Below, piece after piece: positions 1 to 64,000 of a DNA stretch of 64,000 nt. The position numbers and the translations under genes were made by a program. The notes beneath the pieces were generated by a model. The model was given only the letters and a program-made list of their open reading frames with translations, did no database searches and was not told the origin of the DNA. Location of the stretch: positions 372,001 through 436,000 of the forward strand of contig NZ_CP043617.1 of NCBI RefSeq assembly GCF_009258225.1, given 5' to 3'. Origin of the DNA: Sulfurimonas lithotrophica (GTDB lineage: Bacteria > Campylobacterota > Campylobacteria > Campylobacterales > Sulfurimonadaceae). Position 1 is the stretch's first letter. Every line of letters starts with the position of its first letter.

Positions 1-193
1 TATAGATGAATTTGTTTATTCTTTATATCCTGATGCACAAAATAGTGCTCATTCAAATACAGATGAGTTTTTAGAGTATTGTGCTAGTAACCCAAACTAT
101 GAAGAAGCTGTAGCAAAGTTTCCAACTCGTATTTTCGAATCGGAACTATCAGGAGAGATTCTTATAAAAGACGGTAGGATACTGCTTAATTAA
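1..193 (+). CDS. C-terminal fragment of an unidentified protein
   Basis: An open frame runs in from the window edge (codons from base 2) and stops with TAA at 191-193. It encodes the last 63 or so residues of a protein ending in GRILLN. The fragment is acidic, with no membrane segment and no motif I recognise. It converges on queA, whose stop lies 5 bases away, so the two genes end almost back to back. I cannot assign a function from this tail. Confidence 0.6.
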   Translation, partial: IDEFVYSLYPDAQNSAHSNTDEFLEYCASNPNYEEAVAKFPTRIFESELSGEILIKDGRILLN

Positions 194-198
194 ATATG

Positions 199-1221
199 TT
201 ATAAAATCAACATAGCATCGCCGTAAGAGTAAAAACGATATTTTTCTTTTATAGCTTCAGCATATAATTCTTGTGTTTTTTCAACTCCAACAAATGAAGC
301 TACAAGCATCAACAGTGTTGATTTTGGCAGGTGAAAATTAGTAAGCAGATGATTAACTCGACTTGGTTTATTGTTCGGATGCAAAAATAGATTTGCTTCA
401 CCTCTTTGAATTTTTCCGTGCTTGGCATAAAACTCGATTGTACGAGTAGAGGTGGTTCCTACACTTAAAACCGGTATATCCGAATCTAATATCTCTTTAG
501 CCGCATCTGAAATATCATAATACTCCGAGTGCATCGGATGCTGTGTTATCACATCTACATCTACGGGTTTGAAAGTTCCACTACCTACATGAAGAGTCAC
601 ATATGCATATTTATGCTTTTTACATATACGCTTATGTTGTTCGGGTGTAAAATGAAGTGATGCCGTAGGAGCTGCAACCGCACCCTCATTAGACGCAAAT
701 ACACTTTGATATTCATCTTCATCGCTTTTATCATCTTTTCGGTTTATATAAGGCGGTAGCGGGACATGACCTATTTTATCTATTATAGGAAGTAAATCCT
801 CAAATCTTAGCTTTATATAGTTTTGGTAAAACTCAACCACACGACTTCCGTCATCCTCTAATTTTATAACTTTTGCAACTAAATCATTATCGAATAAAAT
901 CTCTGTTTGGGCTTTTACTTTTCCACGAATATATACGTTTATATTATATGCATCTAACGGACGGTTTATAAGAAGTTCTATCTTACCTCCGCTTGGTTTA
1001 TGACCGTATAGTCTTGCTTTTATTACTTTTGTATCGTTAAATATAAGTGCACAGTTTTTTGGAATATATTTTTCGAGTTCATAAAAGTATGTATGGATTA
1101 TTTTATCTGTTTTTCTGTTATATACTAAAAGTTTTGCATGGTCTCTCGGGTTTGCGGGATGGCTTGCTATGAGTTCATCAGGTAGATAAAAATCATAGCT
1201 GGAGGTTAAAAGCGGGTCTAT
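199..1221 (-). CDS. queA: S-adenosylmethionine:tRNA ribosyltransferase-isomerase QueA, probable ATA start
   Basis: QueA transfers and isomerises the ribosyl part of SAM onto 7-aminomethyl-7-deazaguanine at tRNA position 34, giving epoxyqueuosine. The open frame is continuous from 1224 to 199. Family motifs include the N-terminal SYDFYLPDELIA, NDTKVIKARL, HVGSGTF, SVGTTSTR, GEANLFL and TNFHLPKSTLLMLV. The only ATG far enough upstream (840) would remove the conserved first third. No ATG, GTG or TTG lies between the upstream stop (1227-1225) and SYDF. An ATA at 1221-1219 follows GGAGG (1233-1229) by 7 bases and gives 340 residues, the normal family length, starting MDPLLTSSYDF. It overlaps the tatC stop (ATAG). 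Identity is certain; the start codon is inferred. Confidence 0.93.
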   Translation of the reverse strand: MDPLLTSSYDFYLPDELIASHPANPRDHAKLLVYNRKTDKIIHTYFYELEKYIPKNCALIFNDTKVIKARLYGHKPSGGKIELLINRPLDAYNINVYIRGKVKAQTEILFDNDLVAKVIKLEDDGSRVVEFYQNYIKLRFEDLLPIIDKIGHVPLPPYINRKDDKSDEDEYQSVFASNEGAVAAPTASLHFTPEQHKRICKKHKYAYVTLHVGSGTFKPVDVDVITQHPMHSEYYDISDAAKEILDSDIPVLSVGTTSTRTIEFYAKHGKIQRGEANLFLHPNNKPSRVNHLLTNFHLPKSTLLMLVASFVGVEKTQELYAEAIKEKYRFYSYGDAMLIL

Positions 1222-2030
1222 TTTTTATCCTCCAAACCAAGTATTTCGGAAAGACTTTCATCATCTTCGCCTTCATCCTCATTTTCTTCCTCTTTTGGAG
1301 CAGGATTTACCAGTCTTACTATAAGTATTGAAAAACCGTAAAGGATTATAAGCGGACCTGCCATGAGAAGTTGAGTTAAAACATCAGGAGGTGTTAGAAG
1401 TGCAGCGACTATAAATATGATTACGATAGCATATTTAAAAAACTCTGCCATTTGACGGTCGTTAATCATTCCAAGTAAGGCTAAAAAGTATGCAAATATA
1501 GGAAGCTCAAATGCTAAACCAAATCCAAACATAATTTTTGTAAAAAAACCTACATAATCTTCTATATTTATAAGCGGAGTAAATTTAAAAGAACCAAAGG
1601 TGATTAAGAAGTCAAATCCAAAGGGAGTAACTACATAGTAGGCAAATAAAACACCAACGGCAAACATGCTTGTCCCGCCAAATATGAACGGAATAATCAT
1701 CTTTTTTTCATTTGCATAAAGACCCGGCGCTATAAACATCCAAATTTGAGATAAGATTATCGGTAGTGCTCCAAAAATTGCCGCAAAAAATGCTACTTTG
1801 AGTGCTACAAAAAAAGCTCCTCCAACTTGAGTAGTCGTAACCATACCATCAGCTGCGTGAACCGATTTTTTCCCGACTTCTATAAGTGCTTGGTTTAGCG
1901 GTTCTATCATCCAATTTAAAATCGGTTCATGGAAATAAAACATTACAAAAAACATAACTATTAAGCTACCTACGGATATTGCAAGTCTTTTTCTAAGCTC
2001 AACCAAGTGAGGTTTTAAATCATCAAACAT
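1218..2030 (-). CDS. tatC: Twin-arginine translocase subunit TatC
   Basis: TatC is the inner-membrane receptor for twin-arginine signal peptides and exports folded, often cofactor-containing, proteins. The 270-residue product starts MFDDLKPHLVELRKRL, the typical cytoplasmic N-terminus with the conserved HL.ELR element, and has six hydrophobic segments. An acidic tail of about 30 residues (EEENEDEGEDDESL) extends past the last helix and is longer than in E. coli. The start overlaps the end of tatB by 8 bases, and the stop codon is shared with the proposed queA start, so tatB-tatC-queA look translationally coupled. Confidence 0.96.
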   Translation of the reverse strand: MFDDLKPHLVELRKRLAISVGSLIVMFFVMFYFHEPILNWMIEPLNQALIEVGKKSVHAADGMVTTTQVGGAFFVALKVAFFAAIFGALPIILSQIWMFIAPGLYANEKKMIIPFIFGGTSMFAVGVLFAYYVVTPFGFDFLITFGSFKFTPLINIEDYVGFFTKIMFGFGLAFELPIFAYFLALLGMINDRQMAEFFKYAIVIIFIVAALLTPPDVLTQLLMAGPLIILYGFSILIVRLVNPAPKEEENEDEGEDDESLSEILGLEDKK

Positions 2031-2430
2031 CGTTATCTTCTTCTATTTTCTTTTTCTTTTTTTTATCAAAAGTGACTTTTTCGGCTTTTACACTTTTTTT
2101 AGGTTCTTTTTTAGTCTTATCATCTTCATCGTCACCTAAAATATCATCGCTTAGATTAGATAGAGTTGTCCCTATTTTGGAAGTGTCGGTTACACTCTCA
2201 AGCTCGTTAGATGCTTTTAAAAGCTCTTTTTTGTAAGCAAGTGCTTCTTCTTTTATATCTTTTACGTTCATCTCTTCTTCTAAAGAGTCCCTGACATTAT
2301 TGATAGTTTTTTTTGCATTTCTAAAAAACTTAGCAACTTCTACCATTGCAGACGGTAGTTTATCAGGACCCAAGAAGAGGATTGCAATCACGCTAATTAT
2401 GAGTATCTCTGTAAAACCCATTCCAAACAT
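2023..2430 (-). CDS. tatB: Sec-independent protein translocase protein TatB
   Basis: TatB forms the TatBC receptor complex. The 135-residue protein has the family layout: a short N-terminal membrane helix (MGFTEILIISVIAILFLGP), the GPDKLP hinge, an amphipathic helix (MVEVAKFFRNAKKTINNV), then a charged lysine- and glutamate-rich tail. The DKLP hinge and long amphipathic helix favour TatB over TatA, but the two families are close. It is the first gene of the tatB-tatC-queA unit. The short region before it (2431-2492) is AT-rich with no clear promoter, so read-through from the chemoreceptor gene is possible. Confidence 0.9.
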   Translation of the reverse strand: MFGMGFTEILIISVIAILFLGPDKLPSAMVEVAKFFRNAKKTINNVRDSLEEEMNVKDIKEEALAYKKELLKASNELESVTDTSKIGTTLSNLSDDILGDDEDDKTKKEPKKSVKAEKVTFDKKKKKKIEEDNDV

Positions 2431-2492
2431 GTAAAACCCTCAAAAAAAATTTCAAATAAATAATGCGAGATTTTATCTAAAGAATGATTAAA

Positions 2493-4649
2493 TTATGCTT
2501 CTTTACCCATTTCATCCAATATATCAAATAACTCTTTTGACGTTTGTTCCGTTTCTTTAAAAGATTGAATTATCTTGTCTGCATTTTTTATTAAACCATC
2601 ATCTATGTAAGAAGGAACACTTCTTACTTCATCATGGACAAGTTTATGTTTAGCATCTATCTTAGAATAAGCATTAGTGTGTCCAAATACTTCTTTCCCG
2701 TCGCTTACATACCATTTACCGAATCTACAGTTTGTGTGTTCGCTAAATTCAAATGAATGGTCATCTTTAAACACGGCATCGTAACCGTTTAGTTTAAATA
2801 CTACATGGTCAAGTTTTGCAAGGTTTAAAAACATTTGATTAGAGATTAGTTTATTTCCTATCTGTATATCTTTAGCACCATCGACTAGATTTTGCAAGTT
2901 AGAGTTAAACTCTTCTAGTTTATCTAAAGATATAGTTATTTCATTGTCCATTTGTTCAGAAAACTCTTGCATAGAAGATGAGTTTTGTTTTAAGAGATTT
3001 ATATTTACTTCAACCTCACTTGTAGCTTTTTGAGTGCGTTCTGCCAGTTTTCTTACTTCATCTGCAACTACGGCGAAACCGCGACCGTGTTCACCCGCAC
3101 GGGCTGCTTCAATAGCGGCGTTTAATGCAAGCAGGTTTGTTTGGTCGGAAATCTCTTTAATTAGGGATATTACATTTGTAATTTCATTTACGCTGTTGTT
3201 TAACTGATCTGAATTTTCTCTGCTTTCTTGCATCTTATGGGAAATATTTTGCAGTGAGTCACTCATTTGCGATGTTGAAACTTTAACATCTCCGACTATA
3301 ACTTCCGTTTGTGCATTTTTTTCATTGATTTTATCAAGACTGTCCATATTTGAAGCTAAGCCGTTTTGAACACTGCCAACACCGTTTATAGCACCTTCGT
3401 TTAGGAGTTCGGTCAAGCTAAGTGTTAATCTGTTTGCTTCAAGCTTTTCTTGTGAATCTTTTGTAGCACTCTCGGCTTTGCTCAAAGCTTCATTAGCCTC
3501 ATTGATGGCAGAGTTTGCAATACTTATAGTTTCATTAGCCGCTCTTTGGATGGAACTTATCTCATCATTTCCGTTTATAGATATATGTGAATTAAAATTT
3601 TTGTTTTTTATAATGTAGTCAAGTTCATCTTTAAATACCGATATCTTTTTTACAAGTTGATTTGCCAGTGAAAATCCAACACCAAAAATTGTTATGATTA
3701 CGATTATATTTAGTAAAATAGAAAATATAAGATCGTTATATGCCTTGTCTTGTAAAGTATGGATTTGTTTAATTACACCGTCACTAAGATGGTTTTCAAC
3801 TTTTTTAAGAAGGTTTATTTTGTTTGTAATCGTGTTGAACCAATACATTGAATCAATATCGAAACCGCCGTTCATTTTCTCCAGTGCAATCTCTCTCATT
3901 CTCTCAACTTCATCTACATCTTTGCCCACTAAAGTTTGTTCATAAAATGAGCTGTTTTCTTTTGTAGCTAAAAATAAAAACCTACCCATATATGCTTCTT
4001 GTTCACTCATAAGCTTTACAAATTTCGCATAAAAGCCTTTTGGGTACGAATCTTTTGCAAAAGTACCGCTCATAACGGCTCTTTCAATTCCCGCTCTTTC
4101 TTTTGAATAAAGATAGTTGATAAAAGCATTTAAATCCCTTGACATATCTACGTCCCTGCTCATTTTTGCAATAAAAGCTACAGTGTCTAAAAAAGCACCG
4201 TTCATAGGCGTGTAGTAACCAACTGTCTGCGGAACATTGTAAGCAAGTGAACTAACACTTTGTCTAGTTTGTTCAAGCTTTGATAATCTATCTAATGCAT
4301 CTTGAAGCTGAGTATTAAACGCTGCGGAATAGTTATCCAAATCAATAGTTTTTAGATACTCCAGCATCTCTTTTTTTGTTGCATCGGTATCTTCTCTTAT
4401 ACTTTTTAAAGTAGAAGAAAATTTAGCACCTTTTGAACCTACAAATCCTGCACTCGCTCCCCGTTCTTTTTGAGTGTTGTGTATCATATTCGAAATTTTT
4501 GTAGCAAGTATGGTCGTTTTTTCGATTTTATCAAGATTATTTACTTTCTGGTAAGCATCAAAACTCTTAATAGTCAAAAGAACAGCAATAATTATAGTTG
4601 GAATTGCTACCAATATAGCCATTTTTGTTTTTATAGATAAGTTGTTCAT
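2493..4649 (-). CDS. Methyl-accepting chemotaxis protein with NIT sensor and C-terminal CZB domain
   Basis: This 718-residue chemoreceptor has a first membrane helix at about residues 10-30, then a large periplasmic helical domain with the NIT signature ([12 protein letters not shown]), found in nitrate/nitrite-type sensors. A second membrane helix lies near 305-330, followed by a linker and a signalling hairpin whose tip reads [42 protein letters not shown] (split here by eye; CheA/CheW contact). The C-terminal ~100 residues form a chemoreceptor zinc-binding domain: LDHVVFK, CRFGKWY, then two histidines including KHKLVH. CZB domains are linked to zinc or hypochlorite sensing. The gene is monocistronic or precedes tatB on the same strand. 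The ligand is unknown. Confidence 0.92.
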
Positions 4650-4729
4650 CTAAAATCCTTTTTTAAAAAGCTACAATTCTATCAGATTATATTAAGATTT
4701 GATTTGATGTGGGTCAATTAGTATAAGTT

Positions 4730-5791
4730 TTAATTATTGAAGTCTGTCAAGAAAATGGCAATTTCGTCTGCTAGCAGAAAGTTGGGATTATAGTAGGTAT
4801 TTGAATTGAAAATCAGTTTATTTTCTTTTAGAAGTATATTTGCTTTTTGAATCTCTTTGTGTGTCAATATATCTATATTCACACCTATTAAAGATCTAAA
4901 TCCTAAAAATATTTTTTCAAATTTTATATCTTCATCACTTAAAAACTCATCCTTAATATTAAGCGGATTTTTTATATATTCGTCTATATCTGATGTGGGA
5001 TAAAACCTTTTATTACCTTTTTTCCCGACGGCTCCGCTTCCAAGACCAATATAGTCTTTATATCTCCAGTAGCCCATGTTATGTTTGCTTTTATATGAAC
5101 CGAAGTTGCTAATTTCATATTGTTCAAAACCATGTTTAGATATCTCGCTAAACAACCATGTTGTTAAATCTAAGTTCTCTTTTGACATTTGCGGTTTATT
5201 CTCAAATGCAGTGCCTTCTTCTATGGTTAAAGCATACGCACTTAAATGGTTTATGGGAAGTTTAAAAGCTTTATCTATATCTTTTTGAAGCAACTCTTTT
5301 GTATCGCCTGCTGTTGCATATATCAAATCAAGGGAGATATTTTTAAATCCGAGTTTTGATGCAAGTTTTATAGCTGTTTTTGCTTGGCTGGAATTATGGG
5401 CACGGTTTAAGAGTTTTAGTTTCTCATCGTTAAAACTTTGCACCCCGAAACTAAGACGGTTTACACCAAGAGTGTTCATCCCTTCTAGCCATTCGTGAGT
5501 TGCGGAATTCGGGTTTGCTTCACTGGTTATCTCTGCATCTGATGCTAAATAAGGTTTTATCTTTTTAAAAAGCGGTTCATAAAGTTTCGGACTCAAAGTT
5601 GACGGTGTGCCACCGCCTAAAAACAGTGTTTTGAGGGAATTTTTTTTAATATCGAATCTTTTTAGTTCAAAATCGAGTTGACTTAAAAGAGCATCTACGT
5701 ATTTTTGTTTTAAGTGAAACTTGTCAACATAAGAATTAAAAGCGCAGTAAGAACATTTAGAGTCGCAAAAAGGGATATGGATATATAACAT
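4730..5791 (-). CDS. hemW: Radical SAM haem chaperone HemW
   Basis: HemW is a radical SAM protein related to oxygen-independent coproporphyrinogen oxidase HemN. It binds haem and delivers it to target proteins. The 353-residue product begins MLYIHIPFCDSKCSYCAF with the CxxxCxYC iron-sulphur motif, followed by GGGTPS and the family elements SFGVQSFND and YALTIEEGT. The length, and the lack of the longer HemN N-terminus, fit HemW. It is divergent from the PAS-GGDEF-EAL gene, 33 bases away. Haem-dependent proteins elsewhere in the window (12055, 16050, 32841) give it plausible clients, though that is inference. Confidence 0.9.
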   Translation of the reverse strand: MLYIHIPFCDSKCSYCAFNSYVDKFHLKQKYVDALLSQLDFELKRFDIKKNSLKTLFLGGGTPSTLSPKLYEPLFKKIKPYLASDAEITSEANPNSATHEWLEGMNTLGVNRLSFGVQSFNDEKLKLLNRAHNSSQAKTAIKLASKLGFKNISLDLIYATAGDTKELLQKDIDKAFKLPINHLSAYALTIEEGTAFENKPQMSKENLDLTTWLFSEISKHGFEQYEISNFGSYKSKHNMGYWRYKDYIGLGSGAVGKKGNKRFYPTSDIDEYIKNPLNIKDEFLSDEDIKFEKIFLGFRSLIGVNIDILTHKEIQKANILLKENKLIFNSNTYYNPNFLLADEIAIFLTDFNN

Positions 5792-5848
5792 ACTTGAAAT
5801 TATATCTTCTTTTTATGATAAAATATGTTTAAAAAAATAGGGTATTTG

Positions 5849-8005
5849 ATGTCGTCAAAAAGCAGCACCCACAAAAGTTTAGCTATACAAGATCAAAAAA
5901 ATTCTCTTTTTGACAAGTATATTCTTACCTGTATGTTAGACAAAAATGGGTTTATAATAGATATCTCAAAAGCTTTTTTAGAGTTTTTGGGTTATAAAGA
6001 AAGGGATGTAAAAAATCAAAAATATAGGTTTTTGATTAGTAAGTATGCAAACGAAAAAGTTATAGACGAGATAAAAAAGACGCTAAACAGCGGTTTTACG
6101 TTTAACGGCGAAATAAAAAGCAAAAAGAAAAACTCTGAAGTTTTTTGGGCAAATATTACAATAAGCCCGTTATATGACGAAGATAGAAAAAAAATAGCAT
6201 ATATGTGTATATTAAGTGATACTACGCATGAAAAGAAACTTCAAGAACTCTCAATCACGGATTCCATAACCGAGTTTTACAACAGAAATTATTTTGATAT
6301 TTATATGAAAAAAGAGCTTTTAAACTCAATAAAATCAGGGTATATTTTTTCTTTAATTTTATTAGATATAAATTGTCCAAATCCTAATAATGTTAGTTAC
6401 GGAGTTTTGGAAGAAGATAAGGCGATATCAACTATTGCCAACGTTTTAAGAAATAATAAATATGTTAAAACAAATCCAGTCTTTAGATTAAGAGGTGAAG
6501 AATTTGCCGTTATTGTAATAAATGAAAACGCAGGTTATATCAGAGCACTCGTTGAGAGTGTTTTTGAGTCTATAACGACATTGCAAATCAAATCCGCTTT
6601 CAGTGAAATCGGTAAAAATATGACAATCTCAGGCGGTGTAGTAAGTATAGATACGGCATTAAAAAACGTAAGTTCAATCGAAGTACTCGATATTGCCGAA
6701 ACAAATCTTCTAAAAGCAAAAGAGCAGGGAGAAAATAAAGTCGTTTACGATGTTGAAGATCTTGATAAAAAGAAAGATGAAAAAGATACAATCTCAATAC
6801 TTCCAAACAGAGAGATGCTTATAAACGATTTGGTTCATTTGGATAAACACTCGATGCTTATTCTTCTAAGACTAAACCATATAAACTCTTTAAAAAGTAT
6901 ATATGGAATAAACGGTGTAAGCAAAATTGTTTCTTCAAAGATAGAAGAGCTTCAGGATATCTTACTAGATAATACGGCAACGCTTTATAGTTTAAACCTT
7001 CAAGAGTTTGCAATCTTGGTTACGGATGAAAAACTTTTTGATAAATACTTCTCTTTAATTAAATATTCCGTTTTAGAAGATACTATGATAACTTTATCTG
7101 CATTTGAAGAGAGTGATGCCCCGATAGTAACTATGAGTGCGGGTATAGCTTACGGGATTAAAAACATACTTCACAATGCCGACGTAGTATTGCAAGAAGC
7201 ACTACTTAGAAAACAAAGTTATTTAATATATGAAGATTCCCGTGACGTAATTGATAAAGAAGTTGAATCTATAAACAGAATGAAGGTATATAAAAAAGCA
7301 CTAGTTGATGGTGCGATAGTACCTTACTTTCAGCCTATAGTAGATTCTAAAACGGGTGAAATTATAAAATATGAAGCATTGGCAAGGCTAATAAGCAATG
7401 ACGAGGTTATATCTCCGTACTACTTTTTGGAATCATCAAGAGAAGATAAGACTTTTGAAGCATTTTCCCGCCAAATGATGCAAAAAGTTTTTAATGTATA
7501 TTCAAAAAATGATATAAACGTGACTATTAACGTTACATACGAAAATCTGATATCGGATGATATGATAAAGTATATAAAAAATAGACTTGATAAATACGGT
7601 GGAGACGGAATAACTTTTGAGATATTAGAATCAGAAGAGATTAAAGATTATAAAGTTGTTGAAAAATTTATATTAATGGCAAAAGAGTACGGATGCAATA
7701 TTTCAATAGATGATTTTGGCTCGGGGTATTCAAATTTTACAAATGTACTCTTGTTAAATATAGATTATATAAAACTAGACGGCTCTTTAATTGAAAAATT
7801 AAATAGCGATGAAAATGTTTTGAATGTCGTTAAGTCTATTATTGACTTTGCAAAGGGTGCAAATATGAAAACGATAGCTGAATTTGTAAGTTCAAAAGAA
7901 CTCTCGGATAAGGTTGTAGAACTCGGAATAGATTATTCTCAAGGGTATCATTTCAGTGAACCTAAGAGTCCCGCAGAGTTAGGTTTGGCTTACGATAATA
8001 TTTAG
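5849..8005 (+). CDS. Cytoplasmic PAS-GGDEF-(degenerate GGDEF)-EAL protein
   Basis: A soluble c-di-GMP protein of 718 residues from the chosen start. The frame also has an ATG at 5825, but AGGG (5839-5842) sits 6 bases before 5849 and a weak -10 lies at 5819-5824. Numbering from 5825, the order is PAS (about 30-135), a GGDEF domain with RGEEF at 223-227, a second GGDEF-fold region (about 320-480) whose signature is only SLNLQEF, then EAL (about 490-720). The EAL part keeps EAL at 517, EILESEE, IDDFGSGYSN (DD at 629-630), IKLDGSL, AEFVSSKE and SQGY, so phosphodiesterase activity is likely. Cyclase activity is doubtful because the first glycine of the signature is arginine. No membrane segment is seen. 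Confidence 0.88.
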   Translation: MSSKSSTHKSLAIQDQKNSLFDKYILTCMLDKNGFIIDISKAFLEFLGYKERDVKNQKYRFLISKYANEKVIDEIKKTLNSGFTFNGEIKSKKKNSEVFWANITISPLYDEDRKKIAYMCILSDTTHEKKLQELSITDSITEFYNRNYFDIYMKKELLNSIKSGYIFSLILLDINCPNPNNVSYGVLEEDKAISTIANVLRNNKYVKTNPVFRLRGEEFAVIVINENAGYIRALVESVFESITTLQIKSAFSEIGKNMTISGGVVSIDTALKNVSSIEVLDIAETNLLKAKEQGENKVVYDVEDLDKKKDEKDTISILPNREMLINDLVHLDKHSMLILLRLNHINSLKSIYGINGVSKIVSSKIEELQDILLDNTATLYSLNLQEFAILVTDEKLFDKYFSLIKYSVLEDTMITLSAFEESDAPIVTMSAGIAYGIKNILHNADVVLQEALLRKQSYLIYEDSRDVIDKEVESINRMKVYKKALVDGAIVPYFQPIVDSKTGEIIKYEALARLISNDEVISPYYFLESSREDKTFEAFSRQMMQKVFNVYSKNDINVTINVTYENLISDDMIKYIKNRLDKYGGDGITFEILESEEIKDYKVVEKFILMAKEYGCNISIDDFGSGYSNFTNVLLLNIDYIKLDGSLIEKLNSDENVLNVVKSIIDFAKGANMKTIAEFVSSKELSDKVVELGIDYSQGYHFSEPKSPAELGLAYDNI

Positions 8006-8045
8006 TATATATAAAAGTATAATTTAGTTTTAATTGCTTTTTTTG

Positions 8046-8051
8046 TATAAT
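8046..8051 (+). promoter_or_regulatory. Probable -10 box of the rppH-lysC-hobA-holB-folP operon
   Basis: TATAAT follows a T-rich stretch (TTGCTTTTTTTG) and lies 27 bases before the rppH ATG. Campylobacterota housekeeping promoters typically have a good -10 with a periodic T-rich region rather than a sharp -35. The following four genes are spaced by at most 4 bases or overlap, so this would drive all five. Confidence 0.6.
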
Positions 8052-8077
8052 CGCATTAAAAATTAAAGCGCAGATAC

Positions 8078-8548
8078 ATGAGTAAAAAAGATTTATATCG
8101 TCCAAACGTAGCTATGATAATCGTCTCAAACTCTTATCCGGAGAAAAAAGAGATTTTTATAGCACAAAGAAATGATTTATCTGATGTTTGGCAGTTTCCT
8201 CAAGGTGGAATTGATGAAGGTGAAGATATAGAGGAAGCTCTTTTTCGTGAACTTGAAGAGGAGATTGGTACAAAAGAGGTAAAAATCGTTGCCGAGTATC
8301 CGGAATGGCTCTCATACGATTTTCCAGATAGAATAGCAAAAAAAATGAAACCTTGGGTAGGACAGAAACAGAGATATTTTTTAGTAAAACTAAAAAAGAA
8401 AGCTGAAATAAATATCCATACCAAGCATCCGGAGTTTAGCGATTATAAATTTGTCGGTATAGACGATGTTCTTCATTTGAGTGCATCGTTTAAAAAAAAT
8501 GTATATGAAAAAGTTATAGAGTATTTTAAAGATGAGGACTATTTATAA
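8078..8548 (+). CDS. rppH: RNA pyrophosphohydrolase RppH (Nudix hydrolase)
   Basis: RppH removes pyrophosphate from 5'-triphosphate mRNA ends and triggers decay. The 156-residue protein carries the complete Nudix box, GGIDEGEDIEEALFRELEEEIG, read in two halves (GGIDEGED and REL.EE.G), plus the typical N-terminal YRPNVAMII and W.FPQGG. The family member in Helicobacter and Campylobacter sits in the same place before lysC. It ends exactly at the base before the lysC ATG. Confidence 0.92.
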   Translation: MSKKDLYRPNVAMIIVSNSYPEKKEIFIAQRNDLSDVWQFPQGGIDEGEDIEEALFRELEEEIGTKEVKIVAEYPEWLSYDFPDRIAKKMKPWVGQKQRYFLVKLKKKAEINIHTKHPEFSDYKFVGIDDVLHLSASFKKNVYEKVIEYFKDEDYL

Positions 8549-9760
8549 ATGGTGATAGTACAAAAATTTGGCGGTACAAGTGTTGGAGACTTAGATAGAA
8601 TCCAAAATGTTGCTAATCGTGTAGCAAAAACAAAAGAAGAGGGACACGATGTAGTTGTAGTAGTTTCGGCTATGAGCGGAGAGACGAATAAGTTAGTTGG
8701 TTATGCCGAACATTTTTCTCAAAATCCTAGTAAACCGGAGATGGATATGCTTTTAAGTTCGGGCGAGCGCGTAACTGCATCTCTACTATCAATCGCACTT
8801 CAAGAGATGGGTTATAAAGCTTGTGCGATGACGGGAAGAAAAGCAGGGATATTAACAGATAACCTGCATACAAAAGCCCGTATCGAAGAGATAGATCCGG
8901 AAGTTATGAACTCTAGTCTAAAAGAAGGCAAAATAGTAGTCGTTGCAGGTTTTCAAGGTGTAAACGAAAACGGAGATGTTACGACACTGGGGCGCGGTGG
9001 AAGTGACCTCTCAGCCGTTGCAATCGCAGGTGCGCTTAAGGCAGATTTATGTGAGATATATACAGATGTTAGCGGTATTTTCACAACTGACCCGCGTATC
9101 GAGCCAAAGGCTAAAAAACTTGAAAAGATATCATATGATGAGATGCTAGAACTTGCATCTTTGGGTGCTAAAGTTCTTCAAAACCGTTCAGTTGAACTTG
9201 CAAAAAAACTAAATGTAAATCTTGTAACAAGAACAAGCTTCTCCGATGAAGAGGGGACTTTAATAACTAAGGAAGAAAATATTATGGAAAAACCGTTGGT
9301 AAGTGGAATAGCTTTAGATAAAAATCAAGCTCGTATATCTTTAATAGGTGTCAGTGACAGACCTGGTATTGCATCTGATATATTTACCAAGTTGGCAAAG
9401 GCTGAGGTAAACGTAGATATGATAATACAAAATCGTGCACACGGCGGAACCACAAACATAGATTTTACCGTGCCTAAAGGTGACTTAAACGATGCCAAAG
9501 AGGTTGTAGGAGACTTCTTAAAAGAGGGTGATTTAGAAAACGATGTTTACAATGAAAATATTTGTAAAGTATCAGTTGTAGGCGTGGGTATGAAATCTCA
9601 TGCAGGTGTAGCTGCAAAGGCATTTCAAACTATGGCAAATGAAAATATAAATATAAACATGATATCAACGTCTGAGATAAAAATATCTATGGTTATTGAT
9701 GAAAAGTATGCGGAGCTTGCCGTTCGCGGTCTTCATGATGCATATGAGTTAGATAAGTAG
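8549..9760 (+). CDS. lysC: Aspartate kinase
   Basis: Aspartate kinase phosphorylates aspartate as the first step toward lysine, diaminopimelate, methionine and threonine. The 403-residue enzyme begins MVIVQKFGGTSVGD (the KFGGTSV phosphate-binding signature), contains GRGGSDLSAVAIA and the catalytic YTDVSGIFTTDPR, and ends in two ACT domains (about 260-400), where lysine feedback usually binds. Length and layout are standard. The start follows rppH with no gap, and hobA begins 4 bases after its stop. Confidence 0.97.
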   Translation: MVIVQKFGGTSVGDLDRIQNVANRVAKTKEEGHDVVVVVSAMSGETNKLVGYAEHFSQNPSKPEMDMLLSSGERVTASLLSIALQEMGYKACAMTGRKAGILTDNLHTKARIEEIDPEVMNSSLKEGKIVVVAGFQGVNENGDVTTLGRGGSDLSAVAIAGALKADLCEIYTDVSGIFTTDPRIEPKAKKLEKISYDEMLELASLGAKVLQNRSVELAKKLNVNLVTRTSFSDEEGTLITKEENIMEKPLVSGIALDKNQARISLIGVSDRPGIASDIFTKLAKAEVNVDMIIQNRAHGGTTNIDFTVPKGDLNDAKEVVGDFLKEGDLENDVYNENICKVSVVGVGMKSHAGVAAKAFQTMANENININMISTSEIKISMVIDEKYAELAVRGLHDAYELDK

Positions 9761-9764
9761 TTTT

Positions 9765-10328
9765 ATGTCTATAGAAGATATTGCAGATTTTGCTCAATGG
9801 AGTTTAGATACTATCCGTAATGAAGGAGCTACATTTTCTTGGCTTGAAGAGCTTAGATTTGAATGGACCCCTGCAACATCTCTTGCTTTGGAGCAAATAT
9901 TAGACGGAAAAACCATAGTATTAATCACGGATGCAAAAAGAAGATGGTTTCAAGAGTATATTTTAAGTAATATTAACTCGGCAAAACTTGAACGCCCACC
10001 CATACCTATTATAAATATAGATTCGCTTTATAGACATTACAATGATGTCAGTGGCGGCGATATGATAGATATTATAGAAGATATGGTAAATCTTTCTTTA
10101 AAAGGAAAATACTTTTTTTGGTATATCGGTAGCGGTGACGATAAACGTGCCGATATAGCAAAGAGAAAAGACAACAGTTACTTTTGGATTTTCGATGAAG
10201 ATTATGCAAATAGCTTTAATCTTAAAAGTTACGACAAACACTTAGATATTAAACTACTTCAAGTTTATCGCCTTTTTGAGCTTTCATTAAACGGTGCGAT
10301 GTTTGGAGAGGTAGATGTCTCCAACTAA
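9765..10328 (+). CDS. hobA: DnaA initiator-associating protein HobA
   Basis: HobA binds domains I-II of DnaA and promotes orisome assembly. It is a functional counterpart of E. coli DiaA found in Campylobacterota. The 187-residue product keeps features I recognise from the Helicobacter protein: WLEELR near the N-terminus, DAKRRWFQEYILSNIN, the FWYIGSG strand and LDIKLLQVYRLFE at the C-terminus. Its place between lysC and holB is the classic phylum-specific order. The gene overlaps holB by 14 bases. It is a strong taxonomic marker for the window. Confidence 0.9.
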   Translation: MSIEDIADFAQWSLDTIRNEGATFSWLEELRFEWTPATSLALEQILDGKTIVLITDAKRRWFQEYILSNINSAKLERPPIPIINIDSLYRHYNDVSGGDMIDIIEDMVNLSLKGKYFFWYIGSGDDKRADIAKRKDNSYFWIFDEDYANSFNLKSYDKHLDIKLLQVYRLFELSLNGAMFGEVDVSN

Positions 10329-10923
10329 AGGGCATATCCTTATATCTACGGATATACAAAAAGAGTTTGACAAATTTCAGGTTAAACTTCAGCCAAATAG
10401 AGTTATCGGTTTTGTTGAAGATGTTTTTAAATTAGAACACGCAAAAGCCGTAGTAGCCGAAGCTTATATAAGTGAAAGCCAAACAAAGTACCTGATTCTT
10501 GGTTCAAAAAGTTTTGGAATAGAAGCTCAAAATTCACTTTTAAAAGTTTTAGAAGAACCTCCTAGAAATATTGAGTTTATTATTATCTCTCCGACAAAAT
10601 CAAATCTGTTACCTACGGTTCGTTCGCGTCTTCCGATAATTAAAGGCGATATATCCCATGAATCGGTAGAATTTGATATAAATCTCTCAAAAATAGAATA
10701 CGGTGATATATTTGCTTTTTTAAAATCAAATGCCAGAATTTCAAAACCGGATGCAAAAGAGTTGGTAGAGGCTATATATCATAGAGCTACGGTAGTAGAT
10801 ATGCTTATACTAAATGAATCACAGCTAAATAATTTTGACAAGGCATACAGGTTATTAGAATTAAATTCTCGTCCTCAAAGTGTTTTAGCATTTATATTAA
10901 TGGGGTTTATACATGCATCTTGA
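10315..10923 (+). CDS. holB: DNA polymerase III subunit delta'
   Basis: Part of the clamp-loader that places the beta clamp on DNA. The protein is short (202 residues), as in Helicobacter and Campylobacter, and corresponds to the AAA+ core. Seen motifs are SQTKYLILGSKSFGIEAQNSLLKVLEEPP (the LLK.LEEPP helix) and IISPTKSNLLPTVRSRL, with the SRC-like sensor written SRL. A good GGAGAGG Shine-Dalgarno lies inside the end of hobA. It overlaps folP by 11 bases. The missing C-terminal collar domain is normal for this phylum. Confidence 0.87.
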   Translation: MSPTKGHILISTDIQKEFDKFQVKLQPNRVIGFVEDVFKLEHAKAVVAEAYISESQTKYLILGSKSFGIEAQNSLLKVLEEPPRNIEFIIISPTKSNLLPTVRSRLPIIKGDISHESVEFDINLSKIEYGDIFAFLKSNARISKPDAKELVEAIYHRATVVDMLILNESQLNNFDKAYRLLELNSRPQSVLAFILMGFIHAS

Positions 10924-12052
10924 AAAATTAAACACAAACACAAATATAGTTAAAGTTCTAAAAGATTTAGATGTAGATGCAGGAGGTATAAATATACTTT
11001 CTGCAAAATCACAGATGCATCTGATACTTGTAAAAGATTTACACGTTGGAGCTGCAAATATTTTAAAACAAGATGCACTAAGCGTAGGTGCTGATTTGGC
11101 AGTACCGCGTGGCACGGTTTTGGCAAAAACACCGAGGGTTGATTGTTTACTTATAGCTACGAAAAGCCAGATGCAAAAGTTAAGTAAAAAAGAGTTGGCA
11201 CAACCTTTTGGCTTAAAAGAGTTGGCAAAAAAACTATCTGAAATTATAAATGTCAAAAAATCTAAAGATGTTGAAATAATGGGTGTTATAAATGCCAACG
11301 ATGACAGTTTTTTTAGCGGTAGTAGATTTAGTGAAGTAGATGCTGTTACTAAAATTGAGCGGATGATTGAAGATGGTGCTAAAATCATAGATATAGGTGG
11401 CGTAAGCTCAGCTCCAAACTCGCAAATAGTTGGTGTGGAGGAAGAGTTAAAACGGGTTGAGGGTATTTACAAGCTTATATATGAACACAAGCTTTATGAA
11501 AAGGTCAAGTTCAGTGCCGACACTTATGAACCTGAGGTTGCCAAGAGGGCAGTAGAGAGCGGTTTTAATATTATAAATGATATTACGGGTTTACAAAATG
11601 ATGAGTTATGCAAAATTATAGCTTCTTATGATGCACAAGCTGTCCTTATGCATATGCAGGGTAACCCTCAGACTATGCAACAAAACCCAAAGTACGAAAG
11701 TGTTTTAGACGATGTTTATAAATTTTTTAAAGTGAGGATTCAAAAAGCCGAAAGTTTTGGTGTTAAAGATATTATCTTAGATGTGGGAATTGGTTTTGGT
11801 AAAACTTTGGAGCATAATATATCTCTAATCAAAAATTTAGAACATTTTTTGACTTTAGAAAAACCTCTTTTAGTCGGAGCATCCAGAAAATCTATGATAA
11901 ATAAAATATACCCGTGTGAAGTAGATGAGCGTTTAGCGGGAAGTTTGGAAATTCATATGGAGGCAGTTAGAAACGGAGCATCCGTTATACGTGTACATGA
12001 TGTAAAAGAGCATGCACAGGCTTTAGCCGTGCATACCGCTTTAAACTTTTAA
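10913..12052 (+). CDS. folP: Dihydropteroate synthase with N-terminal extension
   Basis: FolP joins p-aminobenzoate to hydroxymethyl-dihydropterin pyrophosphate in folate synthesis and is the sulphonamide target. The 379-residue product has about 120 extra N-terminal residues compared with E. coli, as in other Campylobacterota, then the TIM-barrel: GVINANDDSFFSGSRF (loop 1, normally N.TPDSF), IDIGGVSSAP, NDITGL, MHMQGNP, DVGIGFGK and VGASRKSMI. The pterin-binding core is complete. The TPD of loop 1 reads NDD here. Last gene of the operon; it converges on the peroxidase gene 2 bases away. Confidence 0.93.
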   Translation: MHLEKLNTNTNIVKVLKDLDVDAGGINILSAKSQMHLILVKDLHVGAANILKQDALSVGADLAVPRGTVLAKTPRVDCLLIATKSQMQKLSKKELAQPFGLKELAKKLSEIINVKKSKDVEIMGVINANDDSFFSGSRFSEVDAVTKIERMIEDGAKIIDIGGVSSAPNSQIVGVEEELKRVEGIYKLIYEHKLYEKVKFSADTYEPEVAKRAVESGFNIINDITGLQNDELCKIIASYDAQAVLMHMQGNPQTMQQNPKYESVLDDVYKFFKVRIQKAESFGVKDIILDVGIGFGKTLEHNISLIKNLEHFLTLEKPLLVGASRKSMINKIYPCEVDERLAGSLEIHMEAVRNGASVIRVHDVKEHAQALAVHTALNF

Positions 12053-12054
12053 GT

Positions 12055-13068
12055 TTATTGCATATCCGGTTTAGGCGTACTTGCTGTACGTGCTGGAAGT
12101 TGAGGGTAGGCAATATCAGGTTTTTTCCCTGTTAAAGAATTTAAAAATGTTGCTATTGATTCAGCCTCTTTATCACTGATATCTTGACCAAGTTGGATTC
12201 TTCCCATCTCTATAACTGCTTCTTTTACACCCCAGATAGCACCGTTGTGAAAATATGGAGCAGTCTCTACGATGTTTCTTAAAGTAGGAACTTTTACGTG
12301 ACCGTTTTTGTTACCTCTAAAATCACCGATATCACGGTGTTTATATTTTGCAGTAACCTCAAATACATTCATATCCTGACCAAGTCCAACGCCGTTATGA
12401 CAAGTAGCACAACCTTTGTCTATAAAAGTTTTAAGACCCGCTTTTTCAGCTGAGCTTAGAGCTTTTTCATCACCGTTTAAAAAATCGTCAAATCTTGACG
12501 GAGTTACAAGCGTACGCTCAAATGTAGCGATAGTATCCGTAATTTTCTCAAATGTGATTTTTACGTCTTTACCGTAAGCAGCTTTAAATTCTCCTACATA
12601 TTGAGGCATAGAAGTTACGGTATTTACAACATGATCTTTAGTAGCTGCCATCTCAGGGTGAGCTTGTATAGGACCTTGTGCTTGTTTTTCTAAACTAGGG
12701 TCGCGACCGTCCCAAAATTGAGCAGAGAAAAATACCGAGTTATAAACAGTTGGAGAGTTTAGATGATGCGGATTTGCAGTCCATTTATGTCCTACTGCGG
12801 CGCTTACACCGTCAGTTCCTCCTGTTGCAAGGTTATGACAAGTATTACAGCTGATAAGATTACTCTTAGAAAGACGTGGATCAAAATACAGTTTTTTACC
12901 AAGTTCAACTTTCATGGCTGTAATTGGATTGTTTGGATTATCAATCAACTTATTTAACTCTTTTTTATCGTTTGGAATAGGTTTTAAACCTGCATCTATA
13001 GCTTGTGTCGCTAAACCAGAACCCATCAAAAGAGATGCACTAACCAATGTTAAAGCCAATGTTTTCAT
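12055..13068 (-). CDS. Di-haem cytochrome c peroxidase
   Basis: A periplasmic enzyme of the CcpA/MauG family that reduces hydrogen peroxide with electrons from cytochrome c. The 337-residue precursor starts with a signal peptide (MKTLALTLVSASLLMGSGLA, cleavage after ATQA). It has two haem-attachment sites, CNTCH near residue 75 and CATCH near 216, and the family elements LYFDPRLS, FWDGRDPSLE, FERTLVTPS and VPTLRNIVETAPYFHNG. The tail past the barrel (TARTASTPKPDMQ-like) is low complexity. Upstream lie a TATAAT -10 and a perfect inverted repeat that may be an operator. Confidence 0.94.
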   Translation of the reverse strand: MKTLALTLVSASLLMGSGLATQAIDAGLKPIPNDKKELNKLIDNPNNPITAMKVELGKKLYFDPRLSKSNLISCNTCHNLATGGTDGVSAAVGHKWTANPHHLNSPTVYNSVFFSAQFWDGRDPSLEKQAQGPIQAHPEMAATKDHVVNTVTSMPQYVGEFKAAYGKDVKITFEKITDTIATFERTLVTPSRFDDFLNGDEKALSSAEKAGLKTFIDKGCATCHNGVGLGQDMNVFEVTAKYKHRDIGDFRGNKNGHVKVPTLRNIVETAPYFHNGAIWGVKEAVIEMGRIQLGQDISDKEAESIATFLNSLTGKKPDIAYPQLPARTASTPKPDMQ

Positions 13069-13098
13069 TTTTCTACCTTATATGTTTTATTTACTAGA

Positions 13099-13126
13099 AT
13101 TATAAGAAAACTATCCTTAAAGGATA
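13099..13126 (-). promoter_or_regulatory. Peroxidase promoter with candidate operator
   Basis: On the minus strand TATAAT occupies 13104-13099, about 30 bases before the peroxidase start. A perfect 7+7 inverted repeat, TATCCTT-A-AAGGATA (13112-13126), covers the -35 zone. A repressor bound there would block RNA polymerase. The sequence is not one I can assign to a known regulator. The rest of 13069-13239 is AT-rich with no further gene. Confidence 0.5.
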
Positions 13127-13224
13127 ATTATTATTATTTACTACTTTATTGGTAAACAATAATTAGCATAATTTGATTTTTATAGTTTATTTAAAAAGTT
13201 TTGATTGTTTTAAAAGAGGGGGTG

Positions 13225-13254
13225 GCTGAGAGAGTAAAACTACTCTATCTCAGC
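13225..13254 (-). terminator. Hairpin at the 3' end of dnaK
   Basis: GCTGAGA pairs with TCTCAGC, and inside it GAGTA pairs with TACTC, giving a long stem around a short loop. The hairpin includes the last dnaK codons and the stop at 13240. Downstream on the minus strand the sequence is CACCCCCTCTTTT, so the T-run is late; it may act as a terminator or as 3'-end protection. Confidence 0.55.
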
Positions 13255-15132
13255 ATCGATAACGTCATCGTCATCTTTTTTCTTAGCTTGGTCAGCTTGA
13301 CCTTGCGCTTGGTCACCGCCAGCTTGTTGTTTGTACATCTCTTCAGTTACTTTGTGGCTAGCTTCAGTAAGAGCTTTAACTTTCTCTTCTATTTGCTCTT
13401 TAGTAGCAGAATCATCTTTTAGTACATCTTTAAGTTCAGTGATAGCAGTCTCAATTTTAGCTTTTTCCTCAGCTTCAACTTTATCACCCATATCTGTCAT
13501 AGTTTTTTCAACCTGAGCAATAAGTGCATCTGCTTGGTTTTTAAGATCAACTAGTGCTTTTCTTTCACCATCAGCAGCTTTGTTTTCTTCTGCATCTTGA
13601 ACCATTTTGTTAATCTCTTCTTCACTTAGTCCTGAGCTTCCGGAGATTGTGATTGACTGAGATTTTCCAGTACCTTTATCAGTAGAAGAAACTGTTAAAA
13701 TACCATTTGCATCGATATCGAAAGTTACTTCAATTTGTGGTACACCACGTGGAGCTGCCGGAATATCACCAAGTTCAAATAGACCAAGTGATTTGTTGTC
13801 TTTTGCAAACTCACGCTCACCTTGAACAACTGAGATTGAAACAGCCGGTTGGTTGTCTTCTGCAGTTGAGAATACTTGAGATTTTTTAACAGGGATAGTA
13901 GTACCTTTTTCAATGATTTTAGTAGCTACACCGCCTAAAGTCTCAATACCTAGTGATAATGGAGTAACGTCTAGTAAAAGAACGTCTTTAACGTCACCTC
14001 TTAAAACACCACCTTGAATTGCAGCACCTGCAGCAACAACTTCATCAGGGTTTACACCTTTGTTAAGTGCTTTTCCACCGAAGTATTTAGAAACTGCTTC
14101 TTGAGCAGCAGGTACACGAGTTGAACCACCAACCATGATGATCTCTTTGATTTCATCATTGCTTAGGTCTGCTTCTTTCATCGCTATTTTGATATGCTCA
14201 ATTGTTTCATCGATTAATGAAGAGATCATACCTTCAAATTTAGCACGAGTCAGTTTTACAACTAAGTGTTGTGGACCTGCATCAGTCATAGTGATAAATG
14301 GTAAGTTAATCTCTGTTTCAGTAGAAGAACTTAACTCTTTTTTAGCATTTTCAGCTGCATCTTTAAGACGTTGAAGAGCCATTTTATCGTTTTTAAGCTC
14401 AATACCGTGAGAGTTTTTAAACTCAGCATTTAAGAAGTCAACGATTTTATTGTCGAAGTCGTCACCACCTAAGAATGCATTACCGTCAGTTGAAAGAACT
14501 TCAAAAGTACCGTCAGATATCTCTAAAGTAGTAACGTCAAACGTACCACCACCAAGGTCATATACAAGTACGTTTTCTTCACTTTTACTATCTAAACCGT
14601 ATGCTAGTGCAGATGCAGTAGGCTCATTGATAATACGAAGTACGTTAAGACCTGCAATAGTACCTGCATCTTTAGTAGCTTTACGTTGTGCATCATTAAA
14701 ATATGCAGGAACAGTAATAACCGCATCAGTTACTGCAGAACCGACATAACTCTCAGCATCTTCTTTTAATTTTGCTAAGATTTTCGCTGAAATCTCTTGC
14801 GGAGTATATACAGTACCAGCTACATCAACAGCTGCCATACCGTCTTTGTCAACGATATTGTATGTTACTTTGTCATGTGCCTCTTTTGCATTTTCCTCAT
14901 TCATCATAAGACCCATAATTCTTTTAATAGAAGTGATAGTCTTCTCAGGGTTTGTGATAGCTTGACGTTTTGCAGGATCACCAACTAGAGTTTCACCTTT
15001 ATCAGTAAATGCAACAACTGACGGAGTTGTGTTTTTACCTTCTGCGTTTGGGATGATTTTTGCTTCACCACCTTCATAAACTGCAACACAAGAGTTTGTT
15101 GTTCCTAAATCTATACCTATTACTTTACTCAT
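13240..15132 (-). CDS. dnaK: Chaperone protein DnaK (Hsp70)
   Basis: DnaK is the main Hsp70 folding chaperone, working with GrpE and a J-protein. The 630-residue protein starts [22 protein letters not shown] and keeps the nucleotide-binding signatures [12 protein letters not shown] and [16 protein letters not shown], the linker [14 protein letters not shown] and the substrate domain, ending in the usual acidic [11 protein letters not shown] tail. Full length, no anomalies. It follows grpE on the same strand after a 184-base spacer rich in hairpins, so its level may be tuned separately from grpE. Confidence 0.98.
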
Positions 15133-15164
15133 TTTTTATTCCTTTATTTATTATTTATTTTGTC

Positions 15165-15311
15165 GTAAAAGGAACAAGTCCCTTTTACTTTCGCTTGCCG
15201 CTATGGCACTAAAGCTTGACACTTTCGTGTCAGACTTTTAATTAAAATTGTTTTGTTAATACGCTGAAATTTTATCAACATATTAAATTAAGTTCTGCCA
15301 CTTAAGTGGCA
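15165..15311. repeat. Cluster of hairpins in the grpE-dnaK spacer
   Basis: The spacer 15133-15316 carries no gene. It holds GTAAAAGG/CCTTTTAC (15165-15188), TGACAC-tttc-GTGTCA (15217-15232) and a perfect 16-base palindrome TGCCACTTAAGTGGCA (15296-15311) 6 bases after the grpE stop. None has a proper T-run, so processing or mRNA protection is as likely as termination. Confidence 0.6.
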
Positions 15312-15316
15312 CAAGG

Positions 15317-15880
15317 TTAATTCGCTACTATAACCATCGCTTCGCGAAGCGGGCGATTTTTATATTTGTAACCTGTTTGGAAAGTTTGAACTATTTGTCC
15401 ACTTTCAACTTCATCGCTATCCATGCTCTGAACTGCATTATGGATGTTTGGATCAAACGGCTCATCGTGAGATACCATTGTCACGCCATGTTTTTCAAGT
15501 TGAGTCAAAAATTGTTTATGTGTTAACTCAATACCTTCTTTTAGCTTATCAAAAAGTTCAGCTTTATCCGCATCGCTCTCAACTGATTTCATAGCACCGT
15601 CAAGTGCATCCATAACCGGTATCATATCTTTAGCAAACTTTTCGTTGGCATATTCCACCGCTGTATATTTTTCACGTTCTAGTCTTTTTTTAATATTTTC
15701 AAAATCTGCATGGACACGTGCATAAGTGTCTTTTAACTCTTGCAGTTCTTTTTGAACCAATTCAAAATCGTTACCTATGATATCTTCATCTGTCTCAGAT
15801 TCCTGAGATATATCCGTAACTTCTTCTTCTATTTCTTGAGGTTCTTTTTGAATCTCTTCGTTTATTTCTTCTTTAGACAT
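15317..15880 (-). CDS. grpE: Nucleotide exchange factor GrpE
   Basis: GrpE releases ADP from DnaK. The 187-residue protein has a long acidic, glutamate-rich N-terminus (about 1-45), a coiled-coil (ELVQKELQELKDTYARVHADFENIKKRLERE region) and the beta domain with FDPNIHNAVQ, GQIVQTFQTGYKYKNRPLREAMV. Normal length. No hrcA lies upstream, unlike many relatives; the region before it holds a divergent EAL gene instead. Confidence 0.96.
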   Translation of the reverse strand: MSKEEINEEIQKEPQEIEEEVTDISQESETDEDIIGNDFELVQKELQELKDTYARVHADFENIKKRLEREKYTAVEYANEKFAKDMIPVMDALDGAMKSVESDADKAELFDKLKEGIELTHKQFLTQLEKHGVTMVSHDEPFDPNIHNAVQSMDSDEVESGQIVQTFQTGYKYKNRPLREAMVIVAN

Positions 15881-15917
15881 AATTGTTAAATTTACTCCTA
15901 TTTAAAAAGATAACATC

Positions 15918-15947
15918 ATTATGACATATGAGTGTAACAATGTCAAG
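15918..15947 (-). promoter_or_regulatory. grpE promoter with HspR-like (HAIR) operator
   Basis: Read on the minus strand: TTGACA (15946-15941), 17 bases, CATAAT (15923-15918), a near-consensus sigma-70 promoter about 38 bases before grpE. Overlapping its -35 is CTTGA (15947-15943), 9 bases, ACTCA (15933-15929). The HspR site HAIR is CTTGAGT-N7-ACTCAAG, so both outer half-site cores and the spacing match while the inner GT and the final AG do not. The same arrangement is found at the cbpA-hspR promoter at 61475. Confidence 0.65.
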
Positions 15948-16049
15948 TATGAATTAAATATAATTATGAAGATTAATTGAGTCATATAGACTAAAGTGTC
16001 AATGAAAATAAGATTAAATTATTTTTAAAGACACTTTGGATAACATATT

Positions 16050-18368
16050 TTGTTGAATAATATAAAGGTAGTTAGTGTGTTTAATAAAAATTTATTTGTT
16101 TTAATAACAGGAATCTTTTTACTAATTGCTATCAATATATTTTATATCAACTCTTCAATTTCACAAAATCAAAATATACGAGATAATGTAATCTTAGAAG
16201 AGGTACAAAGCGTAAGCGCTTTTTTTAAAAGTTTTAGAAAAACATATCAAGATATTTTTGTTGAACAACATATTAAACTAACAGAAGAAAATATACAATT
16301 TTTACCCGTAAGGACTTCAAACAAACTAAGTCAAAACCTCTCTGATTTTTTGAATGCAAAAATTATTTTAAGAACGGTATCAGACAAACCGAGAAATAAA
16401 ATAAATCAGGCAAACGAAAAAGAAATCTCTGTTATGAAAGAGTTCTTGGATAAACCTGAAAAAGAGTATATTTTAAATCATAATAACTATATATATAAAT
16501 ATTATGAACCGCTTTATATAACAAAGAACTGTTTAAAGTGCCATGGAAGTAAAGAGGAAGCACCTAAAATAATTAAAGAAAATTATAAAGAAGCTTATAA
16601 TTATGAACTTGGTGATTTGCGTGGTATTATAAGTTTTGAGATAGACAAGCACTCATTGATGAGTGTATTAGAAAAAGAAAATCAAGTATCTATATTTTAT
16701 ATAACTGCCAATATAATAATATTGACTACTATTATTGCTTTTTTATACTACAAGATGTATAGAAATAATCAGAAAAATGAAAAGGTTTTAACTCTTAAAA
16801 ATAATTATTTAGAGAGAAAATACATAGAATTTTCACAGTTTTTAGAAGCCGTAGGACAAAGTGAAATTTTGTCAAAAACAGATTCAAAGGGCATCATAAC
16901 TTACGTAAATGACAAGTTTTCGGAAATAAGCGGATATTCAAAAGAGGAATTGATAGGACAGTCCCATAATGTTTTAAGACATCCGGATGTAGATGATAAA
17001 GTATATAAACTTATGTGGAGCACCATCACGCATAAAAAAGTTTATAGAGGAATTTTAAAAAATAAAAGAAAAGACGGAACTTCTTATCATGTAGATTGTA
17101 CCATAGTTCCTATTTTGAATGAAAACTCAGAAATAAAAGAATATATAGCTATGAGGCATTATGTTGAAGATATGATGAATCATACTAGTATGTTGTTGGA
17201 TATTTTAAAATCTTCTAAAAATTTAGTGTTAATGCTAGTTAAATTAGATAGGTATGAAGAATTAGAAGAATTTTATACAAAAAACATTACAGATATAATC
17301 GAAAATAAATTTATGAGTAAATCGTTGGCATTTTTGCCTCCAAATTCAGGTTTTAGAAGAACTTTTATGTTAGGAAACGGTGAGTTTGCTTTTATACAAG
17401 AAGTTAAAAGTGAAGATAAGGATTTTCTTGAAAAATTACAATCGACAATAGCCGAATTTCAAGAAAATGTTAAAAAAACAAAGTTTATCGTAGAAGGTTA
17501 TAAATACGATCCTGAAGTTATAGTTAGTTATGTAATCGGTTCTGAAAACTTATATGAAGATGCAAAACTAGGCTTAAAATATCTTGTAAAAAATAGATTG
17601 TCATTAGTAGAAGCAAAAGATTTTTTAAATCAGAGTAGAAAAGCTTCACAAAAAAATATAGATGTAATAAATATGATTAAAGAAGCATTGGAAAATAAAA
17701 AAGTAGTTTCTTATTTGCAACCTATTATAAATAACAGGACAAATAAAATAGATAAATATGAATCTCTTGTTAGAATAATCGACAATAAAAATAACGTAAT
17801 AGTACCTTTTACCTTTTTAGAAGTATCTAAAAAAGGTGGTTATTATGATTTGATTACTCGTGTAGTAATAGATAATGTTTTTAATTTTTTAAATACAATG
17901 GATGAAAAAATATCAATAAATTTTTCTTATTTGGATATAGCCAATAATGAAACTTTGGAATATTTTTATGAGAAACTTGAGAACTGTAAAAAATGTAAAA
18001 ATCTAATAGTCGAATTATTGGAAGACGAAAGAGTTAAGGATTTTAAAGGACTTGAAGACTTTATATTTAAAGTTAAAAGCAGCGGTGTTCAAATAGCTAT
18101 AGATGATTTTGGAGAAGGGTACTCTAATTTTTCCAGATTATTGAGATTTCATCCTGATATTATAAAAATAGACGGAAGTCTGATAAAAAATATAAATCAA
18201 AATGCTCACAATAGAAATGTAGTTGAAACTATAGTAGCCTTTGCAAGAAAAGAAAAAATTAAAACCGTGGCCGAATTCGTGCACTCAAAAGAAGTTTTGG
18301 ATGTAGTAAATGAGATAGGCATAGATTTTTCACAAGGTTTTTACCTAGGTGAACCAAGGGCTGTATAA
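16050..18368 (+). CDS. Membrane haem-sensor PAS-(degenerate GGDEF)-EAL protein
   Basis: A 772-residue inner-membrane protein. Helix 1 is at about 10-30. A periplasmic DUF3365/Tll0287-type domain follows with one c-type haem site, CLKCH at 161-165, and GDLRGIISFEI after it. Helix 2 is at about 215-235, then a PAS domain (about 265-375, with GYSKEELIGQSHNVLRHPD, the Aer-like form), a GGDEF-like region with only LGNGEF, and EAL (about 535-770: ESLVR, VELLEDER, IDDFGEGYSNF, IKIDGSLI, AEFVHSKE, SQGF). Phosphodiesterase activity looks intact; cyclase activity does not. The start is TTG at 16050 or 16053. A haem-based redox or gas sensor that lowers c-di-GMP is inferred. Confidence 0.87.
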   Translation: MLNNIKVVSVFNKNLFVLITGIFLLIAINIFYINSSISQNQNIRDNVILEEVQSVSAFFKSFRKTYQDIFVEQHIKLTEENIQFLPVRTSNKLSQNLSDFLNAKIILRTVSDKPRNKINQANEKEISVMKEFLDKPEKEYILNHNNYIYKYYEPLYITKNCLKCHGSKEEAPKIIKENYKEAYNYELGDLRGIISFEIDKHSLMSVLEKENQVSIFYITANIIILTTIIAFLYYKMYRNNQKNEKVLTLKNNYLERKYIEFSQFLEAVGQSEILSKTDSKGIITYVNDKFSEISGYSKEELIGQSHNVLRHPDVDDKVYKLMWSTITHKKVYRGILKNKRKDGTSYHVDCTIVPILNENSEIKEYIAMRHYVEDMMNHTSMLLDILKSSKNLVLMLVKLDRYEELEEFYTKNITDIIENKFMSKSLAFLPPNSGFRRTFMLGNGEFAFIQEVKSEDKDFLEKLQSTIAEFQENVKKTKFIVEGYKYDPEVIVSYVIGSENLYEDAKLGLKYLVKNRLSLVEAKDFLNQSRKASQKNIDVINMIKEALENKKVVSYLQPIINNRTNKIDKYESLVRIIDNKNNVIVPFTFLEVSKKGGYYDLITRVVIDNVFNFLNTMDEKISINFSYLDIANNETLEYFYEKLENCKKCKNLIVELLEDERVKDFKGLEDFIFKVKSSGVQIAIDDFGEGYSNFSRLLRFHPDIIKIDGSLIKNINQNAHNRNVVETIVAFARKEKIKTVAEFVHSKEVLDVVNEIGIDFSQGFYLGEPRAV

Positions 18369-18372
18369 ATAT

Positions 18373-18945
18373 TTATTTTAGAGAGGAATCGGCAAGAGTT
18401 AGGCAAAATACGGTATTTATATCTTTTTGTTTTAAAGCATTTATAGCCTGAGTTAAAGTCGAACCTGTCGTGATAATGTCATCAACTAAAATTGCCTCTT
18501 GCATAGTGATGTTCTTAAGCTCAAAATTTCTGGGATTAGCCAAACGGTACTCTTTACTTTTGCCAGAATAGCTTACATCGTTTTTAGCTTGTAGTTTATT
18601 AAAAAGAGGTTTTATATTTGTACTTTTTAATTGATTGTTAAGTATAGCGGTATGTGAATATCCGCTTTTGCTATTGTCATCAATGGCTATTGAATAAAGA
18701 GGATATGAAAACTCAAATTCTTCGGCAAATTTTCTAAAAGAGTTCTTTGCCAATATATTATATATATAGTATCCCGCATCCGTATGTTTTGTATGTAAAA
18801 GATTTTTTATATCGTTATATTTGTAAAAAGATATAACTTGTGTATTTTGAATTTTTCGTTTGTATATTTGTGGTTTTAAAAAGTTTTTTTGGCAGCTTTT
18901 ACATATATGTGCGAAAGATAAGCTCTCACACAATATACATCTCAT
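18373..18945 (-). CDS. comF: ComF-family phosphoribosyltransferase-like protein
   Basis: A 190-residue ComFC-type protein. It has an N-terminal zinc-ribbon-like CILCESLSFAHICKSC and, near the C-terminus, the phosphoribosyl-pyrophosphate loop ILVDDIITTGSTLTQAI. ComF proteins are needed for uptake of transforming DNA in several bacteria, acting on the cytoplasmic side; the enzymatic reaction is unclear. It is the last gene of the receptor/GGDEF-EAL unit, overlapping it by 4 bases. The link to c-di-GMP is probably only positional. Confidence 0.85.
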   Translation of the reverse strand: MRCILCESLSFAHICKSCQKNFLKPQIYKRKIQNTQVISFYKYNDIKNLLHTKHTDAGYYIYNILAKNSFRKFAEEFEFSYPLYSIAIDDNSKSGYSHTAILNNQLKSTNIKPLFNKLQAKNDVSYSGKSKEYRLANPRNFELKNITMQEAILVDDIITTGSTLTQAINALKQKDINTVFCLTLADSSLK

Positions 18946-20870
18946 ATAGAGTCTTTTACGCTTTTGCTAAATAAAGCTTCTTTGGTTATAAGTTTTTCTG
19001 AAGGTTGTGCAATATAGTAACCTTGCATATAATCAACCCCCAACTCTTTAAGTTTTTCATATACCTCTTTAGAGTGTACAAACTCTGCGATTGTTTGCAT
19101 ATTTGCTTCTTTCGCAAAATGTACAATACTCTTTACAACTCTAAAATCTTTACGGTTTTTGTCTATATTTTTTACTAAAGAACCGTCTATTTTTAAAAAA
19201 TTTGCTTCTATATCCAAGATGGTTTTAAAGTTTGAGTAACCGCTTCCAAAATCATCTATAGATACTTTGGCGTTAAAACTGTGTAATAGATTTATTTTTT
19301 CTTTAAAAAGAACTATATTTTCTATATCGTCACTCTCAAGTATCTCAAAAGTAACCCTAGAAGCAAGATTTGGGTTAGCCGTAAATGTTTCTGTTATAGT
19401 GTTTTCAATATCTTCGTTTATAAGGTCTGAAAAATTTATATTTATACTGACGGACTCTTTTGAATCTTTAAACTTATCAAATACGACAGAGAGAATTCTT
19501 TGCGTTAATTTATAGTGTATGTTTGTATGTTTAAGTCCAGGAAGAAAGTATATCGGAGGTATGATTTCATCATTTTTATCTATTATTCTAACCAAAGCTT
19601 CATATTTTATTATATTTTTAGAGTTGTGATCATAAATAGGTTGGTAAAAACATATAACCCTATTATCATAGAGGGCTTGTTTTACAAACTCTATATCTAT
19701 CGATTTTGATAGTATCGTACTATCTGATGTTTCATTATAGTTAATTATTCGGTTTCTACCCTCTTTTTTTGCAATATAGAGCATTTTATCTGCTATTTTA
19801 ATAGCTTCATTTAAATTTTTTTCTTTAGCAGGGTTATCATAAACCCCTATAGATATCTGCATATCTATTTTATTGTTTTCATAGGAAAAAATATGAGAGT
19901 GTATATTTTCTCTTATACGTTCACATATGTCTGATGAGATATTATTTGAGTATCTATTATGTATAAGAAGTAAAAACTCTTCACCGCCGTAACGAATCAA
20001 AATATCGATATCTCTGATAGAACTTTTAATTATCATCGTAGTCTGAGAAAGGATGAAGTCTCCTGCTTTATGCCCGTAAGTATCATTTATTAGTTTAAAT
20101 CTATCCAGGTCTAACATAGCTATAGAATAGTGATTTAGATTTAAGTTTGGAGATATTTCCTGCAAATAATTTCTGTTGAATGTTTGTGTTAAAGGGTCTG
20201 TAAATATTTTTTTCCTGGTAATAAAATAATGAAAAATTTGCATAGCCGTCATAAGCAAGAGTAAAAATGTAAAAATAATTAAGATAACAAAAAAGGTCTC
20301 AATAGGTTTAACAAGTTGTAAAATTGTTTGTTGAATTTTTGTAGTTATATCTACACTTAATATTCCTATTACCTTGCCTGAACTTTTTATCGGATAAAGG
20401 TAAGTTAAATAAAGGTTCTGCATATTGGATTGTCGAATAACTTGTGGTTTTGATTGTTTATAAAGTAAATTATATTTTTCGTTAAATACGTCAAATTTTT
20501 GATAAAAATCCGCCTTGTCTTCTTTTGAAGCATCTAGTAAAAATCTAAATCTATTTCGTTCGTCTTTGTATAATAGATATATGTATTTTAAATTAGGTGT
20601 TAAAAAAAGAGATATTTTCTGTTCATAATCTTCTCTTGTTTTTTTATCGGATAGCAGATTAACGAGATCGGCTTCTGTTTTAATAGCGTTGTTGTTAATT
20701 ATATCTTTTTCTATGTTTTGAAGCACATAGCCGACATTTTTTATTTTATTGTCTTCTATGCGATAAAATATATCGTTTTGGGCTTGCTTTATATAAACGT
20801 ATATATAGATAAAAAAGATACTTAGAAAAATAAGTAATAAAAATAAAAAAAACTCTTTTTTCTTTACCAT
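18942..20870 (-). CDS. Membrane GGDEF-EAL protein with periplasmic sensor domain
   Basis: A 642-residue protein: membrane helix at about 8-27, periplasmic domain of roughly 150 residues (with the NLYLTYLYPIKSSGKVIGILSVDIT strand pattern of a Cache/dCache-like sensor), helix at about 190-212, GGDEF domain with the intact signature RYGGEEF, then EAL with EALVR, ININFSDL, FEILESDD, IDDFGSGYSNF, LKIDGSLV, AEFVHSKE and MQGYY. It is the only one of the four EAL proteins here with an unspoiled GG(D/E)EF signature, so it may be bifunctional. It overlaps the upstream small periplasmic gene by 7 bases. Confidence 0.9.
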   Translation of the reverse strand: MVKKKEFFLFLLLIFLSIFFIYIYVYIKQAQNDIFYRIEDNKIKNVGYVLQNIEKDIINNNAIKTEADLVNLLSDKKTREDYEQKISLFLTPNLKYIYLLYKDERNRFRFLLDASKEDKADFYQKFDVFNEKYNLLYKQSKPQVIRQSNMQNLYLTYLYPIKSSGKVIGILSVDITTKIQQTILQLVKPIETFFVILIIFTFLLLLMTAMQIFHYFITRKKIFTDPLTQTFNRNYLQEISPNLNLNHYSIAMLDLDRFKLINDTYGHKAGDFILSQTTMIIKSSIRDIDILIRYGGEEFLLLIHNRYSNNISSDICERIRENIHSHIFSYENNKIDMQISIGVYDNPAKEKNLNEAIKIADKMLYIAKKEGRNRIINYNETSDSTILSKSIDIEFVKQALYDNRVICFYQPIYDHNSKNIIKYEALVRIIDKNDEIIPPIYFLPGLKHTNIHYKLTQRILSVVFDKFKDSKESVSININFSDLINEDIENTITETFTANPNLASRVTFEILESDDIENIVLFKEKINLLHSFNAKVSIDDFGSGYSNFKTILDIEANFLKIDGSLVKNIDKNRKDFRVVKSIVHFAKEANMQTIAEFVHSKEVYEKLKELGVDYMQGYYIAQPSEKLITKEALFSKSVKDSI

Positions 20871-21295
20871 ACTTTTTCCTCTAAGTATGATTTTAAGCCA
20901 CTGGATATCTTAATGGATTGTTTTTGTATCCTAGGTTTTAGTATTACAATGTTGGGTCTTCCTTTTTTCCAAAAAAACGCTCCAAAACTTTGTGGTATTT
21001 GTGATAAAAGTTTATAATCTAAAACAAATATAGCTTTTGATGAACACTCTTTAGGCAGTTTATTTTGGTTTTGTAAAATTATTATATTTGCATAAATGCA
21101 ATTTGGCGTAGTTTTTAGTGAACTGTTTTGAGATAATGTATTTAGAATATTTTTATTATCGCTCCATACTCTTGTCTGTTCATTTAAAGATAACTTGCCT
21201 ATAATTCTCTCAAGTATTTTTATACGAATATTATCTGCTTTATCCGAAGCTAATCCGAGAGTTAATAAAAAGATGCAAGTAAATATGATTTTCAT
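20864..21295 (-). CDS. Small exported protein, YfiR-like (DUF4154) candidate
   Basis: A 143-residue protein with a signal peptide (MKIIFTCIFLLTLGLA). The mature part has alternating strands and helices and two cysteines (TTPNCIYANI and PKECSSKAIF), ending AFFWKKGRPNIVILKPRIQKQSIKISSGLKSYLEE. That ending resembles the close of YfiR/DUF4154 proteins, which bind and restrain the periplasmic domain of a diguanylate cyclase. Its start follows the receptor stop with no gap and its end overlaps the GGDEF-EAL gene, the arrangement expected for a sensor partner. The family assignment is by eye and unproven. Confidence 0.6.
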   Translation of the reverse strand: MKIIFTCIFLLTLGLASDKADNIRIKILERIIGKLSLNEQTRVWSDNKNILNTLSQNSSLKTTPNCIYANIIILQNQNKLPKECSSKAIFVLDYKLLSQIPQSFGAFFWKKGRPNIVILKPRIQKQSIKISSGLKSYLEEKVW

Positions 21296-23158
21296 CTAAA
21301 AAGTATGCTCCAAAGTTAATAAAGCCCTTCTTTCCATAACAGGAACATTTACTCCGTTTATGGGTACTTCATGTGCTTTGTCTAAAAGGTTTTCGCCTTT
21401 TAGCTTTATCTCAAAATGTCTGTTAGGGGTATAGATTATTCCACACGAGTAATCATATCCCGCAGGCATATTTATTCCTTCAACAGAAATATATTTAGGT
21501 CTATAAACCAACTCATTATATATGTCGTATTTTCCAAGTTTGTTAAAAAGTTGAATAAGTCCGCCTTTTTCCGGACTAAAATATTTTTTACCTGTTATTT
21601 TATGCCATTCGAGAATGATTTTATTGTTAATATCAAATATATGTTCAACTCTTATATAGTTTCTTTCAAAGCTGCTTTTTTCATTTATGTTGATAAATTT
21701 TTTTAACACGTTATTAAAAACTATCGGGTTGTCCGCTTTTGCATAACCGCTACTTAGTGTTAAGGTCGTATCATTATATTTATAAATTATTTCCGCCGTG
21801 AGAGTTTTGTTTTTTATGCTTTTAAGTTCCGGATTTGGATTGATGTTAGGGGAGAAAGTCTTTTGTCTAAATGTAGGGTACGAATAAGACTTTATGGCAA
21901 AGAGCTTAAATGTTAAATCTTTTAAAGGAAGGGTTACGTAACCTAGCCTTAAAATATCCTCTGTCGAAGATTTTGCATTTTTATACTCATACCTGTCAAC
22001 TTTTGCACTAATTGTTAAAAGGTTGTTCTCGTTTAGATTATACAAATACTCCATATATGCCATATATATGTTTTGTTGTTTTGGCTCCCAAGAAGTTCCG
22101 AAACTTACAAAGTCTCTTTCATATTTGTTTACATGAAAGTTGTTTTGTTTAAATTGTGTACCTATAAATAATTCACTATTTTCAAAGTTAAAATTTTTTT
22201 CTAATATTGCGCTATAAACATTACTCTCTATATTTGTTTCTAAATGTCTTGGCATACTGCCATCTGGCATCCAAATACCGTTTGCATCTTCATTTAATAC
22301 ATCTAACTCTTCATTGGAAAAGCTAAGGGTAAAATTTATACCGTTTTTAAAATGTTTGCTTGTTTGAATATAAAAATTTTGTGCATCTACATTGTTGTTT
22401 GTAGGGGTGTTTCCAAGTCCGCTAAATAAATCATATTTTTCTTTAGATGCACCAAACTCAATATCGTAAGATTTATCTTTTGAAAATTTAAAATAAACCT
22501 GACCTCTAACGTCGTCTCTTGATAAATCAAATCCGTTAGTTTTATAAGTTTCGTAATTATTTTTAGATATATCTATATTTGTTAAGTAAGAATATTCATC
22601 ATTATTTGTTGCATCTATAACCCTGAAATGAACACTTTCTCTCGTATCAACCGATATTTGTGCAGATGTTGCATTTTCACGGGATGGGTCTTTTGTATAT
22701 AGTTTGATTATCATACTTCCGGGTTCATTACCGAATGTAACGGAGTTTCCGGCTTGATAAACTTCAATATGGTCGATAAAATATAGGCTCATCTTTCCGT
22801 ATTGTGTCAGGGCATTGCCAAGGGTAGCAGAATTTAGTTCATGAGAGTTTAAAAATATTTTGATTGGATTCAATCCAACCTGAGAAGCGCCGCTTTTTAC
22901 AAGAGTCGTCATCCCTGTTTTCGTAGCTTGCAGGTTAAACATTCTGATAGTTTTTAAAACATCGTTAAGTGTATATGCCTGCATCCTGTCCAAGTCTTTT
23001 CGTGAAAAAAGAATCAGATGCCCGGCACTCTCTTTTTTTGTTTTATGATAAAGGGAGCTTGAATTTTCATACTGACCAAGCAATTCATCAAGCATTGCAT
23101 CTTCAGCCAATAAAGAAGTCGATAAAAAAACCAATAAAAAAAATACCCTTTTTTTCAT
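21296..23158 (-). CDS. TonB-dependent-receptor-like outer-membrane protein
   Basis: A 620-residue protein with signal peptide (MKKRVFFLLVFLSTSLLA), a short plug domain (about 45-170: LNDVLKTIRMFNLQ, GLNPIKIFLNSHELNSA, YFIDHIEVYQAGNSVTFGNEPGSMIIKLYTKD) and a beta-barrel ending in ALLTLEHTF with a terminal phenylalanine. The plug is compact and no clear TonB box is visible. It starts 33 bases after lepA's stop and is followed without gap by the small periplasmic and GGDEF-EAL genes, which suggests a role in signal sensing rather than, or besides, uptake. The substrate is unknown. Confidence 0.85.
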   Translation of the reverse strand: MKKRVFFLLVFLSTSLLAEDAMLDELLGQYENSSSLYHKTKKESAGHLILFSRKDLDRMQAYTLNDVLKTIRMFNLQATKTGMTTLVKSGASQVGLNPIKIFLNSHELNSATLGNALTQYGKMSLYFIDHIEVYQAGNSVTFGNEPGSMIIKLYTKDPSRENATSAQISVDTRESVHFRVIDATNNDEYSYLTNIDISKNNYETYKTNGFDLSRDDVRGQVYFKFSKDKSYDIEFGASKEKYDLFSGLGNTPTNNNVDAQNFYIQTSKHFKNGINFTLSFSNEELDVLNEDANGIWMPDGSMPRHLETNIESNVYSAILEKNFNFENSELFIGTQFKQNNFHVNKYERDFVSFGTSWEPKQQNIYMAYMEYLYNLNENNLLTISAKVDRYEYKNAKSSTEDILRLGYVTLPLKDLTFKLFAIKSYSYPTFRQKTFSPNINPNPELKSIKNKTLTAEIIYKYNDTTLTLSSGYAKADNPIVFNNVLKKFININEKSSFERNYIRVEHIFDINNKIILEWHKITGKKYFSPEKGGLIQLFNKLGKYDIYNELVYRPKYISVEGINMPAGYDYSCGIIYTPNRHFEIKLKGENLLDKAHEVPINGVNVPVMERRALLTLEHTF

Positions 23159-23190
23159 ACAACCTTCCTTATGTTATGTTTGTATCTTAT

Positions 23191-24999
23191 CTAATCCATT
23201 TTTAAAACAGACATAAACGCCTCTTGTGGGAGTTGGACTTTTCCGATAGATTTCATACGTTTCTTACCGGCTTTTTGTTTCTCAAGTAGTTTACGTTTAC
23301 GGGTAATATCACCGCCGTAACATTTAGCGGTCACGTTTTTACCCATAGATTTTACGGTCTCACGTGCAATTACTTGATTTCCTAATGATGCTTGAACGGC
23401 TACTTCAAAAAGTTGACGCGGGATTAACTCTTTCATATTTTTTACAAGTGTACGACCGCGAGAAAGTGCAGAACTTCTTGGTACTATTACACTTAGTGCA
23501 TCTACGACTTCTCCCGCTACTTTTACATCGAGTTTTACCAAATCACCCTCTTTAAAGTCTGTCGGTTCATAATCAAAAGATGCATAACCTTTAGATATGG
23601 ACTTTAGGGTATCGTAAAAATCAATTACTATCTCATTCATCGGTAAAGAGTATTCAAGCATCACGCGTTCTTCGTTTAAGTATGTCATCTTATCTTGGAT
23701 ACCGCGTTTATTGATTAGAAGTGTCATAATATTTCCAAGGTATTCGCTAGGTGTTATAACGGTTGCTTTTACATACGGTTCTTCGATGCGCTCTATTTTT
23801 TGAACTTCAGGTAATTCAGACGGATTTTGTACTTGAACCATATCTCCGTTAGTTAGATACACGTCATATACAACCGATGGAGCAGTCGCTATTAAATCAA
23901 GGTTAAACTCACGCTCAAGACGCTCTTTAATAACTTCCATATGAAGCATACCCAAGAATCCTACACGGAATCCAAAACCAAGAGCGATAGAAGTCTCCGG
24001 TTCGTAAGATAAAGAGGAATCGTTAAGTTTGAGCTTGTCGAGTGCATCACGAAGCTCTTCAAATCTGTCCGTATCTATCGGGTATAATCCCGCAAATACA
24101 AAAGGTTTTGCAGGTTCATAGTCTCCAACAGGTTCCGCGCATGGATTTTTTGCATCTGTAAGAGTATCACCAACGTTTACGGCACCTACGTCTTTAAGTC
24201 CAAGTACAACAATACCAATCTCACCGCTTTTTATAGAATCTGTTTTTATTTTATGAATCGGATGCGGATACATCAAGTCAAGAACCTGATGCTGTTCGTT
24301 GTTACTCATAAGTTTAACCAGCTGACCTTTTGAAATCTCACCGTCAAACACACGAACAAGTGCAAGTGCTCCAAGGTATGAATCAAACCAGCTATCATAT
24401 ATAATAGCTTTTGTCGTAGCATCAGGGTCTCCAACAGGAGCAGGAATTCTCTCCACTATAGCATCTAAGAGTTCACGGATACCTATACCGCTTTTTGCAG
24501 AGGTTAAAACTGCATCCGTGGCATCTATACCAATAGCTTCTTCTATCTCTTCAGCTACACGCTCAGGTTCGGCAGCAGGTAGGTCAATCTTGTTTATTAC
24601 GGGAATAAGTTCCAAATTGTTATCAAGTGCCAAGTAAACATTCGCAATAGTTTGTGCTTCAACACCCTGAGCTGCATCTACAATTAAGAGTGCACCGTCA
24701 CTAGATGCTAATGATTTACTTACTTCATATGAAAAGTCAACGTGGCCCGGAGTGTCTATAAGGTTTAAGATATAAGGCTCGCCGTCTTTTACATAGTTTA
24801 AACGAACCGATTGAGCTTTAATAGTAATACCGCGTTCTTGCTCAATATCCATAGTATCCATCATCTGGCTTCCGAGTTCACGTTCCGTTACGCTTCCGCA
24901 CTCTTGGATTATTCTATCGGCAAGTGTTGATTTACCGTGATCGATATGTGCGATGATCGAAAAGTTTCTAATATTTTTCAAATTGTTCCTCTTATGCAA
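23191..24999 (-). CDS. lepA: Elongation factor 4 (LepA)
   Basis: LepA is a ribosomal GTPase that back-translocates stalled ribosomes. The 602-residue protein begins [29 protein letters not shown] (read in parts: [10 protein letters not shown] is G1), with [12 protein letters not shown] (G3), NKIDLPAA (G4) and the LepA-specific C-terminal domain ending [19 protein letters not shown]. Complete. It overlaps prsA by 8 bases on the same strand. Confidence 0.98.
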
Positions 25000-25918
25000 A
25001 AAGACTGTTTACACTTTCATTATGATATACACGACGAATTACTTCAGCAAACAGCGGAGCTACCGATAGTACGTTTATTTTTTTATGAGGTTTTGTTACA
25101 AGAGTGTTTGTAATGATTAACTCATCTAACTCACCGTTTTCTAAATTATCATATGCTTTACCGCTAAGTACACCGTGAGTCGCACATGCCATAACAGATG
25201 TAGCACCTTTGTTTTTTAGTGCAGATGCGGCTTTTACCATTGTTCCTGCAGTATCAACCATATCGTCTATCATGATTACGTCTTTACCAGTTACATCACC
25301 GATTATGTTCATAACTTCACTCTCGTTTGCTTTTTCACGACGTTTATCGACTATAACCATATCCAAACCCATACGTTTTGCAAAGTAGCGTGCACGGGCA
25401 ACACCACCGATATCAGGTGAAGCTATGATAGGGTTTTTTAGGTTTTTACTTTTTATATAATGTTCAAACGTAATTGAGCCGTATAAATTATCAACAGGAA
25501 TATTAAAAAAACCTTGAATTTGACCTGCGTGTAAGTCTATAGTTACGACTCTGTCAATACCTGCAGTTTCATACATATCTGCAACAAGTTTTGCAGTAAT
25601 TGGTACACGCGGAGCAGCTTTACGGTCTTGTCTTGCATATCCATAGTAAGGTACGACTGCAGTGATGCTAGAAGCAGATGAGCGGCGAAGAGCATCTGTC
25701 ATAATAAGCAGTTCCATTAAGTTATCGTTTGAGGGTGCGCCTGTTGATTGCACTATAAATACATCACGTCCGCGTACAGATTCGGCAATTTGAACGGAAA
25801 TCTCTCCGTCGCTAAACTTTTTAACATCAGCATTTGCCAAAGGCACATCTAAAATTTGGCAAATCTCATTTGCAAAATCAACACTTGCACTACCGGCAAA
25901 AATTTTATAACCACGCAT
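24992..25918 (-). CDS. prs: Ribose-phosphate pyrophosphokinase
   Basis: Makes PRPP from ribose 5-phosphate and ATP for purine, pyrimidine, histidine and NAD synthesis. The 308-residue enzyme has [23 protein letters not shown], the metal-binding [11 protein letters not shown] and the PRPP loop [14 protein letters not shown]. Standard length (class I). First gene of the minus-strand run prs-lepA. Confidence 0.97.
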
Positions 25919-25988
25919 TGGTTTTTCCTTTTTATGGATAAATTAATTTCGCAATTATATAAAAAAAGTGCTGATTATTTTGTTAAGA

Positions 25989-26825
25989 CTAAAATTTATA
26001 GTATAAAAACATCATATAGTTTTTTAATTTTGATTTGGACTGTTCATCATAATCACGGTAGTCTTTTTTAATGTAGGATAATTGAAATGACATATTATAC
26101 GAGAACTTATATAGTACAGACAGAGATAAAGAGTTTTCATAAACTTCTTCATAGTTTTGTATAGTTAAACCATCGTCGTGAAGTGCAAAAATATGATCTT
26201 TAAACCAGTATTCAAAAAGAGTTTGAAAATTATTTTTATTATGAGTTATTGATAGGGCATAAGTAGAGTAGTCTTTTTTAATCCCCCCTACATTTGAATC
26301 GGGTGATATCGAATCAAAAATTATTTTTGTATAAAAATTTCCCATTAAAGACTTATAATCGCCAAATGAAAAACCTATATATGGAGATACTTGTATTACA
26401 GATTTTACGTAAGTATTGCTGTAATGTGAATATGAAAGGTTTGTGCCAAGAGTAAATATACGAAGTTCTTTGTTTAAGCCTACAAGTATAGAAGATATAC
26501 CGTTATACTCGCTATTTGAAGAGTGTATAAGATTTATCGCCGTGTATGCATTTAGATTGTTCTTATTATAAAAGTCGTACTTAGCCGCAAAGCTTAATTG
26601 TGAAAAGTCACTTAGGTTGCTATCGGATGAGTAGATTGTTTTTTTGTTTTCTAAGACCGCTTTAATATCTTTTGATTTAAAGTATATACCTAAATTGTAA
26701 GCTTTGTCTTTATCTGAAATGTAATAGTTTGTAGAACCGATAAACGGACTTAAAGTGTTTTCTTTTGCACAAATATTTGTATATAATAAGACTAATAAGA
26801 TGCTAAAAATTGTAATTTTGTTCAT
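25989..26825 (-). CDS. Predicted outer-membrane beta-barrel protein of unknown function
   Basis: A 278-residue protein with a signal peptide (about 1-20, cleavage near CAKE) and alternating hydrophobic/polar strands ending in MMFLYYKF, the aromatic C-terminus of outer-membrane barrels. Its size suggests 10-12 strands. I do not recognise a family. It is divergent from rpmH and 70 bases upstream of prs on the same strand. No ligand can be proposed. Confidence 0.7.
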   Translation of the reverse strand: MNKITIFSILLVLLYTNICAKENTLSPFIGSTNYYISDKDKAYNLGIYFKSKDIKAVLENKKTIYSSDSNLSDFSQLSFAAKYDFYNKNNLNAYTAINLIHSSNSEYNGISSILVGLNKELRIFTLGTNLSYSHYSNTYVKSVIQVSPYIGFSFGDYKSLMGNFYTKIIFDSISPDSNVGGIKKDYSTYALSITHNKNNFQTLFEYWFKDHIFALHDDGLTIQNYEEVYENSLSLSVLYKFSYNMSFQLSYIKKDYRDYDEQSKSKLKNYMMFLYYKF

Positions 26826-26912
26826 GCTTGAAGTATGACGAAAAATCCCTTAACCGCTCTTTAAGTAAGTTTTTTGTATTATTTCGGACTTAATTTTATA
26901 CAAGGATATGGC

Positions 26913-27047
26913 ATGAAAAGAACATACCAACCTCATAACACGCCAAGAAAGCGTACTCACGGGTTCAGAAGTCGTATGGCTACAAAAAATGGTCGTAACG
27001 TATTAAGCCGTCGTCGTGCTAAAGGTCGTAAAAGATTGTCAGTTTAG
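26913..27047 (+). CDS. rpmH: 50S ribosomal protein L34
   Basis: A 44-residue basic protein, [21 protein letters not shown]... ending [10 protein letters not shown], typical L34. AGGA (26901-26905 region) precedes the ATG. It opens the conserved rpmH-rnpA-yidD-yidC-khpB-mnmE cluster. The rnpA frame opens inside its last codons. Confidence 0.97.
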
Positions 27048-27373
27048 GCGGATTTGACATCCTGAAACAACATCGTGAGTTTCAGTTTGTTTACAGAAAA
27101 TCAAAAGGTACACATTCAGATTCTGTTGTACTTTTTCACCTCAAACAAGAAGGTGTAAAAAAGATAGGCTTTACGGCAACTAAAAAAATAGGTAATGCCG
27201 TAGTGCGAAATCGAAGCAAAAGAAGACTTAGGTCTCTTTTTGTAAAATATTCACCTTCACTTCAAGACGGCTTTTATGTATTTGTAGCCAAAGCAACCAC
27301 ATCTCAGATTCCAGCAAAAAATCTCCAAAACGATTTTGAAAAAGTATTGTCCCGTGCGAAGTGTTTTACTTAA
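27035..27373 (+). CDS. rnpA: Ribonuclease P protein component, start codon non-standard
   Basis: RnpA is the protein subunit that helps the M1 RNA cleave tRNA 5' leaders. The frame (codons at positions equal to 2 modulo 3) opens after TAA at 27029-27031 and ends with TAA at 27371-27373. It encodes [16 protein letters not shown], then [25 protein letters not shown], which includes the RNR signature, and [12 protein letters not shown]. There is no ATG, GTG or TTG before the conserved region. Candidates are ATT at 27035 (AAAGG 9 bases upstream; 112 residues), ATC at 27059 (AGGCGGA 6 bases upstream; 104 residues) or CTG at 27062. I give the longest. Identity is firm from motif and position; the start is open. 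Confidence 0.88.
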
Positions 27374-27677
27374 AATTCTCTGGCTTTATCAAAAGTTTTT
27401 TACCCTTATAGGGTATGGCAGTTGCAGATACTATCCAACTTGCAGCGAATATGCTAAAATAAATTTCGAAAATAATTCACTTTTAAGTGCTTTTTATAAC
27501 ACTTTTACTAGAATACTAAGGTGTAATCAACTTTTTGAGGGCGGCATTGAATATCCGGAGCTGAATAAGCTGCGTTTAAAGCCTAAAAAAATGGGGATTA
27601 AATCTATAAAATATTGGTTGGTACCAAATAAAAAAAACCGTTTTTATATTATAAAAAATTTTTCATATAAGGGATAA
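27354..27677 (+). CDS. yidD: Membrane protein insertion efficiency factor YidD
   Basis: YidD is a small amphipathic protein that assists YidC-dependent membrane insertion. The frame also has a TTG at 27336, but GTG at 27354 gives [34 protein letters not shown], matching the family start; the signature CRYYPTCS.Y and a later LRCNQLFEGGIEYP are present. It overlaps the end of rnpA, as is usual, and yidC follows 8 bases later. The product is about 107 residues, with a basic tail. Confidence 0.9.
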   Translation: MRSVLLKILWLYQKFFTLIGYGSCRYYPTCSEYAKINFENNSLLSAFYNTFTRILRCNQLFEGGIEYPELNKLRLKPKKMGIKSIKYWLVPNKKNRFYIIKNFSYKG

Positions 27678-27685
27678 ATTTAATT

Positions 27686-29314
27686 ATGTTTGACAACATG
27701 ACTCCAAACCAAAGACTGATGAGTGCCGTACTTTTATCAGTTATTTTTTTCGTAGGCTATACGGCAATATTTCCGCCAAAGCAAGCAGAGGTTACTGAAG
27801 CAGAAGCTAAAGTTAAAACACAAGTTCAAACAAAAGCTGCGGCTCAAACAACACCTAACACTACAACACAAGTAAGTCAAAATCCTTCGGGACATGAAAT
27901 AAGTGCTCAAGATAAAATAGCAGCTAGTGAATCCAGTAATATTTTAACGGTAACTAACCATGATTTTATTTTAAAAATGGACACATTGGGACGTATATCT
28001 TCTATGGAACTTTTACAAGAAAAGTTTAATGACAAAGATGGAAATCATGCCCAGATTATTCCTGTAAGCGGTGTTAAACCTTTATACGTAAGATTTTTAG
28101 ACGAATCTTTAAATAACGAAGCTATGCAAACACCTTATACTGCGTCAACTTCAAAAATAGAACTCTCTGAAACACCGCAAAAAGTAACATTGACTCAAAA
28201 ACTATCTAGTCTTACGGTAACAAAAGAGATTACTTTTTATAACGACGGTCACTACGATATAAACGTAAATTTATCTCAAGACAAAAGATACTTCATCTAT
28301 TTAGGACAACGTCCTCAGCTAACAGAAAACATGATGACTGTTCACGGGGCTATGATCTATACCGGAGATGATTTAGTAACTATTATAGAAGACGGTGAAG
28401 CAGAAGGTCGCAAAAACTTTACCGATGTTAAATTAATCTCTGCATTTGATCAATATTCGGCAACTATTATGTACGGTTTTTCAAATGAGACAAACATTGT
28501 CGTCGAACGTGACCGTGATGACAATCCTGTCGTATATTTTGATGCATTGCAAAATATGAGCTTTAACGGTTATATTGGACAAAAAGAGTTTAAAACACTA
28601 AAAAATATTAATCCGATGCTGACTAATGCCATTGAGTACGGTTGGTTTACTTTTGCATCTAAGCCCTTATTCTCATTATTGTCATGGTTACACGGAATCT
28701 TTGGGAACTGGGGTTGGTCAATCATAGCACTTACTATTTTAGTAAGAATCGTTTTATATCCTTTAACTTACAAAGGTATGGTGTCGATGGCTAAACTTAA
28801 AGAGATAGCACCGCAGGTTAAAGAGATTCAGGAGAAATACAAAGGCGATCCTCAGCGTATGAATGCTGCCGTTATAGAGTTTTACAAGAAAAAAGGTGCA
28901 AACCCTCTTGGCGGTTGTCTGCCTATGCTTCTTCAAATCCCTGTATTTTTCGCAATCTACCGTGTACTTTTAAATGCGGTTGAACTTCAAGGTGCCGAGT
29001 GGGCATTATGGATAGATGACCTTTCACGTATGGATCCTACATTTATTCTGCCTATTTTGATGGGTGCATCTATGTATTACCAGCAAAAACTTACACCTAC
29101 AAACTTTACAGATCCGATGCAAGAAAAAGTTATGAAGTTTTTACCGGTAATTTTTACTGTTTTCTTTGTTACATTCCCTTCAGGCTTAGTTCTTTACTGG
29201 TTTGTAAATAACTTATTCTCTATTGCTCAGCAGTTTATAGTGAATCAACAAATAGCAAATGCTAAAGATGCACAAATAGCTGCCCATAAATCTAAGGCAA
29301 AGAAAGATGATTAA
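27686..29314 (+). CDS. yidC: Membrane protein insertase YidC
   Basis: YidC inserts and folds inner-membrane proteins with or without SecYEG. The 542-residue protein has an N-terminal membrane helix (about 8-25), a glutamine/threonine/alanine-rich linker, the large periplasmic beta-sandwich P1 domain (about 90-320), and the conserved five-helix core from GWSIIALTILVRIVLYPLTYKG on, including GGCLPMLLQIPVFFAIYRVL and the end helix FPSGLVLYWFVNNLFSI. The conserved arginine of the hydrophilic groove (LVRIVLYP) is present. A basic tail follows. Confidence 0.97.
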   Translation: MFDNMTPNQRLMSAVLLSVIFFVGYTAIFPPKQAEVTEAEAKVKTQVQTKAAAQTTPNTTTQVSQNPSGHEISAQDKIAASESSNILTVTNHDFILKMDTLGRISSMELLQEKFNDKDGNHAQIIPVSGVKPLYVRFLDESLNNEAMQTPYTASTSKIELSETPQKVTLTQKLSSLTVTKEITFYNDGHYDINVNLSQDKRYFIYLGQRPQLTENMMTVHGAMIYTGDDLVTIIEDGEAEGRKNFTDVKLISAFDQYSATIMYGFSNETNIVVERDRDDNPVVYFDALQNMSFNGYIGQKEFKTLKNINPMLTNAIEYGWFTFASKPLFSLLSWLHGIFGNWGWSIIALTILVRIVLYPLTYKGMVSMAKLKEIAPQVKEIQEKYKGDPQRMNAAVIEFYKKKGANPLGGCLPMLLQIPVFFAIYRVLLNAVELQGAEWALWIDDLSRMDPTFILPILMGASMYYQQKLTPTNFTDPMQEKVMKFLPVIFTVFFVTFPSGLVLYWFVNNLFSIAQQFIVNQQIANAKDAQIAAHKSKAKKDD

Positions 29315-30188
29315 AATAGAAGCATTAACGCTTGAGGAAGCTTATTCACAAGCGGCTACAAAGTTAGAATGTTCTGTTACCGAATTAAAAATCGAAGTTG
29401 TCCAAGTTCCCTCTAAGGGTTTACTTGGATTATTTAAAAAGCCCGCAGTTATAGTAGCGGCAGTAGATACACAAAAAATATCTTCAATATTAGAGAAAAA
29501 CGAAAAACCTAAAGAAACCCCTAAAAAACAAAAAATAAAAAAAGAAAAAAAACCTCAAGAAACTAGCACTCATAATATTTACAATGACACGATTATGCCG
29601 GAATCTTTTGTTAGTACTCAAGATGAAGAGTATGATGAAGATTATATAGATGATGAGATAGATGAAGAAGCTTATGAAGAGATTATAAAAGAAGCTGAAG
29701 AAGAAAATCACGAACAAACTATGGACATTAATGAAATTGTAGATGAAGTAAAAAGTGATATAAACAAGCTTTTTGAAAGTATATGTTTTGATATTGACGA
29801 GATATCTGTCAGTGCATATGACGACAATACTCTTCTTATAGAGTTTACGGGTACGGATGCCGCACTTTTAATCGGTAAAGAGGGTTACAGGTATAAAGCT
29901 CTTTCATACATGATATTCAATTGGATAAATGCGAAATACCAAGTCGGACTTCGTTTAGAGATAGCAGAATTTTTGAAAAATCAAGAAGAGTCCGTAACAC
30001 GTTATTTAGAAGGTGTACATGAAAATGTAGATCGTGACGGTAGGGCACAGACTAAGATACTTGACGGTGTCCTTGTTCAGATAGCTCTTAAAGAGTTACG
30101 CAACTCTTACCCTGATAAATACGTAGCTATCCGTACAACACGTGATGGATTAAAATATATCATAATAAATGACTACCACAACAACTGA
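29307..30188 (+). CDS. khpB: KH-domain RNA-binding protein KhpB (Jag/SpoIIIJ-associated)
   Basis: A 293-residue protein with an N-terminal Jag_N domain (about 1-52, with VQVPSKGLLGLFKKPA), a lysine-rich then very acidic linker (about 65-145), a KH domain (about 165-235, with LLIGKEGYRYKALSYMI standing for the GxxG loop as GKEG) and a C-terminal R3H-like region. The usual R-x3-H pair of R3H is absent: the helix reads VQIALKELRNSY. It overlaps yidC by 8 bases and mnmE by 20. KhpB proteins bind RNA and affect division and envelope in Gram-positives; its role here is unknown. Confidence 0.88.
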   Translation: MIKIEALTLEEAYSQAATKLECSVTELKIEVVQVPSKGLLGLFKKPAVIVAAVDTQKISSILEKNEKPKETPKKQKIKKEKKPQETSTHNIYNDTIMPESFVSTQDEEYDEDYIDDEIDEEAYEEIIKEAEEENHEQTMDINEIVDEVKSDINKLFESICFDIDEISVSAYDDNTLLIEFTGTDAALLIGKEGYRYKALSYMIFNWINAKYQVGLRLEIAEFLKNQEESVTRYLEGVHENVDRDGRAQTKILDGVLVQIALKELRNSYPDKYVAIRTTRDGLKYIIINDYHNN

Positions 30189-31518
30189 TACGATAACTGC
30201 CATTGCAACGGCAAACGGTATAGGCTCAATAGCAATTATCCGCATAAGCGGTGATGAGGCTTTGAGCATAGCCAAAAAACTCACTCATAAAAAAGACCTT
30301 ACTCCAAGATATGCCACTTTAACAAATGTTTATAACCATGAAGATGAGTTAATTGATGAGTCTATAGTCATATATTTTAAAGCTCCTTTCTCATTTACTG
30401 CCGAAGATGTTATAGAGATTCAGTGTCACGGCGGATTTATAGTAGCTCAAAGCATCTTAAAAGCAGTCCTTGCATCAGGAGCTCGACTTGCAGAAGCGGG
30501 AGAGTTTTCAAAACGTGCATTTTTTAACGGCAGAATAGATCTAAGTGAAGCAGAAGCGATAGCTCAACTTATAGAAGCTAAAAGTGAAGATGCAGCCAAG
30601 ATTTTAGCTAAGCAGATGAAAGGTTCACTTAAAGAGTATATTGAGCAGATTCGTGATGAGATTATACATATACTTGCTTATTCTGAGGTTAGCATAGACT
30701 ATGCAGAAGAAGATTTGCCTGAGGATTTGATAGAGCAGATAAAAGATAGACTAAATTCTCTAAAAGATTCACTCTCTAAAACACTCTCTGCTAGTAAAAG
30801 CAGGGAAGGGCTGATGCAGGGTTTCCGCGTAGCTATTGTAGGTAAACCAAATGTCGGTAAAAGTTCTCTTTTAAACTCACTTCTTGCATATGAACGCGCA
30901 ATTGTGAGTGATATAGCAGGTACTACGCGTGATACTGTAGAAGAGCAGTTAAAGATAGGTACGCACCTGATACGCATCGTAGATACTGCTGGAATTCGTG
31001 AAGCCGATGATGAGATAGAACGCATAGGGATTGAGAGAAGTTTAGAAGCTATTAATTCCTCTGATATAGTAGTGGCACTTTTTGACAACTCTCGCGAGAT
31101 AGATTCTGAAGATGAGAAGATGATAGACCTTATAGAGACTCACTCAGAAAACAAAAAAGTTATTTATGTTAAAAACAAGATAGATTTAGAAGCAAAATTT
31201 CCGCAGGGCAAAATAGCCTTTGATTTGGAGCTAAATACTAAAAGCGGAGTTGAAGAGTTAGTTGAGTTGTTAAAGTCTTATATGGATACAACAAACTCAT
31301 CTGATGAGATGATGCTAATCTCTCATCGTCAAATCTCTGCTGTAGAGAATACAATGGCTAATATAGATGAAGCCTTTATGCCTCTGGAAGATCAAGAGTT
31401 GGAGATTTTCTCATTTCATTTAAATGAAGCCGTAAAAGAGATGGCAAGCATCACACGCCCTTTTGAGAACGATGAGATGCTGGATAAGATGTTCGGCTCT
31501 TTTTGTTTAGGAAAATAA
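30169..31518 (+). CDS. mnmE: tRNA modification GTPase MnmE
   Basis: MnmE with MnmG installs the cmnm5/nm5 group on U34 of certain tRNAs. The 449-residue protein has the N-terminal folate-binding domain (TITAIATANGIGSIAIIRISG, GGF), a helical domain split by the G domain (about 220-375: GKPNVGKSS, DTAGIRE, KNKID), and the C-terminal FCLGK, the CxGK motif needed for catalysis. Complete. The ATG lies within the end of khpB, and ruvX begins on its stop codon. Confidence 0.97.
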   Translation: MTTTTTDTITAIATANGIGSIAIIRISGDEALSIAKKLTHKKDLTPRYATLTNVYNHEDELIDESIVIYFKAPFSFTAEDVIEIQCHGGFIVAQSILKAVLASGARLAEAGEFSKRAFFNGRIDLSEAEAIAQLIEAKSEDAAKILAKQMKGSLKEYIEQIRDEIIHILAYSEVSIDYAEEDLPEDLIEQIKDRLNSLKDSLSKTLSASKSREGLMQGFRVAIVGKPNVGKSSLLNSLLAYERAIVSDIAGTTRDTVEEQLKIGTHLIRIVDTAGIREADDEIERIGIERSLEAINSSDIVVALFDNSREIDSEDEKMIDLIETHSENKKVIYVKNKIDLEAKFPQGKIAFDLELNTKSGVEELVELLKSYMDTTNSSDEMMLISHRQISAVENTMANIDEAFMPLEDQELEIFSFHLNEAVKEMASITRPFENDEMLDKMFGSFCLGK

Positions 31519-31904
31519 TGAAGTACCTTGCAATAGATTTGGGTCTTAAAAGAATTGGTCTTGCGTATTCAGCTCATGCCGGCATTGTAACTCCGCTTCC
31601 TGCCATCATACGTAAAAATCGTAACCAAGCCAGTGATGAAGTAAAAAAAGCTATAAAAGAGTGGGATATAGATGCAGTAGTTATCGGAATCCCGATTGGT
31701 GGAGGCAGTGAAGATGAGATGCGCCGCAGGGTAGAGCACTTTATGAATTTAGTAAATTTTGAAGGTGAAGTATATTACCAAGATGAAGCAAACTCATCAC
31801 TTGAAGCAGAAGACTTGATAAAGGGTGAGATGAGACATCTAAAAGATGGCAGAATAGATTCTATATCTGCCATGATAATACTTCAAAGGTATTTGGGAGT
31901 TTAA
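31518..31904 (+). CDS. ruvX: Putative pre-16S rRNA nuclease / Holliday-junction-resolvase-like YqgF
   Basis: RNase H-fold protein involved in 16S rRNA 5'-end maturation. The start ATG at 31518 overlaps the mnmE stop (TAATG) and gives MKYLAIDLGLKRIGLAYS, where the first aspartate of the DxG motif is in place. Later motifs are VVIGIPIGGGSEDEM and YYQDEANSSLEAE, with RIDSISAMIILQRYL at the end. About 128 residues, normal for the family. Confidence 0.92.
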   Translation: MKYLAIDLGLKRIGLAYSAHAGIVTPLPAIIRKNRNQASDEVKKAIKEWDIDAVVIGIPIGGGSEDEMRRRVEHFMNLVNFEGEVYYQDEANSSLEAEDLIKGEMRHLKDGRIDSISAMIILQRYLGV

Positions 31905-32380
31905 ACCAAAGGACTCTCTGTAACTATAATTCCGTCCGTATCTGCATAGATATAATCCCCATTATCAAAACTGGCACCGCCAAAGGTCAGATGCACACCT
32001 CTCTCACCTTCAGTTGTAGGGATATACTTGTGCGGACAAGTCCCGAGTGCATAAAGTGCAACGGGAATATCTTTTATCTGAAAAGTATCACGGATATAAC
32101 CATTTACAATGATACCAGCATAGTTGTTCTGATGAGCAAACTTCATTAGATTCTCACCTACAACCGCAAAGTATTCCTCTCTCACATCTACAACTACTAC
32201 TTTACCCGTACCGTCTTCATCACGAAGAATTTTTATAAGCTCAGAATTGTTTTTATCCAGTTTTACAGTTACAACTTCACCTTTACATTTTGATGCCCCG
32301 CCGTAATTTTTAAAGTCGGGATTTAGCGTTATAACCTTATCGAAATGTTCATCACAAATATCTGCCGTAAAAAAGTCCAT
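31901..32380 (-). CDS. rraA: RraA family protein
   Basis: A 159-residue member of the RraA/HMG-aldolase family. It has TADICDEHFDKV at the N-terminus, VVGENLMKFAHQNNYAGIIVNGYIRDT (with the GxxRD core) and GDYIYADTDGIIV. In E. coli RraA inhibits RNase E; Campylobacterota lack a standard RNase E, so either a different RNase partner or an aldolase-type activity (the family metal/pyruvate site includes the RD pair) is possible. It overlaps the end of ruvX by 4 bases on the opposite strand. Confidence 0.82.
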   Translation of the reverse strand: MDFFTADICDEHFDKVITLNPDFKNYGGASKCKGEVVTVKLDKNNSELIKILRDEDGTGKVVVVDVREEYFAVVGENLMKFAHQNNYAGIIVNGYIRDTFQIKDIPVALYALGTCPHKYIPTTEGERGVHLTFGGASFDNGDYIYADTDGIIVTESPLV

Positions 32381-32473
32381 ATATTTTGCCTTATAAATAT
32401 TTATATTTCGTATTATAACCTGATTTTTACTTAGACTATGTCAAACTCTGTTTAAAAAATTTGGCGGTAGAAA

Positions 32474-32839
32474 ATGACGGAAGTATTAGAACTTACAGAT
32501 AAGACTTATCCCTCTTTTATAGAGGACACAAAAAAAGTAGTATTTATAGATTTTTACTCAGAGACTTGCGCACCGTGTCAAAGTCTCTTAACTATTCTGC
32601 CTTTGTTAGCCGAGCACTACCAAGATGAAGATGTAGTTATAGCAAAGGTAAATAGTGAACTAAATCCAAAACTAAGTGCCAAGTTTATGGTAAAAAGCGT
32701 GCCTTTGACTTTAGTGATAGGTCAGGATAAGATGGTAAAAAAAGCCGATGTGGGTTTAAAGACTATAGATGCATATGTAAAAATGATAGATAAAGCCCTG
32801 GGAAAAGACCTAGGACTTTTTGCCAGATTGTTCGGCTAG
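32474..32839 (+). CDS. Thioredoxin-like protein (CAPC)
   Basis: A 121-residue cytoplasmic thioredoxin-fold protein without signal peptide. FIDFYSETCAPCQSLL holds the active-site CAPC (thioredoxin itself has CGPC), and KSVPLTLVIGQD carries the cis-proline. A short extra C-terminus (ALGKDLGLFARLFG) extends the fold. It is divergent from rraA and convergent with the cytochrome gene, and looks like a stand-alone gene. CAPC suggests a shifted redox potential. Confidence 0.85.
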   Translation: MTEVLELTDKTYPSFIEDTKKVVFIDFYSETCAPCQSLLTILPLLAEHYQDEDVVIAKVNSELNPKLSAKFMVKSVPLTLVIGQDKMVKKADVGLKTIDAYVKMIDKALGKDLGLFARLFG

Positions 32840-32840
32840 C

Positions 32841-33146
32841 TTATTTAGACTCTATATATTTAGCTAAAGATTTGATTTGTTCGTCATTTAAAGTAGCTAC
32901 CTGACCTTTCATAAGAGCTTTCATAGGCCCTCCGTAACTTCCGTCTTTGTAACCTTTTAGAGCAGCTTCTGTTTTGCTTGCTTGCCAACCTTTAATAACC
33001 TGAGATTTACCTAAAGCTTTTTTCTCGGCATTCATCCCGTGACAGCCTGCACATTTTTTAAATATAGTTGCTCCGTCTGCTGCAGCTAAACTTGTTAATG
33101 AACCTATTAGTGTCAGTCCTAATATAACTTTATTAATTGTTTTCAT
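32841..33146 (-). CDS. Class I cytochrome c, periplasmic
   Basis: A 101-residue precursor with signal peptide (MKTINKVILGLTLIGSLTSLAAA) and one haem site, CAGCH, with the axial methionine probably in GGPMKALMKG. The C-terminal helix is DEQIKSLAKYIESK, as in small electron carriers of Campylobacterota (cytochrome c-553 type). It could feed the di-haem peroxidase at 12055 or a terminal oxidase; that is inference. It stands alone, 62 bases after the histidine kinase gene's stop on the same strand. Confidence 0.9.
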   Translation of the reverse strand: MKTINKVILGLTLIGSLTSLAAADGATIFKKCAGCHGMNAEKKALGKSQVIKGWQASKTEAALKGYKDGSYGGPMKALMKGQVATLNDEQIKSLAKYIESK

Positions 33147-33207
33147 TTTGTACTCCTTTGTTGTTATAAAAGAAGTATAGAAAATAATTGTGGAATGATT
33201 GTGAAAC

Positions 33208-34389
33208 TTACCAAGATATAGTAACTTGCGTGTATTTGTCAGGTTCGGAATCTATTTTTATACTTAAATCGTACTCGTCACATATCATTTTTACGATATT
33301 TAGACCTATTCCAAATCCGCCAACTATCTTATCAAATCTTGCGTATCTATCAAACATCAAGTTTATATTTTCTTGTTTGATACCTTTCCCGCTGTCTATA
33401 ATAGATAATTTTCCTTCATCTAGTTTTATATAGATAGAGCCTCCGATTTTATTGTATTTGATAGCGTTTGACAATATATTATCAATCAGTTTTGAGATTT
33501 TTTTTTCATCTATGTTTAAAAAAATATTTGGATTTAACTTTGTCGTAACTTTTATCTTTTTTATATTTGCTAAGATGTAAAAGTACTCAACTCTTTGTTC
33601 GATTAAATTTTTTAAATTTATATCTTGGTTATTTGAGATAACCTTGTTGTTAAGTATCAAAAAGCTTAAATCGTCATATATATTGGAGATGGTTTTTGTA
33701 CCTATCTCTATTCTGTTTAGAATTTTTACTAGATATTTGTCTTCTATGTTCTCTTTGTCTATAAGTTCAATATTTGTCATAATTGTACTAACGGGAGTAT
33801 TTAGCTCATGTGTAGTGTCTTTTATAAAAGTATCTAGCAAATGCAGTGCATCTCTCATAGGTTTTAAGAATAGTTTTAGTAAAAAGTAACCTATAACTAT
33901 CATAGCTGTAAAAAAAACTAAACTGTATATGATGATATTTTTGATTGTAATTTTTAGCCACTTTTTATCATCTATAATCTCTACCAAAACATAATGTGTA
34001 TTTAGGTAGTACTCTTTTGGATTGGTCATATAGCGAATAGTTTTGTTTATAGTATCTGTTATTTTGGTAAGTGATTTTATGGGTTTTTGTGCATTAGAAT
34101 ATAAAAGTTTGTAGTTATCTGCATAAAGAGATACTTCGTAATTTTTGTCTTTTAATAGTTTTGAAATATTTGCATCCGTTCCTTTTAAATCACTTATAAA
34201 ATGATTCGTGTAATCACTTAAGAGTACACTCCTTTGCGAAGCTGCCAGTTCTTTTTGAAGCTTGTAGTATATGGATGCAGTTAGGAGCAGTATGACAAGT
34301 GTAAAAAAAATGTAAAGAAATAAAAACCTAAAAAGCGTTTTCTTTTCACTTTGAGGTAAATCTATATCCAAGCTTTTTAATACTGACAA
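33208..34389 (-). CDS. Membrane sensor histidine kinase
   Basis: A 393-residue kinase: helix at about 22-44, a short periplasmic domain of about 110 residues, a second helix at about 150-172, then the phospho-acceptor DTTHELNTPVSTI (H box), N box LIDNILSNAIKYNK, G1 IIDSGKGI and G2 GGFGIGLNIVK. No obvious HAMP is seen. The frame starts inside the response regulator gene (44-base overlap). The periplasmic domain is too short to suggest a ligand. Confidence 0.92.
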   Translation of the reverse strand: MSVLKSLDIDLPQSEKKTLFRFLFLYIFFTLVILLLTASIYYKLQKELAASQRSVLLSDYTNHFISDLKGTDANISKLLKDKNYEVSLYADNYKLLYSNAQKPIKSLTKITDTINKTIRYMTNPKEYYLNTHYVLVEIIDDKKWLKITIKNIIIYSLVFFTAMIVIGYFLLKLFLKPMRDALHLLDTFIKDTTHELNTPVSTIMTNIELIDKENIEDKYLVKILNRIEIGTKTISNIYDDLSFLILNNKVISNNQDINLKNLIEQRVEYFYILANIKKIKVTTKLNPNIFLNIDEKKISKLIDNILSNAIKYNKIGGSIYIKLDEGKLSIIDSGKGIKQENINLMFDRYARFDKIVGGFGIGLNIVKMICDEYDLSIKIDSEPDKYTQVTISW

Positions 34390-35017
34390 TTTTTTCCTTT
34401 CCCAAAAGTTTTCGCAAGTTTTTTATGTATGTGCGAAGTGCACTCTCACTCACCTCTTCATCATAATCCCAAAGTGTATCATATATGGTCTCATGGGTTA
34501 AAGTCTTCTCTTTGTTTTGTAAAAACAGTTTTAAAAGTTTTGCATCTTTGTTGTTTAACTGTATCTCTTTGCCGTCTATATTTAAGATGTCATTTGATGT
34601 GTCGTAATAGATGTTTGAATCTACTTCTACTTTTGTGTCAGATATATGAAAAAATTCCCGCTTTAATATGCTCTCGACTCTTAGCTTTAACTCTTTTAGT
34701 GCAAACGGTTTTCGTATGTAATCATCACAACCGCTCTCATATCCGCTTTCCAAATCTGCCATTGAGTTAAGCGATGTTATGAAAATGGCAGGGGTAGTGT
34801 TGTCTTGCTTACGGATAGTTTTTAAAATCTCAAAACCGTTGATGTCAGGAACATTTACATCTAAAAGAAGCAAGTCAAAGTTGTTCTCATAGATGGCATC
34901 GAGTGCATCGTTACCGCTAAAAACAGAGACTATCTCATAATCTAAGTTTTCAAAGTAATCAACAACGGTCTCGTTTAAAGCTATATCATCTTCAAGAAGC
35001 AGGAGTTTCTTTTTCAT
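34346..35017 (-). CDS. OmpR-family response regulator
   Basis: A 223-residue protein with a receiver domain (DD near residue 10, phospho-acceptor in LLLLDVNVPDINGFE at about 53, ITS threonine/serine region and the KPF lysine) and a winged-helix DNA-binding domain (DAKLLKLFLQNKEKTLTHETIYDTLWDYDEEVSESALRTYIKNLRKLLG, parts only). It pairs with the kinase that follows. Targets are unknown; the adjacent lipoprotein gene 23 bases upstream on the same strand is a candidate member of the same unit. Confidence 0.94.
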   Translation of the reverse strand: MKKKLLLLEDDIALNETVVDYFENLDYEIVSVFSGNDALDAIYENNFDLLLLDVNVPDINGFEILKTIRKQDNTTPAIFITSLNSMADLESGYESGCDDYIRKPFALKELKLRVESILKREFFHISDTKVEVDSNIYYDTSNDILNIDGKEIQLNNKDAKLLKLFLQNKEKTLTHETIYDTLWDYDEEVSESALRTYIKNLRKLLGKEKIVSIKKLGYRFTSK

Positions 35018-35040
35018 AGCTTAATTGTAGCGAAACTATA

Positions 35041-35355
35041 TTATTTTTGTTTTTTTAATCCTTCTTTTTCCATGCAATCATATATAATTTGGTAGTCTTT
35101 ATCTTTTTTTTCTTTATTTATTTTTAGTAATTGTTTTCTAGCTTCACCTTTCGCTCCTGACAAACTTACTGCGTAACCTCTAGCTTTTTGATCTTCGTTA
35201 ATAGCATAGATTCTATCATCAACTTGACATTTTTTAGTAGCTTCTTTTACTTTGTTTTCTTTTGGAATAGAATTATCTAAATTAACCCACGTAGTTCCAC
35301 ATCCAGATAATCCCAAAGCTATAGCACAAAGCATAACTAGATTTGTATTTTTCAT
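35041..35355 (-). CDS. Small predicted lipoprotein
   Basis: A 104-residue protein with a lipoprotein signal peptide (MKNTNLVMLCAIALGLSGC; lipobox LSGC). The mature part is very basic and helical, with two further cysteines (KKCQVDD and YDCMEKEG) that could form a disulphide. The family is unknown to me. It sits just upstream of the two-component genes on the same strand. Confidence 0.75.
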   Translation of the reverse strand: MKNTNLVMLCAIALGLSGCGTTWVNLDNSIPKENKVKEATKKCQVDDRIYAINEDQKARGYAVSLSGAKGEARKQLLKINKEKKDKDYQIIYDCMEKEGLKKQK

Positions 35356-35374
35356 ATTTTTCCTTTTTGAACAA

Positions 35375-35423
35375 TTTTAATTAATATTATATATGAGTTA
35401 TCTTTATATAATATTAATTAAAA
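35375..35423. promoter_or_regulatory. 19-bp perfect AT-only inverted repeat between divergent units
   Basis: Left arm 35375-35393 and right arm 35405-35423 are exact reverse complements (19 of 19, all A or T), separated by 11 bases. It lies between the lipoprotein gene (minus) and the mutase operon (plus), so it is not a terminator for either. The region 35356-35539 otherwise contains a TATAAT at 35513-35518 (with TTGCAAT before it) that may serve the mutase operon. Confidence 0.65.
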
Positions 35424-35539
35424 GAAAACAAAAAATATTTATTTTAGTTATTATAATATTTTTTTTAAAGCTACTAACCAAACTTTTACAACAATTTCGC
35501 TATCCTTGCAATTATAATTATATACAGGCAATAAAACAT

Positions 35540-35953
35540 ATGAAAGTAGTAACAGGGGTAGTTGGAAACGACATACACGTGGTAGCCAACAGACTTATAG
35601 AACTCTCTTTGGATGCAAGGGGTTTTGAGGTTTTTAACTTAGGTGTAAACACATACCTAGAAGAGTTTTTTGATGCAGTGGTTGAAACCGGTGCGGATAT
35701 TCTTCTCATATCTTCATTAAACGGTGAAGCGGAAGGTTGGGCAAGAGAGGTAAAACTTCTAAAGTCAAAGTACAAAACACTTGATGATTTGGTAATGGTC
35801 ATAGGCGGAAACTTGGTGGTAGGTACTGCAGATGCAGACGTAATAGTTCCAAAATACAAAAACTACGGTTTTGATTTAGTATTTCATCAAGTGGATTTAA
35901 ATACGGGACTTGACACTTTAGAAGAGTTTATAAAAGAGAGACAAGCTTCATGA
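35540..35953 (+). CDS. glmS: Methylaspartate (glutamate) mutase B12-binding subunit S homologue
   Basis: The small subunit of adenosylcobalamin-dependent glutamate mutase, which interconverts L-glutamate and 3-methylaspartate. I start at ATG 35540 because upstream codons are AT-rich noncoding sequence; this gives MKVVTGVVGNDIHVVANRLIE, the family N-terminus, and 137 residues. The cobalamin motif is D11-x-H13-x-x-A16: the cobalt-ligating histidine is kept but the usual glycine is alanine. SSLNGEAEG (SxL) and VIGGNLVVG (GG) are present. It overlaps the large subunit by 4 bases. Confidence 0.87.
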   Translation: MKVVTGVVGNDIHVVANRLIELSLDARGFEVFNLGVNTYLEEFFDAVVETGADILLISSLNGEAEGWAREVKLLKSKYKTLDDLVMVIGGNLVVGTADADVIVPKYKNYGFDLVFHQVDLNTGLDTLEEFIKERQAS

Positions 35954-37314
35954 ATTTATTGCAAGAAGAACGTAAAATAATCCTCTCAAACGAACACGTT
36001 GACAACTTTGACTTTGCCGAGGTTGAAGAGTTTGTAAAAAATGCGAACAAAGAGCTTTTTATATCTCATCATTTTGCCCAAAAGAAAAAGATGCTTGTTC
36101 AACCTCGCGGTGGATTCCCGACATATAAAAAACAGTTTGCACTAAATGAGTTTTTTGTAAATGCAAATGTTGACGTACTGCCACTGACTATTGACTCCAA
36201 CACACGTCTTAACGATTATGCTACTGCTAAAAAGATGCTTCGTTTAAGTGAAGAGAGTGAAGTAGATATGTTAAACGGTTATCCGCTTGTAAATCATGGT
36301 TACCGCACAACTAGAAAGATGGTTACTCACTTTAACAAGCCTGTGTCACTTCGCCACGGTACACCTGATGCAAGACTGCTTATAGAGACTGCCATAGCAT
36401 CAGGTATTTTTGAGATTGAGGGCGGACCTATTACATATCTACTGCCGTACTCAAAAAACTTCCCTCTTGATAAAGCATTCCTTTACTGGAAGTATGTTGA
36501 GAAAGTATGTGCTAACTACTCAAAACTAAACCTGCCTATAAACCGTGAGTCTTTTGGACCTCTTACGGCTACACTTGTTCCGCCTGCCATAACCATAGTT
36601 ATTCAACTTTTAGAGATGCTTCTGTCTTTAGAAGAGGGTGTTAAGTCTTTCTCTGTTTCATTTTCGCAAACGGGTTCTATGAACCAAGACATAGTTATGG
36701 GACATGTTATCAAAAAGATGGCTAAGAAATATGCAGAGTCTATAAACTGCGGTGACGCTACCATCAACTTAGTATATCATCAGTGGATGGGAGCTTTCCC
36801 GACTAACAAAGATTTTGCAGAACAGCTTATAAATATGTCAACCGTTATAGCATCTATGGTCGGAGCTGATAAAATCATCACTAAAACACGTGAAGAAGCT
36901 TCGGGTATCCCTACAAAAGAGGCAAATGCAAAAACTGTTGCAAATACTCAGTACACTCTTGGCATCTTAAACGGTCTTCCAAATATAAAAGATGAAGAGG
37001 AAGAGGAAATTTTAACTCTTGAAGTCGAGGCTATTATGGAAGCTGTGTTTAACGACTCAGCCGATACCCTTTGGAGAAAAGTGTTTAACTCTATCAAAAA
37101 CGGGACAATTGACGTGCCTTTCTCGCCGCACATCATCAACCATAACGAGATGATAACAATACGTGATACAAATAAAAATATCCGCATCATTAAACGCGGG
37201 AACGTGCCTATACCTGATAAGTGTTTTGAATATGAAAAATCAAAATGTGACTTGAGTAAAGATACTACAAGTATAGTTAACGATATTATCCACGATATAG
37301 GGATTATGCAATGA
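35950..37314 (+). CDS. glmE: Methylaspartate (glutamate) mutase large subunit E homologue
   Basis: The catalytic TIM-barrel subunit, 454 residues (Clostridium GlmE about 483). Compared from memory with Clostridium cochlearium GlmE, the glutamate-holding arginine claw R66, R100, R149 corresponds to R53 (QPRGG), R86 (SNTR) and R135 (LRHGTPD). E171, Y177 and Y181 correspond to E157, Y163 and Y167 (EGGPITYLLPY), all at a constant offset of 13-14. INRESFGPLTATLVPP, VYHQWMGAFP and GIPTKEANA are also kept. Substrate is therefore probably glutamate. The C-terminus is shorter than in the Clostridium enzyme. It is coupled on both sides by 4-base overlaps. Confidence 0.9.
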   Translation: MNLLQEERKIILSNEHVDNFDFAEVEEFVKNANKELFISHHFAQKKKMLVQPRGGFPTYKKQFALNEFFVNANVDVLPLTIDSNTRLNDYATAKKMLRLSEESEVDMLNGYPLVNHGYRTTRKMVTHFNKPVSLRHGTPDARLLIETAIASGIFEIEGGPITYLLPYSKNFPLDKAFLYWKYVEKVCANYSKLNLPINRESFGPLTATLVPPAITIVIQLLEMLLSLEEGVKSFSVSFSQTGSMNQDIVMGHVIKKMAKKYAESINCGDATINLVYHQWMGAFPTNKDFAEQLINMSTVIASMVGADKIITKTREEASGIPTKEANAKTVANTQYTLGILNGLPNIKDEEEEEILTLEVEAIMEAVFNDSADTLWRKVFNSIKNGTIDVPFSPHIINHNEMITIRDTNKNIRIIKRGNVPIPDKCFEYEKSKCDLSKDTTSIVNDIIHDIGIMQ

Positions 37315-38492
37315 GTCAAAATAAACTTTTAATAGATATAGGAAGTACGTATTTCAAAGTAAGTACACCACAAAGTATTGAACAGCATTTTCGTGATTTT
37401 AACAAAGATATACATGATGACTTGACTCATAAGTGTGGTGATGTTATAAAAGGTTTTAACAAAGAGGACGTATATATCTGCTCATCTGCAAACGGTGGTT
37501 TAAGTACGCTTATTATCGGTCTTACAGAATCATATTCGCTTAAGTATGCTAAAAACATAGCTTTTAACTCGGGTATAAACATCATCGAGACTGTTATGTA
37601 TCAAAACATAGAGGAGTACTCACTTCCTAGTGACTTGATAGATGTAGTAATCATTGTCGGTGGGATTGATTCAAAAGAAAATATTTTCTCCACTCCGCTT
37701 TTTAACTACTTAGAGAACTTAAAGTACTCAAATATAGTTTATGTAGGAAGTGAGAAAGAGGCGGATAACTTAGCAAAAAATATAGAAAACCTAGTAATGC
37801 TCCCAAATATCATAGATGACAAACTTCATATTATTGAAGAGAATCTAAAAGAGTACCTTACAAATCTTTACCAAGCAGATATAGAGGGAAAAGAGGATAT
37901 AAAATCTCTTTATGATATTACTTCTAATCAGATATATTCTACTCCGTATATCGTAAATAAAACTCTGCCGCTTATAGATGCAAACTTCTCAGTGGTCGAT
38001 CCGTTTATACTTATAGATATCGGTGGGGCTACTACCGATATTCACTACTCAAAAGATTTAGTGGATGAGAACATAGTGACGGAAAACGAGTATGACAGAC
38101 TTGTGTTTAAAAAACTTGGTGTTTACAAGTCAAAAGAGTCCTTGATTTTTGCAGCTAAAAACAATGAGTTTACATACGAGTTACTAACGCATCTAAAAGT
38201 TACTGAAAACATCTTTGAAGAGTCAAGCGAAAAAGCACTTAAAGTTTTAATGCAGTTAGCAATCTTTTTAGTACTTACAAAGATGAGCCACTATAAACAA
38301 GCATATGTAAACCTGAAACTACTGTCTATAAATTCAATAGTTTTAACGGGTGGAATTACAAAGGTTTTAAATGACGATGAGGTAGCTGATATCATCTCAT
38401 TTTTTTACAAAAAGATTTTAAATTCAGAACATAACCCGACTGTCGTAATGGATAAAAACTACGATATTTGGACACTGGCAAATAAAGGATAA
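37311..38492 (+). CDS. glmL: MutL/GlmL-type ASKHA ATPase of the glutamate mutase operon
   Basis: MutL/GlmL proteins are actin/Hsp70-fold ATPases encoded with glutamate mutase and thought to protect or reactivate the B12 enzyme. This 393-residue version (usual length about 460) has phosphate-1 DIGSTYFKVS near residue 9, phosphate-2 LIDIGGATTDIHYS near 240 and an adenosine motif IVLTGGITKVL near 345. It is co-directional and overlaps the large subunit by 4 bases; the ligase follows 3 bases later. Presence of a dedicated partner supports a working B12 mutase. Confidence 0.85.
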   Translation: MSQNKLLIDIGSTYFKVSTPQSIEQHFRDFNKDIHDDLTHKCGDVIKGFNKEDVYICSSANGGLSTLIIGLTESYSLKYAKNIAFNSGINIIETVMYQNIEEYSLPSDLIDVVIIVGGIDSKENIFSTPLFNYLENLKYSNIVYVGSEKEADNLAKNIENLVMLPNIIDDKLHIIEENLKEYLTNLYQADIEGKEDIKSLYDITSNQIYSTPYIVNKTLPLIDANFSVVDPFILIDIGGATTDIHYSKDLVDENIVTENEYDRLVFKKLGVYKSKESLIFAAKNNEFTYELLTHLKVTENIFEESSEKALKVLMQLAIFLVLTKMSHYKQAYVNLKLLSINSIVLTGGITKVLNDDEVADIISFFYKKILNSEHNPTVVMDKNYDIWTLANKG

Positions 38493-38495
38493 TTC

Positions 38496-40067
38496 ATGAG
38501 TATTAATTGTATAAGAACATTGATAGAAGATTCTGCTCGTACACATGCTGATAAAACAGCCTTGGTTTTTAATGAAAAGAGCCTAAGTTATGCTGAACTT
38601 TTTGCTAAGGTTAATCAAGTAGCTTTATATCTTAGTGAGTTAGACCTACCAAAAGGCTCACGTATAGGTATATACTCAAATAAAGGGATTGAGCAGGTTA
38701 TCGCAATACTTGCTATTTTATCAACCGACTATGTTTTAGTTCCACTTACCAAATTGCTTAAGCCTGAACAGGTTGAGTACATTATCAACGACTGTGATAT
38801 CAAATGTATTATAACAGACAAACTAAAACTGGAAAACATAGAAGAGATAGACTTTAAGGGTAAGATAATATCTTATGAAACAACATCTAGCGATATTCCG
38901 TCGTTTGACGAGATTTACAAGTACTACAACAAACCGTATGTATGTGACATAAACGGACATGACAATGCAGTTATAACTTACTCATTTGGTTTAACAGGTA
39001 CTCCAAAAGGTATAGTTATCTCACACAGAAATCTTATCGATTCTGCACGTGTTGTTACTCAGTACTTAGATATAAATGAAGACGACGTAATATCAGGGCT
39101 TTTGATTTTCAATCTTGATTATGGTCTGAACCAAATCTTTTGTTCACTTTACAGACGTGCAACTTTGGCACTTCACAGATTCATTCTTCCTGATGACTTT
39201 TTTAATCATATAATAGATGACAAAGTTACGGTACTTCCGTTAATGCCTATAAATATAACTAAAATATTTGATGAAGATATGGGAAGAGCTCCAAGCAGTG
39301 AATTATTAGAGAATGTAAAAACTATAACTTCATCTGGCGGAAACGTAACTAAAAAAATGATTCAAGATTGTAAAAGAACATTTGTTAATGCCAAGTTTTA
39401 CTCTATGCACGGTCTGACTGAAGCGTTCCGCTCAACTTATCTTGACCCGAGCCAGATAGAGATAAGACCTGATTCTATCGGTAAGGCTATACCTGATGTT
39501 GAACTATATGTTATTAACGAAGAGGGTAAGGAATGTGCACCTCGCGAAGTCGGTGAGCTTATCCACAGAGGCGGTTATATCTACAAAGGTTTTTGGAACG
39601 CTCCAAAAGAGAATGCAGAGAGATTTAAATCGGTTAATATTTTAAAAGATGTAGTTAACCTCGAAGGTCAGCTTACTGATGAGCTTGTTGTAGCATCTGG
39701 GGACTATGTATATAAAGATGAAGAGGGTTATTTTTATTTTGTATCTCGCCATGACGATATGATAAAAACAAGAGGTTTTCGTGTATCGCCGCTTGAGATA
39801 GAATCGGTTGTAGTTAAAAACTTCCCATTAATAGAACAGTGCGTAGTGTTCTCTATAAAAAATGAAGAGATAGAAGAGGAGATAGTATTAGTTTACTCGG
39901 CAAAAAGCGAGATAGCTCCAAAAGAGCTGCTTTTTGAGCTTAAAAAGCATCTGGCTTCATATATGCTACCTGGAAAAATAATATATAAAAAATCACTTCC
40001 ACTTGTTCAAAGTGATAAAAACAAAGTAAATGTTGAAGAGTTAAAAAAAGAGTTGACAAACTCATAA
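38496..40067 (+). CDS. AMP-forming acyl/aminoacyl ligase of the mutase operon
   Basis: A 523-residue adenylate-forming enzyme. Core motifs: TYSFGLTGTPKG (A3; the usual SGTTG reads FGLTG), SMHGLTEAF (A5), GELIHRGGYIYKGFW, GDYVYKDEEGYFYFVSRHDDMIKTRGFRVSPLEIE (A7-A8, seen in parts) and a C-terminal lysine in LVQSDKNKVN (A10). The LDYGLNQ element and general look resemble the acyl-CoA ligases of exosortase-A loci. It ends the four-gene mutase operon. No acyl carrier protein is nearby, so the acceptor (CoA, amine or a distant carrier) is unknown. A natural inference is activation of 3-methylaspartate or a derivative. Confidence 0.85.
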   Translation: MSINCIRTLIEDSARTHADKTALVFNEKSLSYAELFAKVNQVALYLSELDLPKGSRIGIYSNKGIEQVIAILAILSTDYVLVPLTKLLKPEQVEYIINDCDIKCIITDKLKLENIEEIDFKGKIISYETTSSDIPSFDEIYKYYNKPYVCDINGHDNAVITYSFGLTGTPKGIVISHRNLIDSARVVTQYLDINEDDVISGLLIFNLDYGLNQIFCSLYRRATLALHRFILPDDFFNHIIDDKVTVLPLMPINITKIFDEDMGRAPSSELLENVKTITSSGGNVTKKMIQDCKRTFVNAKFYSMHGLTEAFRSTYLDPSQIEIRPDSIGKAIPDVELYVINEEGKECAPREVGELIHRGGYIYKGFWNAPKENAERFKSVNILKDVVNLEGQLTDELVVASGDYVYKDEEGYFYFVSRHDDMIKTRGFRVSPLEIESVVVKNFPLIEQCVVFSIKNEEIEEEIVLVYSAKSEIAPKELLFELKKHLASYMLPGKIIYKKSLPLVQSDKNKVNVEELKKELTNS

Positions 40068-40146
40068 AATTATTTTTGTTATTTTTTAAGTTTTTATGAT
40101 AATATGTTTCTCAAATAAATACTTTAGAAAAGGAAAAGCTATACAA

Positions 40147-41187
40147 ATGAAAAATTTATTATTGATTATTGTTTTTATTACATCTTTATTATTTTCAGGT
40201 TGTACAATGAAGCAAGATAATTTAGAAGTAAATTATAATGCAGTTAAGAACTATAGATTACCTGTTGAGGTAACTGATAATGAAACCCTTGTGTATGTAA
40301 TTAGAGATAAAGCATTTACAGGATCAGCATGGAGTGTGTGGATAGGTTTAAATGACAAAATTATTGCATCCTTAGATGCTGGTGAATACACTTATTTTAA
40401 AGTTAAGGATGGTATTAATACAATCAATACGGTATTAATGAAGCATGGGCGTAATTATTTTGCATTAGATAAAAAAAGGGATAAACCTGTATTCATTAAA
40501 TGTAATATTGCAACTGGAAAATTTGAAGAAATCGCTTCTGACTTGGGTATGACATACATATCTAAATATAAGGAAGTTAAACTACTACCAAAACCAAAAC
40601 CAAATGATGGTTACGATAATGGGAATATTAATTTAGCTATGTATAGTAACCTTAATATGATGATTGAAAACAATGAGAGCATCAAGCCTGATCAGAATCA
40701 TGGTGTTTTAACTTTTATAAGATCTTCTGATCGTTTTAAAGTTTTAAATTATTCAATCTGGGATGATAACGGTATTGTGTGTAATCTTGATACAGATAGC
40801 TTCTGTAAGATAAGAGTTCCTAAAGGAAAGCATTTTTATTATGTGTTTAGTGAACGTTCATATGTTTTGGAGGTGGATGTTGAATCAAATGAAAATTACA
40901 ATGTGAAGTTAGATATTGGTATGGGGTGGGCTGCTGCCTATACAAAGCTAACGCCTTTAAATGAAAATACTAAGCTCTATAGGAATATTACTGAAGTAAT
41001 TGGAAGAGATTTGGTAAGTAGTAGGGAAATAACTAAAACGAAAGTAATTAACTTTAAACAACTAAGGTTGAGAGAACCAATAGATGATGGTGTTAAGTTT
41101 AGAATTTCAAAAGGATTAAAAATGATTAATAAAACCAAACAAGCTGTATTATCCGGTACTAAAGAAACTAAAAAATTTGTTGAATAA
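40147..41187 (+). CDS. Lipoprotein with two DUF2846-like domains
   Basis: I start at ATG 40147 (MKNLLLIIVFITSLLFSGC, lipobox FSGC) rather than at the ATG 40096, whose extra 17 residues precede the signal peptide. The mature part of about 325 residues contains two related beta domains: ETLVYVIRDKAFTGSAWSVWIG...SLDAGEYTYFKV and GVLTFIRSSDRF...SIWDDNGIVCNLDTDSFCKIRV. Each has a strand, an N-D-x-I/G turn, then the 'laxG.Y/F' strand, as in DUF2846. Codon use is plainer and more AT-rich than the operon before it. No function known; likely a separate unit. Confidence 0.75.
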   Translation: MKNLLLIIVFITSLLFSGCTMKQDNLEVNYNAVKNYRLPVEVTDNETLVYVIRDKAFTGSAWSVWIGLNDKIIASLDAGEYTYFKVKDGINTINTVLMKHGRNYFALDKKRDKPVFIKCNIATGKFEEIASDLGMTYISKYKEVKLLPKPKPNDGYDNGNINLAMYSNLNMMIENNESIKPDQNHGVLTFIRSSDRFKVLNYSIWDDNGIVCNLDTDSFCKIRVPKGKHFYYVFSERSYVLEVDVESNENYNVKLDIGMGWAAAYTKLTPLNENTKLYRNITEVIGRDLVSSREITKTKVINFKQLRLREPIDDGVKFRISKGLKMINKTKQAVLSGTKETKKFVE

Positions 41188-41229
41188 AATTATATTAATA
41201 GTAAAGATTTAAAACTTTTTATATTTACC

Positions 41230-41261
41230 AGAGTTATAAATTCAAAATGAGAAATAACTCT
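41230..41261. terminator. Shared hairpin between convergent genes
   Basis: AGAGTTAT (41230-41237) pairs with ATAACTCT (41254-41261) around a 16-base loop, between the ends of the lipoprotein gene (41187) and the NYN-like gene (41269). A modest stem; possible bidirectional terminator. Confidence 0.45.
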
Positions 41262-41268
41262 CAGCTTC

Positions 41269-41997
41269 TTAACTTTTTCCCATTATATAAAGGTTGCAGC
41301 TTTTGTCTGCTACCTCGGTAAAACGCTCTTTTAACTCCCTGTCAAAAGTTAAAATAAATACATTAGTATCTTTTGAATTTAGTTTTTTAAATCTATTTAG
41401 CAGTATATTGTCTGCGACATTTTTACCATGCTCACATTTTACAAAGTTAAATGACTCCAGTGTTTTGCCGTAGTCGTATAGATTTGCCTCCCATTCCGCT
41501 TTTTTTAGATACAGAGAGTCGGGATTTGCCGCCATATAGATGTTGTTGTCTCTTATATTATATGGTTCTATTATGTCTGTAAATATCGATGAAATAGATG
41601 AAAAGTTTTCTATATCCCAAAAAAGGTAAGACCTGTTTGCTTTAGTCTTTTGTTCTTTATTTATGAGCTTTAAACGTTTTTTGATATTAAAGTGAGTGTG
41701 GGCATTGTCGTTTATAAATAGTATAGAACTTTTAAGTTTTAAAGCATCTGAAGTTTTAAAGCCTAGTATCTCACCAAGCTCTATATAAAAGTTTATATTT
41801 TCAAGTTCACACTCTGCTCCGCCTTTTTGGTAAGACTTTAGTTGATTTAGCTTTTGTTTGTTAAAGAGCAAATGCACACCCATTTTTTCATGGTTTGCAT
41901 ATGCCTGTTTTACTCGAAAGAAAATATCTTTTGCGTATTTGTTGTCCGGTATTTCTATTTTACCGCGAAATTTATGTTCTATTTTTATATCTGTCAT
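41269..41997 (-). CDS. NYN/PIN-like nuclease-domain protein
   Basis: A 242-residue protein. The C-terminal half (about 118-242) has the NYN (LabA/DUF88-like) acidic pattern: SYLFWDIENFSSI (D-x-E-N), HGKNVADNILLNRF (central aspartate) and NVFILTFDREL (third aspartate). NYN domains are metal-dependent RNases related to PIN toxins. The N-terminal half is charged and unlike anything I recognise. It shares one base with the end of the preceding gene, so the pair is probably co-translated. Not a classic toxin-antitoxin pair by size. Confidence 0.65.
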   Translation of the reverse strand: MTDIKIEHKFRGKIEIPDNKYAKDIFFRVKQAYANHEKMGVHLLFNKQKLNQLKSYQKGGAECELENINFYIELGEILGFKTSDALKLKSSILFINDNAHTHFNIKKRLKLINKEQKTKANRSYLFWDIENFSSISSIFTDIIEPYNIRDNNIYMAANPDSLYLKKAEWEANLYDYGKTLESFNFVKCEHGKNVADNILLNRFKKLNSKDTNVFILTFDRELKERFTEVADKSCNLYIMGKS

Positions 41998-42641
41998 TAT
42001 ACTCCAAAAAATTCAGCCGCTTCTAGCTCGTCATCCTCTAAATTTTCTTTTGCATAGTCTTCATCTTCTGCCATAAGTTTTTTTATTGCATTTTGGCAGT
42101 AACTGTAAAGAATCTCTTTTGCTTGCTCATTGTCACTTAAAAAGCCAAGACCGCTGAACTGGTAAGGTTCCTCTTGTTCTATACACAACATTATACCATC
42201 ACATTTTTCTTCGAGTACTTCTACAAGTGAACGATAGTTAATATTAAACTCCGTTGCATGCCAACCTATCTCTTCAAGATCTTTGTTAGAAAATTCGGCT
42301 ACACCGTCTGCAGTCGTATCATCGTATGAAGCATTTTGTTTGTTGAAGTCTATAATTGCCTGCCAATTTGAAAATGCTTTTATAAGGATACGTTCACCGT
42401 CTTCAACTATTTTATAATACTTTCCAAATAAATCATCTAAAGATTGAGATGCATTTGGATTTAGCGGGTTTGCATTTTCTTTTTCAAGCGTACCTTTAAA
42501 AATTACGGCTTTATTAGTAAAAGGTTCGTATTCAACTTTTCCGCCTACATCTATTGTAAAGGGCTTGTTAGAGTTTATAGCGTTTAGTAAATTCGTCTTG
42601 TTTACAACTATAATCTCTTTAAAAAGATTAAATTTTTTCAT
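41997..42641 (-). CDS. Conserved hypothetical protein paired with NYN-like gene
   Basis: A 214-residue acidic soluble protein without signal peptide or membrane segment. The N-terminal part is strand-rich (NKAVIFKGTLEKENANPLNP); the C-terminal 60 residues are helical and strongly acidic (MAEDEDYAKENLEDDELEAAEFFGV). I recognise no family. Coupling to the NYN-like gene through a shared base suggests a partner or regulator of that protein. Confidence 0.65.
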   Translation of the reverse strand: MKKFNLFKEIIVVNKTNLLNAINSNKPFTIDVGGKVEYEPFTNKAVIFKGTLEKENANPLNPNASQSLDDLFGKYYKIVEDGERILIKAFSNWQAIIDFNKQNASYDDTTADGVAEFSNKDLEEIGWHATEFNINYRSLVEVLEEKCDGIMLCIEQEEPYQFSGLGFLSDNEQAKEILYSYCQNAIKKLMAEDEDYAKENLEDDELEAAEFFGV

Positions 42642-42703
42642 AATTTTCCTTATGTAGCTATATTAAATTTATGAGTATTATAAAACTTTTTGCTTATTTT
42701 GAG

Positions 42704-42741
42704 TATAATGCCACAAATTTTTTGAGTAGTTAAGCTCAAAA
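42704..42741 (+). promoter_or_regulatory. ilvC promoter and leader hairpin
   Basis: TATAAT at 42704-42709 follows T-rich DNA (TTTTTGCTTATTTTGAG). Shortly after, TTTTGAG (42720-42726) and CTCAAAA (42735-42741) can form a 7-bp hairpin in the ~105-base leader before ilvC. There is no T-run after it and no clear leader peptide, so attenuation is not established. Confidence 0.5.
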
Positions 42742-42810
42742 TAATATTGCATACTTTCATGTGATGTAAAAAAGATGAGGGGTAGCCTTCATTTTGTTAA
42801 ATAAAATTAA

Positions 42811-43845
<1,035 letters not shown>

Positions 43846-43864
43846 TTTCTAAAAAATTAAAATA

Positions 43865-43922
43865 GCGACGAATCTGCTTCGTTGCAACTAGGCTCACATA
43901 CTTCAAGTATGCTTCGCCTAGT
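43865..43922 (+). terminator. Double hairpin after ilvC
   Basis: GCGACGAA-tctgc-TTCGTTGC (43865-43885, one G-U pair) is followed by a cruciform: ACTAGGC...GCCTAGT (43887-43922) enclosing CATACTT-c-AAGTATG (43897-43911). Both lie between ilvC and holA, which face each other. The first stem is of the same type as that after purH (57819-57845). Confidence 0.6.
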
Positions 43923-43979
43923 CACGCCTCACATCTTATAATTATTCTTTTATTTTAAAATTTATTTTTATTGATACAG

Positions 43980-44951
43980 TTATAGAAGATTTTGAAATTT
44001 TATTAGGGTTGAGAGTAAGATGGCATTCTTATCAACACCTTTTGCACTTTTCATTTTTAGTTCTGCATCCAGTAGCAGTTCATGTAGTTTGTAGTATGTA
44101 GTTGGTTTGAATTTTAGTGATAGTTCGGCTTTTTCTTTAACAACAAATGCAGGAGCAGGGTAGCCTAAAATCTCTAAAGCATTTGGTGCGCCGTTTACAC
44201 GTATGTAGATGTTAAACATATATAGCTGAGTTATATATGCCGTTATCTGAGTTAAGATTCTTATTTCGTCTTCACCATGCTCAGTTAGGTTTTTAACATC
44301 ATCTTTAAACTCTTTTTTGTTTATAACTTTTTTTATAAGTTCATCTACGTTTATCTCTCCAAGCCCGTAAACAAGTGTATCTATATCTTTAGTGCTAACG
44401 GCTGTATCAAAAACTCTAAATTTATCAAGTTCATTTATAGCTAGTGAAATGTTTGAATTGTGTATATTTAAAAGATGTGTAATTGAGTAGTTATCTATAT
44501 TTACGTTTTTTTGTTTCGCTATTTGAGATATTAAATTTACCGCTTCGCCGTGTTTTGGATGAAAAAATCTTACAGCCATTGTAGCTCTTTTTGAAAAACC
44601 TTTGGCATAAGTTTTGTTGTCATCTCCTAAATAGGCATATATAAAGATGTTATTTTGATTTTTTTCGCAGTAATCTACAAGGGTTTCCAAATCTTTTTTA
44701 GGGACTTTTTTTTCGCTTTTTATAACTAAGATGTTTCTATCTCCAAAGAGAGAAGCCTGAGATAGATGTGCTTTTGCAGAATTAAAATCATACTCATCAT
44801 GGTAGAATTTTAAAACAGATGCATCTGCGACGTTTGAGAGTAGTTTTGTATAATGCTCTATTAAAAATATACTCTCTCCAAATAGTACGAAACTGTTTGA
44901 TAAGGTATTATTTTGTATATGTTTGTCAAACTCTGCTTTATACATCTTCAC
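43980..44951 (-). CDS. holA: DNA polymerase III subunit delta
   Basis: The clamp-opening wrench of the clamp loader. A 323-residue protein with the divergent HolA layout: NNTLSNSFVLFGESIFLIEHYTKLL at the start, NILVIKSEKKVPKKDLETLVDY, LINELDKFRVF-type helix (SLAINELDKF) and a collar helix region ending KGVDKNAILLSTLIKF. Similarity to E. coli is low, as is normal in this phylum, and its place after rnr matches relatives. It overlaps rnr by 14 bases. Confidence 0.85.
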   Translation of the reverse strand: MKMYKAEFDKHIQNNTLSNSFVLFGESIFLIEHYTKLLSNVADASVLKFYHDEYDFNSAKAHLSQASLFGDRNILVIKSEKKVPKKDLETLVDYCEKNQNNIFIYAYLGDDNKTYAKGFSKRATMAVRFFHPKHGEAVNLISQIAKQKNVNIDNYSITHLLNIHNSNISLAINELDKFRVFDTAVSTKDIDTLVYGLGEINVDELIKKVINKKEFKDDVKNLTEHGEDEIRILTQITAYITQLYMFNIYIRVNGAPNALEILGYPAPAFVVKEKAELSLKFKPTTYYKLHELLLDAELKMKSAKGVDKNAILLSTLIKFQNLL

Positions 44952-46869
44952 TCACAACATTTACATAAATTTTTGCTTTTGGGATGTCAACTTTATCTAT
45001 CTTAACTTTTACGTCACTAAAAAGAGGTATATGCTCACTTGATGTTACATAAAGCCTTGCACCTATTATTTCATCATGCAAGTCTGCTTTTAGTTCAGGA
45101 TCGATTCCGCTTATACGTGCCGAATATACTTTCCCTATACGCTCATTTGCCCAGCGTGCGTATTTTCTATCCATAAAGTCAATCTCTATAGTACTCGCCT
45201 CACGCTCTTTTTGAGAGATTGTAACTGCTAGGGATTCTATGTTTCTAAGAACGTATGAACCTTCCTCTGTATCACCTCTTTTAATAGCTTTTAACAGTCT
45301 ATGAACTATAAGGTCTGAGTATCTTCTAATAGGCGAAGTAAAGTGTGTATATGCCTCAAAACCTAAGCCAAAGTGACCAAGGTTAATCGGTGAGTATTTA
45401 GCCTGCATCTGTGAGCGGATAATAAGAGTATCGACTTCTGTCTCTAAACCCATTACAGAAGCTTGGTCTCTTATCCCTTCTATAGTTTCTTTAGTTGATT
45501 CTTTTACTTCAACAAATATACCTACACCTGCTAACTCTTGGTAGAGTTTTTGAAGTTTACTTTGGCTTGGACTTTCGTGAATACGAAAGATGCCGCGATC
45601 GAACATAGACGCAGCTGCCTTGTTTGCTAAAAGCATACAATCTTCTATTAACGAGTGAGAGGGTGTTTCATGAGCATGTTCGGTTGATACTATACCGCCT
45701 TTTTCGTCGATTTCCATCTCTATCTCAGTTGAGCGAAAATCATAACCGTATTTTAAACGCTCTAACTTAAGTGCGTCAGTGACTTCCCTTAGTTTAGTAA
45801 TCCATTCGAAGATTTGCTTTTCTTTATCGTTTTTGGCTTCTAACTTACCTTCAAAGAATGCATCTATCTCTTCATAGTTAAAGCGTCTGTCAGAATGTAT
45901 AATAGCTTCATATACATCTGATTTTATAACTTCTAAACTCTCTAAATCCAGTTGCATCTCAAATACGTATGAGAGTCTGTCCACATGTGGTTGAAGTGAA
46001 CATAGTGTCTCACTAAGTTGACGAGGTAGCATCGGGATTGAACGGTGTGGCAGATAGATAGAGAAACTTCTATATATTGCCTCATTGTCCAAAGCCCCAA
46101 AAGGTTTTACATACTCACTAACATCTGCTATTGCCACATAAAGTGTTGAGTTTTTATCATCCCAATATATAGCATCGTCAAAGTCTTTTGCAGTTACGGG
46201 GTCTATTGTACAAAAAGTGAAATCTCTTAAATCTTTTCTATCGGGATAGTAACTTGCATCTACCTCTTCAAAAGAGCGTGCTATCTTTAAAACTTCTTCA
46301 TCAAATTCATCGTGTTTGTTAAACTGGGCAAGTACTATTTTTTCATCTACGAGAGGGTCGCTCATATTTCCAAGAGACTCCATGATAGTCCCGTCATGGT
46401 TGTTTATTTTAAATACTTCGCCGATTTCAAACTTATCTAACTCTTCTTGACTCAGTTCCACTCCTGCCGGATGCTCTGTTTTTATATCAACCAGAGATTT
46501 TTTTGAATCTTTTTGAATTATATATGCAACACTGTAACTCTCGGCACGTCCTACTATCTCGACTATTTTTCCGTTTGGTTTGCCGCGTTTGCCTAAAATT
46601 CTTTGAGCAATGACCAAGTCACCCTCACGGGCATTTAAAACATCTTCGATAAAAAGGTCGCGTGTTTGTTCTCCTATTACGGTTAAGTATGCCGTAGAAC
46701 CTTGAGTAAGTTCTAATGTCCCTGCACGATATTTTGAGTGAAATTTGTAAGTTTTGTCTTTTTTCGTGATATATTTTTTACTTAAAAAATCTTCAACAGT
46801 TTCAAGTTCTTCTTGGGTGATGTCTAACTCACTCAGTCCGTGAGTGAGTCTTATAAGTAAAGATTTCAA
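44938..46869 (-). CDS. rnr: Ribonuclease R / RNase II family exoribonuclease
   Basis: A 3'-5' exoribonuclease that degrades structured RNA. The 643-residue protein has N-terminal cold-shock-type domains (about 55-190), the RNB catalytic domain with FTFCTIDPVTAKDFDDAIYW (metal-binding aspartates), SIPMLPRQLSETLCSL and FTSPIRRYSDLIVHRLL, and a C-terminal S1-like domain (about 560-640). It is shorter than E. coli RNase R (about 810), as in Helicobacter, lacking the basic tail. In an operon HDOD-rnr-holA. Confidence 0.94.
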   Translation of the reverse strand: MKSLLIRLTHGLSELDITQEELETVEDFLSKKYITKKDKTYKFHSKYRAGTLELTQGSTAYLTVIGEQTRDLFIEDVLNAREGDLVIAQRILGKRGKPNGKIVEIVGRAESYSVAYIIQKDSKKSLVDIKTEHPAGVELSQEELDKFEIGEVFKINNHDGTIMESLGNMSDPLVDEKIVLAQFNKHDEFDEEVLKIARSFEEVDASYYPDRKDLRDFTFCTIDPVTAKDFDDAIYWDDKNSTLYVAIADVSEYVKPFGALDNEAIYRSFSIYLPHRSIPMLPRQLSETLCSLQPHVDRLSYVFEMQLDLESLEVIKSDVYEAIIHSDRRFNYEEIDAFFEGKLEAKNDKEKQIFEWITKLREVTDALKLERLKYGYDFRSTEIEMEIDEKGGIVSTEHAHETPSHSLIEDCMLLANKAAASMFDRGIFRIHESPSQSKLQKLYQELAGVGIFVEVKESTKETIEGIRDQASVMGLETEVDTLIIRSQMQAKYSPINLGHFGLGFEAYTHFTSPIRRYSDLIVHRLLKAIKRGDTEEGSYVLRNIESLAVTISQKEREASTIEIDFMDRKYARWANERIGKVYSARISGIDPELKADLHDEIIGARLYVTSSEHIPLFSDVKVKIDKVDIPKAKIYVNVVSEDV

Positions 46870-46875
46870 GTTAGT

Positions 46876-47679
46876 TTAGTTTGTAGCACTCTCAAGAGCC
46901 GTTTCAAAACTTTGCATATCTAAAGCATATTTAGTTACAAGATTTTTGGCAGCTTCTATACTCTCCGGAGTTGCAACACCGCTTATAGGTATAGCTACAC
47001 GAACAACTTGTAAGATTCTAGCAGCTTTTTGATCTTCCGGGTCAGCTTTTTCAGGATTTTGACAATTGCCTATAACATTAACAAGGCCATCTTCGAATTT
47101 CCAAAGTTTAAAGATAGTTGAACTAACTTCAGGCGTGTTTGCACCGATAACTTTTTCCTCTGCAGCCTCTACATCCTGAAGCTCTTTTAAAGCATCTCTA
47201 AATTCAACCTCTTTCTCCTCTGTCATTATTTGTTGAGCTATAATAACTTTACCTATCTCTACTAAGAATGCCGCAGGTGAAAGAATCCCCATAAGTTCAT
47301 TTTCTTTTCTCATACACCATGCTGTTACAAGGGCGTGTTGTCTTTTTGAGAGTTCTGAGAACATATCGTTTGTAATACCGTATGTTGAAAGGTCCAAGTT
47401 AAAACTTTTTTTGATAATAGATGCTAAAGCAAAGCCGCGAACAGTCCCCATTCCAAATAATCCGACAGCTTGGCTAATTGCGTTGATTTCACGAGAGAAA
47501 CCGTATAGAGGAGAGTTGGCAGCTTTTAAAATATCAGCCGTTAGTAATGGATCTTTTTCTAGTATTTTAACCATATCGTTAAAGCTAGAATTTGGATCTT
47601 GATAAACCGCTTCAATCTGCATAGCCGATTCCGGCAATGGAGGAAGTTGTTTAATCTTTTTTAAAATCTCTTCAGTCAT
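46876..47679 (-). CDS. HDOD domain protein
   Basis: A 267-residue protein consisting almost entirely of an HDOD domain: KIKQLPPLPESAMQIEAVYQ, DMVKILEKDPLLTADILKAANSPLYGF and VGLFGMGTVRGFALASII. HDOD is a degenerate HD-like fold without the metal-binding residues, used in signalling in motile bacteria. It precedes rnr by 6 bases on the same strand. Confidence 0.88.
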   Translation of the reverse strand: MTEEILKKIKQLPPLPESAMQIEAVYQDPNSSFNDMVKILEKDPLLTADILKAANSPLYGFSREINAISQAVGLFGMGTVRGFALASIIKKSFNLDLSTYGITNDMFSELSKRQHALVTAWCMRKENELMGILSPAAFLVEIGKVIIAQQIMTEEKEVEFRDALKELQDVEAAEEKVIGANTPEVSSTIFKLWKFEDGLVNVIGNCQNPEKADPEDQKAARILQVVRVAIPISGVATPESIEAAKNLVTKYALDMQSFETALESATN

Positions 47680-47792
47680 GTAAACCTCTTTAGTGAGTTA
47701 TATACGTAATTATAGTATATGCAAATAAATTAATACTGAATATTTACAAAAAATTGTTATGATTTTTATCTAAAAAGATTTAAAGGACTTAG

Positions 47793-48125
47793 ATGCAGTT
47801 ACAAAGAGATGCAATGTTAAAACAACTAGGTTATGTACCTAATGAAGCTTTGTTGACTCAGCTTCAAAGAATAGAAGAAAATACAAGCGGGTACAAAAAA
47901 ATACAAAAGCACATTATGGACTTGCATGATCATCTAAAAGTTGACGGTTCATTCGTTGCTTTATCAAACTCTGAAGACTATTTTAAAGTAAAAGTCGAAG
48001 CTTCTTCAGAAGAATTAGCCGAAGAAGCTCACAAAAAAATTCAACATTTCAGCGATAAGTTTAAAGTAAAAGTAAATAAATTAGATAATAAAGAGACTTA
48101 TTATATTTTAGGATTTGAAAAATAA
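47793..48125 (+). CDS. Conserved hypothetical protein upstream of greA
   Basis: A 110-residue soluble protein: a helical N-terminal half (LLTQLQRIEENTSGYKKIQKHIMDLHDHL) and a C-terminal alpha-beta half (YFKVKVEASSEELAEEAHKKIQHFSDKFKVKVNKLDNKETYYILGF). No known family comes to mind. Its TAA stop overlaps the proposed ATA start of greA, so the two are probably translated together. It is divergent from the HDOD gene. Confidence 0.75.
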   Translation: MQLQRDAMLKQLGYVPNEALLTQLQRIEENTSGYKKIQKHIMDLHDHLKVDGSFVALSNSEDYFKVKVEASSEELAEEAHKKIQHFSDKFKVKVNKLDNKETYYILGFEK

Positions 48126-48646
48126 AAGAGCCTATCAGTATAGAGGGTTATGACCTGCTGACAAAAGAGTTTAAGTTTTTGCTAGAGGTACATAAACCCG
48201 CTGTAGCATATGAAAAAAAGATAGCGGCAGATCAAGGTGACAGAAGTGAAAATGCCGAATATCACGCCGCTAAAGAGAAACTTCGTTTTATAGATAAAAG
48301 ACTTTTTTATCTAAATTCTATGATAGAAAAAGCTCAAATAATAGACCCGTCCTTAGCACCCCACGATAAAGTCAGATTTGGTAGCAGTGTAAAGCTTATA
48401 GACCTTTTTAGCGATGCTGAGGAAATTTATACGATTTGCGGTGTATTAGAAGCGGAACCCGAAAACGGACTTATTTCTATCCATTCACCGCTTGCCCGTG
48501 CTATGCTTGGACGCCAAGAAGGCGATGACTTTAAAATCAAACTTCCAAACAGCGTAAAAGAGTACGAAATAGAGGAAATTTTTTATAAAAATATATTTTC
48601 TTTGAAAAAAAATATAAGAGATGAAAAGGACTTCACTTTTCATTAA
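48122..48646 (+). CDS. greA: Transcription elongation factor GreA, probable ATA start
   Basis: GreA rescues backtracked RNA polymerase by stimulating transcript cleavage. The frame opens after TGA at 48116-48118 and encodes KEPISIEGYDLLTKEFKFLLE, then the coiled-coil tip DQGDRSENAEYHAAKEKLRF with the acidic catalytic pair, and the C-terminal domain (ISIHSPLARAMLGRQEGDD). The TTG at 48179 would delete the first conserved helix. ATA at 48122-48124, 8 bases after TTAGGA, gives MKEPISIEGYDLL, which matches the family start (for example MKTPLVTREGY in GreB). The ATA shares bases with the stop of the gene before (ATAA). About 174 residues. Confidence 0.9.
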   Translation: MKEPISIEGYDLLTKEFKFLLEVHKPAVAYEKKIAADQGDRSENAEYHAAKEKLRFIDKRLFYLNSMIEKAQIIDPSLAPHDKVRFGSSVKLIDLFSDAEEIYTICGVLEAEPENGLISIHSPLARAMLGRQEGDDFKIKLPNSVKEYEIEEIFYKNIFSLKKNIRDEKDFTFH

Positions 48647-48745
48647 AATAATTTTTACCACCTTTTAGATATAATTCGAACTTAAAACTGAAAATTTACT
48701 CATAAAATCTCAAAAAATTTATTTTTTGTAGCTTTAGGGGGTTGT

Positions 48746-48793
48746 AGGGACATCTGTCCCTGCCACTAATAACGGGCTTTGCTCGTTATAGTG
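48746..48793. repeat. Two strong hairpins between greA and purL
   Basis: AGGGACA-TC-TGTCCCT (48746-48761) and CACT-a-ATAACGGGC-ttt-GCTCGTTAT-AGTG (48764-48793; about 13 pairs with one bulge and one G-U). They lie about 100 bases after greA and 40 before purL. Neither has a T-run, and the second could form on either strand. The region 48647-48832 holds no gene. Confidence 0.6.
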
Positions 48794-48832
48794 TATAAAA
48801 TCAGTAAAAAACTCAAAATTTAGGATCCAAAA

Positions 48833-51049
48833 GTGAGCCAACAATTACCAGATATAGATACACAGTTAGCTAACCATAAATTAAGCCAAGACGATTATAA
48901 ACATATAAAAGAGATTTTAGGTCGTGAACCGAATCTTGTTGAACTTGGTATTTTTTCAGCTATGTGGAGTGAACACTGCTCATATAAAAGTTCAAAAGTA
49001 CACTTAAAAGGTTTTCCTACTGAAGCACCGTGGGTTATTCAAGGTCCGGGTGAAAATGCGGGTGTAATCGATATCGGTGACGGTTATGCAGCCGTATTTA
49101 AAATGGAGTCACATAACCACCCTAGTTTTATTGAACCTTATCAGGGTGCAGCTACAGGTGTCGGCGGAATTATGCGTGATGTTTTTACGATGGGTGCAAG
49201 ACCTGTTGCATCGTTAAATGCACTTAGATTCGGTAATGTTTTAAACGATGATAAAACTTCTGCTCATCAACGTTATTTGGTACGTGGTGTAACTGAAGGC
49301 ATCGGTGGTTACGGTAACTGTATGGGTGTGCCTACTATCGGTGGTGAAGTAAGTTTTGATGAGTGTTATAACGGCAATATTTTGGTAAATGCATTTAACC
49401 TAGGAATCGCAAAAAGCGATGAGATTTTTTACGGTCGTGCCGATGGTATCGGAAATTCTGTAATGTACGTCGGTGCTAAAACGGGACGTGACGGTCTTGG
49501 CGGTGCGGTAATGAGTTCTGATAGCTTTACCGAGGAGTCAAAATCACTTCGTCCTACCGTTCAGGTAGGTGATCCGTTTACTGAAAAACTTTTACTTGAA
49601 GCTTGTTTAGAACTTTTTAAAACTGACTATGTTGTAGGTATCCAAGATATGGGTGCTGCGGGTCTTACATCTTCATCTTTTGAGATGGCAGGTCGTTCCG
49701 GAAGCGGTATGATTATGCACTTAGACAAAGTTCCAGCCCGTGAAGAGGGTATGGTTCCGTATGATTTTATGCTTAGCGAATCGCAAGAGCGTATGCTTGT
49801 ATGTGTTAAAAAAGGAAGTGAGCAAAAAGTTATAGACATCTTTGAAAAATGGGATCTTGATGCTGCTACTATAGGTGAGGTTACGGATACAGGAAATATG
49901 GAACTATTTTGGCACGGTGAAAAAGTTGCAGATGTCCCTGTTGACCCTGTATCCGAAGAAGCTCCCGAACTTAACCGTCCTATGAGCAAACCGGCTTATC
50001 TTGATGAGATAAAAGACGTTACTATAGATGATTTTGATAAAGTATCTAATCAAGATGCATTTGAAAAACTTACCAAGTCTATGGAAGTTGTAGATAAATC
50101 TTGGATATATGAGCAATACGACTCAATGGTACAAACAAATACCGTAAAAAAAGGCGGTATGCTTGATGCATCTGTTATTCGTGTAAAAGAGAACGGTAAA
50201 GCTCTTGCTATGAGTTCTGACTGTAATGTTCGTTACTGTTTCATAGACCCAAAAGGGGGCGGAGCTGCTGCTACAATCGAAGCAGGGCGTAATGTTGCAA
50301 TGAGTGGTGCAAGACCACTTGCTATTACAGATTGTCTTAACTTCGGTAACCCTGAAAATCCGGAAGTTATGTGGCAATTTGGTCAGGCATGTGAGGGTAT
50401 TAAAGAAGCATGTGCCGAACTTAACACTCCTGTTATCGGCGGAAATGTTTCACTTTATAATGAAACAAACGGTGTATCTGTATTCCCGACACCTTCTATT
50501 GCAACTGTAGGTGTAAATGATGATGAAAATAATGTACTTATGTCAAGCTTTCAAGATGAAGGAAACGCTTTATATTTAGTCGGAAAAAGCAAATCTGAAT
50601 TTGGCGGAAGTCTTTATATGAAAGAGATTTGCGGAACTGTAGCAGGCACGCTTCCTGAAATTGATTATGAAAAAGAGCTTGCCCTTTGGGAACTTGTAAT
50701 TGATGCAAATAAAAAGCATCTACTAGAATGTGCTAAAGATGCATCCAGCGGTGGTGTAGCAATAGCACTGGCAAAAATGTGTGCAACTTCAGGTATGGGT
50801 TGTGATGTAGAGATGAGTGTAGAAGATGAACGTGATATATTTGCAGAGTCTATGAGCCGTGCCATTATAGAAGTTAAACCTGAAAACTGTGAAGCTTTTG
50901 AGGCTATGTTAGATGAAGCAATGGCTTGTGAAAAAATAGGAACAGTTGGTGGAAATACAGTTCGTATTAACGATGTATCTATGAGTATAGATGAGCTAAA
51001 AGATAACTACTTTAATACATTTAAAAGAGTGATTGAGAGAGACCTATAG
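48833..51049 (+). CDS. purL: Phosphoribosylformylglycinamidine synthase subunit PurL
   Basis: The ATP-dependent amidation step 4 of purine synthesis, working with PurQ and PurS. The 738-residue small-type PurL has [70 protein letters not shown] and the second-half GGNVSLYNE and [15 protein letters not shown]. Complete. GTG start at 48833 with AGGA (48822-48825 region) upstream. Not clustered with purQ or purS here. Confidence 0.97.
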
Positions 51050-51060
51050 TCTTCTCAATC
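51031..51060. terminator. Bidirectional hairpin between purL and the convergent membrane gene
   Basis: GATTGAGA (51031-51038) pairs with TCTCAATC (51053-51060), and an inner GAC/GTC extends it. It spans the last purL codons, its stop, and the stop of the opposing gene at 51055, so one stem serves both 3' ends. Confidence 0.6.
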
Positions 51061-51408
51061 CATCTTTTTTAAATACTTAAGCATAATTGCTATAAAAACT
51101 CCTGCAAAAATTGCCCCGTAAATATTAAAAACACCACTAGCATAGTACTGAGTGTATAGTGAAATCGGTATATAAGTTATATACAGATAAACAGCAAATT
51201 TTTTCATAAGCAGTAAACCTATAGCCGTTGCCAAAGAGAGCAATGTTATAACAATTGAAAAATAGTAATACCAAATTATTACATTTGAACTCTCGGTAGC
51301 CTCAGTGAGACTTCTTAAACTCATAAAAAATCCAAGAAGCATAAATATAGAAATTATACTAATAGGTATAGGTCTTTGGTGGTTTAATGTTTTATCTAAT
51401 AAATTCAT
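51055..51408 (-). CDS. Small integral membrane protein of unknown function
   Basis: A 117-residue protein with four hydrophobic segments (about 18-34, 45-70, 72-92, 95-113) and a basic end KYLKKMD. The look is of a small DoxX/DUF-type four-helix protein, but I cannot place it. It converges on purL and is monocistronic. Confidence 0.65.
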   Translation of the reverse strand: MNLLDKTLNHQRPIPISIISIFMLLGFFMSLRSLTEATESSNVIIWYYYFSIVITLLSLATAIGLLLMKKFAVYLYITYIPISLYTQYYASGVFNIYGAIFAGVFIAIMLKYLKKMD

Positions 51409-51530
51409 AATGTAATTATATTAACATAGTCATATGTTTGTCAAAAAAATTGCTAAAAAAGTAATCTTAGCCTCTAAATAAAGCACTTTTAAGCATGTAT
51501 TTAATAATAATTTTGTAGTATAACGAACAT

Positions 51531-51800
51531 ATGAAAAAAAGAATTATTTTAAACCACTTAATATTATTTATATTATCAATTAATTTATACGCAAATGAAT
51601 CGACCTCATACTTAGCAAAAAGTTTAAACCTATATGCAGGTACAAAAGCTTCTATCCAATGGGAGAGGATTTTTTCCAGCGAGAGAAGACTCAAGAGGTA
51701 TAAGCTGGATAAACTTAGTGTCAATGAATTGGGTAAACTGAAAAAATATCTTATAAAGCATGCTGCCGATTCAAAGCAGCCTGTTGTTCCCGGACTGTAA
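51531..51800 (+). CDS. Small exported protein, first gene of barrel/GGDEF-EAL operon
   Basis: An 89-residue protein with a signal peptide (MKKRIILNHLILFILSINLYA). The mature part is basic, with WERIFSSERRLKRYKLDKLSVNELGKLKKYLIKHAADSKQPVVPGL, a helical region and a proline-rich end. The family is not recognised. It ends 1 base before the outer-membrane gene and is probably translated with it. Confidence 0.7.
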   Translation: MKKRIILNHLILFILSINLYANESTSYLAKSLNLYAGTKASIQWERIFSSERRLKRYKLDKLSVNELGKLKKYLIKHAADSKQPVVPGL

Positions 51801-51801
51801 A

Positions 51802-53253
51802 ATGATAAAAAAAATATTTGCGAGTATGCTTTTTGTTACTTTTTCATATGCACAAAATAATGTAAATGAAAAGATTGAACAACTAGAACTTCAAATCAAA
51901 GAGTTAAAAAAACAAACAGCTGCAAATACTGCTGATTTAAATGAATACATTCCTGTTATTGAAGCCAGCGAAACGCAAAGTTTATTGGATAAATTAGACT
52001 TTTTACCCGAACTTGAAATTCGTATGGATAAGATGGATTATAAACTTGGAAAGATTGAGGGTGAAAATACTACAGCTGATTATCCAGATGGATTAAATCA
52101 ACAAAGAAGAGATGAGTTTAAAAAAGATTTTGACCCGGCGGTAGCTGTAAAATTTAAGTTGAATTTATTTGGAGATATAAACAAATATACAAAGTTTAAC
52201 GGTAGGTTTGTATTTACGATGTCCACGCAGTCTCATCAAAGACTTTGTATTCTTTCGCGTGATATTAAGTCTGTTTCATCTTCAAGCGGATTTGATTTAG
52301 ATCGCGCATATATAGATTTTACTCCGAATATCGGCTCAGACTATGCATTTACTTTTAGTTTCGGTGTACTTCCTACAACGGGCGGTACTCCAATGAATTT
52401 TGCACTCAACACTGAGAGAAAATCTATGTTCCCTGCACTCGTTTTTGATATGGATACATACGGTCTAATAGGTACTCAAAAGTTGGGAAGCAATAATTTT
52501 TTTAGAGTTATAGCCGCTAAAGCATACACCTTAAATCCTAGTATTTACCCTTATCAGTGTAATCGTGAAAATATAGATAATGCAAATATACTCGGTGCAT
52601 ATTACGATACTAAATTTAAGCTGTTTAGCGGAGAGAGTCTGCTTTCTTTTGGTGTAAATTATTTAGGTGATTTTAAAGCCCATCCATATCTTGGTCCCGA
52701 TGTAAATGCCGATGATGCAAATATATTGGGGGATATATTTACATACGGGCTTGGTTTGGATGTTAGAGACTTGTTAAATGACAAGTTGACATTTTTTATT
52801 CATACGGCTATTTCTAATCCGGATGCTAACGGAAAAATTGATGATTATCAAATTGTTAATGTTGCAAACGGCACTACAATAAGAGGAACTATCGGGTTTT
52901 CAGAAGCTGATTATGCAAAAGGTACTATGTTAAAAAAAGACGGTTATTCTTTTTATGTCGGTATGAAATATAATATAAATGATAATTTTAATTTCGGTGC
53001 AGAGTATAATCAAGGGAGTAAATATTGGTTTTCTGCTACCCAAGGTGCTGAAGATATGTACAATAAACTGGCAACAAGGGGAAATGTTAGCGAGGTATAT
53101 GGTATTTATAAATTTCATAAAGATATATTCGCAAAACTAGGGTTTATGTACACAAATGAAGACTATACGGGTAGCGGATGGCACTTTGGTAAACCTACTA
53201 AAAAAGATGCAACGCAAAAAGTATCTTATCTATCTATAAAAGCCGAGTTTTAG
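51802..53253 (+). CDS. Outer-membrane barrel with N-terminal coiled coil (DUF3373-like)
   Basis: I start at ATG 51802 (MIKKIFASMLFVTFSYA, signal peptide) rather than at the upstream 51760 frame opening, which lies inside the previous gene. A coiled coil (NEKIEQLELQIKELKKQ) follows, as in several porins of this phylum, then strands typical of DUF3373 outer-membrane proteins, ending YLSIKAEF. About 483 residues. The end shares one base with the GGDEF-EAL start (TAGTG). Channel or sensor function is open. Confidence 0.82.
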   Translation: MIKKIFASMLFVTFSYAQNNVNEKIEQLELQIKELKKQTAANTADLNEYIPVIEASETQSLLDKLDFLPELEIRMDKMDYKLGKIEGENTTADYPDGLNQQRRDEFKKDFDPAVAVKFKLNLFGDINKYTKFNGRFVFTMSTQSHQRLCILSRDIKSVSSSSGFDLDRAYIDFTPNIGSDYAFTFSFGVLPTTGGTPMNFALNTERKSMFPALVFDMDTYGLIGTQKLGSNNFFRVIAAKAYTLNPSIYPYQCNRENIDNANILGAYYDTKFKLFSGESLLSFGVNYLGDFKAHPYLGPDVNADDANILGDIFTYGLGLDVRDLLNDKLTFFIHTAISNPDANGKIDDYQIVNVANGTTIRGTIGFSEADYAKGTMLKKDGYSFYVGMKYNINDNFNFGAEYNQGSKYWFSATQGAEDMYNKLATRGNVSEVYGIYKFHKDIFAKLGFMYTNEDYTGSGWHFGKPTKKDATQKVSYLSIKAEF

Positions 53254-55229
53254 TGTTAGAGTTAAAAAGTAAAATATATCTACTGTTGATAAGCAGTTTT
53301 ATACTTCTGTTTGTATCACTTGCTTATTCTGTAAAAAACATCAGTTCAAACACGAAAATAATCTCCGAAATTGAAAATAAATATTTAAACCTATCAAAAA
53401 ATATTCAAAAATTAAATCTCAATATAGAAGAGAAACAATCAAATGTACTCCAAAGTATATTGTTAGGTAAAAAACCTCAAAAAAATCATACACATTTAGA
53501 AGCTATTGTAGATGACATATATGAGATGATAAAATTTGATTTAAGATTGAAAAATCTTTTACAGGATAAATTGCTTGTACTAAAAAAACGTCTTGTTTCA
53601 TATAAAAGTGTAGAAGTAAGCGTAATAGAATCTTTAAACAGCAAATACAAAGAAGATTTAGAAGATGCCATTATAGGTTACAATGAAGTAACTAAAGGTT
53701 TTACAGAAGATGTAAGTGAAGTTGAACAAACTATACGCTCAATAATTAAAAATACGATAGTTGAATTAAGAGAATCAAACTCTTTGAGTCAAATGATGGT
53801 AATTACTTCATTTTTAATTACCCTTATAATAGTTATATTTTCCGTTTTAAAATTAAACTCTTTGCAAAATAATCTATCAAAAGAGTTAAAAAGATCTTCC
53901 GAAGCGGAGGAAAAACAGAAAAACTTGCAAGAACAACTGCTAAAGTATAATGAAAATTTAGAAAATGAGATAACAAAAAAAACAAACGAGTTGTATCAAA
54001 AAGTTTACACCCATTTTTTAAGCGGACTTCCAAACAGAAATAAACTGTTAGAAGATTTTCAAATATATGATTTTTCCATGGTAGCTCTTTTAGATATAGA
54101 TAAGTTTCAAAAGTTTAATGATGTTTACGGCGAAGAGATGGGTAATCTTGCATTACAGGAGACTGCAAAGTTTATAGAAGATTTTATAGATATCGAAGGG
54201 GCAAATATATACCACGTAAGCGGTGATGAGTTTGTAGTAGCAGTCCAAGAAAATACAAATATAGATAAAGACAGATTTTTACACAGTATAAACCATTTTA
54301 TAAATATATATAAAAAGAATATTTTTGATATAGGTGAACATAGACACTCTTTTGTTATGAGTGCAGGTATATCGTTTTACGGTGCTAAAAAGATGTTGGC
54401 ATTTGCTGATATGGCACTAAAAGATGCAAAAAACAGAAATCAGCATGTATCGGTTTTTAGTGAATCCAAAGAGATAGAAAAAAGACATAAAGATGATATA
54501 GAGTGTAAAAACCTACTTTTAGAAGCGTTTAAAAATGACGGTATTATCTCATATTTTCAGCCGATATCACCTATACAAGATCCTTCATTAGAAACAAAAT
54601 ACGAATCTCTGGTAAGAATTAAAAAAGGGGAAGATATCATTACTCCTCATACTTTTATAGATGTTGCAAAACAAAATAAAGTGTATTATAAACTTACCAG
54701 AAAAGTTTTTCAAAATACGTTAGCTACTATAAAAAAATATAAAATACCTTGTTCTCTAAATATATCGGTGGTAGATATAGAAAATGAAAGAACGGTAGAA
54801 AATATCTATGAGATGATTGATAATTTTAACTATAACAATCTTTTAACCATAGAGATATTAGAAACAGAAGAGTTTAAGGATTATGACGTAGTATATAAGT
54901 TTTGCCGAAAAATACGTTCATACGGCATAAAAATAGCACTTGATGATTTTGGAAGCGGTTATTCAAACTTTACCCATATACTTAACTTACCTATTGATTT
55001 CATAAAAATAGATTCGTCTCTCATATCTAACATCGACAGGGACAAACAGTCTCAGATTATGGTTGAGACTATTGTCGGTTTGGCTCAGAAGATAAACGTT
55101 AAAACTATTGCAGAGTATGTATCTTCCAAAGAGATATTGGATACTGTAAAAAAACTAAAGGTAGATTATGCCCAAGGTTTTTATGTCGGAAAGCCTGAAG
55201 ATATATCTAAGTACTGTTTTAATTTATAA
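53253..55229 (+). CDS. Membrane GGDEF(degenerate)-EAL protein
   Basis: A 658-residue protein starting at GTG 53253. Helix 1 is at about 6-27, a helical periplasmic domain of about 145 residues follows (4-helix-bundle-like), then helix 2 at about 177-197, a coiled coil, GGDEF with SGDEF (signature YHVSGDEF; first glycine changed) and EAL: ESLVR, LNISVVD, IEILETEE, LDDFGSGYSNF, IKIDSSLI, AEYVSSKE, AQGFY. Phosphodiesterase activity is likely; cyclase activity doubtful. The operon context with an outer-membrane barrel parallels the locus at 18942-23158. Confidence 0.88.
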   Translation: MLELKSKIYLLLISSFILLFVSLAYSVKNISSNTKIISEIENKYLNLSKNIQKLNLNIEEKQSNVLQSILLGKKPQKNHTHLEAIVDDIYEMIKFDLRLKNLLQDKLLVLKKRLVSYKSVEVSVIESLNSKYKEDLEDAIIGYNEVTKGFTEDVSEVEQTIRSIIKNTIVELRESNSLSQMMVITSFLITLIIVIFSVLKLNSLQNNLSKELKRSSEAEEKQKNLQEQLLKYNENLENEITKKTNELYQKVYTHFLSGLPNRNKLLEDFQIYDFSMVALLDIDKFQKFNDVYGEEMGNLALQETAKFIEDFIDIEGANIYHVSGDEFVVAVQENTNIDKDRFLHSINHFINIYKKNIFDIGEHRHSFVMSAGISFYGAKKMLAFADMALKDAKNRNQHVSVFSESKEIEKRHKDDIECKNLLLEAFKNDGIISYFQPISPIQDPSLETKYESLVRIKKGEDIITPHTFIDVAKQNKVYYKLTRKVFQNTLATIKKYKIPCSLNISVVDIENERTVENIYEMIDNFNYNNLLTIEILETEEFKDYDVVYKFCRKIRSYGIKIALDDFGSGYSNFTHILNLPIDFIKIDSSLISNIDRDKQSQIMVETIVGLAQKINVKTIAEYVSSKEILDTVKKLKVDYAQGFYVGKPEDISKYCFNL

Positions 55230-56171
55230 GCTTTTTATAAGCTCAGTATCTAATCTATATGGCTTTGTAACTTCATCTATATTTTTATAAACAAAACCTT
55301 TTTTCGTATAACATACTACACTCTCGTTTTGATTTTTTAGTAGTGCATCTACTGCATAATTTACAAACTTATATGCCATTAGTCTATCGTAGATGCTGGG
55401 ATTCCCACCACGTTGCATATGACCGAGTACATTTACCCTTGCTTCCATACCTATTGTTTCTTCAAACCATTTAGCTATCTCTGAGGAGTCTTGTTTTATA
55501 CCCTCTGCGACTATAGCTATAAAGTAAGTTCTTCCATCTTCAATCTCTTTTTTAAACTTTTTTTCGTAGTCTGCCAAGTTATACTCAACCTCAGGTATCA
55601 AACACATCTCCGCACCGCTTGTAAGTGCCGTGATTAAAGCCAGATATCCGCAGTCTCTTCCCATGGTCTCAATTACAAATGCCCGCTTAAAGCTTGATGC
55701 CGTATCGCGAATAGAATCGATAGCTACTTTTATAATATTTAGTGCAGTATCTACTCCAAGACAATACTCCGTGCCGTTTATATCGTTATCTATAGTAGAT
55801 GGAATACCGCAAAACTTGATGCCGAAGTCTTTATAAAATTGATGAAGTCCGCGAAATGAACCATCACCTCCTAAAACTACAAGTGAATCTATACCTAAGT
55901 TATCCAGATTTTCTTTTGCGACTTTGCGATACTCATATTCTAAAAATCTTTTACTTCTTGAACTACCTATTTTTGTTCCGCCGCGAGTGATAATGCCCGC
56001 TACGTCTTTATATGTAGCTTCTTCTATATGGTTATCAATCAGACCTTCATAACCGTTATATATAAAATATGGTGTGATATTTTTACTTTTTGTATATTCA
56101 ACAAAATGTTTTAAAGCGGGGTTCATACCCGATACATCTCCACCTGAACACATAATCGCAATATTTTTCAT
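55224..56171 (-). CDS. pfkA: 6-phosphofructokinase (ATP type)
   Basis: PfkA phosphorylates fructose 6-phosphate, the committed step of glycolysis. I choose the ATG at 56171 (MKNIAIMCSGGDVSGMN), which fits the family N-terminus, over 56189. GGDGSFRG marks the ATP-dependent branch, and MGRDCGY, AEGIKQD and GHMQRGGNPS are present. The catalytic segment reads PSTIDND where most ATP-PFKs have PGTIDND. Length about 315. It overlaps the end of the GGDEF-EAL gene by 6 bases on the opposite strand. Presence of PFK suggests a working glycolysis, or glycogen use, in an otherwise autotrophic-looking lineage. Confidence 0.92.
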   Translation of the reverse strand: MKNIAIMCSGGDVSGMNPALKHFVEYTKSKNITPYFIYNGYEGLIDNHIEEATYKDVAGIITRGGTKIGSSRSKRFLEYEYRKVAKENLDNLGIDSLVVLGGDGSFRGLHQFYKDFGIKFCGIPSTIDNDINGTEYCLGVDTALNIIKVAIDSIRDTASSFKRAFVIETMGRDCGYLALITALTSGAEMCLIPEVEYNLADYEKKFKKEIEDGRTYFIAIVAEGIKQDSSEIAKWFEETIGMEARVNVLGHMQRGGNPSIYDRLMAYKFVNYAVDALLKNQNESVVCYTKKGFVYKNIDEVTKPYRLDTELIKSL

Positions 56172-56263
56172 TTTTATATCCATAATCACTAATTAGCTTA
56201 GTTTACCATTTTATAAACTAGGTTTAGATAAAATTTCACAATTTATTTCCCACAAGGTCACAG

Positions 56264-57802
56264 ATGAAAAAAAGAGCATTGGTAAGTGTTAGCGATAAAG
56301 AGGGCGTGGTTGAATTTTGTCAATCACTTGTAAAGAATGGTTTTGAGATAATCTCAACTGGAGGTACTTACAAAAAATTAGTAGATGCCGGTATATCTGC
56401 TATTGAAATAGATGAGGTAACAAAGTTTCCCGAGTGTTTTGAAGGACGTGTTAAGACACTAAATCCATATGTTCATGGTGGAATTTTACATCGTCGTGAC
56501 AAGCAGTCGCATCTTGACCAGGCAAAAGAGCTTGGTGTTGAAGCGATTGATTTGGTATGTGTAAATCTTTACCCGTTTAAAGAGACTATTGAGCGTACTG
56601 ATGATTTTGATGATATTATTGAAAATATCGATATCGGTGGACCTGCAATGGTTAGATCTGCGGCTAAAAACTTTGACTCTGTAATGATCGTTACTGACGT
56701 TAGTGATTATGCTAAAGTAATAGATGCAATTGAAAATGAAAAAAATACTGTCGAGTTCAGACGTAGCTTAATGATAAAAGCGTATGAGCATACAGCAGCA
56801 TATGACTCTATGATAGCTAACTATATGAACTCTCGTTTCAATGAAGGTTTTGGCGAGAAACAATTTGTAGTCGGAAACAAAGTTATGGATACCCGTTATG
56901 GTGAAAATCCTCATCAAAAAGGTGCACTTTACGAGTTTGACAAACACTACTCGAACAACTTCAAAACTCTAAAAGGTGAAGCTAGTTTTAACAATCTAAA
57001 CGATTTAAGCGGTGCTGTTAAAATCGCTTCTGCTTTTGGAGAAGAGAATGCCGTATGTATAACTAAACACGGTAACCCTTGTGGATTTGCTATAAAAGAT
57101 AATTTACTAGACGCATATACGGAAGCTCTAAAATGTGACCCTGTATCTGCATTTGGCGGTGTTGTTGCTGTAAATGGTGTTGTTACAAAAGAGCTTGCCC
57201 AGATGATGAATGAGATATTCTTAGAAGTTATCATTGCCGGACGTATAACTGAAGAAGCTCAAGAGGTTTTTGCTGCAAAAAAACGTATCAAACTATTTGA
57301 GATGGGAAGTGACAGACTTGTACTTGCAAACGATGCAAAAGACTTTAAACATATTGACGGCGGATTTGTTTTCCAAGATGCCGATAAAGTTGGAGCAGAT
57401 GAGGTTAAAAATGCAAAACTTGTTTCTAAAGTAGCTGCAGATGCACAGGATATGAAAGATTTAGAGATAGCATATAAAGTTGCATCTCTTACAAAATCTA
57501 ACTGTGTAGTATATGTTAAAAACTCAGCCATGGTAGCTGTAGGTATGGGTATGACGAGCCGTGTTGATGCAAGCCAGTGTGCACTTAAAAAAGCTAAGGA
57601 AATGGGACTTGACGTTACAGGTGCTGCTCTTGCATCTGAAGCATTTTTTCCATTTCGTGACAGCATAGATGCAGCTGCGGCAGCCGGTGTAAAAAATGTA
57701 ATTGAACCTGGCGGAAGTATCCGTGATGATGAAATCATTGAGGCTGCTAACGAATTCGGGATGAGTCTTTACTTTTCAGAAGTTCGCCATTTCCTACATT
57801 AG
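56264..57802 (+). CDS. purH: Bifunctional AICAR transformylase / IMP cyclohydrolase PurH
   Basis: Last two steps of IMP synthesis. The 512-residue protein begins [19 protein letters not shown] (IMP cyclohydrolase domain, MGS-like, about 1-190) and continues with the transformylase domain: [63 protein letters not shown]. The catalytic KHGNPCG is intact. Complete. Confidence 0.97.
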
Positions 57803-57818
57803 AAAACAAAAAATTTAA

Positions 57819-57845
57819 ATAGCGACGCATTTTCTGCGTTGTTAT
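57819..57845 (+). terminator. Hairpin after purH
   Basis: ATAGCGACGCA pairs with TGCGTTGTTAT around a TTTTC loop (11 pairs, two G-U), between purH and the convergent PepSY gene. The first bases are the same as in the hairpin after ilvC. The 3' side is AT-rich rather than a pure T-run. Confidence 0.6.
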
Positions 57846-57853
57846 TTATAATA

Positions 57854-59023
57854 TCAACTTCTCTGTTTTAAAAGCTTCAAATACTTTACTCTTTTTTTTC
57901 TATACCAAATTATAGTTCCTGTTATTACCAATAGTAAAGTTACAACGCCTGAAGCAAAGACTAATAATCGACCAGCCATACCAAAAGCCTCACCTGTATG
58001 TAGAGGAAATTGCCAATTAATAAATGTTTCACCCGCTGACATACTTTTAGGAGATTTTACTTTAATAATCTCTCCGTTATATTGATCTATCCATACGACA
58101 CTTTTCCCTTTTGACTTTCTAACTTCTCCCTCTTGACGTTTATAGATTCTATATGTATCTTGTTTTTCAATAGGCAACCCTATAGCCATTAATTTTGCAT
58201 CAGGGAATATTTTATTTGCACTTAAGAGAGCTTTTTCTACAGAAATAGGACTATCATTTAATAGTACTTTTGATGTTATACTTTTTGAAGAATCTTCAAT
58301 AGGAGAAAAAACGTTTACAACAGGCTTAAAATATTGGGGATAGACAATATATACTCCTGTAAATGTAACAACAAATACAATAATTAGACTGTACACACCG
58401 CTAACTCTATGCAGATCAAAATTAAACCTAATAGGATTGGCATCTTTTTTTATACTTAGTGCCATTTTAAACTTTCTATTTTTAGGCCACCACAAATATA
58501 GTCCCGTTATAGTAATTACTAGCCATAATATTCCTGCTATACCTATAATATTTCTTCCTAAACTTCCCATCAAAAGATAAGAATGAAGTCCATGCATAGT
58601 TTTAATAATATGTCTTCTCTCAAGTCCATACTTACTATGGTTTCGCTTTCCTAAAACTTTACCGCTAACGGGATTAACCATAACTTGATACCAATTATAT
58701 GAACTACAGCATTTATATTTTTGTGTATTTATACTATCTTTTGCTACTTTAAACCACACTATAAATACATCACCTGGCTCTTTTGGCGGGTGAATAATTG
58801 CTGAATGTTTATTGGGATATACGCTTTTGGCAACTTTTAAAATCTCAGTTGCAGATTTATACTCACCTCTTGTAGATACGCTTAAAATATCAGGATTAAG
58901 AATTTTGTCTAATGCTTCATCAAAAACTATTATACTTCCTGTGATTCCTACTATACCAAGAATAATTCCAAGAAAAAGACTTAAATATAAATGAACTTTT
59001 ACAAAAATATTTCTTATTTTCAT
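57854..59023 (-). CDS. PepSY-associated membrane protein (PiuB-like)
   Basis: A 389-residue inner-membrane protein with four main hydrophobic helices, the first at about 10-35 (VKVHLYLSLFLGIILGIVGITGS) and the last near 355. PepSY-like segments lie in the large periplasmic loops (KSATEILKVAKSVYP, VSVEKALLSANKIFPDAKLMAIG). Conserved histidines (KVHLYLS, FPLHTGEAFG, FDLHRVSG) resemble those of ferric-siderophore reductases. It follows the TonB receptor by 34 bases on the same strand, the standard iron-uptake pairing. Reduction of imported iron is inferred. Confidence 0.87.
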   Translation of the reverse strand: MKIRNIFVKVHLYLSLFLGIILGIVGITGSIIVFDEALDKILNPDILSVSTRGEYKSATEILKVAKSVYPNKHSAIIHPPKEPGDVFIVWFKVAKDSINTQKYKCCSSYNWYQVMVNPVSGKVLGKRNHSKYGLERRHIIKTMHGLHSYLLMGSLGRNIIGIAGILWLVITITGLYLWWPKNRKFKMALSIKKDANPIRFNFDLHRVSGVYSLIIVFVVTFTGVYIVYPQYFKPVVNVFSPIEDSSKSITSKVLLNDSPISVEKALLSANKIFPDAKLMAIGLPIEKQDTYRIYKRQEGEVRKSKGKSVVWIDQYNGEIIKVKSPKSMSAGETFINWQFPLHTGEAFGMAGRLLVFASGVVTLLLVITGTIIWYRKKRVKYLKLLKQRS

Positions 59024-59057
59024 TTTTTACAATCCTTATTTGAGCTATTGTTCAATC

Positions 59058-61250
59058 TTAAAATTTAAATCTTAATTCACCGTATATAGTTCTACCCGGT
59101 GTTAAAGTATTTTGATAATAATCAGTATCAAATATATTATTTACAGATACGGAAGCTTTTAAGTACTCCATTATTTTATAACCGAGAGTTGCATTTAAAA
59201 CAAAATAAGATTCATATGCACCATATACATTTTTTATAGTGTCTGAATTATCTTCTTTTGTGTATAGTGAATCAACATATGAACCTATTATAGATCCGTT
59301 CCACAAAGTATTTTTTCCTATTAGACCTATATTGTATTGTCTTTTGGGAGTATAAGTTAGTTGCTTACCTACACTTGTAGGTCTAGAGTCATTTTCAAGC
59401 ATTTTTGTTTTATTGTATGTATAGTTTGCAAATGTACTTATATTATCAGTTATTGCTTGCTTAATCTCAATTTCAAAGCCTTTTATTTCTGCTTTACCTG
59501 CATTTCTTTTTTCATTCAAAGTAGAGTTGACATCTGTGGAGTACATCATATCTTTTAAAATATTTTCATAGTATGTAGCTTTAATATGAGTAGCCGTAGT
59601 AAATTTTTGTTCAAAACCAAGTTCCCAAGATGTAACTGTTTCAGGTTTTAGAGTTGGGCTTGCTTGAACTAATTTTGCACCGGAGTAATATGATGAATAC
59701 ATATCGCTTAGAGATGGTGCCCTGAAAGCTTTACCCCACGAAGTCCTAATTGTAGTACCTTTTTTTGGTAGATAAACTAATGATACTTTTGGACTAAATG
59801 CTGAATCATCTCTTTTATTATAAGTAATATAGGCATCGTTTATATAGTCATTAAATTGACCTTTTGTTTCCCAATAATCATATCTTCCACCTATATAAGC
59901 TATTAATTTATCTGTAATATCTATAGTGTTTTGTATAAAAAATGCTTTTAGTGCACTTTCTCCGTTGTTTTCTCTTTGCAGGCTTGTTTTACTATTATAA
60001 TCATTCCAGTTTGCTAATGTATATATATCTTTTTCCAATTCACTGTCAGTAATATCTATACCCATCGTAATATAATTATAATCACCTAGCGGAAAGTTTA
60101 ACTGTGCCGATGCATATATTTTTTTGTTTGGTATATCTGTATATGTACCTGGGCCACCAAATGTATATGCACCGCTCTTTTGAGAAACATACCAATAATT
60201 ATATGCACCATAGCTTGCTTTCATATCTAAATCTATAGTATCGTTAAAGGTATCTTTATAATTTAAAGTTAGTTTGTCCGATTCTTCACCGTTTGGACCA
60301 AATAAAAAATCTTTTTCAGAAAGAGTAGTTTCCTGTGTAGCATCAAGTTGAACACTCCCTGTATATACAGGGTTTCCACTAGTATCATGCAAGTATGTAT
60401 TGAAACTATTATATTCAGTTTCATATTCATGGTGGTTATAATCGACAGATATTTTTGCCGTATTGCTTAAAGAATAGAATAATTTAATTCCTGCATTATC
60501 TTGTTCCCAAGATCTATCACCTTTATCACCTACTATATATTTTTGAGAACCTGTAGATGTCGTAGTTACTTTTTGCCCGCTAACGGCAGTTCCACTTACT
60601 CCTGTACTCGGTGTCTTTAGGACAAGATCACTAATATATCCGTTACTTTCTTTATGACCATAATTTATGCTGATACCTAATTTATCCGATAATTTATCTT
60701 TATATGAGAACTCTGCATTTTTATAATCGTTGCTTCCATAACCACTCTTAATTATAAACTCTTGCTTTGTAGGTTCTTTTCGTATTATATTTATAACACC
60801 GCTCATAGCACTACCACCGTACAATGATGAAAAAGGGCCCTTTACAACTTCTACTTTTTCTATGTCATCTATTGGGACACTAGACCAATTGACACCGGAT
60901 GAGAAGGCATTGTTGATAGACACGCCATCAACTAAAACTGCCGTTCTAGAATATCCGGAAATACCCCTTAGAGAAACTGTATTTGCCCAACTGCTAGGGA
61001 GATGATCTCCTTTTGAACGTACAAAAACTCCTGCTACATCATTTAGTGCTTCATCTACTCTTTCTATCTGTTTGTTCTCTATTTGTTCTGAACTTATGAT
61101 TTCGGTACTTGCAGGTGCTTCTGAAGTTTTTATTGATGTTTTTGTAGCCGTTACTGATATATCGCCTAAATTAACCGAATCTGCGTGTAGTGGATTTAGT
61201 ATAATTGCAGTTGCAACCATAGATAAACTTATGCCATTTGCTTTTACCAT
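59058..61250 (-). CDS. TonB-dependent outer-membrane receptor (siderophore/iron type)
   Basis: A 730-residue receptor with a signal peptide ending near LHADS, a TonB-box-like GDISVTATKT, a plug domain (about 45-165: RVDEALNDVAGVFVRSKG, SLRGISGYSRTAVLVDGVSINN, VEVVKGPFSSLYGGSAMSGVINI) and a 22-strand barrel with the TonB-receptor C-terminus PGRTIYGELRFKF. It leads the operon with the PepSY protein. AGGAG precedes the ATG. A structured leader (61281-61393) suggests post-initiation control. Ligand unknown; the PepSY partner points to ferric siderophore or haem. Confidence 0.92.
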   Translation of the reverse strand: MVKANGISLSMVATAIILNPLHADSVNLGDISVTATKTSIKTSEAPASTEIISSEQIENKQIERVDEALNDVAGVFVRSKGDHLPSSWANTVSLRGISGYSRTAVLVDGVSINNAFSSGVNWSSVPIDDIEKVEVVKGPFSSLYGGSAMSGVINIIRKEPTKQEFIIKSGYGSNDYKNAEFSYKDKLSDKLGISINYGHKESNGYISDLVLKTPSTGVSGTAVSGQKVTTTSTGSQKYIVGDKGDRSWEQDNAGIKLFYSLSNTAKISVDYNHHEYETEYNSFNTYLHDTSGNPVYTGSVQLDATQETTLSEKDFLFGPNGEESDKLTLNYKDTFNDTIDLDMKASYGAYNYWYVSQKSGAYTFGGPGTYTDIPNKKIYASAQLNFPLGDYNYITMGIDITDSELEKDIYTLANWNDYNSKTSLQRENNGESALKAFFIQNTIDITDKLIAYIGGRYDYWETKGQFNDYINDAYITYNKRDDSAFSPKVSLVYLPKKGTTIRTSWGKAFRAPSLSDMYSSYYSGAKLVQASPTLKPETVTSWELGFEQKFTTATHIKATYYENILKDMMYSTDVNSTLNEKRNAGKAEIKGFEIEIKQAITDNISTFANYTYNKTKMLENDSRPTSVGKQLTYTPKRQYNIGLIGKNTLWNGSIIGSYVDSLYTKEDNSDTIKNVYGAYESYFVLNATLGYKIMEYLKASVSVNNIFDTDYYQNTLTPGRTIYGELRFKF

Positions 61251-61280
61251 TTTTTTCTCCTGAATATATGTAGTAAAAAG

Positions 61281-61411
61281 GCACCAAGGTATATAATATT
61301 ATGATTGATTTAAATAAATATGATAAAATAACTTCGGTGCTAGTCGCCATTCCTTACCTATGTAGTCGCCAAACTTAATTTTAGGTAAGGAATTTTAAAG
61401 TTTCAATTATA
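61281..61411 (-). promoter_or_regulatory. Structured 5' leader of the TonB receptor operon
   Basis: On the minus strand: TATAAT (61411-61406), then an early hairpin whose 12-base arms (61393-61382 and 61360-61349) are perfectly complementary around a 21-base loop, then GCACC-g-AAG (61340-61332) pairing with CTTGGTGC (61288-61281), followed directly by CTTTTT, about 25 bases before the ATG. The last part looks like an intrinsic terminator with a long AT-rich loop. An 8-base repeat, GGCGACTA on the minus strand, occurs at 61370-61363 (in the first loop) and 61348-61341. A leader that decides between read-through and termination is plausible. Confidence 0.55.
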
Positions 61412-61474
61412 ATAAGGAAGTGTTAATTTTGTATTAACTGAAATTATTCATTACTTCGTTATTTTTAACTACAC

Positions 61475-61509
61475 CTTGATTGACATCCACTCAACCTTTA
61501 TGATATAAT
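61475..61509 (+). promoter_or_regulatory. cbpA-hspR promoter with HspR operator (HAIR)
   Basis: TTGACA (61480-61485), 18 bases, TATAAT (61504-61509), then 45 bases to the ATG. CTTGATT (61475-61481)-N7-ACTCAAC (61489-61495) covers the -35. The HAIR consensus is CTTGAGT-N7-ACTCAAG: 12 of 14 positions match. The regulator gene is the second gene of the unit, so this is autoregulation by HspR as known in Helicobacter and Campylobacter. The bases between 61412 and 61474 show nothing else. Confidence 0.8.
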
Positions 61510-61554
61510 AATACTTAAACTAAACAATTATAAAATATATTAGGAACTATAAAA

Positions 61555-62436
61555 ATGGCAAAATCATTATATGAAACTTTAGAAGTATCTGAAAATGCTA
61601 GTGAAGCTGAGATTAAAAAAGCATATAGAAAACTGGCACGTCAGTATCATCCTGATGTAAATAAAGACAAAGGTGCTGAGGATAAATTTAAAGAGATAAA
61701 TTCTGCTTACGAAATACTAAGCGACAAAGAGAAAAAAGCTCAGTACGATCAGTTTGGCGACCAGATGTTCGGTGGACAAAACTTTCACGACTTCACACGT
61801 TCACACGGTGGTGCAGGCGGAGCTGACTTAGACGAAATATTAAGACAGATGTTTTCAGGAGGCAGTTTTGGCGGAGGCTTTGGCGGCTTCGGCGGCGGAA
61901 ATCCGTTTGGAAGTGGTTTTGGCGGTGGATATCAAGAACCAAACTTAGATCTTGAAACATCGGTAACCATCCCTTTTTCCGTCAGTATTTTAGGTGGATC
62001 TCACTCTGTATCTGTGCAAAACGACAGGTTTGATATAAAGATACCCGCAGGCGTAAAAAGCGGTGAGAAGATGCGTGTAAAAGGAAAAGGGCATTCTCAG
62101 GGTGGGCGTAAAGGTGATTTATTTTTAAAAATAAACGTAGCTCCCAATCCAGAGTATGTCAGAGACGGCGATGATTTAATCAAGACTTTCGACGTACCTT
62201 TAAAGGCCGCACTTTTTGGAGACAAAGTATCAATTCAGACTTTGGAGAAAGAGATTAAACTTAAAGTACCTCAAAATACTAAAAACGGACAAAGCTTCCG
62301 TGTAAAAGAGATGGGTGCAATGAATAGAAAAACAAATACCCGCGGTAACTTGTATTTAAAAGCAAACATAGTACTTCCAAATGTTGATAACTTGGATGCT
62401 GATTTGGTTAAAGAAATGAAAGAAAAACTTCCATAG
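61555..62436 (+). CDS. cbpA: CbpA-type J-domain co-chaperone
   Basis: A 293-residue DnaJ-like protein: J domain (about 1-70) with the HPD tripeptide in QYHPDVNK, a glycine/phenylalanine-rich region (about 88-130), then two beta-domains for substrate binding. It has no CXXCXGXG zinc motif, so it is CbpA-type, not full DnaJ. It works with DnaK (13240). A canonical AGGA Shine-Dalgarno precedes the ATG. hspR follows 9 bases later. Confidence 0.95.
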
Positions 62437-62445
62437 GAGTAAGAT

Positions 62446-62823
62446 ATGATACATCAATACGACGAACCGGTTTACTTAATTAGTGTTGTAGCGAAGATAT
62501 TAGATATACATCCTCAAACTCTCAGGCAATACGAGAGGGAGAACTTAATTTGTCCTTCCCGTTCAGGTGGGCGTATAAGGATGTATTCTCAAAGAGATAT
62601 TGATAAGATAAAATTGATTTTAAGACTTACACGTGAATTAGGTGTTAATTTAGCAGGTGTTGATATTATACTTAGACTTAAAGATAATGTTGATGATATG
62701 GAGACTGAAATAGCACAGTTAAGACATGAACTGCAAAAGTCGAGAAATGCACACTCCGTATCACCCGATAAAGCACTTGTTACGAAAAAATCTATTTATG
62801 AGATGATAATCTTTGAAGACTAG
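62446..62823 (+). CDS. hspR: Heat-shock repressor HspR (MerR family)
   Basis: A 125-residue MerR-type repressor: winged-helix HTH at about 11-75 (YLISVVAKILDIHPQTLRQYERENLICPSRSGGRIRMYSQRDI), then a coiled-coil for dimerisation (LAGVDIILRLKDNVDDMETEIAQLRHELQ, in parts). HspR represses chaperone genes by binding HAIR. It is the second gene of the cbpA-hspR unit, whose promoter carries a good HAIR site; the grpE promoter here carries a weaker copy. Confidence 0.93.
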   Translation: MIHQYDEPVYLISVVAKILDIHPQTLRQYERENLICPSRSGGRIRMYSQRDIDKIKLILRLTRELGVNLAGVDIILRLKDNVDDMETEIAQLRHELQKSRNAHSVSPDKALVTKKSIYEMIIFED

Positions 62824-63393
62824 CTACTTCTTTCTCACAACTATAGATTGTTTCCTCATTCTGTAGAGCTCGTTTGGCTCATTATCAAACTCGTCATACT
62901 CTAAAACTTCAAAACCTTCATCAAAAAAAGTTTTTAATTCATCTGCTTGGAGTAAAAAGTCAGGATTAGAATCCGGTTTTGTATTTGATGGGTGATGCAT
63001 ATATGTCTCAATAATCATAAAACCGTTTTTGTTTAGCGCATCTGATAGTTTTTTGATTGCAGTTCTGTCCAAATAGTTACATTTTACAATTAAATCATAT
63101 TTTTTTTGAGCTTCAAAGTTATCTAAATCTATCTGTTTTGTAGTTATATTTTTAATTTTGTTAGCAGATAAATTTTCTAAGGCTACCTCAGATATATCGT
63201 ATGCATCTACGTTAAATCCCAAACTTGCCAAATATATAGAGTTTCTTCCGTTACCCGATGCAAAGTCAAGTGCCTGCGTACCGTTGAAATAATTTGAGAA
63301 TTTTACAAGCTTTTGACTTGGCTTTCTTTTTTGTAATAACTTGGGAGTATCTAAGTATTTTTTATCCCATTTTGCTTTATCTTTTAAAGACAT
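62824..63393 (-). CDS. Class I SAM-dependent methyltransferase
   Basis: A 189-residue protein with the SAM-binding motif I ALDFASGNGRNSIYLASLGFNVDAYDIS (parts), then YDLIVKCNYLDRTAI and GFMIIETYMHHPS. It resembles TehB-like small methyltransferases. It abuts hspR's stop tail to tail and lies 3 bases after murA's stop on the same strand. Substrate unknown. Confidence 0.82.
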   Translation of the reverse strand: MSLKDKAKWDKKYLDTPKLLQKRKPSQKLVKFSNYFNGTQALDFASGNGRNSIYLASLGFNVDAYDISEVALENLSANKIKNITTKQIDLDNFEAQKKYDLIVKCNYLDRTAIKKLSDALNKNGFMIIETYMHHPSNTKPDSNPDFLLQADELKTFFDEGFEVLEYDEFDNEPNELYRMRKQSIVVRKK

Positions 63394-63396
63394 ATA

Positions 63397-64000
63397 TTAC
63401 TCTTTTAAACGTTTTATATCTACACCGACATCTTGAAGTTTTTTCTCTAAAGATTCGTATCCGCGGTCTAAGTGGTAAATACGGTGAACGTTTGTAGTAC
63501 CCTTAGCTATCATACCGGCTAAAACTAATGCACTAGAAGCTCTTAAATCGGTCGCCATAACATCAGCACCGCTAAGCTTACTTTTACCTTTTATGGTGGC
63601 TGTATGACCGTTTAAGGTTATATCTGCACCCATACGTTGCAATTCACTGACATGCATAAAACGATTTTCAAATAATCTTTCTTCAATTATAGAAACCCCG
63701 TTTGCTTGCGTAGCCAAGGCTAAAAACTGGGCTTGCATATCTGTGGGAAATGCAGGATATTCTTGAGTTACTATTTTTGTCGGTTTGATCTCTTTTGCAG
63801 GAGTTATTGTTATAGTCGTATCAGTAGTTTTAATACCAAATCCCATCTCCTCAAACTTCGATAAAACAGCACCCAGATGCTTAGGTTCTGCGTTTGTAAT
63901 AGTAAGTTCTTTATTTAAAATAGCTCCTGCACAAAGATATGTACCTGCTTCGATTCTATCGGGAATAACTGAAAAGTCAACCATATCTATAAGTTCTCCG
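63397..64000 (-). CDS. murA: UDP-N-acetylglucosamine 1-carboxyvinyltransferase, partial
   Basis: MurA makes the first committed peptidoglycan precursor, from UDP-GlcNAc and phosphoenolpyruvate, and is the fosfomycin target. Only the C-terminal half is in the window; the frame continues past base 64000 (codons [22 protein letters not shown]). Seen motifs: [52 protein letters not shown] and [15 protein letters not shown]. The fosfomycin-binding cysteine loop lies outside the window. Confidence 0.95.

Follow-up and report, generated by a model that had tools for sequence, protein, structure and literature searches.

A glutamate mutase operon of Sulfurimonas lithotrophica with a ligase-like partner and an RraA-like gene: a candidate gene set for a route to 2-oxobutyrate

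The window analysed here, a 64,000-nucleotide stretch of the Sulfurimonas lithotrophica genome, contains a compact operon of four genes on the forward strand. The first, glmS (35540–35953), encodes the cobalamin-binding subunit of glutamate mutase, matching the methylaspartate mutase S model (PRK02261, NF002612) at 150.9 bits, with a cut-off of 110, and PDB entry 1be1 with an E-value of 5e-18. It is followed by glmE (35950–37314), encoding the catalytic subunit (MutE PF06368, 386.9 bits; PDB 6h9e, E 2e-81), which falls slightly below the NCBI TIGR01503 cut-off (373.9 vs 390.1 bits), and by glmL (37311–38492), encoding a short MutL-type ATPase of 393 residues (PF13941, 97.4 bits) that scores far below the cut-off of NF040745 (80 vs 475 bits). 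The last gene (38496–40067) encodes an ANL-superfamily, AMP-ligase-like protein (AMP-binding PF00501, 214.1 bits). A 4-base overlap joins glmS, ending at 35953, to glmE, a second joins glmE, ending at 37314, to glmL, and a 3-base gap follows the end of glmL at 38492, so the four-gene operon and spacing given in a preliminary description of this DNA are borne out. The glmS start proposed there, 35540, agrees with the point at which alignment to known GlmS proteins and relatives begins, the earliest ATG of the frame lying at 35393.

A fifth gene, at 31901–32380 on the reverse strand, encodes an RraA-like aldolase/decarboxylase (PF03737, 120.5 bits) and had been overlooked; the operon is part of a larger five-gene module that includes it. 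The ilvC gene adjoining the operon (42823–43845) was considered as a further member and rejected, as it occurs in none of the other loci examined and its position looks like chance. No cobalamin riboswitch or other Rfam RNA reached its gathering score in the window and seven loci.

Judged by its conserved residues, the mutase active site looks intact. GlmS carries DxHxxA, conserved in 87 alignment rows, in place of DxHxxG, the cobalamin-binding motif of the glutamate mutase S chain; the histidine is kept. When aligned to 6h9e, the substrate- and adenosyl-contact residues of GlmE are conserved in 89 rows, comprising what are presumably the substrate-binding arginines, the active-site Glu and Tyr, and the Lys and Glu contacting the adenosyl group. 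GlmL carries the motifs DIGST, DIGGATTD and LTGG. GlmS and GlmE, together with GlmL, would convert L-glutamate to (2S,3S)-3-methylaspartate.

GlmE was present in 58 of the 397 genomes surveyed from the phylum, taken as Campylobacterota on the strength of its named relatives, or about one in seven. The ligase-like gene is present in 57 of these 58 and in none of the 339 genomes without GlmE (Fisher p 1e-68, kinship ignored), and the RraA-like gene in 58 of 58 vs 3 of 339 (Fisher p 1e-66, kinship again ignored); in genome G356 the module lacks its ligase. The same module, with an aminotransferase nearby, is found in marine gammaproteobacteria. The rraA-like gene and the glmS-glmE-glmL-ligase-like set are almost always retained or lost together, and two phyla share them. 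Because the ligase recurs at 64–93% identity in 63 loci whose genomes are either named or binned, accompanied by glmS, glmE and glmL together in 47 of them (several contigs stop early), and because it accompanies GlmE so regularly in the phylum, the gene set is not due to chance, and the earlier proposal that the genes act together gains support. The genome search for the gene set and its shared neighbours that had been suggested with it brought out the RraA-like gene as recurring.

Glutamate mutase also belongs to ordinary glutamate fermentation and the methylaspartate cycle, but a PF07476 search of 59 module genomes found no full-length methylaspartate ammonia-lyase. Some match occurred in 27 of the 59, above the Pfam cut-off (27 bits) in 12, and the highest-scoring one, at 42 bits, covered some 73 of 249 positions. 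These partial matches look like enolase-superfamily proteins; the one examined, from the window's own genome, belongs to that superfamily and matches MR_MLE_C much better (129 bits). A Prevotella plasmid shows the fermentation operon, glmS-glmL-glmE-methylaspartate ammonia-lyase, in which the lyase adjoins glmE. The module resembles it in the mutase subunits and GlmL, but it lacks the ammonia-lyase, includes the ligase-like and RraA-like genes, and has a GlmE of 34% identity. A fermentative or methylaspartate-cycle role is thus extremely improbable, in keeping with the earlier view that the ammonia-lyase is absent and the setting is not a fermentation operon.

The RraA-like protein has the fold family of the HMG/CHA aldolase/RraA enzymes and their catalytic Arg-Asp, which is conserved in no fewer than 98% of the 65 rows aligned; in the aldolase motif R-D-X2-E/D, the E/D position is Q. 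Its counterparts in module-bearing Campylobacterota are 49–88% identical to the window's protein, and the second RraA of 14 gammaproteobacterial genomes 31–41%. The rraA-like gene and glmS are divergent within 700 bp in 65 of the 72 loci that have both, counted as loci, so that one genome may appear twice under different ids; unlike this mostly head-to-head order, the window places them 3.2 kb apart. Each of the 14 gammaproteobacterial genomes has an aminotransferase gene no more than 6.3 kb from rraA on one contig, a partner that had also been overlooked. No dedicated aminotransferase of this type was detected in 45 Campylobacterota. A related HMG/CHA aldolase decarboxylates oxaloacetate and requires the catalytic Arg (PMC5065237).

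The ligase-like protein is a sister of the exosortase-A-associated ligases. TIGR03098 is its nearest ligase family by sequence, with a common GLTEAFRSTYLDP motif and the pocket D and R, although its 447 bits lie below the curated cut-off of 592. In two plasmid loci the exosortase-A ligase is partnered by a decarboxylase (TIGR03099) and an ACP, with no glutamate mutase. The module studied here suggests that this trio activates an Asp-like β-amino acid. We infer an ancestry common to the ligase-like protein and the exosortase-A-type and VinN-type β-amino-acid ligases. An AlphaFold model shows an ordinary ANL fold (pLDDT 79, pTM 0.77), and Foldseek gave TM scores of about 0.77 to several thiolation-state or adenylate-bound structures vs about 0.65 to GrsA and ATP-bound MatB, a difference on which we do not rely.

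To describe the family we counted 79 relatives, each with at least 430 aligned residues and at least 55% identity; the fragment L112 and a duplicate of the window were left out, and matches below 55% identity served as sisters. In VinN, residues D230, F231, S299 and R331 hold 3-methylaspartate (PMC11253843). In an alignment to 3wvn that uses a Streptomyces homologue of VinN as the bridge, they match D208 and Y209 (codons at 39117–39122, forward strand), S280 and R312 (39429–39431, forward strand) of the ligase-like protein, identical in 79/79 relatives. Y209 keeps the aromatic character of F231, R312 lies at E+3 with the b13b14 loop shortened as in VinN, and VinN K330 is replaced by F311. These residues support descent from enzymes with a 3-methylaspartate or Asp-type ligase pocket. 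The earlier guess of 3-methylaspartate as substrate is upheld as far as the pocket goes; that the product is adenylated finds no such support.

The residues that activate ATP have fared differently from the pocket. The phosphate loop departs from (S/T)-S/T-G-S/T-T-G, with Phe replacing Ser/Thr at the second position, residue 164 (codon 38985–38987, forward strand), in 79/79 relatives vs Ser in all 14 outgroup ligases (12/12 sisters and 2/2 VinN-like), and the fourth position (166) has a hydroxyl residue in just 9/79. PMC6122825 lists five residues that do not vary among 374 ANL enzymes: Glu (A5), Gly, Asp (A7), Arg (A8) and Lys (A10). The first four occur in 79/79 relatives, E309, D403 and R418 being kept throughout, and the A10 Lys in 33/79. 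The window's protein has this lysine, K510 (codon 40023–40025, forward strand). Lys occurs at 508 or 510 in 62/79, the window's own included, and some of these could, from their sequence, still adenylate; in the other 17 neither position is Lys. A quick tree, in which L112 and the window duplicate were still present, gave at least 12 Lys/non-Lys changes at the A10 position. The pocket thus appears frozen while the phosphate loop and A10 lysine degenerate across the family, and the claim that the ligase adenylates the mutase product is not sustained.

An active, VinN-like ligase would nevertheless adenylate the β-carboxyl of 3-methylaspartate, leading to a thioester, with CoA or a general carrier as the acceptor, or else to an amide or small peptide. 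The matched pocket, Lys510 and the conserved E309, D403 and R418 favour this, as do the two Streptomyces plasmid homologues (L121 and L123), in which a VinN-like ligase is paired with GlmS and GlmE. The vicenistatin set VinH/VinI/VinN/VinO/VinL likewise combines a glutamate mutase with a free-standing ANL enzyme whose 3-methylaspartate pocket residues match. However, VinN-like proteins retain the phosphate loop and A10 lysine, as the exosortase-A sisters retain the P-loop Ser and A10 Lys (12/12); the two Streptomyces stretches have no annotated RraA-like gene; and the PLP decarboxylase, carrier protein and polyketide synthase of the vicenistatin set were not seen near the module. For a VinO-type decarboxylase, TIGR03099 stayed under its cut-off in each of the 45 Campylobacterota searched, with scores of about 200 and 65 bits that we take to be LysA and SpeA, and above it only in two Thalassotalea genomes. 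GxDS is a carrier-protein motif, and a search for carrier neighbours, as proposed earlier, that took in 378 small ORFs lying up to 6 kb from the ligase found it in eight GlmS proteins and nowhere else (110 loci, not genomes, the same genome possibly appearing twice). With the phosphate loop altered family-wide and the A10 lysine variable, an active ligase is possible but rather doubtful.

Our preferred reading, to which we give a probability of roughly 0.38, combines the mutase with a non-adenylating ligase-like partner, transamination and RraA-like decarboxylation to give 2-oxobutyrate. The ligase-like protein may still bind 3-methylaspartate and an adenosine nucleotide; since its ATP-phosphate grip and adenylation residues seem largely lost, it is most likely a product-binding partner that serves the mutase as carrier, gate or sensor rather than acting as an ATP-dependent ligase. 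3-Methylaspartate would be transaminated to 3-methyloxaloacetate, by the dedicated aminotransferase in gammaproteobacteria and a housekeeping one in Campylobacterota, and the RraA-like enzyme would decarboxylate this to 2-oxobutyrate. On this view the module would encode the old 'glutamate mutase route' that leads to 2-oxobutyrate and isoleucine, offering candidates for each step (mutase, aminotransferase in the gammaproteobacteria, decarboxylase); that pathway, for which we found no genes assigned in the literature, leaves no role for the ligase-like protein. The route is listed in PMC7476758, where it is cited to Abramsky 1962.

Several observations stand against this reading: threonine deaminase (IlvA) is found in every genome tested, a dedicated aminotransferase is missing in the 45 Campylobacterota searched, G356 lacks the ligase, 62/79 ligase relatives keep a Lys at 508 or 510, the aldolase motif of the RraA-like protein reads Q at its E/D position, and the known adenosyltransferases are missing from nearly all module genomes searched. 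An IlvA match occurs in 79/79 genomes, module-bearing or module-free, 66 of them above the short-form cut-off and the other 13 being gammaproteobacteria at 314–344 bits. This refutes the IlvA loss predicted if the module replaced threonine deaminase; with IlvA in every genome tested, there is therefore no isoleucine gap to fill, and the module would be supplementary. The same IlvA result, with the same co-occurrence data, fits an arrangement in which the RraA-like enzyme and aminotransferase are there to clear stray 3-methyloxaloacetate, and a different main product is formed or carried with the help of the ligase-like protein. We regard this as unlikely: it offers neither an acceptor nor an end product, and the RraA-like gene is kept as strictly as the mutase, seemingly more than a repair enzyme needs.

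The source of adenosylcobalamin in module-bearing cells is a puzzle, since CobA and PduO/EutT-type corrinoid adenosyltransferases were absent from 24 of the 25 module genomes searched. Together with the kept adenosine-side residues and methylaspartate pocket and the lost triphosphate grip, this might suggest that the ligase-like protein handles the B12 adenosyl group, in loading, rescue or as a new adenosyltransferase, with methylaspartate as signal. That is distinctly improbable, as 20 module-free relatives likewise lack both enzyme types, an adenosyltransferase must bind triphosphate, import of the cofactor would be the simpler explanation, and G356 has the mutase without the ligase. The broader notion of an ANL enzyme turned non-adenylating partner of a B12 mutase, holding product and adenosine group to load, gate or rescue it, is a long shot, if a slightly better one; were it true, radical B12 enzymology would gain a naturally occurring ANL pseudo-ligase in a new role, in cells without known corrinoid adenosyltransferases.

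A frozen pocket beside decayed ATP chemistry argues strongly that an ANL enzyme has been repurposed. The glutamate mutase route to 2-oxobutyrate, whose genes we did not find in print, also gains candidates from the module, which presents a B12-dependent mutase almost always kept with two partners, one ligase-like and one RraA-like.

The mutase operon lies on the forward strand and comprises glmS (35540-35953), glmE (35950-37314), glmL (37311-38492) and an AMP-ligase-like gene (38496-40067), all four recognized from the ORF table and family searches, with solved structures further identifying the two mutase subunits. Successive junctions are a 4-base overlap, a second 4-base overlap and a 3-base gap, so the coordinates confirm the four-gene operon of the preliminary description, an observation that is here also enlarged. 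GlmE matched the solved glutamate mutase 6h9e with 276.9 bits (E = 2e-81), and the residues that we take to contact substrate or the adenosyl group are kept across 89 aligned rows. GlmS carries DxHxxA where DxHxxG is expected, with the histidine retained.

The supply of the adenosyl cofactor is a puzzle. Among 45 Campylobacterota genomes (25 with the module formed by the operon and an RraA-like gene, 20 without), PF02572 was matched in one and PF01923, which also covers EutT, in none; controls gave 7 of 14 and 9 of 14, respectively, and PF01923 finds matches in E. coli. A recognizable CobA or PduO/EutT-type adenosyltransferase is absent from 24 of the 25 module genomes and from all 20 module-free ones; 44 of the 45 thus lack a recognizable corrinoid adenosyltransferase, though 25 carry glutamate mutase. 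Either adenosylcobalamin import or an unknown enzyme must account for the missing adenosyltransferases.

Searching a genome collection with the ligase returned 65 loci. Of these, 59 share 75-93% identity with it and four share 64-65%, and the remaining two, at 26-27%, are unrelated; by record title, the loci come from Campylobacterota, from marine Gammaproteobacteria and from a single Desulfobulbaceae bin. glmS, glmE and glmL occur together in 47 of the 63 related loci and an RraA-like gene in 39, several contigs ending early. Where both are present, rraA-like and glmS are usually head to head, divergent and less than 700 bp apart (65/72 loci). By eye, the gap between them (L060, L071, L088, L039 and other loci) holds -10-like boxes placed back to back about a shared T-rich centre, a pattern alike in Sulfurimonas and gammaproteobacteria. 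In the window the RraA-like gene (31901-32380) lies 3.2 kb from glmS, separated from it by genes for a thioredoxin, a cytochrome c and a two-component pair and by a short ORF. The small cytochrome c gene (32841-33146, reverse strand) belongs to a protein cluster with members near the ligase end in 16 further loci, mostly of Arcobacter type judging by title. In two further members of the genus (L110, 11957-13090; L111, 7044-8180), rraA is adjoined by a TRAP solute-binding gene of the DctP type.

Across 397 genomes of the phylum, GlmE was found in 58, the ligase in 57 (E up to 1e-60) and an RraA-like protein in 61 (E up to 1e-20). The ligase occurs in 57/58 genomes with GlmE versus 0/339 without (Fisher p = 1e-68), and the RraA-like protein in 58/58 versus 3/339 (p = 1e-66), both p values ignoring relatedness; within the genus, the latter counts are 8/8 and 0/20. 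In a few genomes the RraA-like match is remote from glmE or sits on a different contig. Genome G356 is missing the ligase after glmL, while G261 and G297 carry the RraA-like gene without the rest of the module. G207 retains only rraA, glmS and a 48-residue ligase end, which indicates a joint loss of glmE, glmL and the bulk of the ligase; this decayed module occupies 6269-7422 of locus L147, the remnant coming from near the ligase end. In the class of one gammaproteobacterial locus (369 genomes), the ligase is 73-80% identical in four, counting the centre genome, and after a gap the next matches are only 33-40% identical. That the linked genes act together, as had been proposed, is supported, and the true partner set includes the RraA-like enzyme, which had gone unmentioned. 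No title or abstract among the matches listed, in open-access literature without most subscription journals, describes the gene set, in line with the earlier statement; two Sulfurospirillum papers mention no mutase other than, in one of them, dismutase.

Among NCBI families, the ligase-like protein comes closest to the exosortase-A-associated ligase (447 bits versus a cut-off of 592). We aligned it with VinN, the vicenistatin 3-methylaspartate ligase (activity as given in PMC11284099), through a Streptomyces plasmid homologue beside GlmS/GlmE and a polyketide synthase. In the VinN structure, as described in PMC11253843, D230, F231, S299 and R331 line the 3-methylaspartate pocket, with a pocket loop one residue shorter. 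Their equivalents, D208, Y209, S280 and R312, are identical in 79/79 distinct full-length relatives, which suggests a pocket suited to an Asp-like β-amino acid; VinN K330 is replaced by Phe311. The mutase partner would make 3-methylaspartate, and the substrate half of the earlier idea is supported. Among 12 exosortase-A-type sisters, the pocket Asp and Arg occur in all and the Tyr and Ser in 10.

An exosortase-A-type ligase adjoins a PLP decarboxylase, with an acyl carrier protein nearby, on an Aureimonas plasmid (L126, 7992-10792) and a Sinorhizobium plasmid (L127, 7920-11049), each trio sitting among glycosyltransferase genes. Because both ligases share the pocket Asp and Arg, their substrate may be an Asp-like β-amino acid, possibly decarboxylated to a β-alanyl-type unit. 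On Streptomyces plasmids (L121, 8680-13248; L123, 8716-13275), genes like those for VinN, its partner decarboxylase VinO, GlmS and GlmE adjoin type I polyketide synthase and mycofactocin genes. On a Roseibium plasmid (L120, 2639-10069), a long GlmE gene has an amino acid racemase on one side and, on the other, an aromatic amino acid lyase together with an adenylation-domain protein; this looks like another peptide pathway. On a Methylobacter plasmid (L125, 4847-9206), asparagine synthetase A and a B12-binding protein are encoded in one row of genes with a protein distantly resembling GlmE (30% identity).

The adenylation half of the earlier idea is doubtful. A survey of 374 ANL enzymes (PMC6122825) reports five invariant residues, the A10 lysine among them, and links the phosphate loop to the ATP phosphates. 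Glu309, Gly359, Asp403 and Arg418 are kept in 79/79 relatives. At the A10 position, 33 relatives have Lys, 25 Gln, 8 Arg, 7 Glu and 6 other residues, and a quick tree implies at least 12 changes between Lys and non-Lys. Lys508 could substitute in some relatives; 17/79 have Lys at neither 508 nor 510, and 13 have none anywhere in 504-512. The phosphate-loop Ser is Phe (F164) in 79/79, and Ser or Thr persists at position 166 in only 9/79, whereas 12/12 sisters and 2/2 VinN-like proteins have Ser. Of 62 columns invariant in the sisters and VinN-like proteins, 29 are changed or less than 97% kept in the window's ligase family; the phosphate loop (163-173) accounts for seven of them, the A10 region (509-513) for three and A5 Tyr305, which is His in 78/79, for one. 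The window's own protein keeps Lys510. We read this pattern of residues as a decayed adenylation half-reaction with a strongly retained substrate pocket, which does not in itself prove inactivity.

Methylaspartate ammonia-lyase appears to be lacking, as previously noted: in 59 module genomes, PF07476 matched in 27 and passed its cut-off in 12, never at full length (best 42 bits). This family also matches in 11/14 well-known control genomes, and the protein that it picks out in the window's genome belongs to the enolase superfamily and is of MR_MLE type (129 bits). None of the 45 Campylobacterota searched has a VinO-type decarboxylase that scores above cut-off. Carrier proteins, suggested in the preliminary description as possible shared neighbours, did not emerge: none of 378 small ORFs in the vicinity of the ligase has a carrier motif, save GlmS itself.

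The RraA family contains HMG/CHA aldolases with Arg-dependent oxaloacetate decarboxylase activity (PMC5065237), and the module's protein retains the Arg-Asp. In 14/14 gammaproteobacterial genomes reached through the loci, the contig with the RraA-like gene also encodes an aromatic/aspartate-type aminotransferase, at most 6.3 kb away; 45 Campylobacterota (34 module-bearing, 11 module-free) yielded none of that type. Together, the Arg-Asp and the aminotransferase point to a scheme in which glutamate would be converted to 3-methylaspartate, transaminated by the aminotransferase to 3-methyloxaloacetate and decarboxylated by the RraA-like enzyme to 2-oxobutyrate, corresponding to what PMC7476758 lists as the glutamate mutase route. 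Any part of the ligase-like protein in this scheme is one that we infer. The prediction that module genomes lack IlvA failed, with matches in 79/79 genomes (45 Campylobacterota with the module, 20 without and 14 gammaproteobacteria); the route would therefore be, at most, a supplementary source of 2-oxobutyrate.
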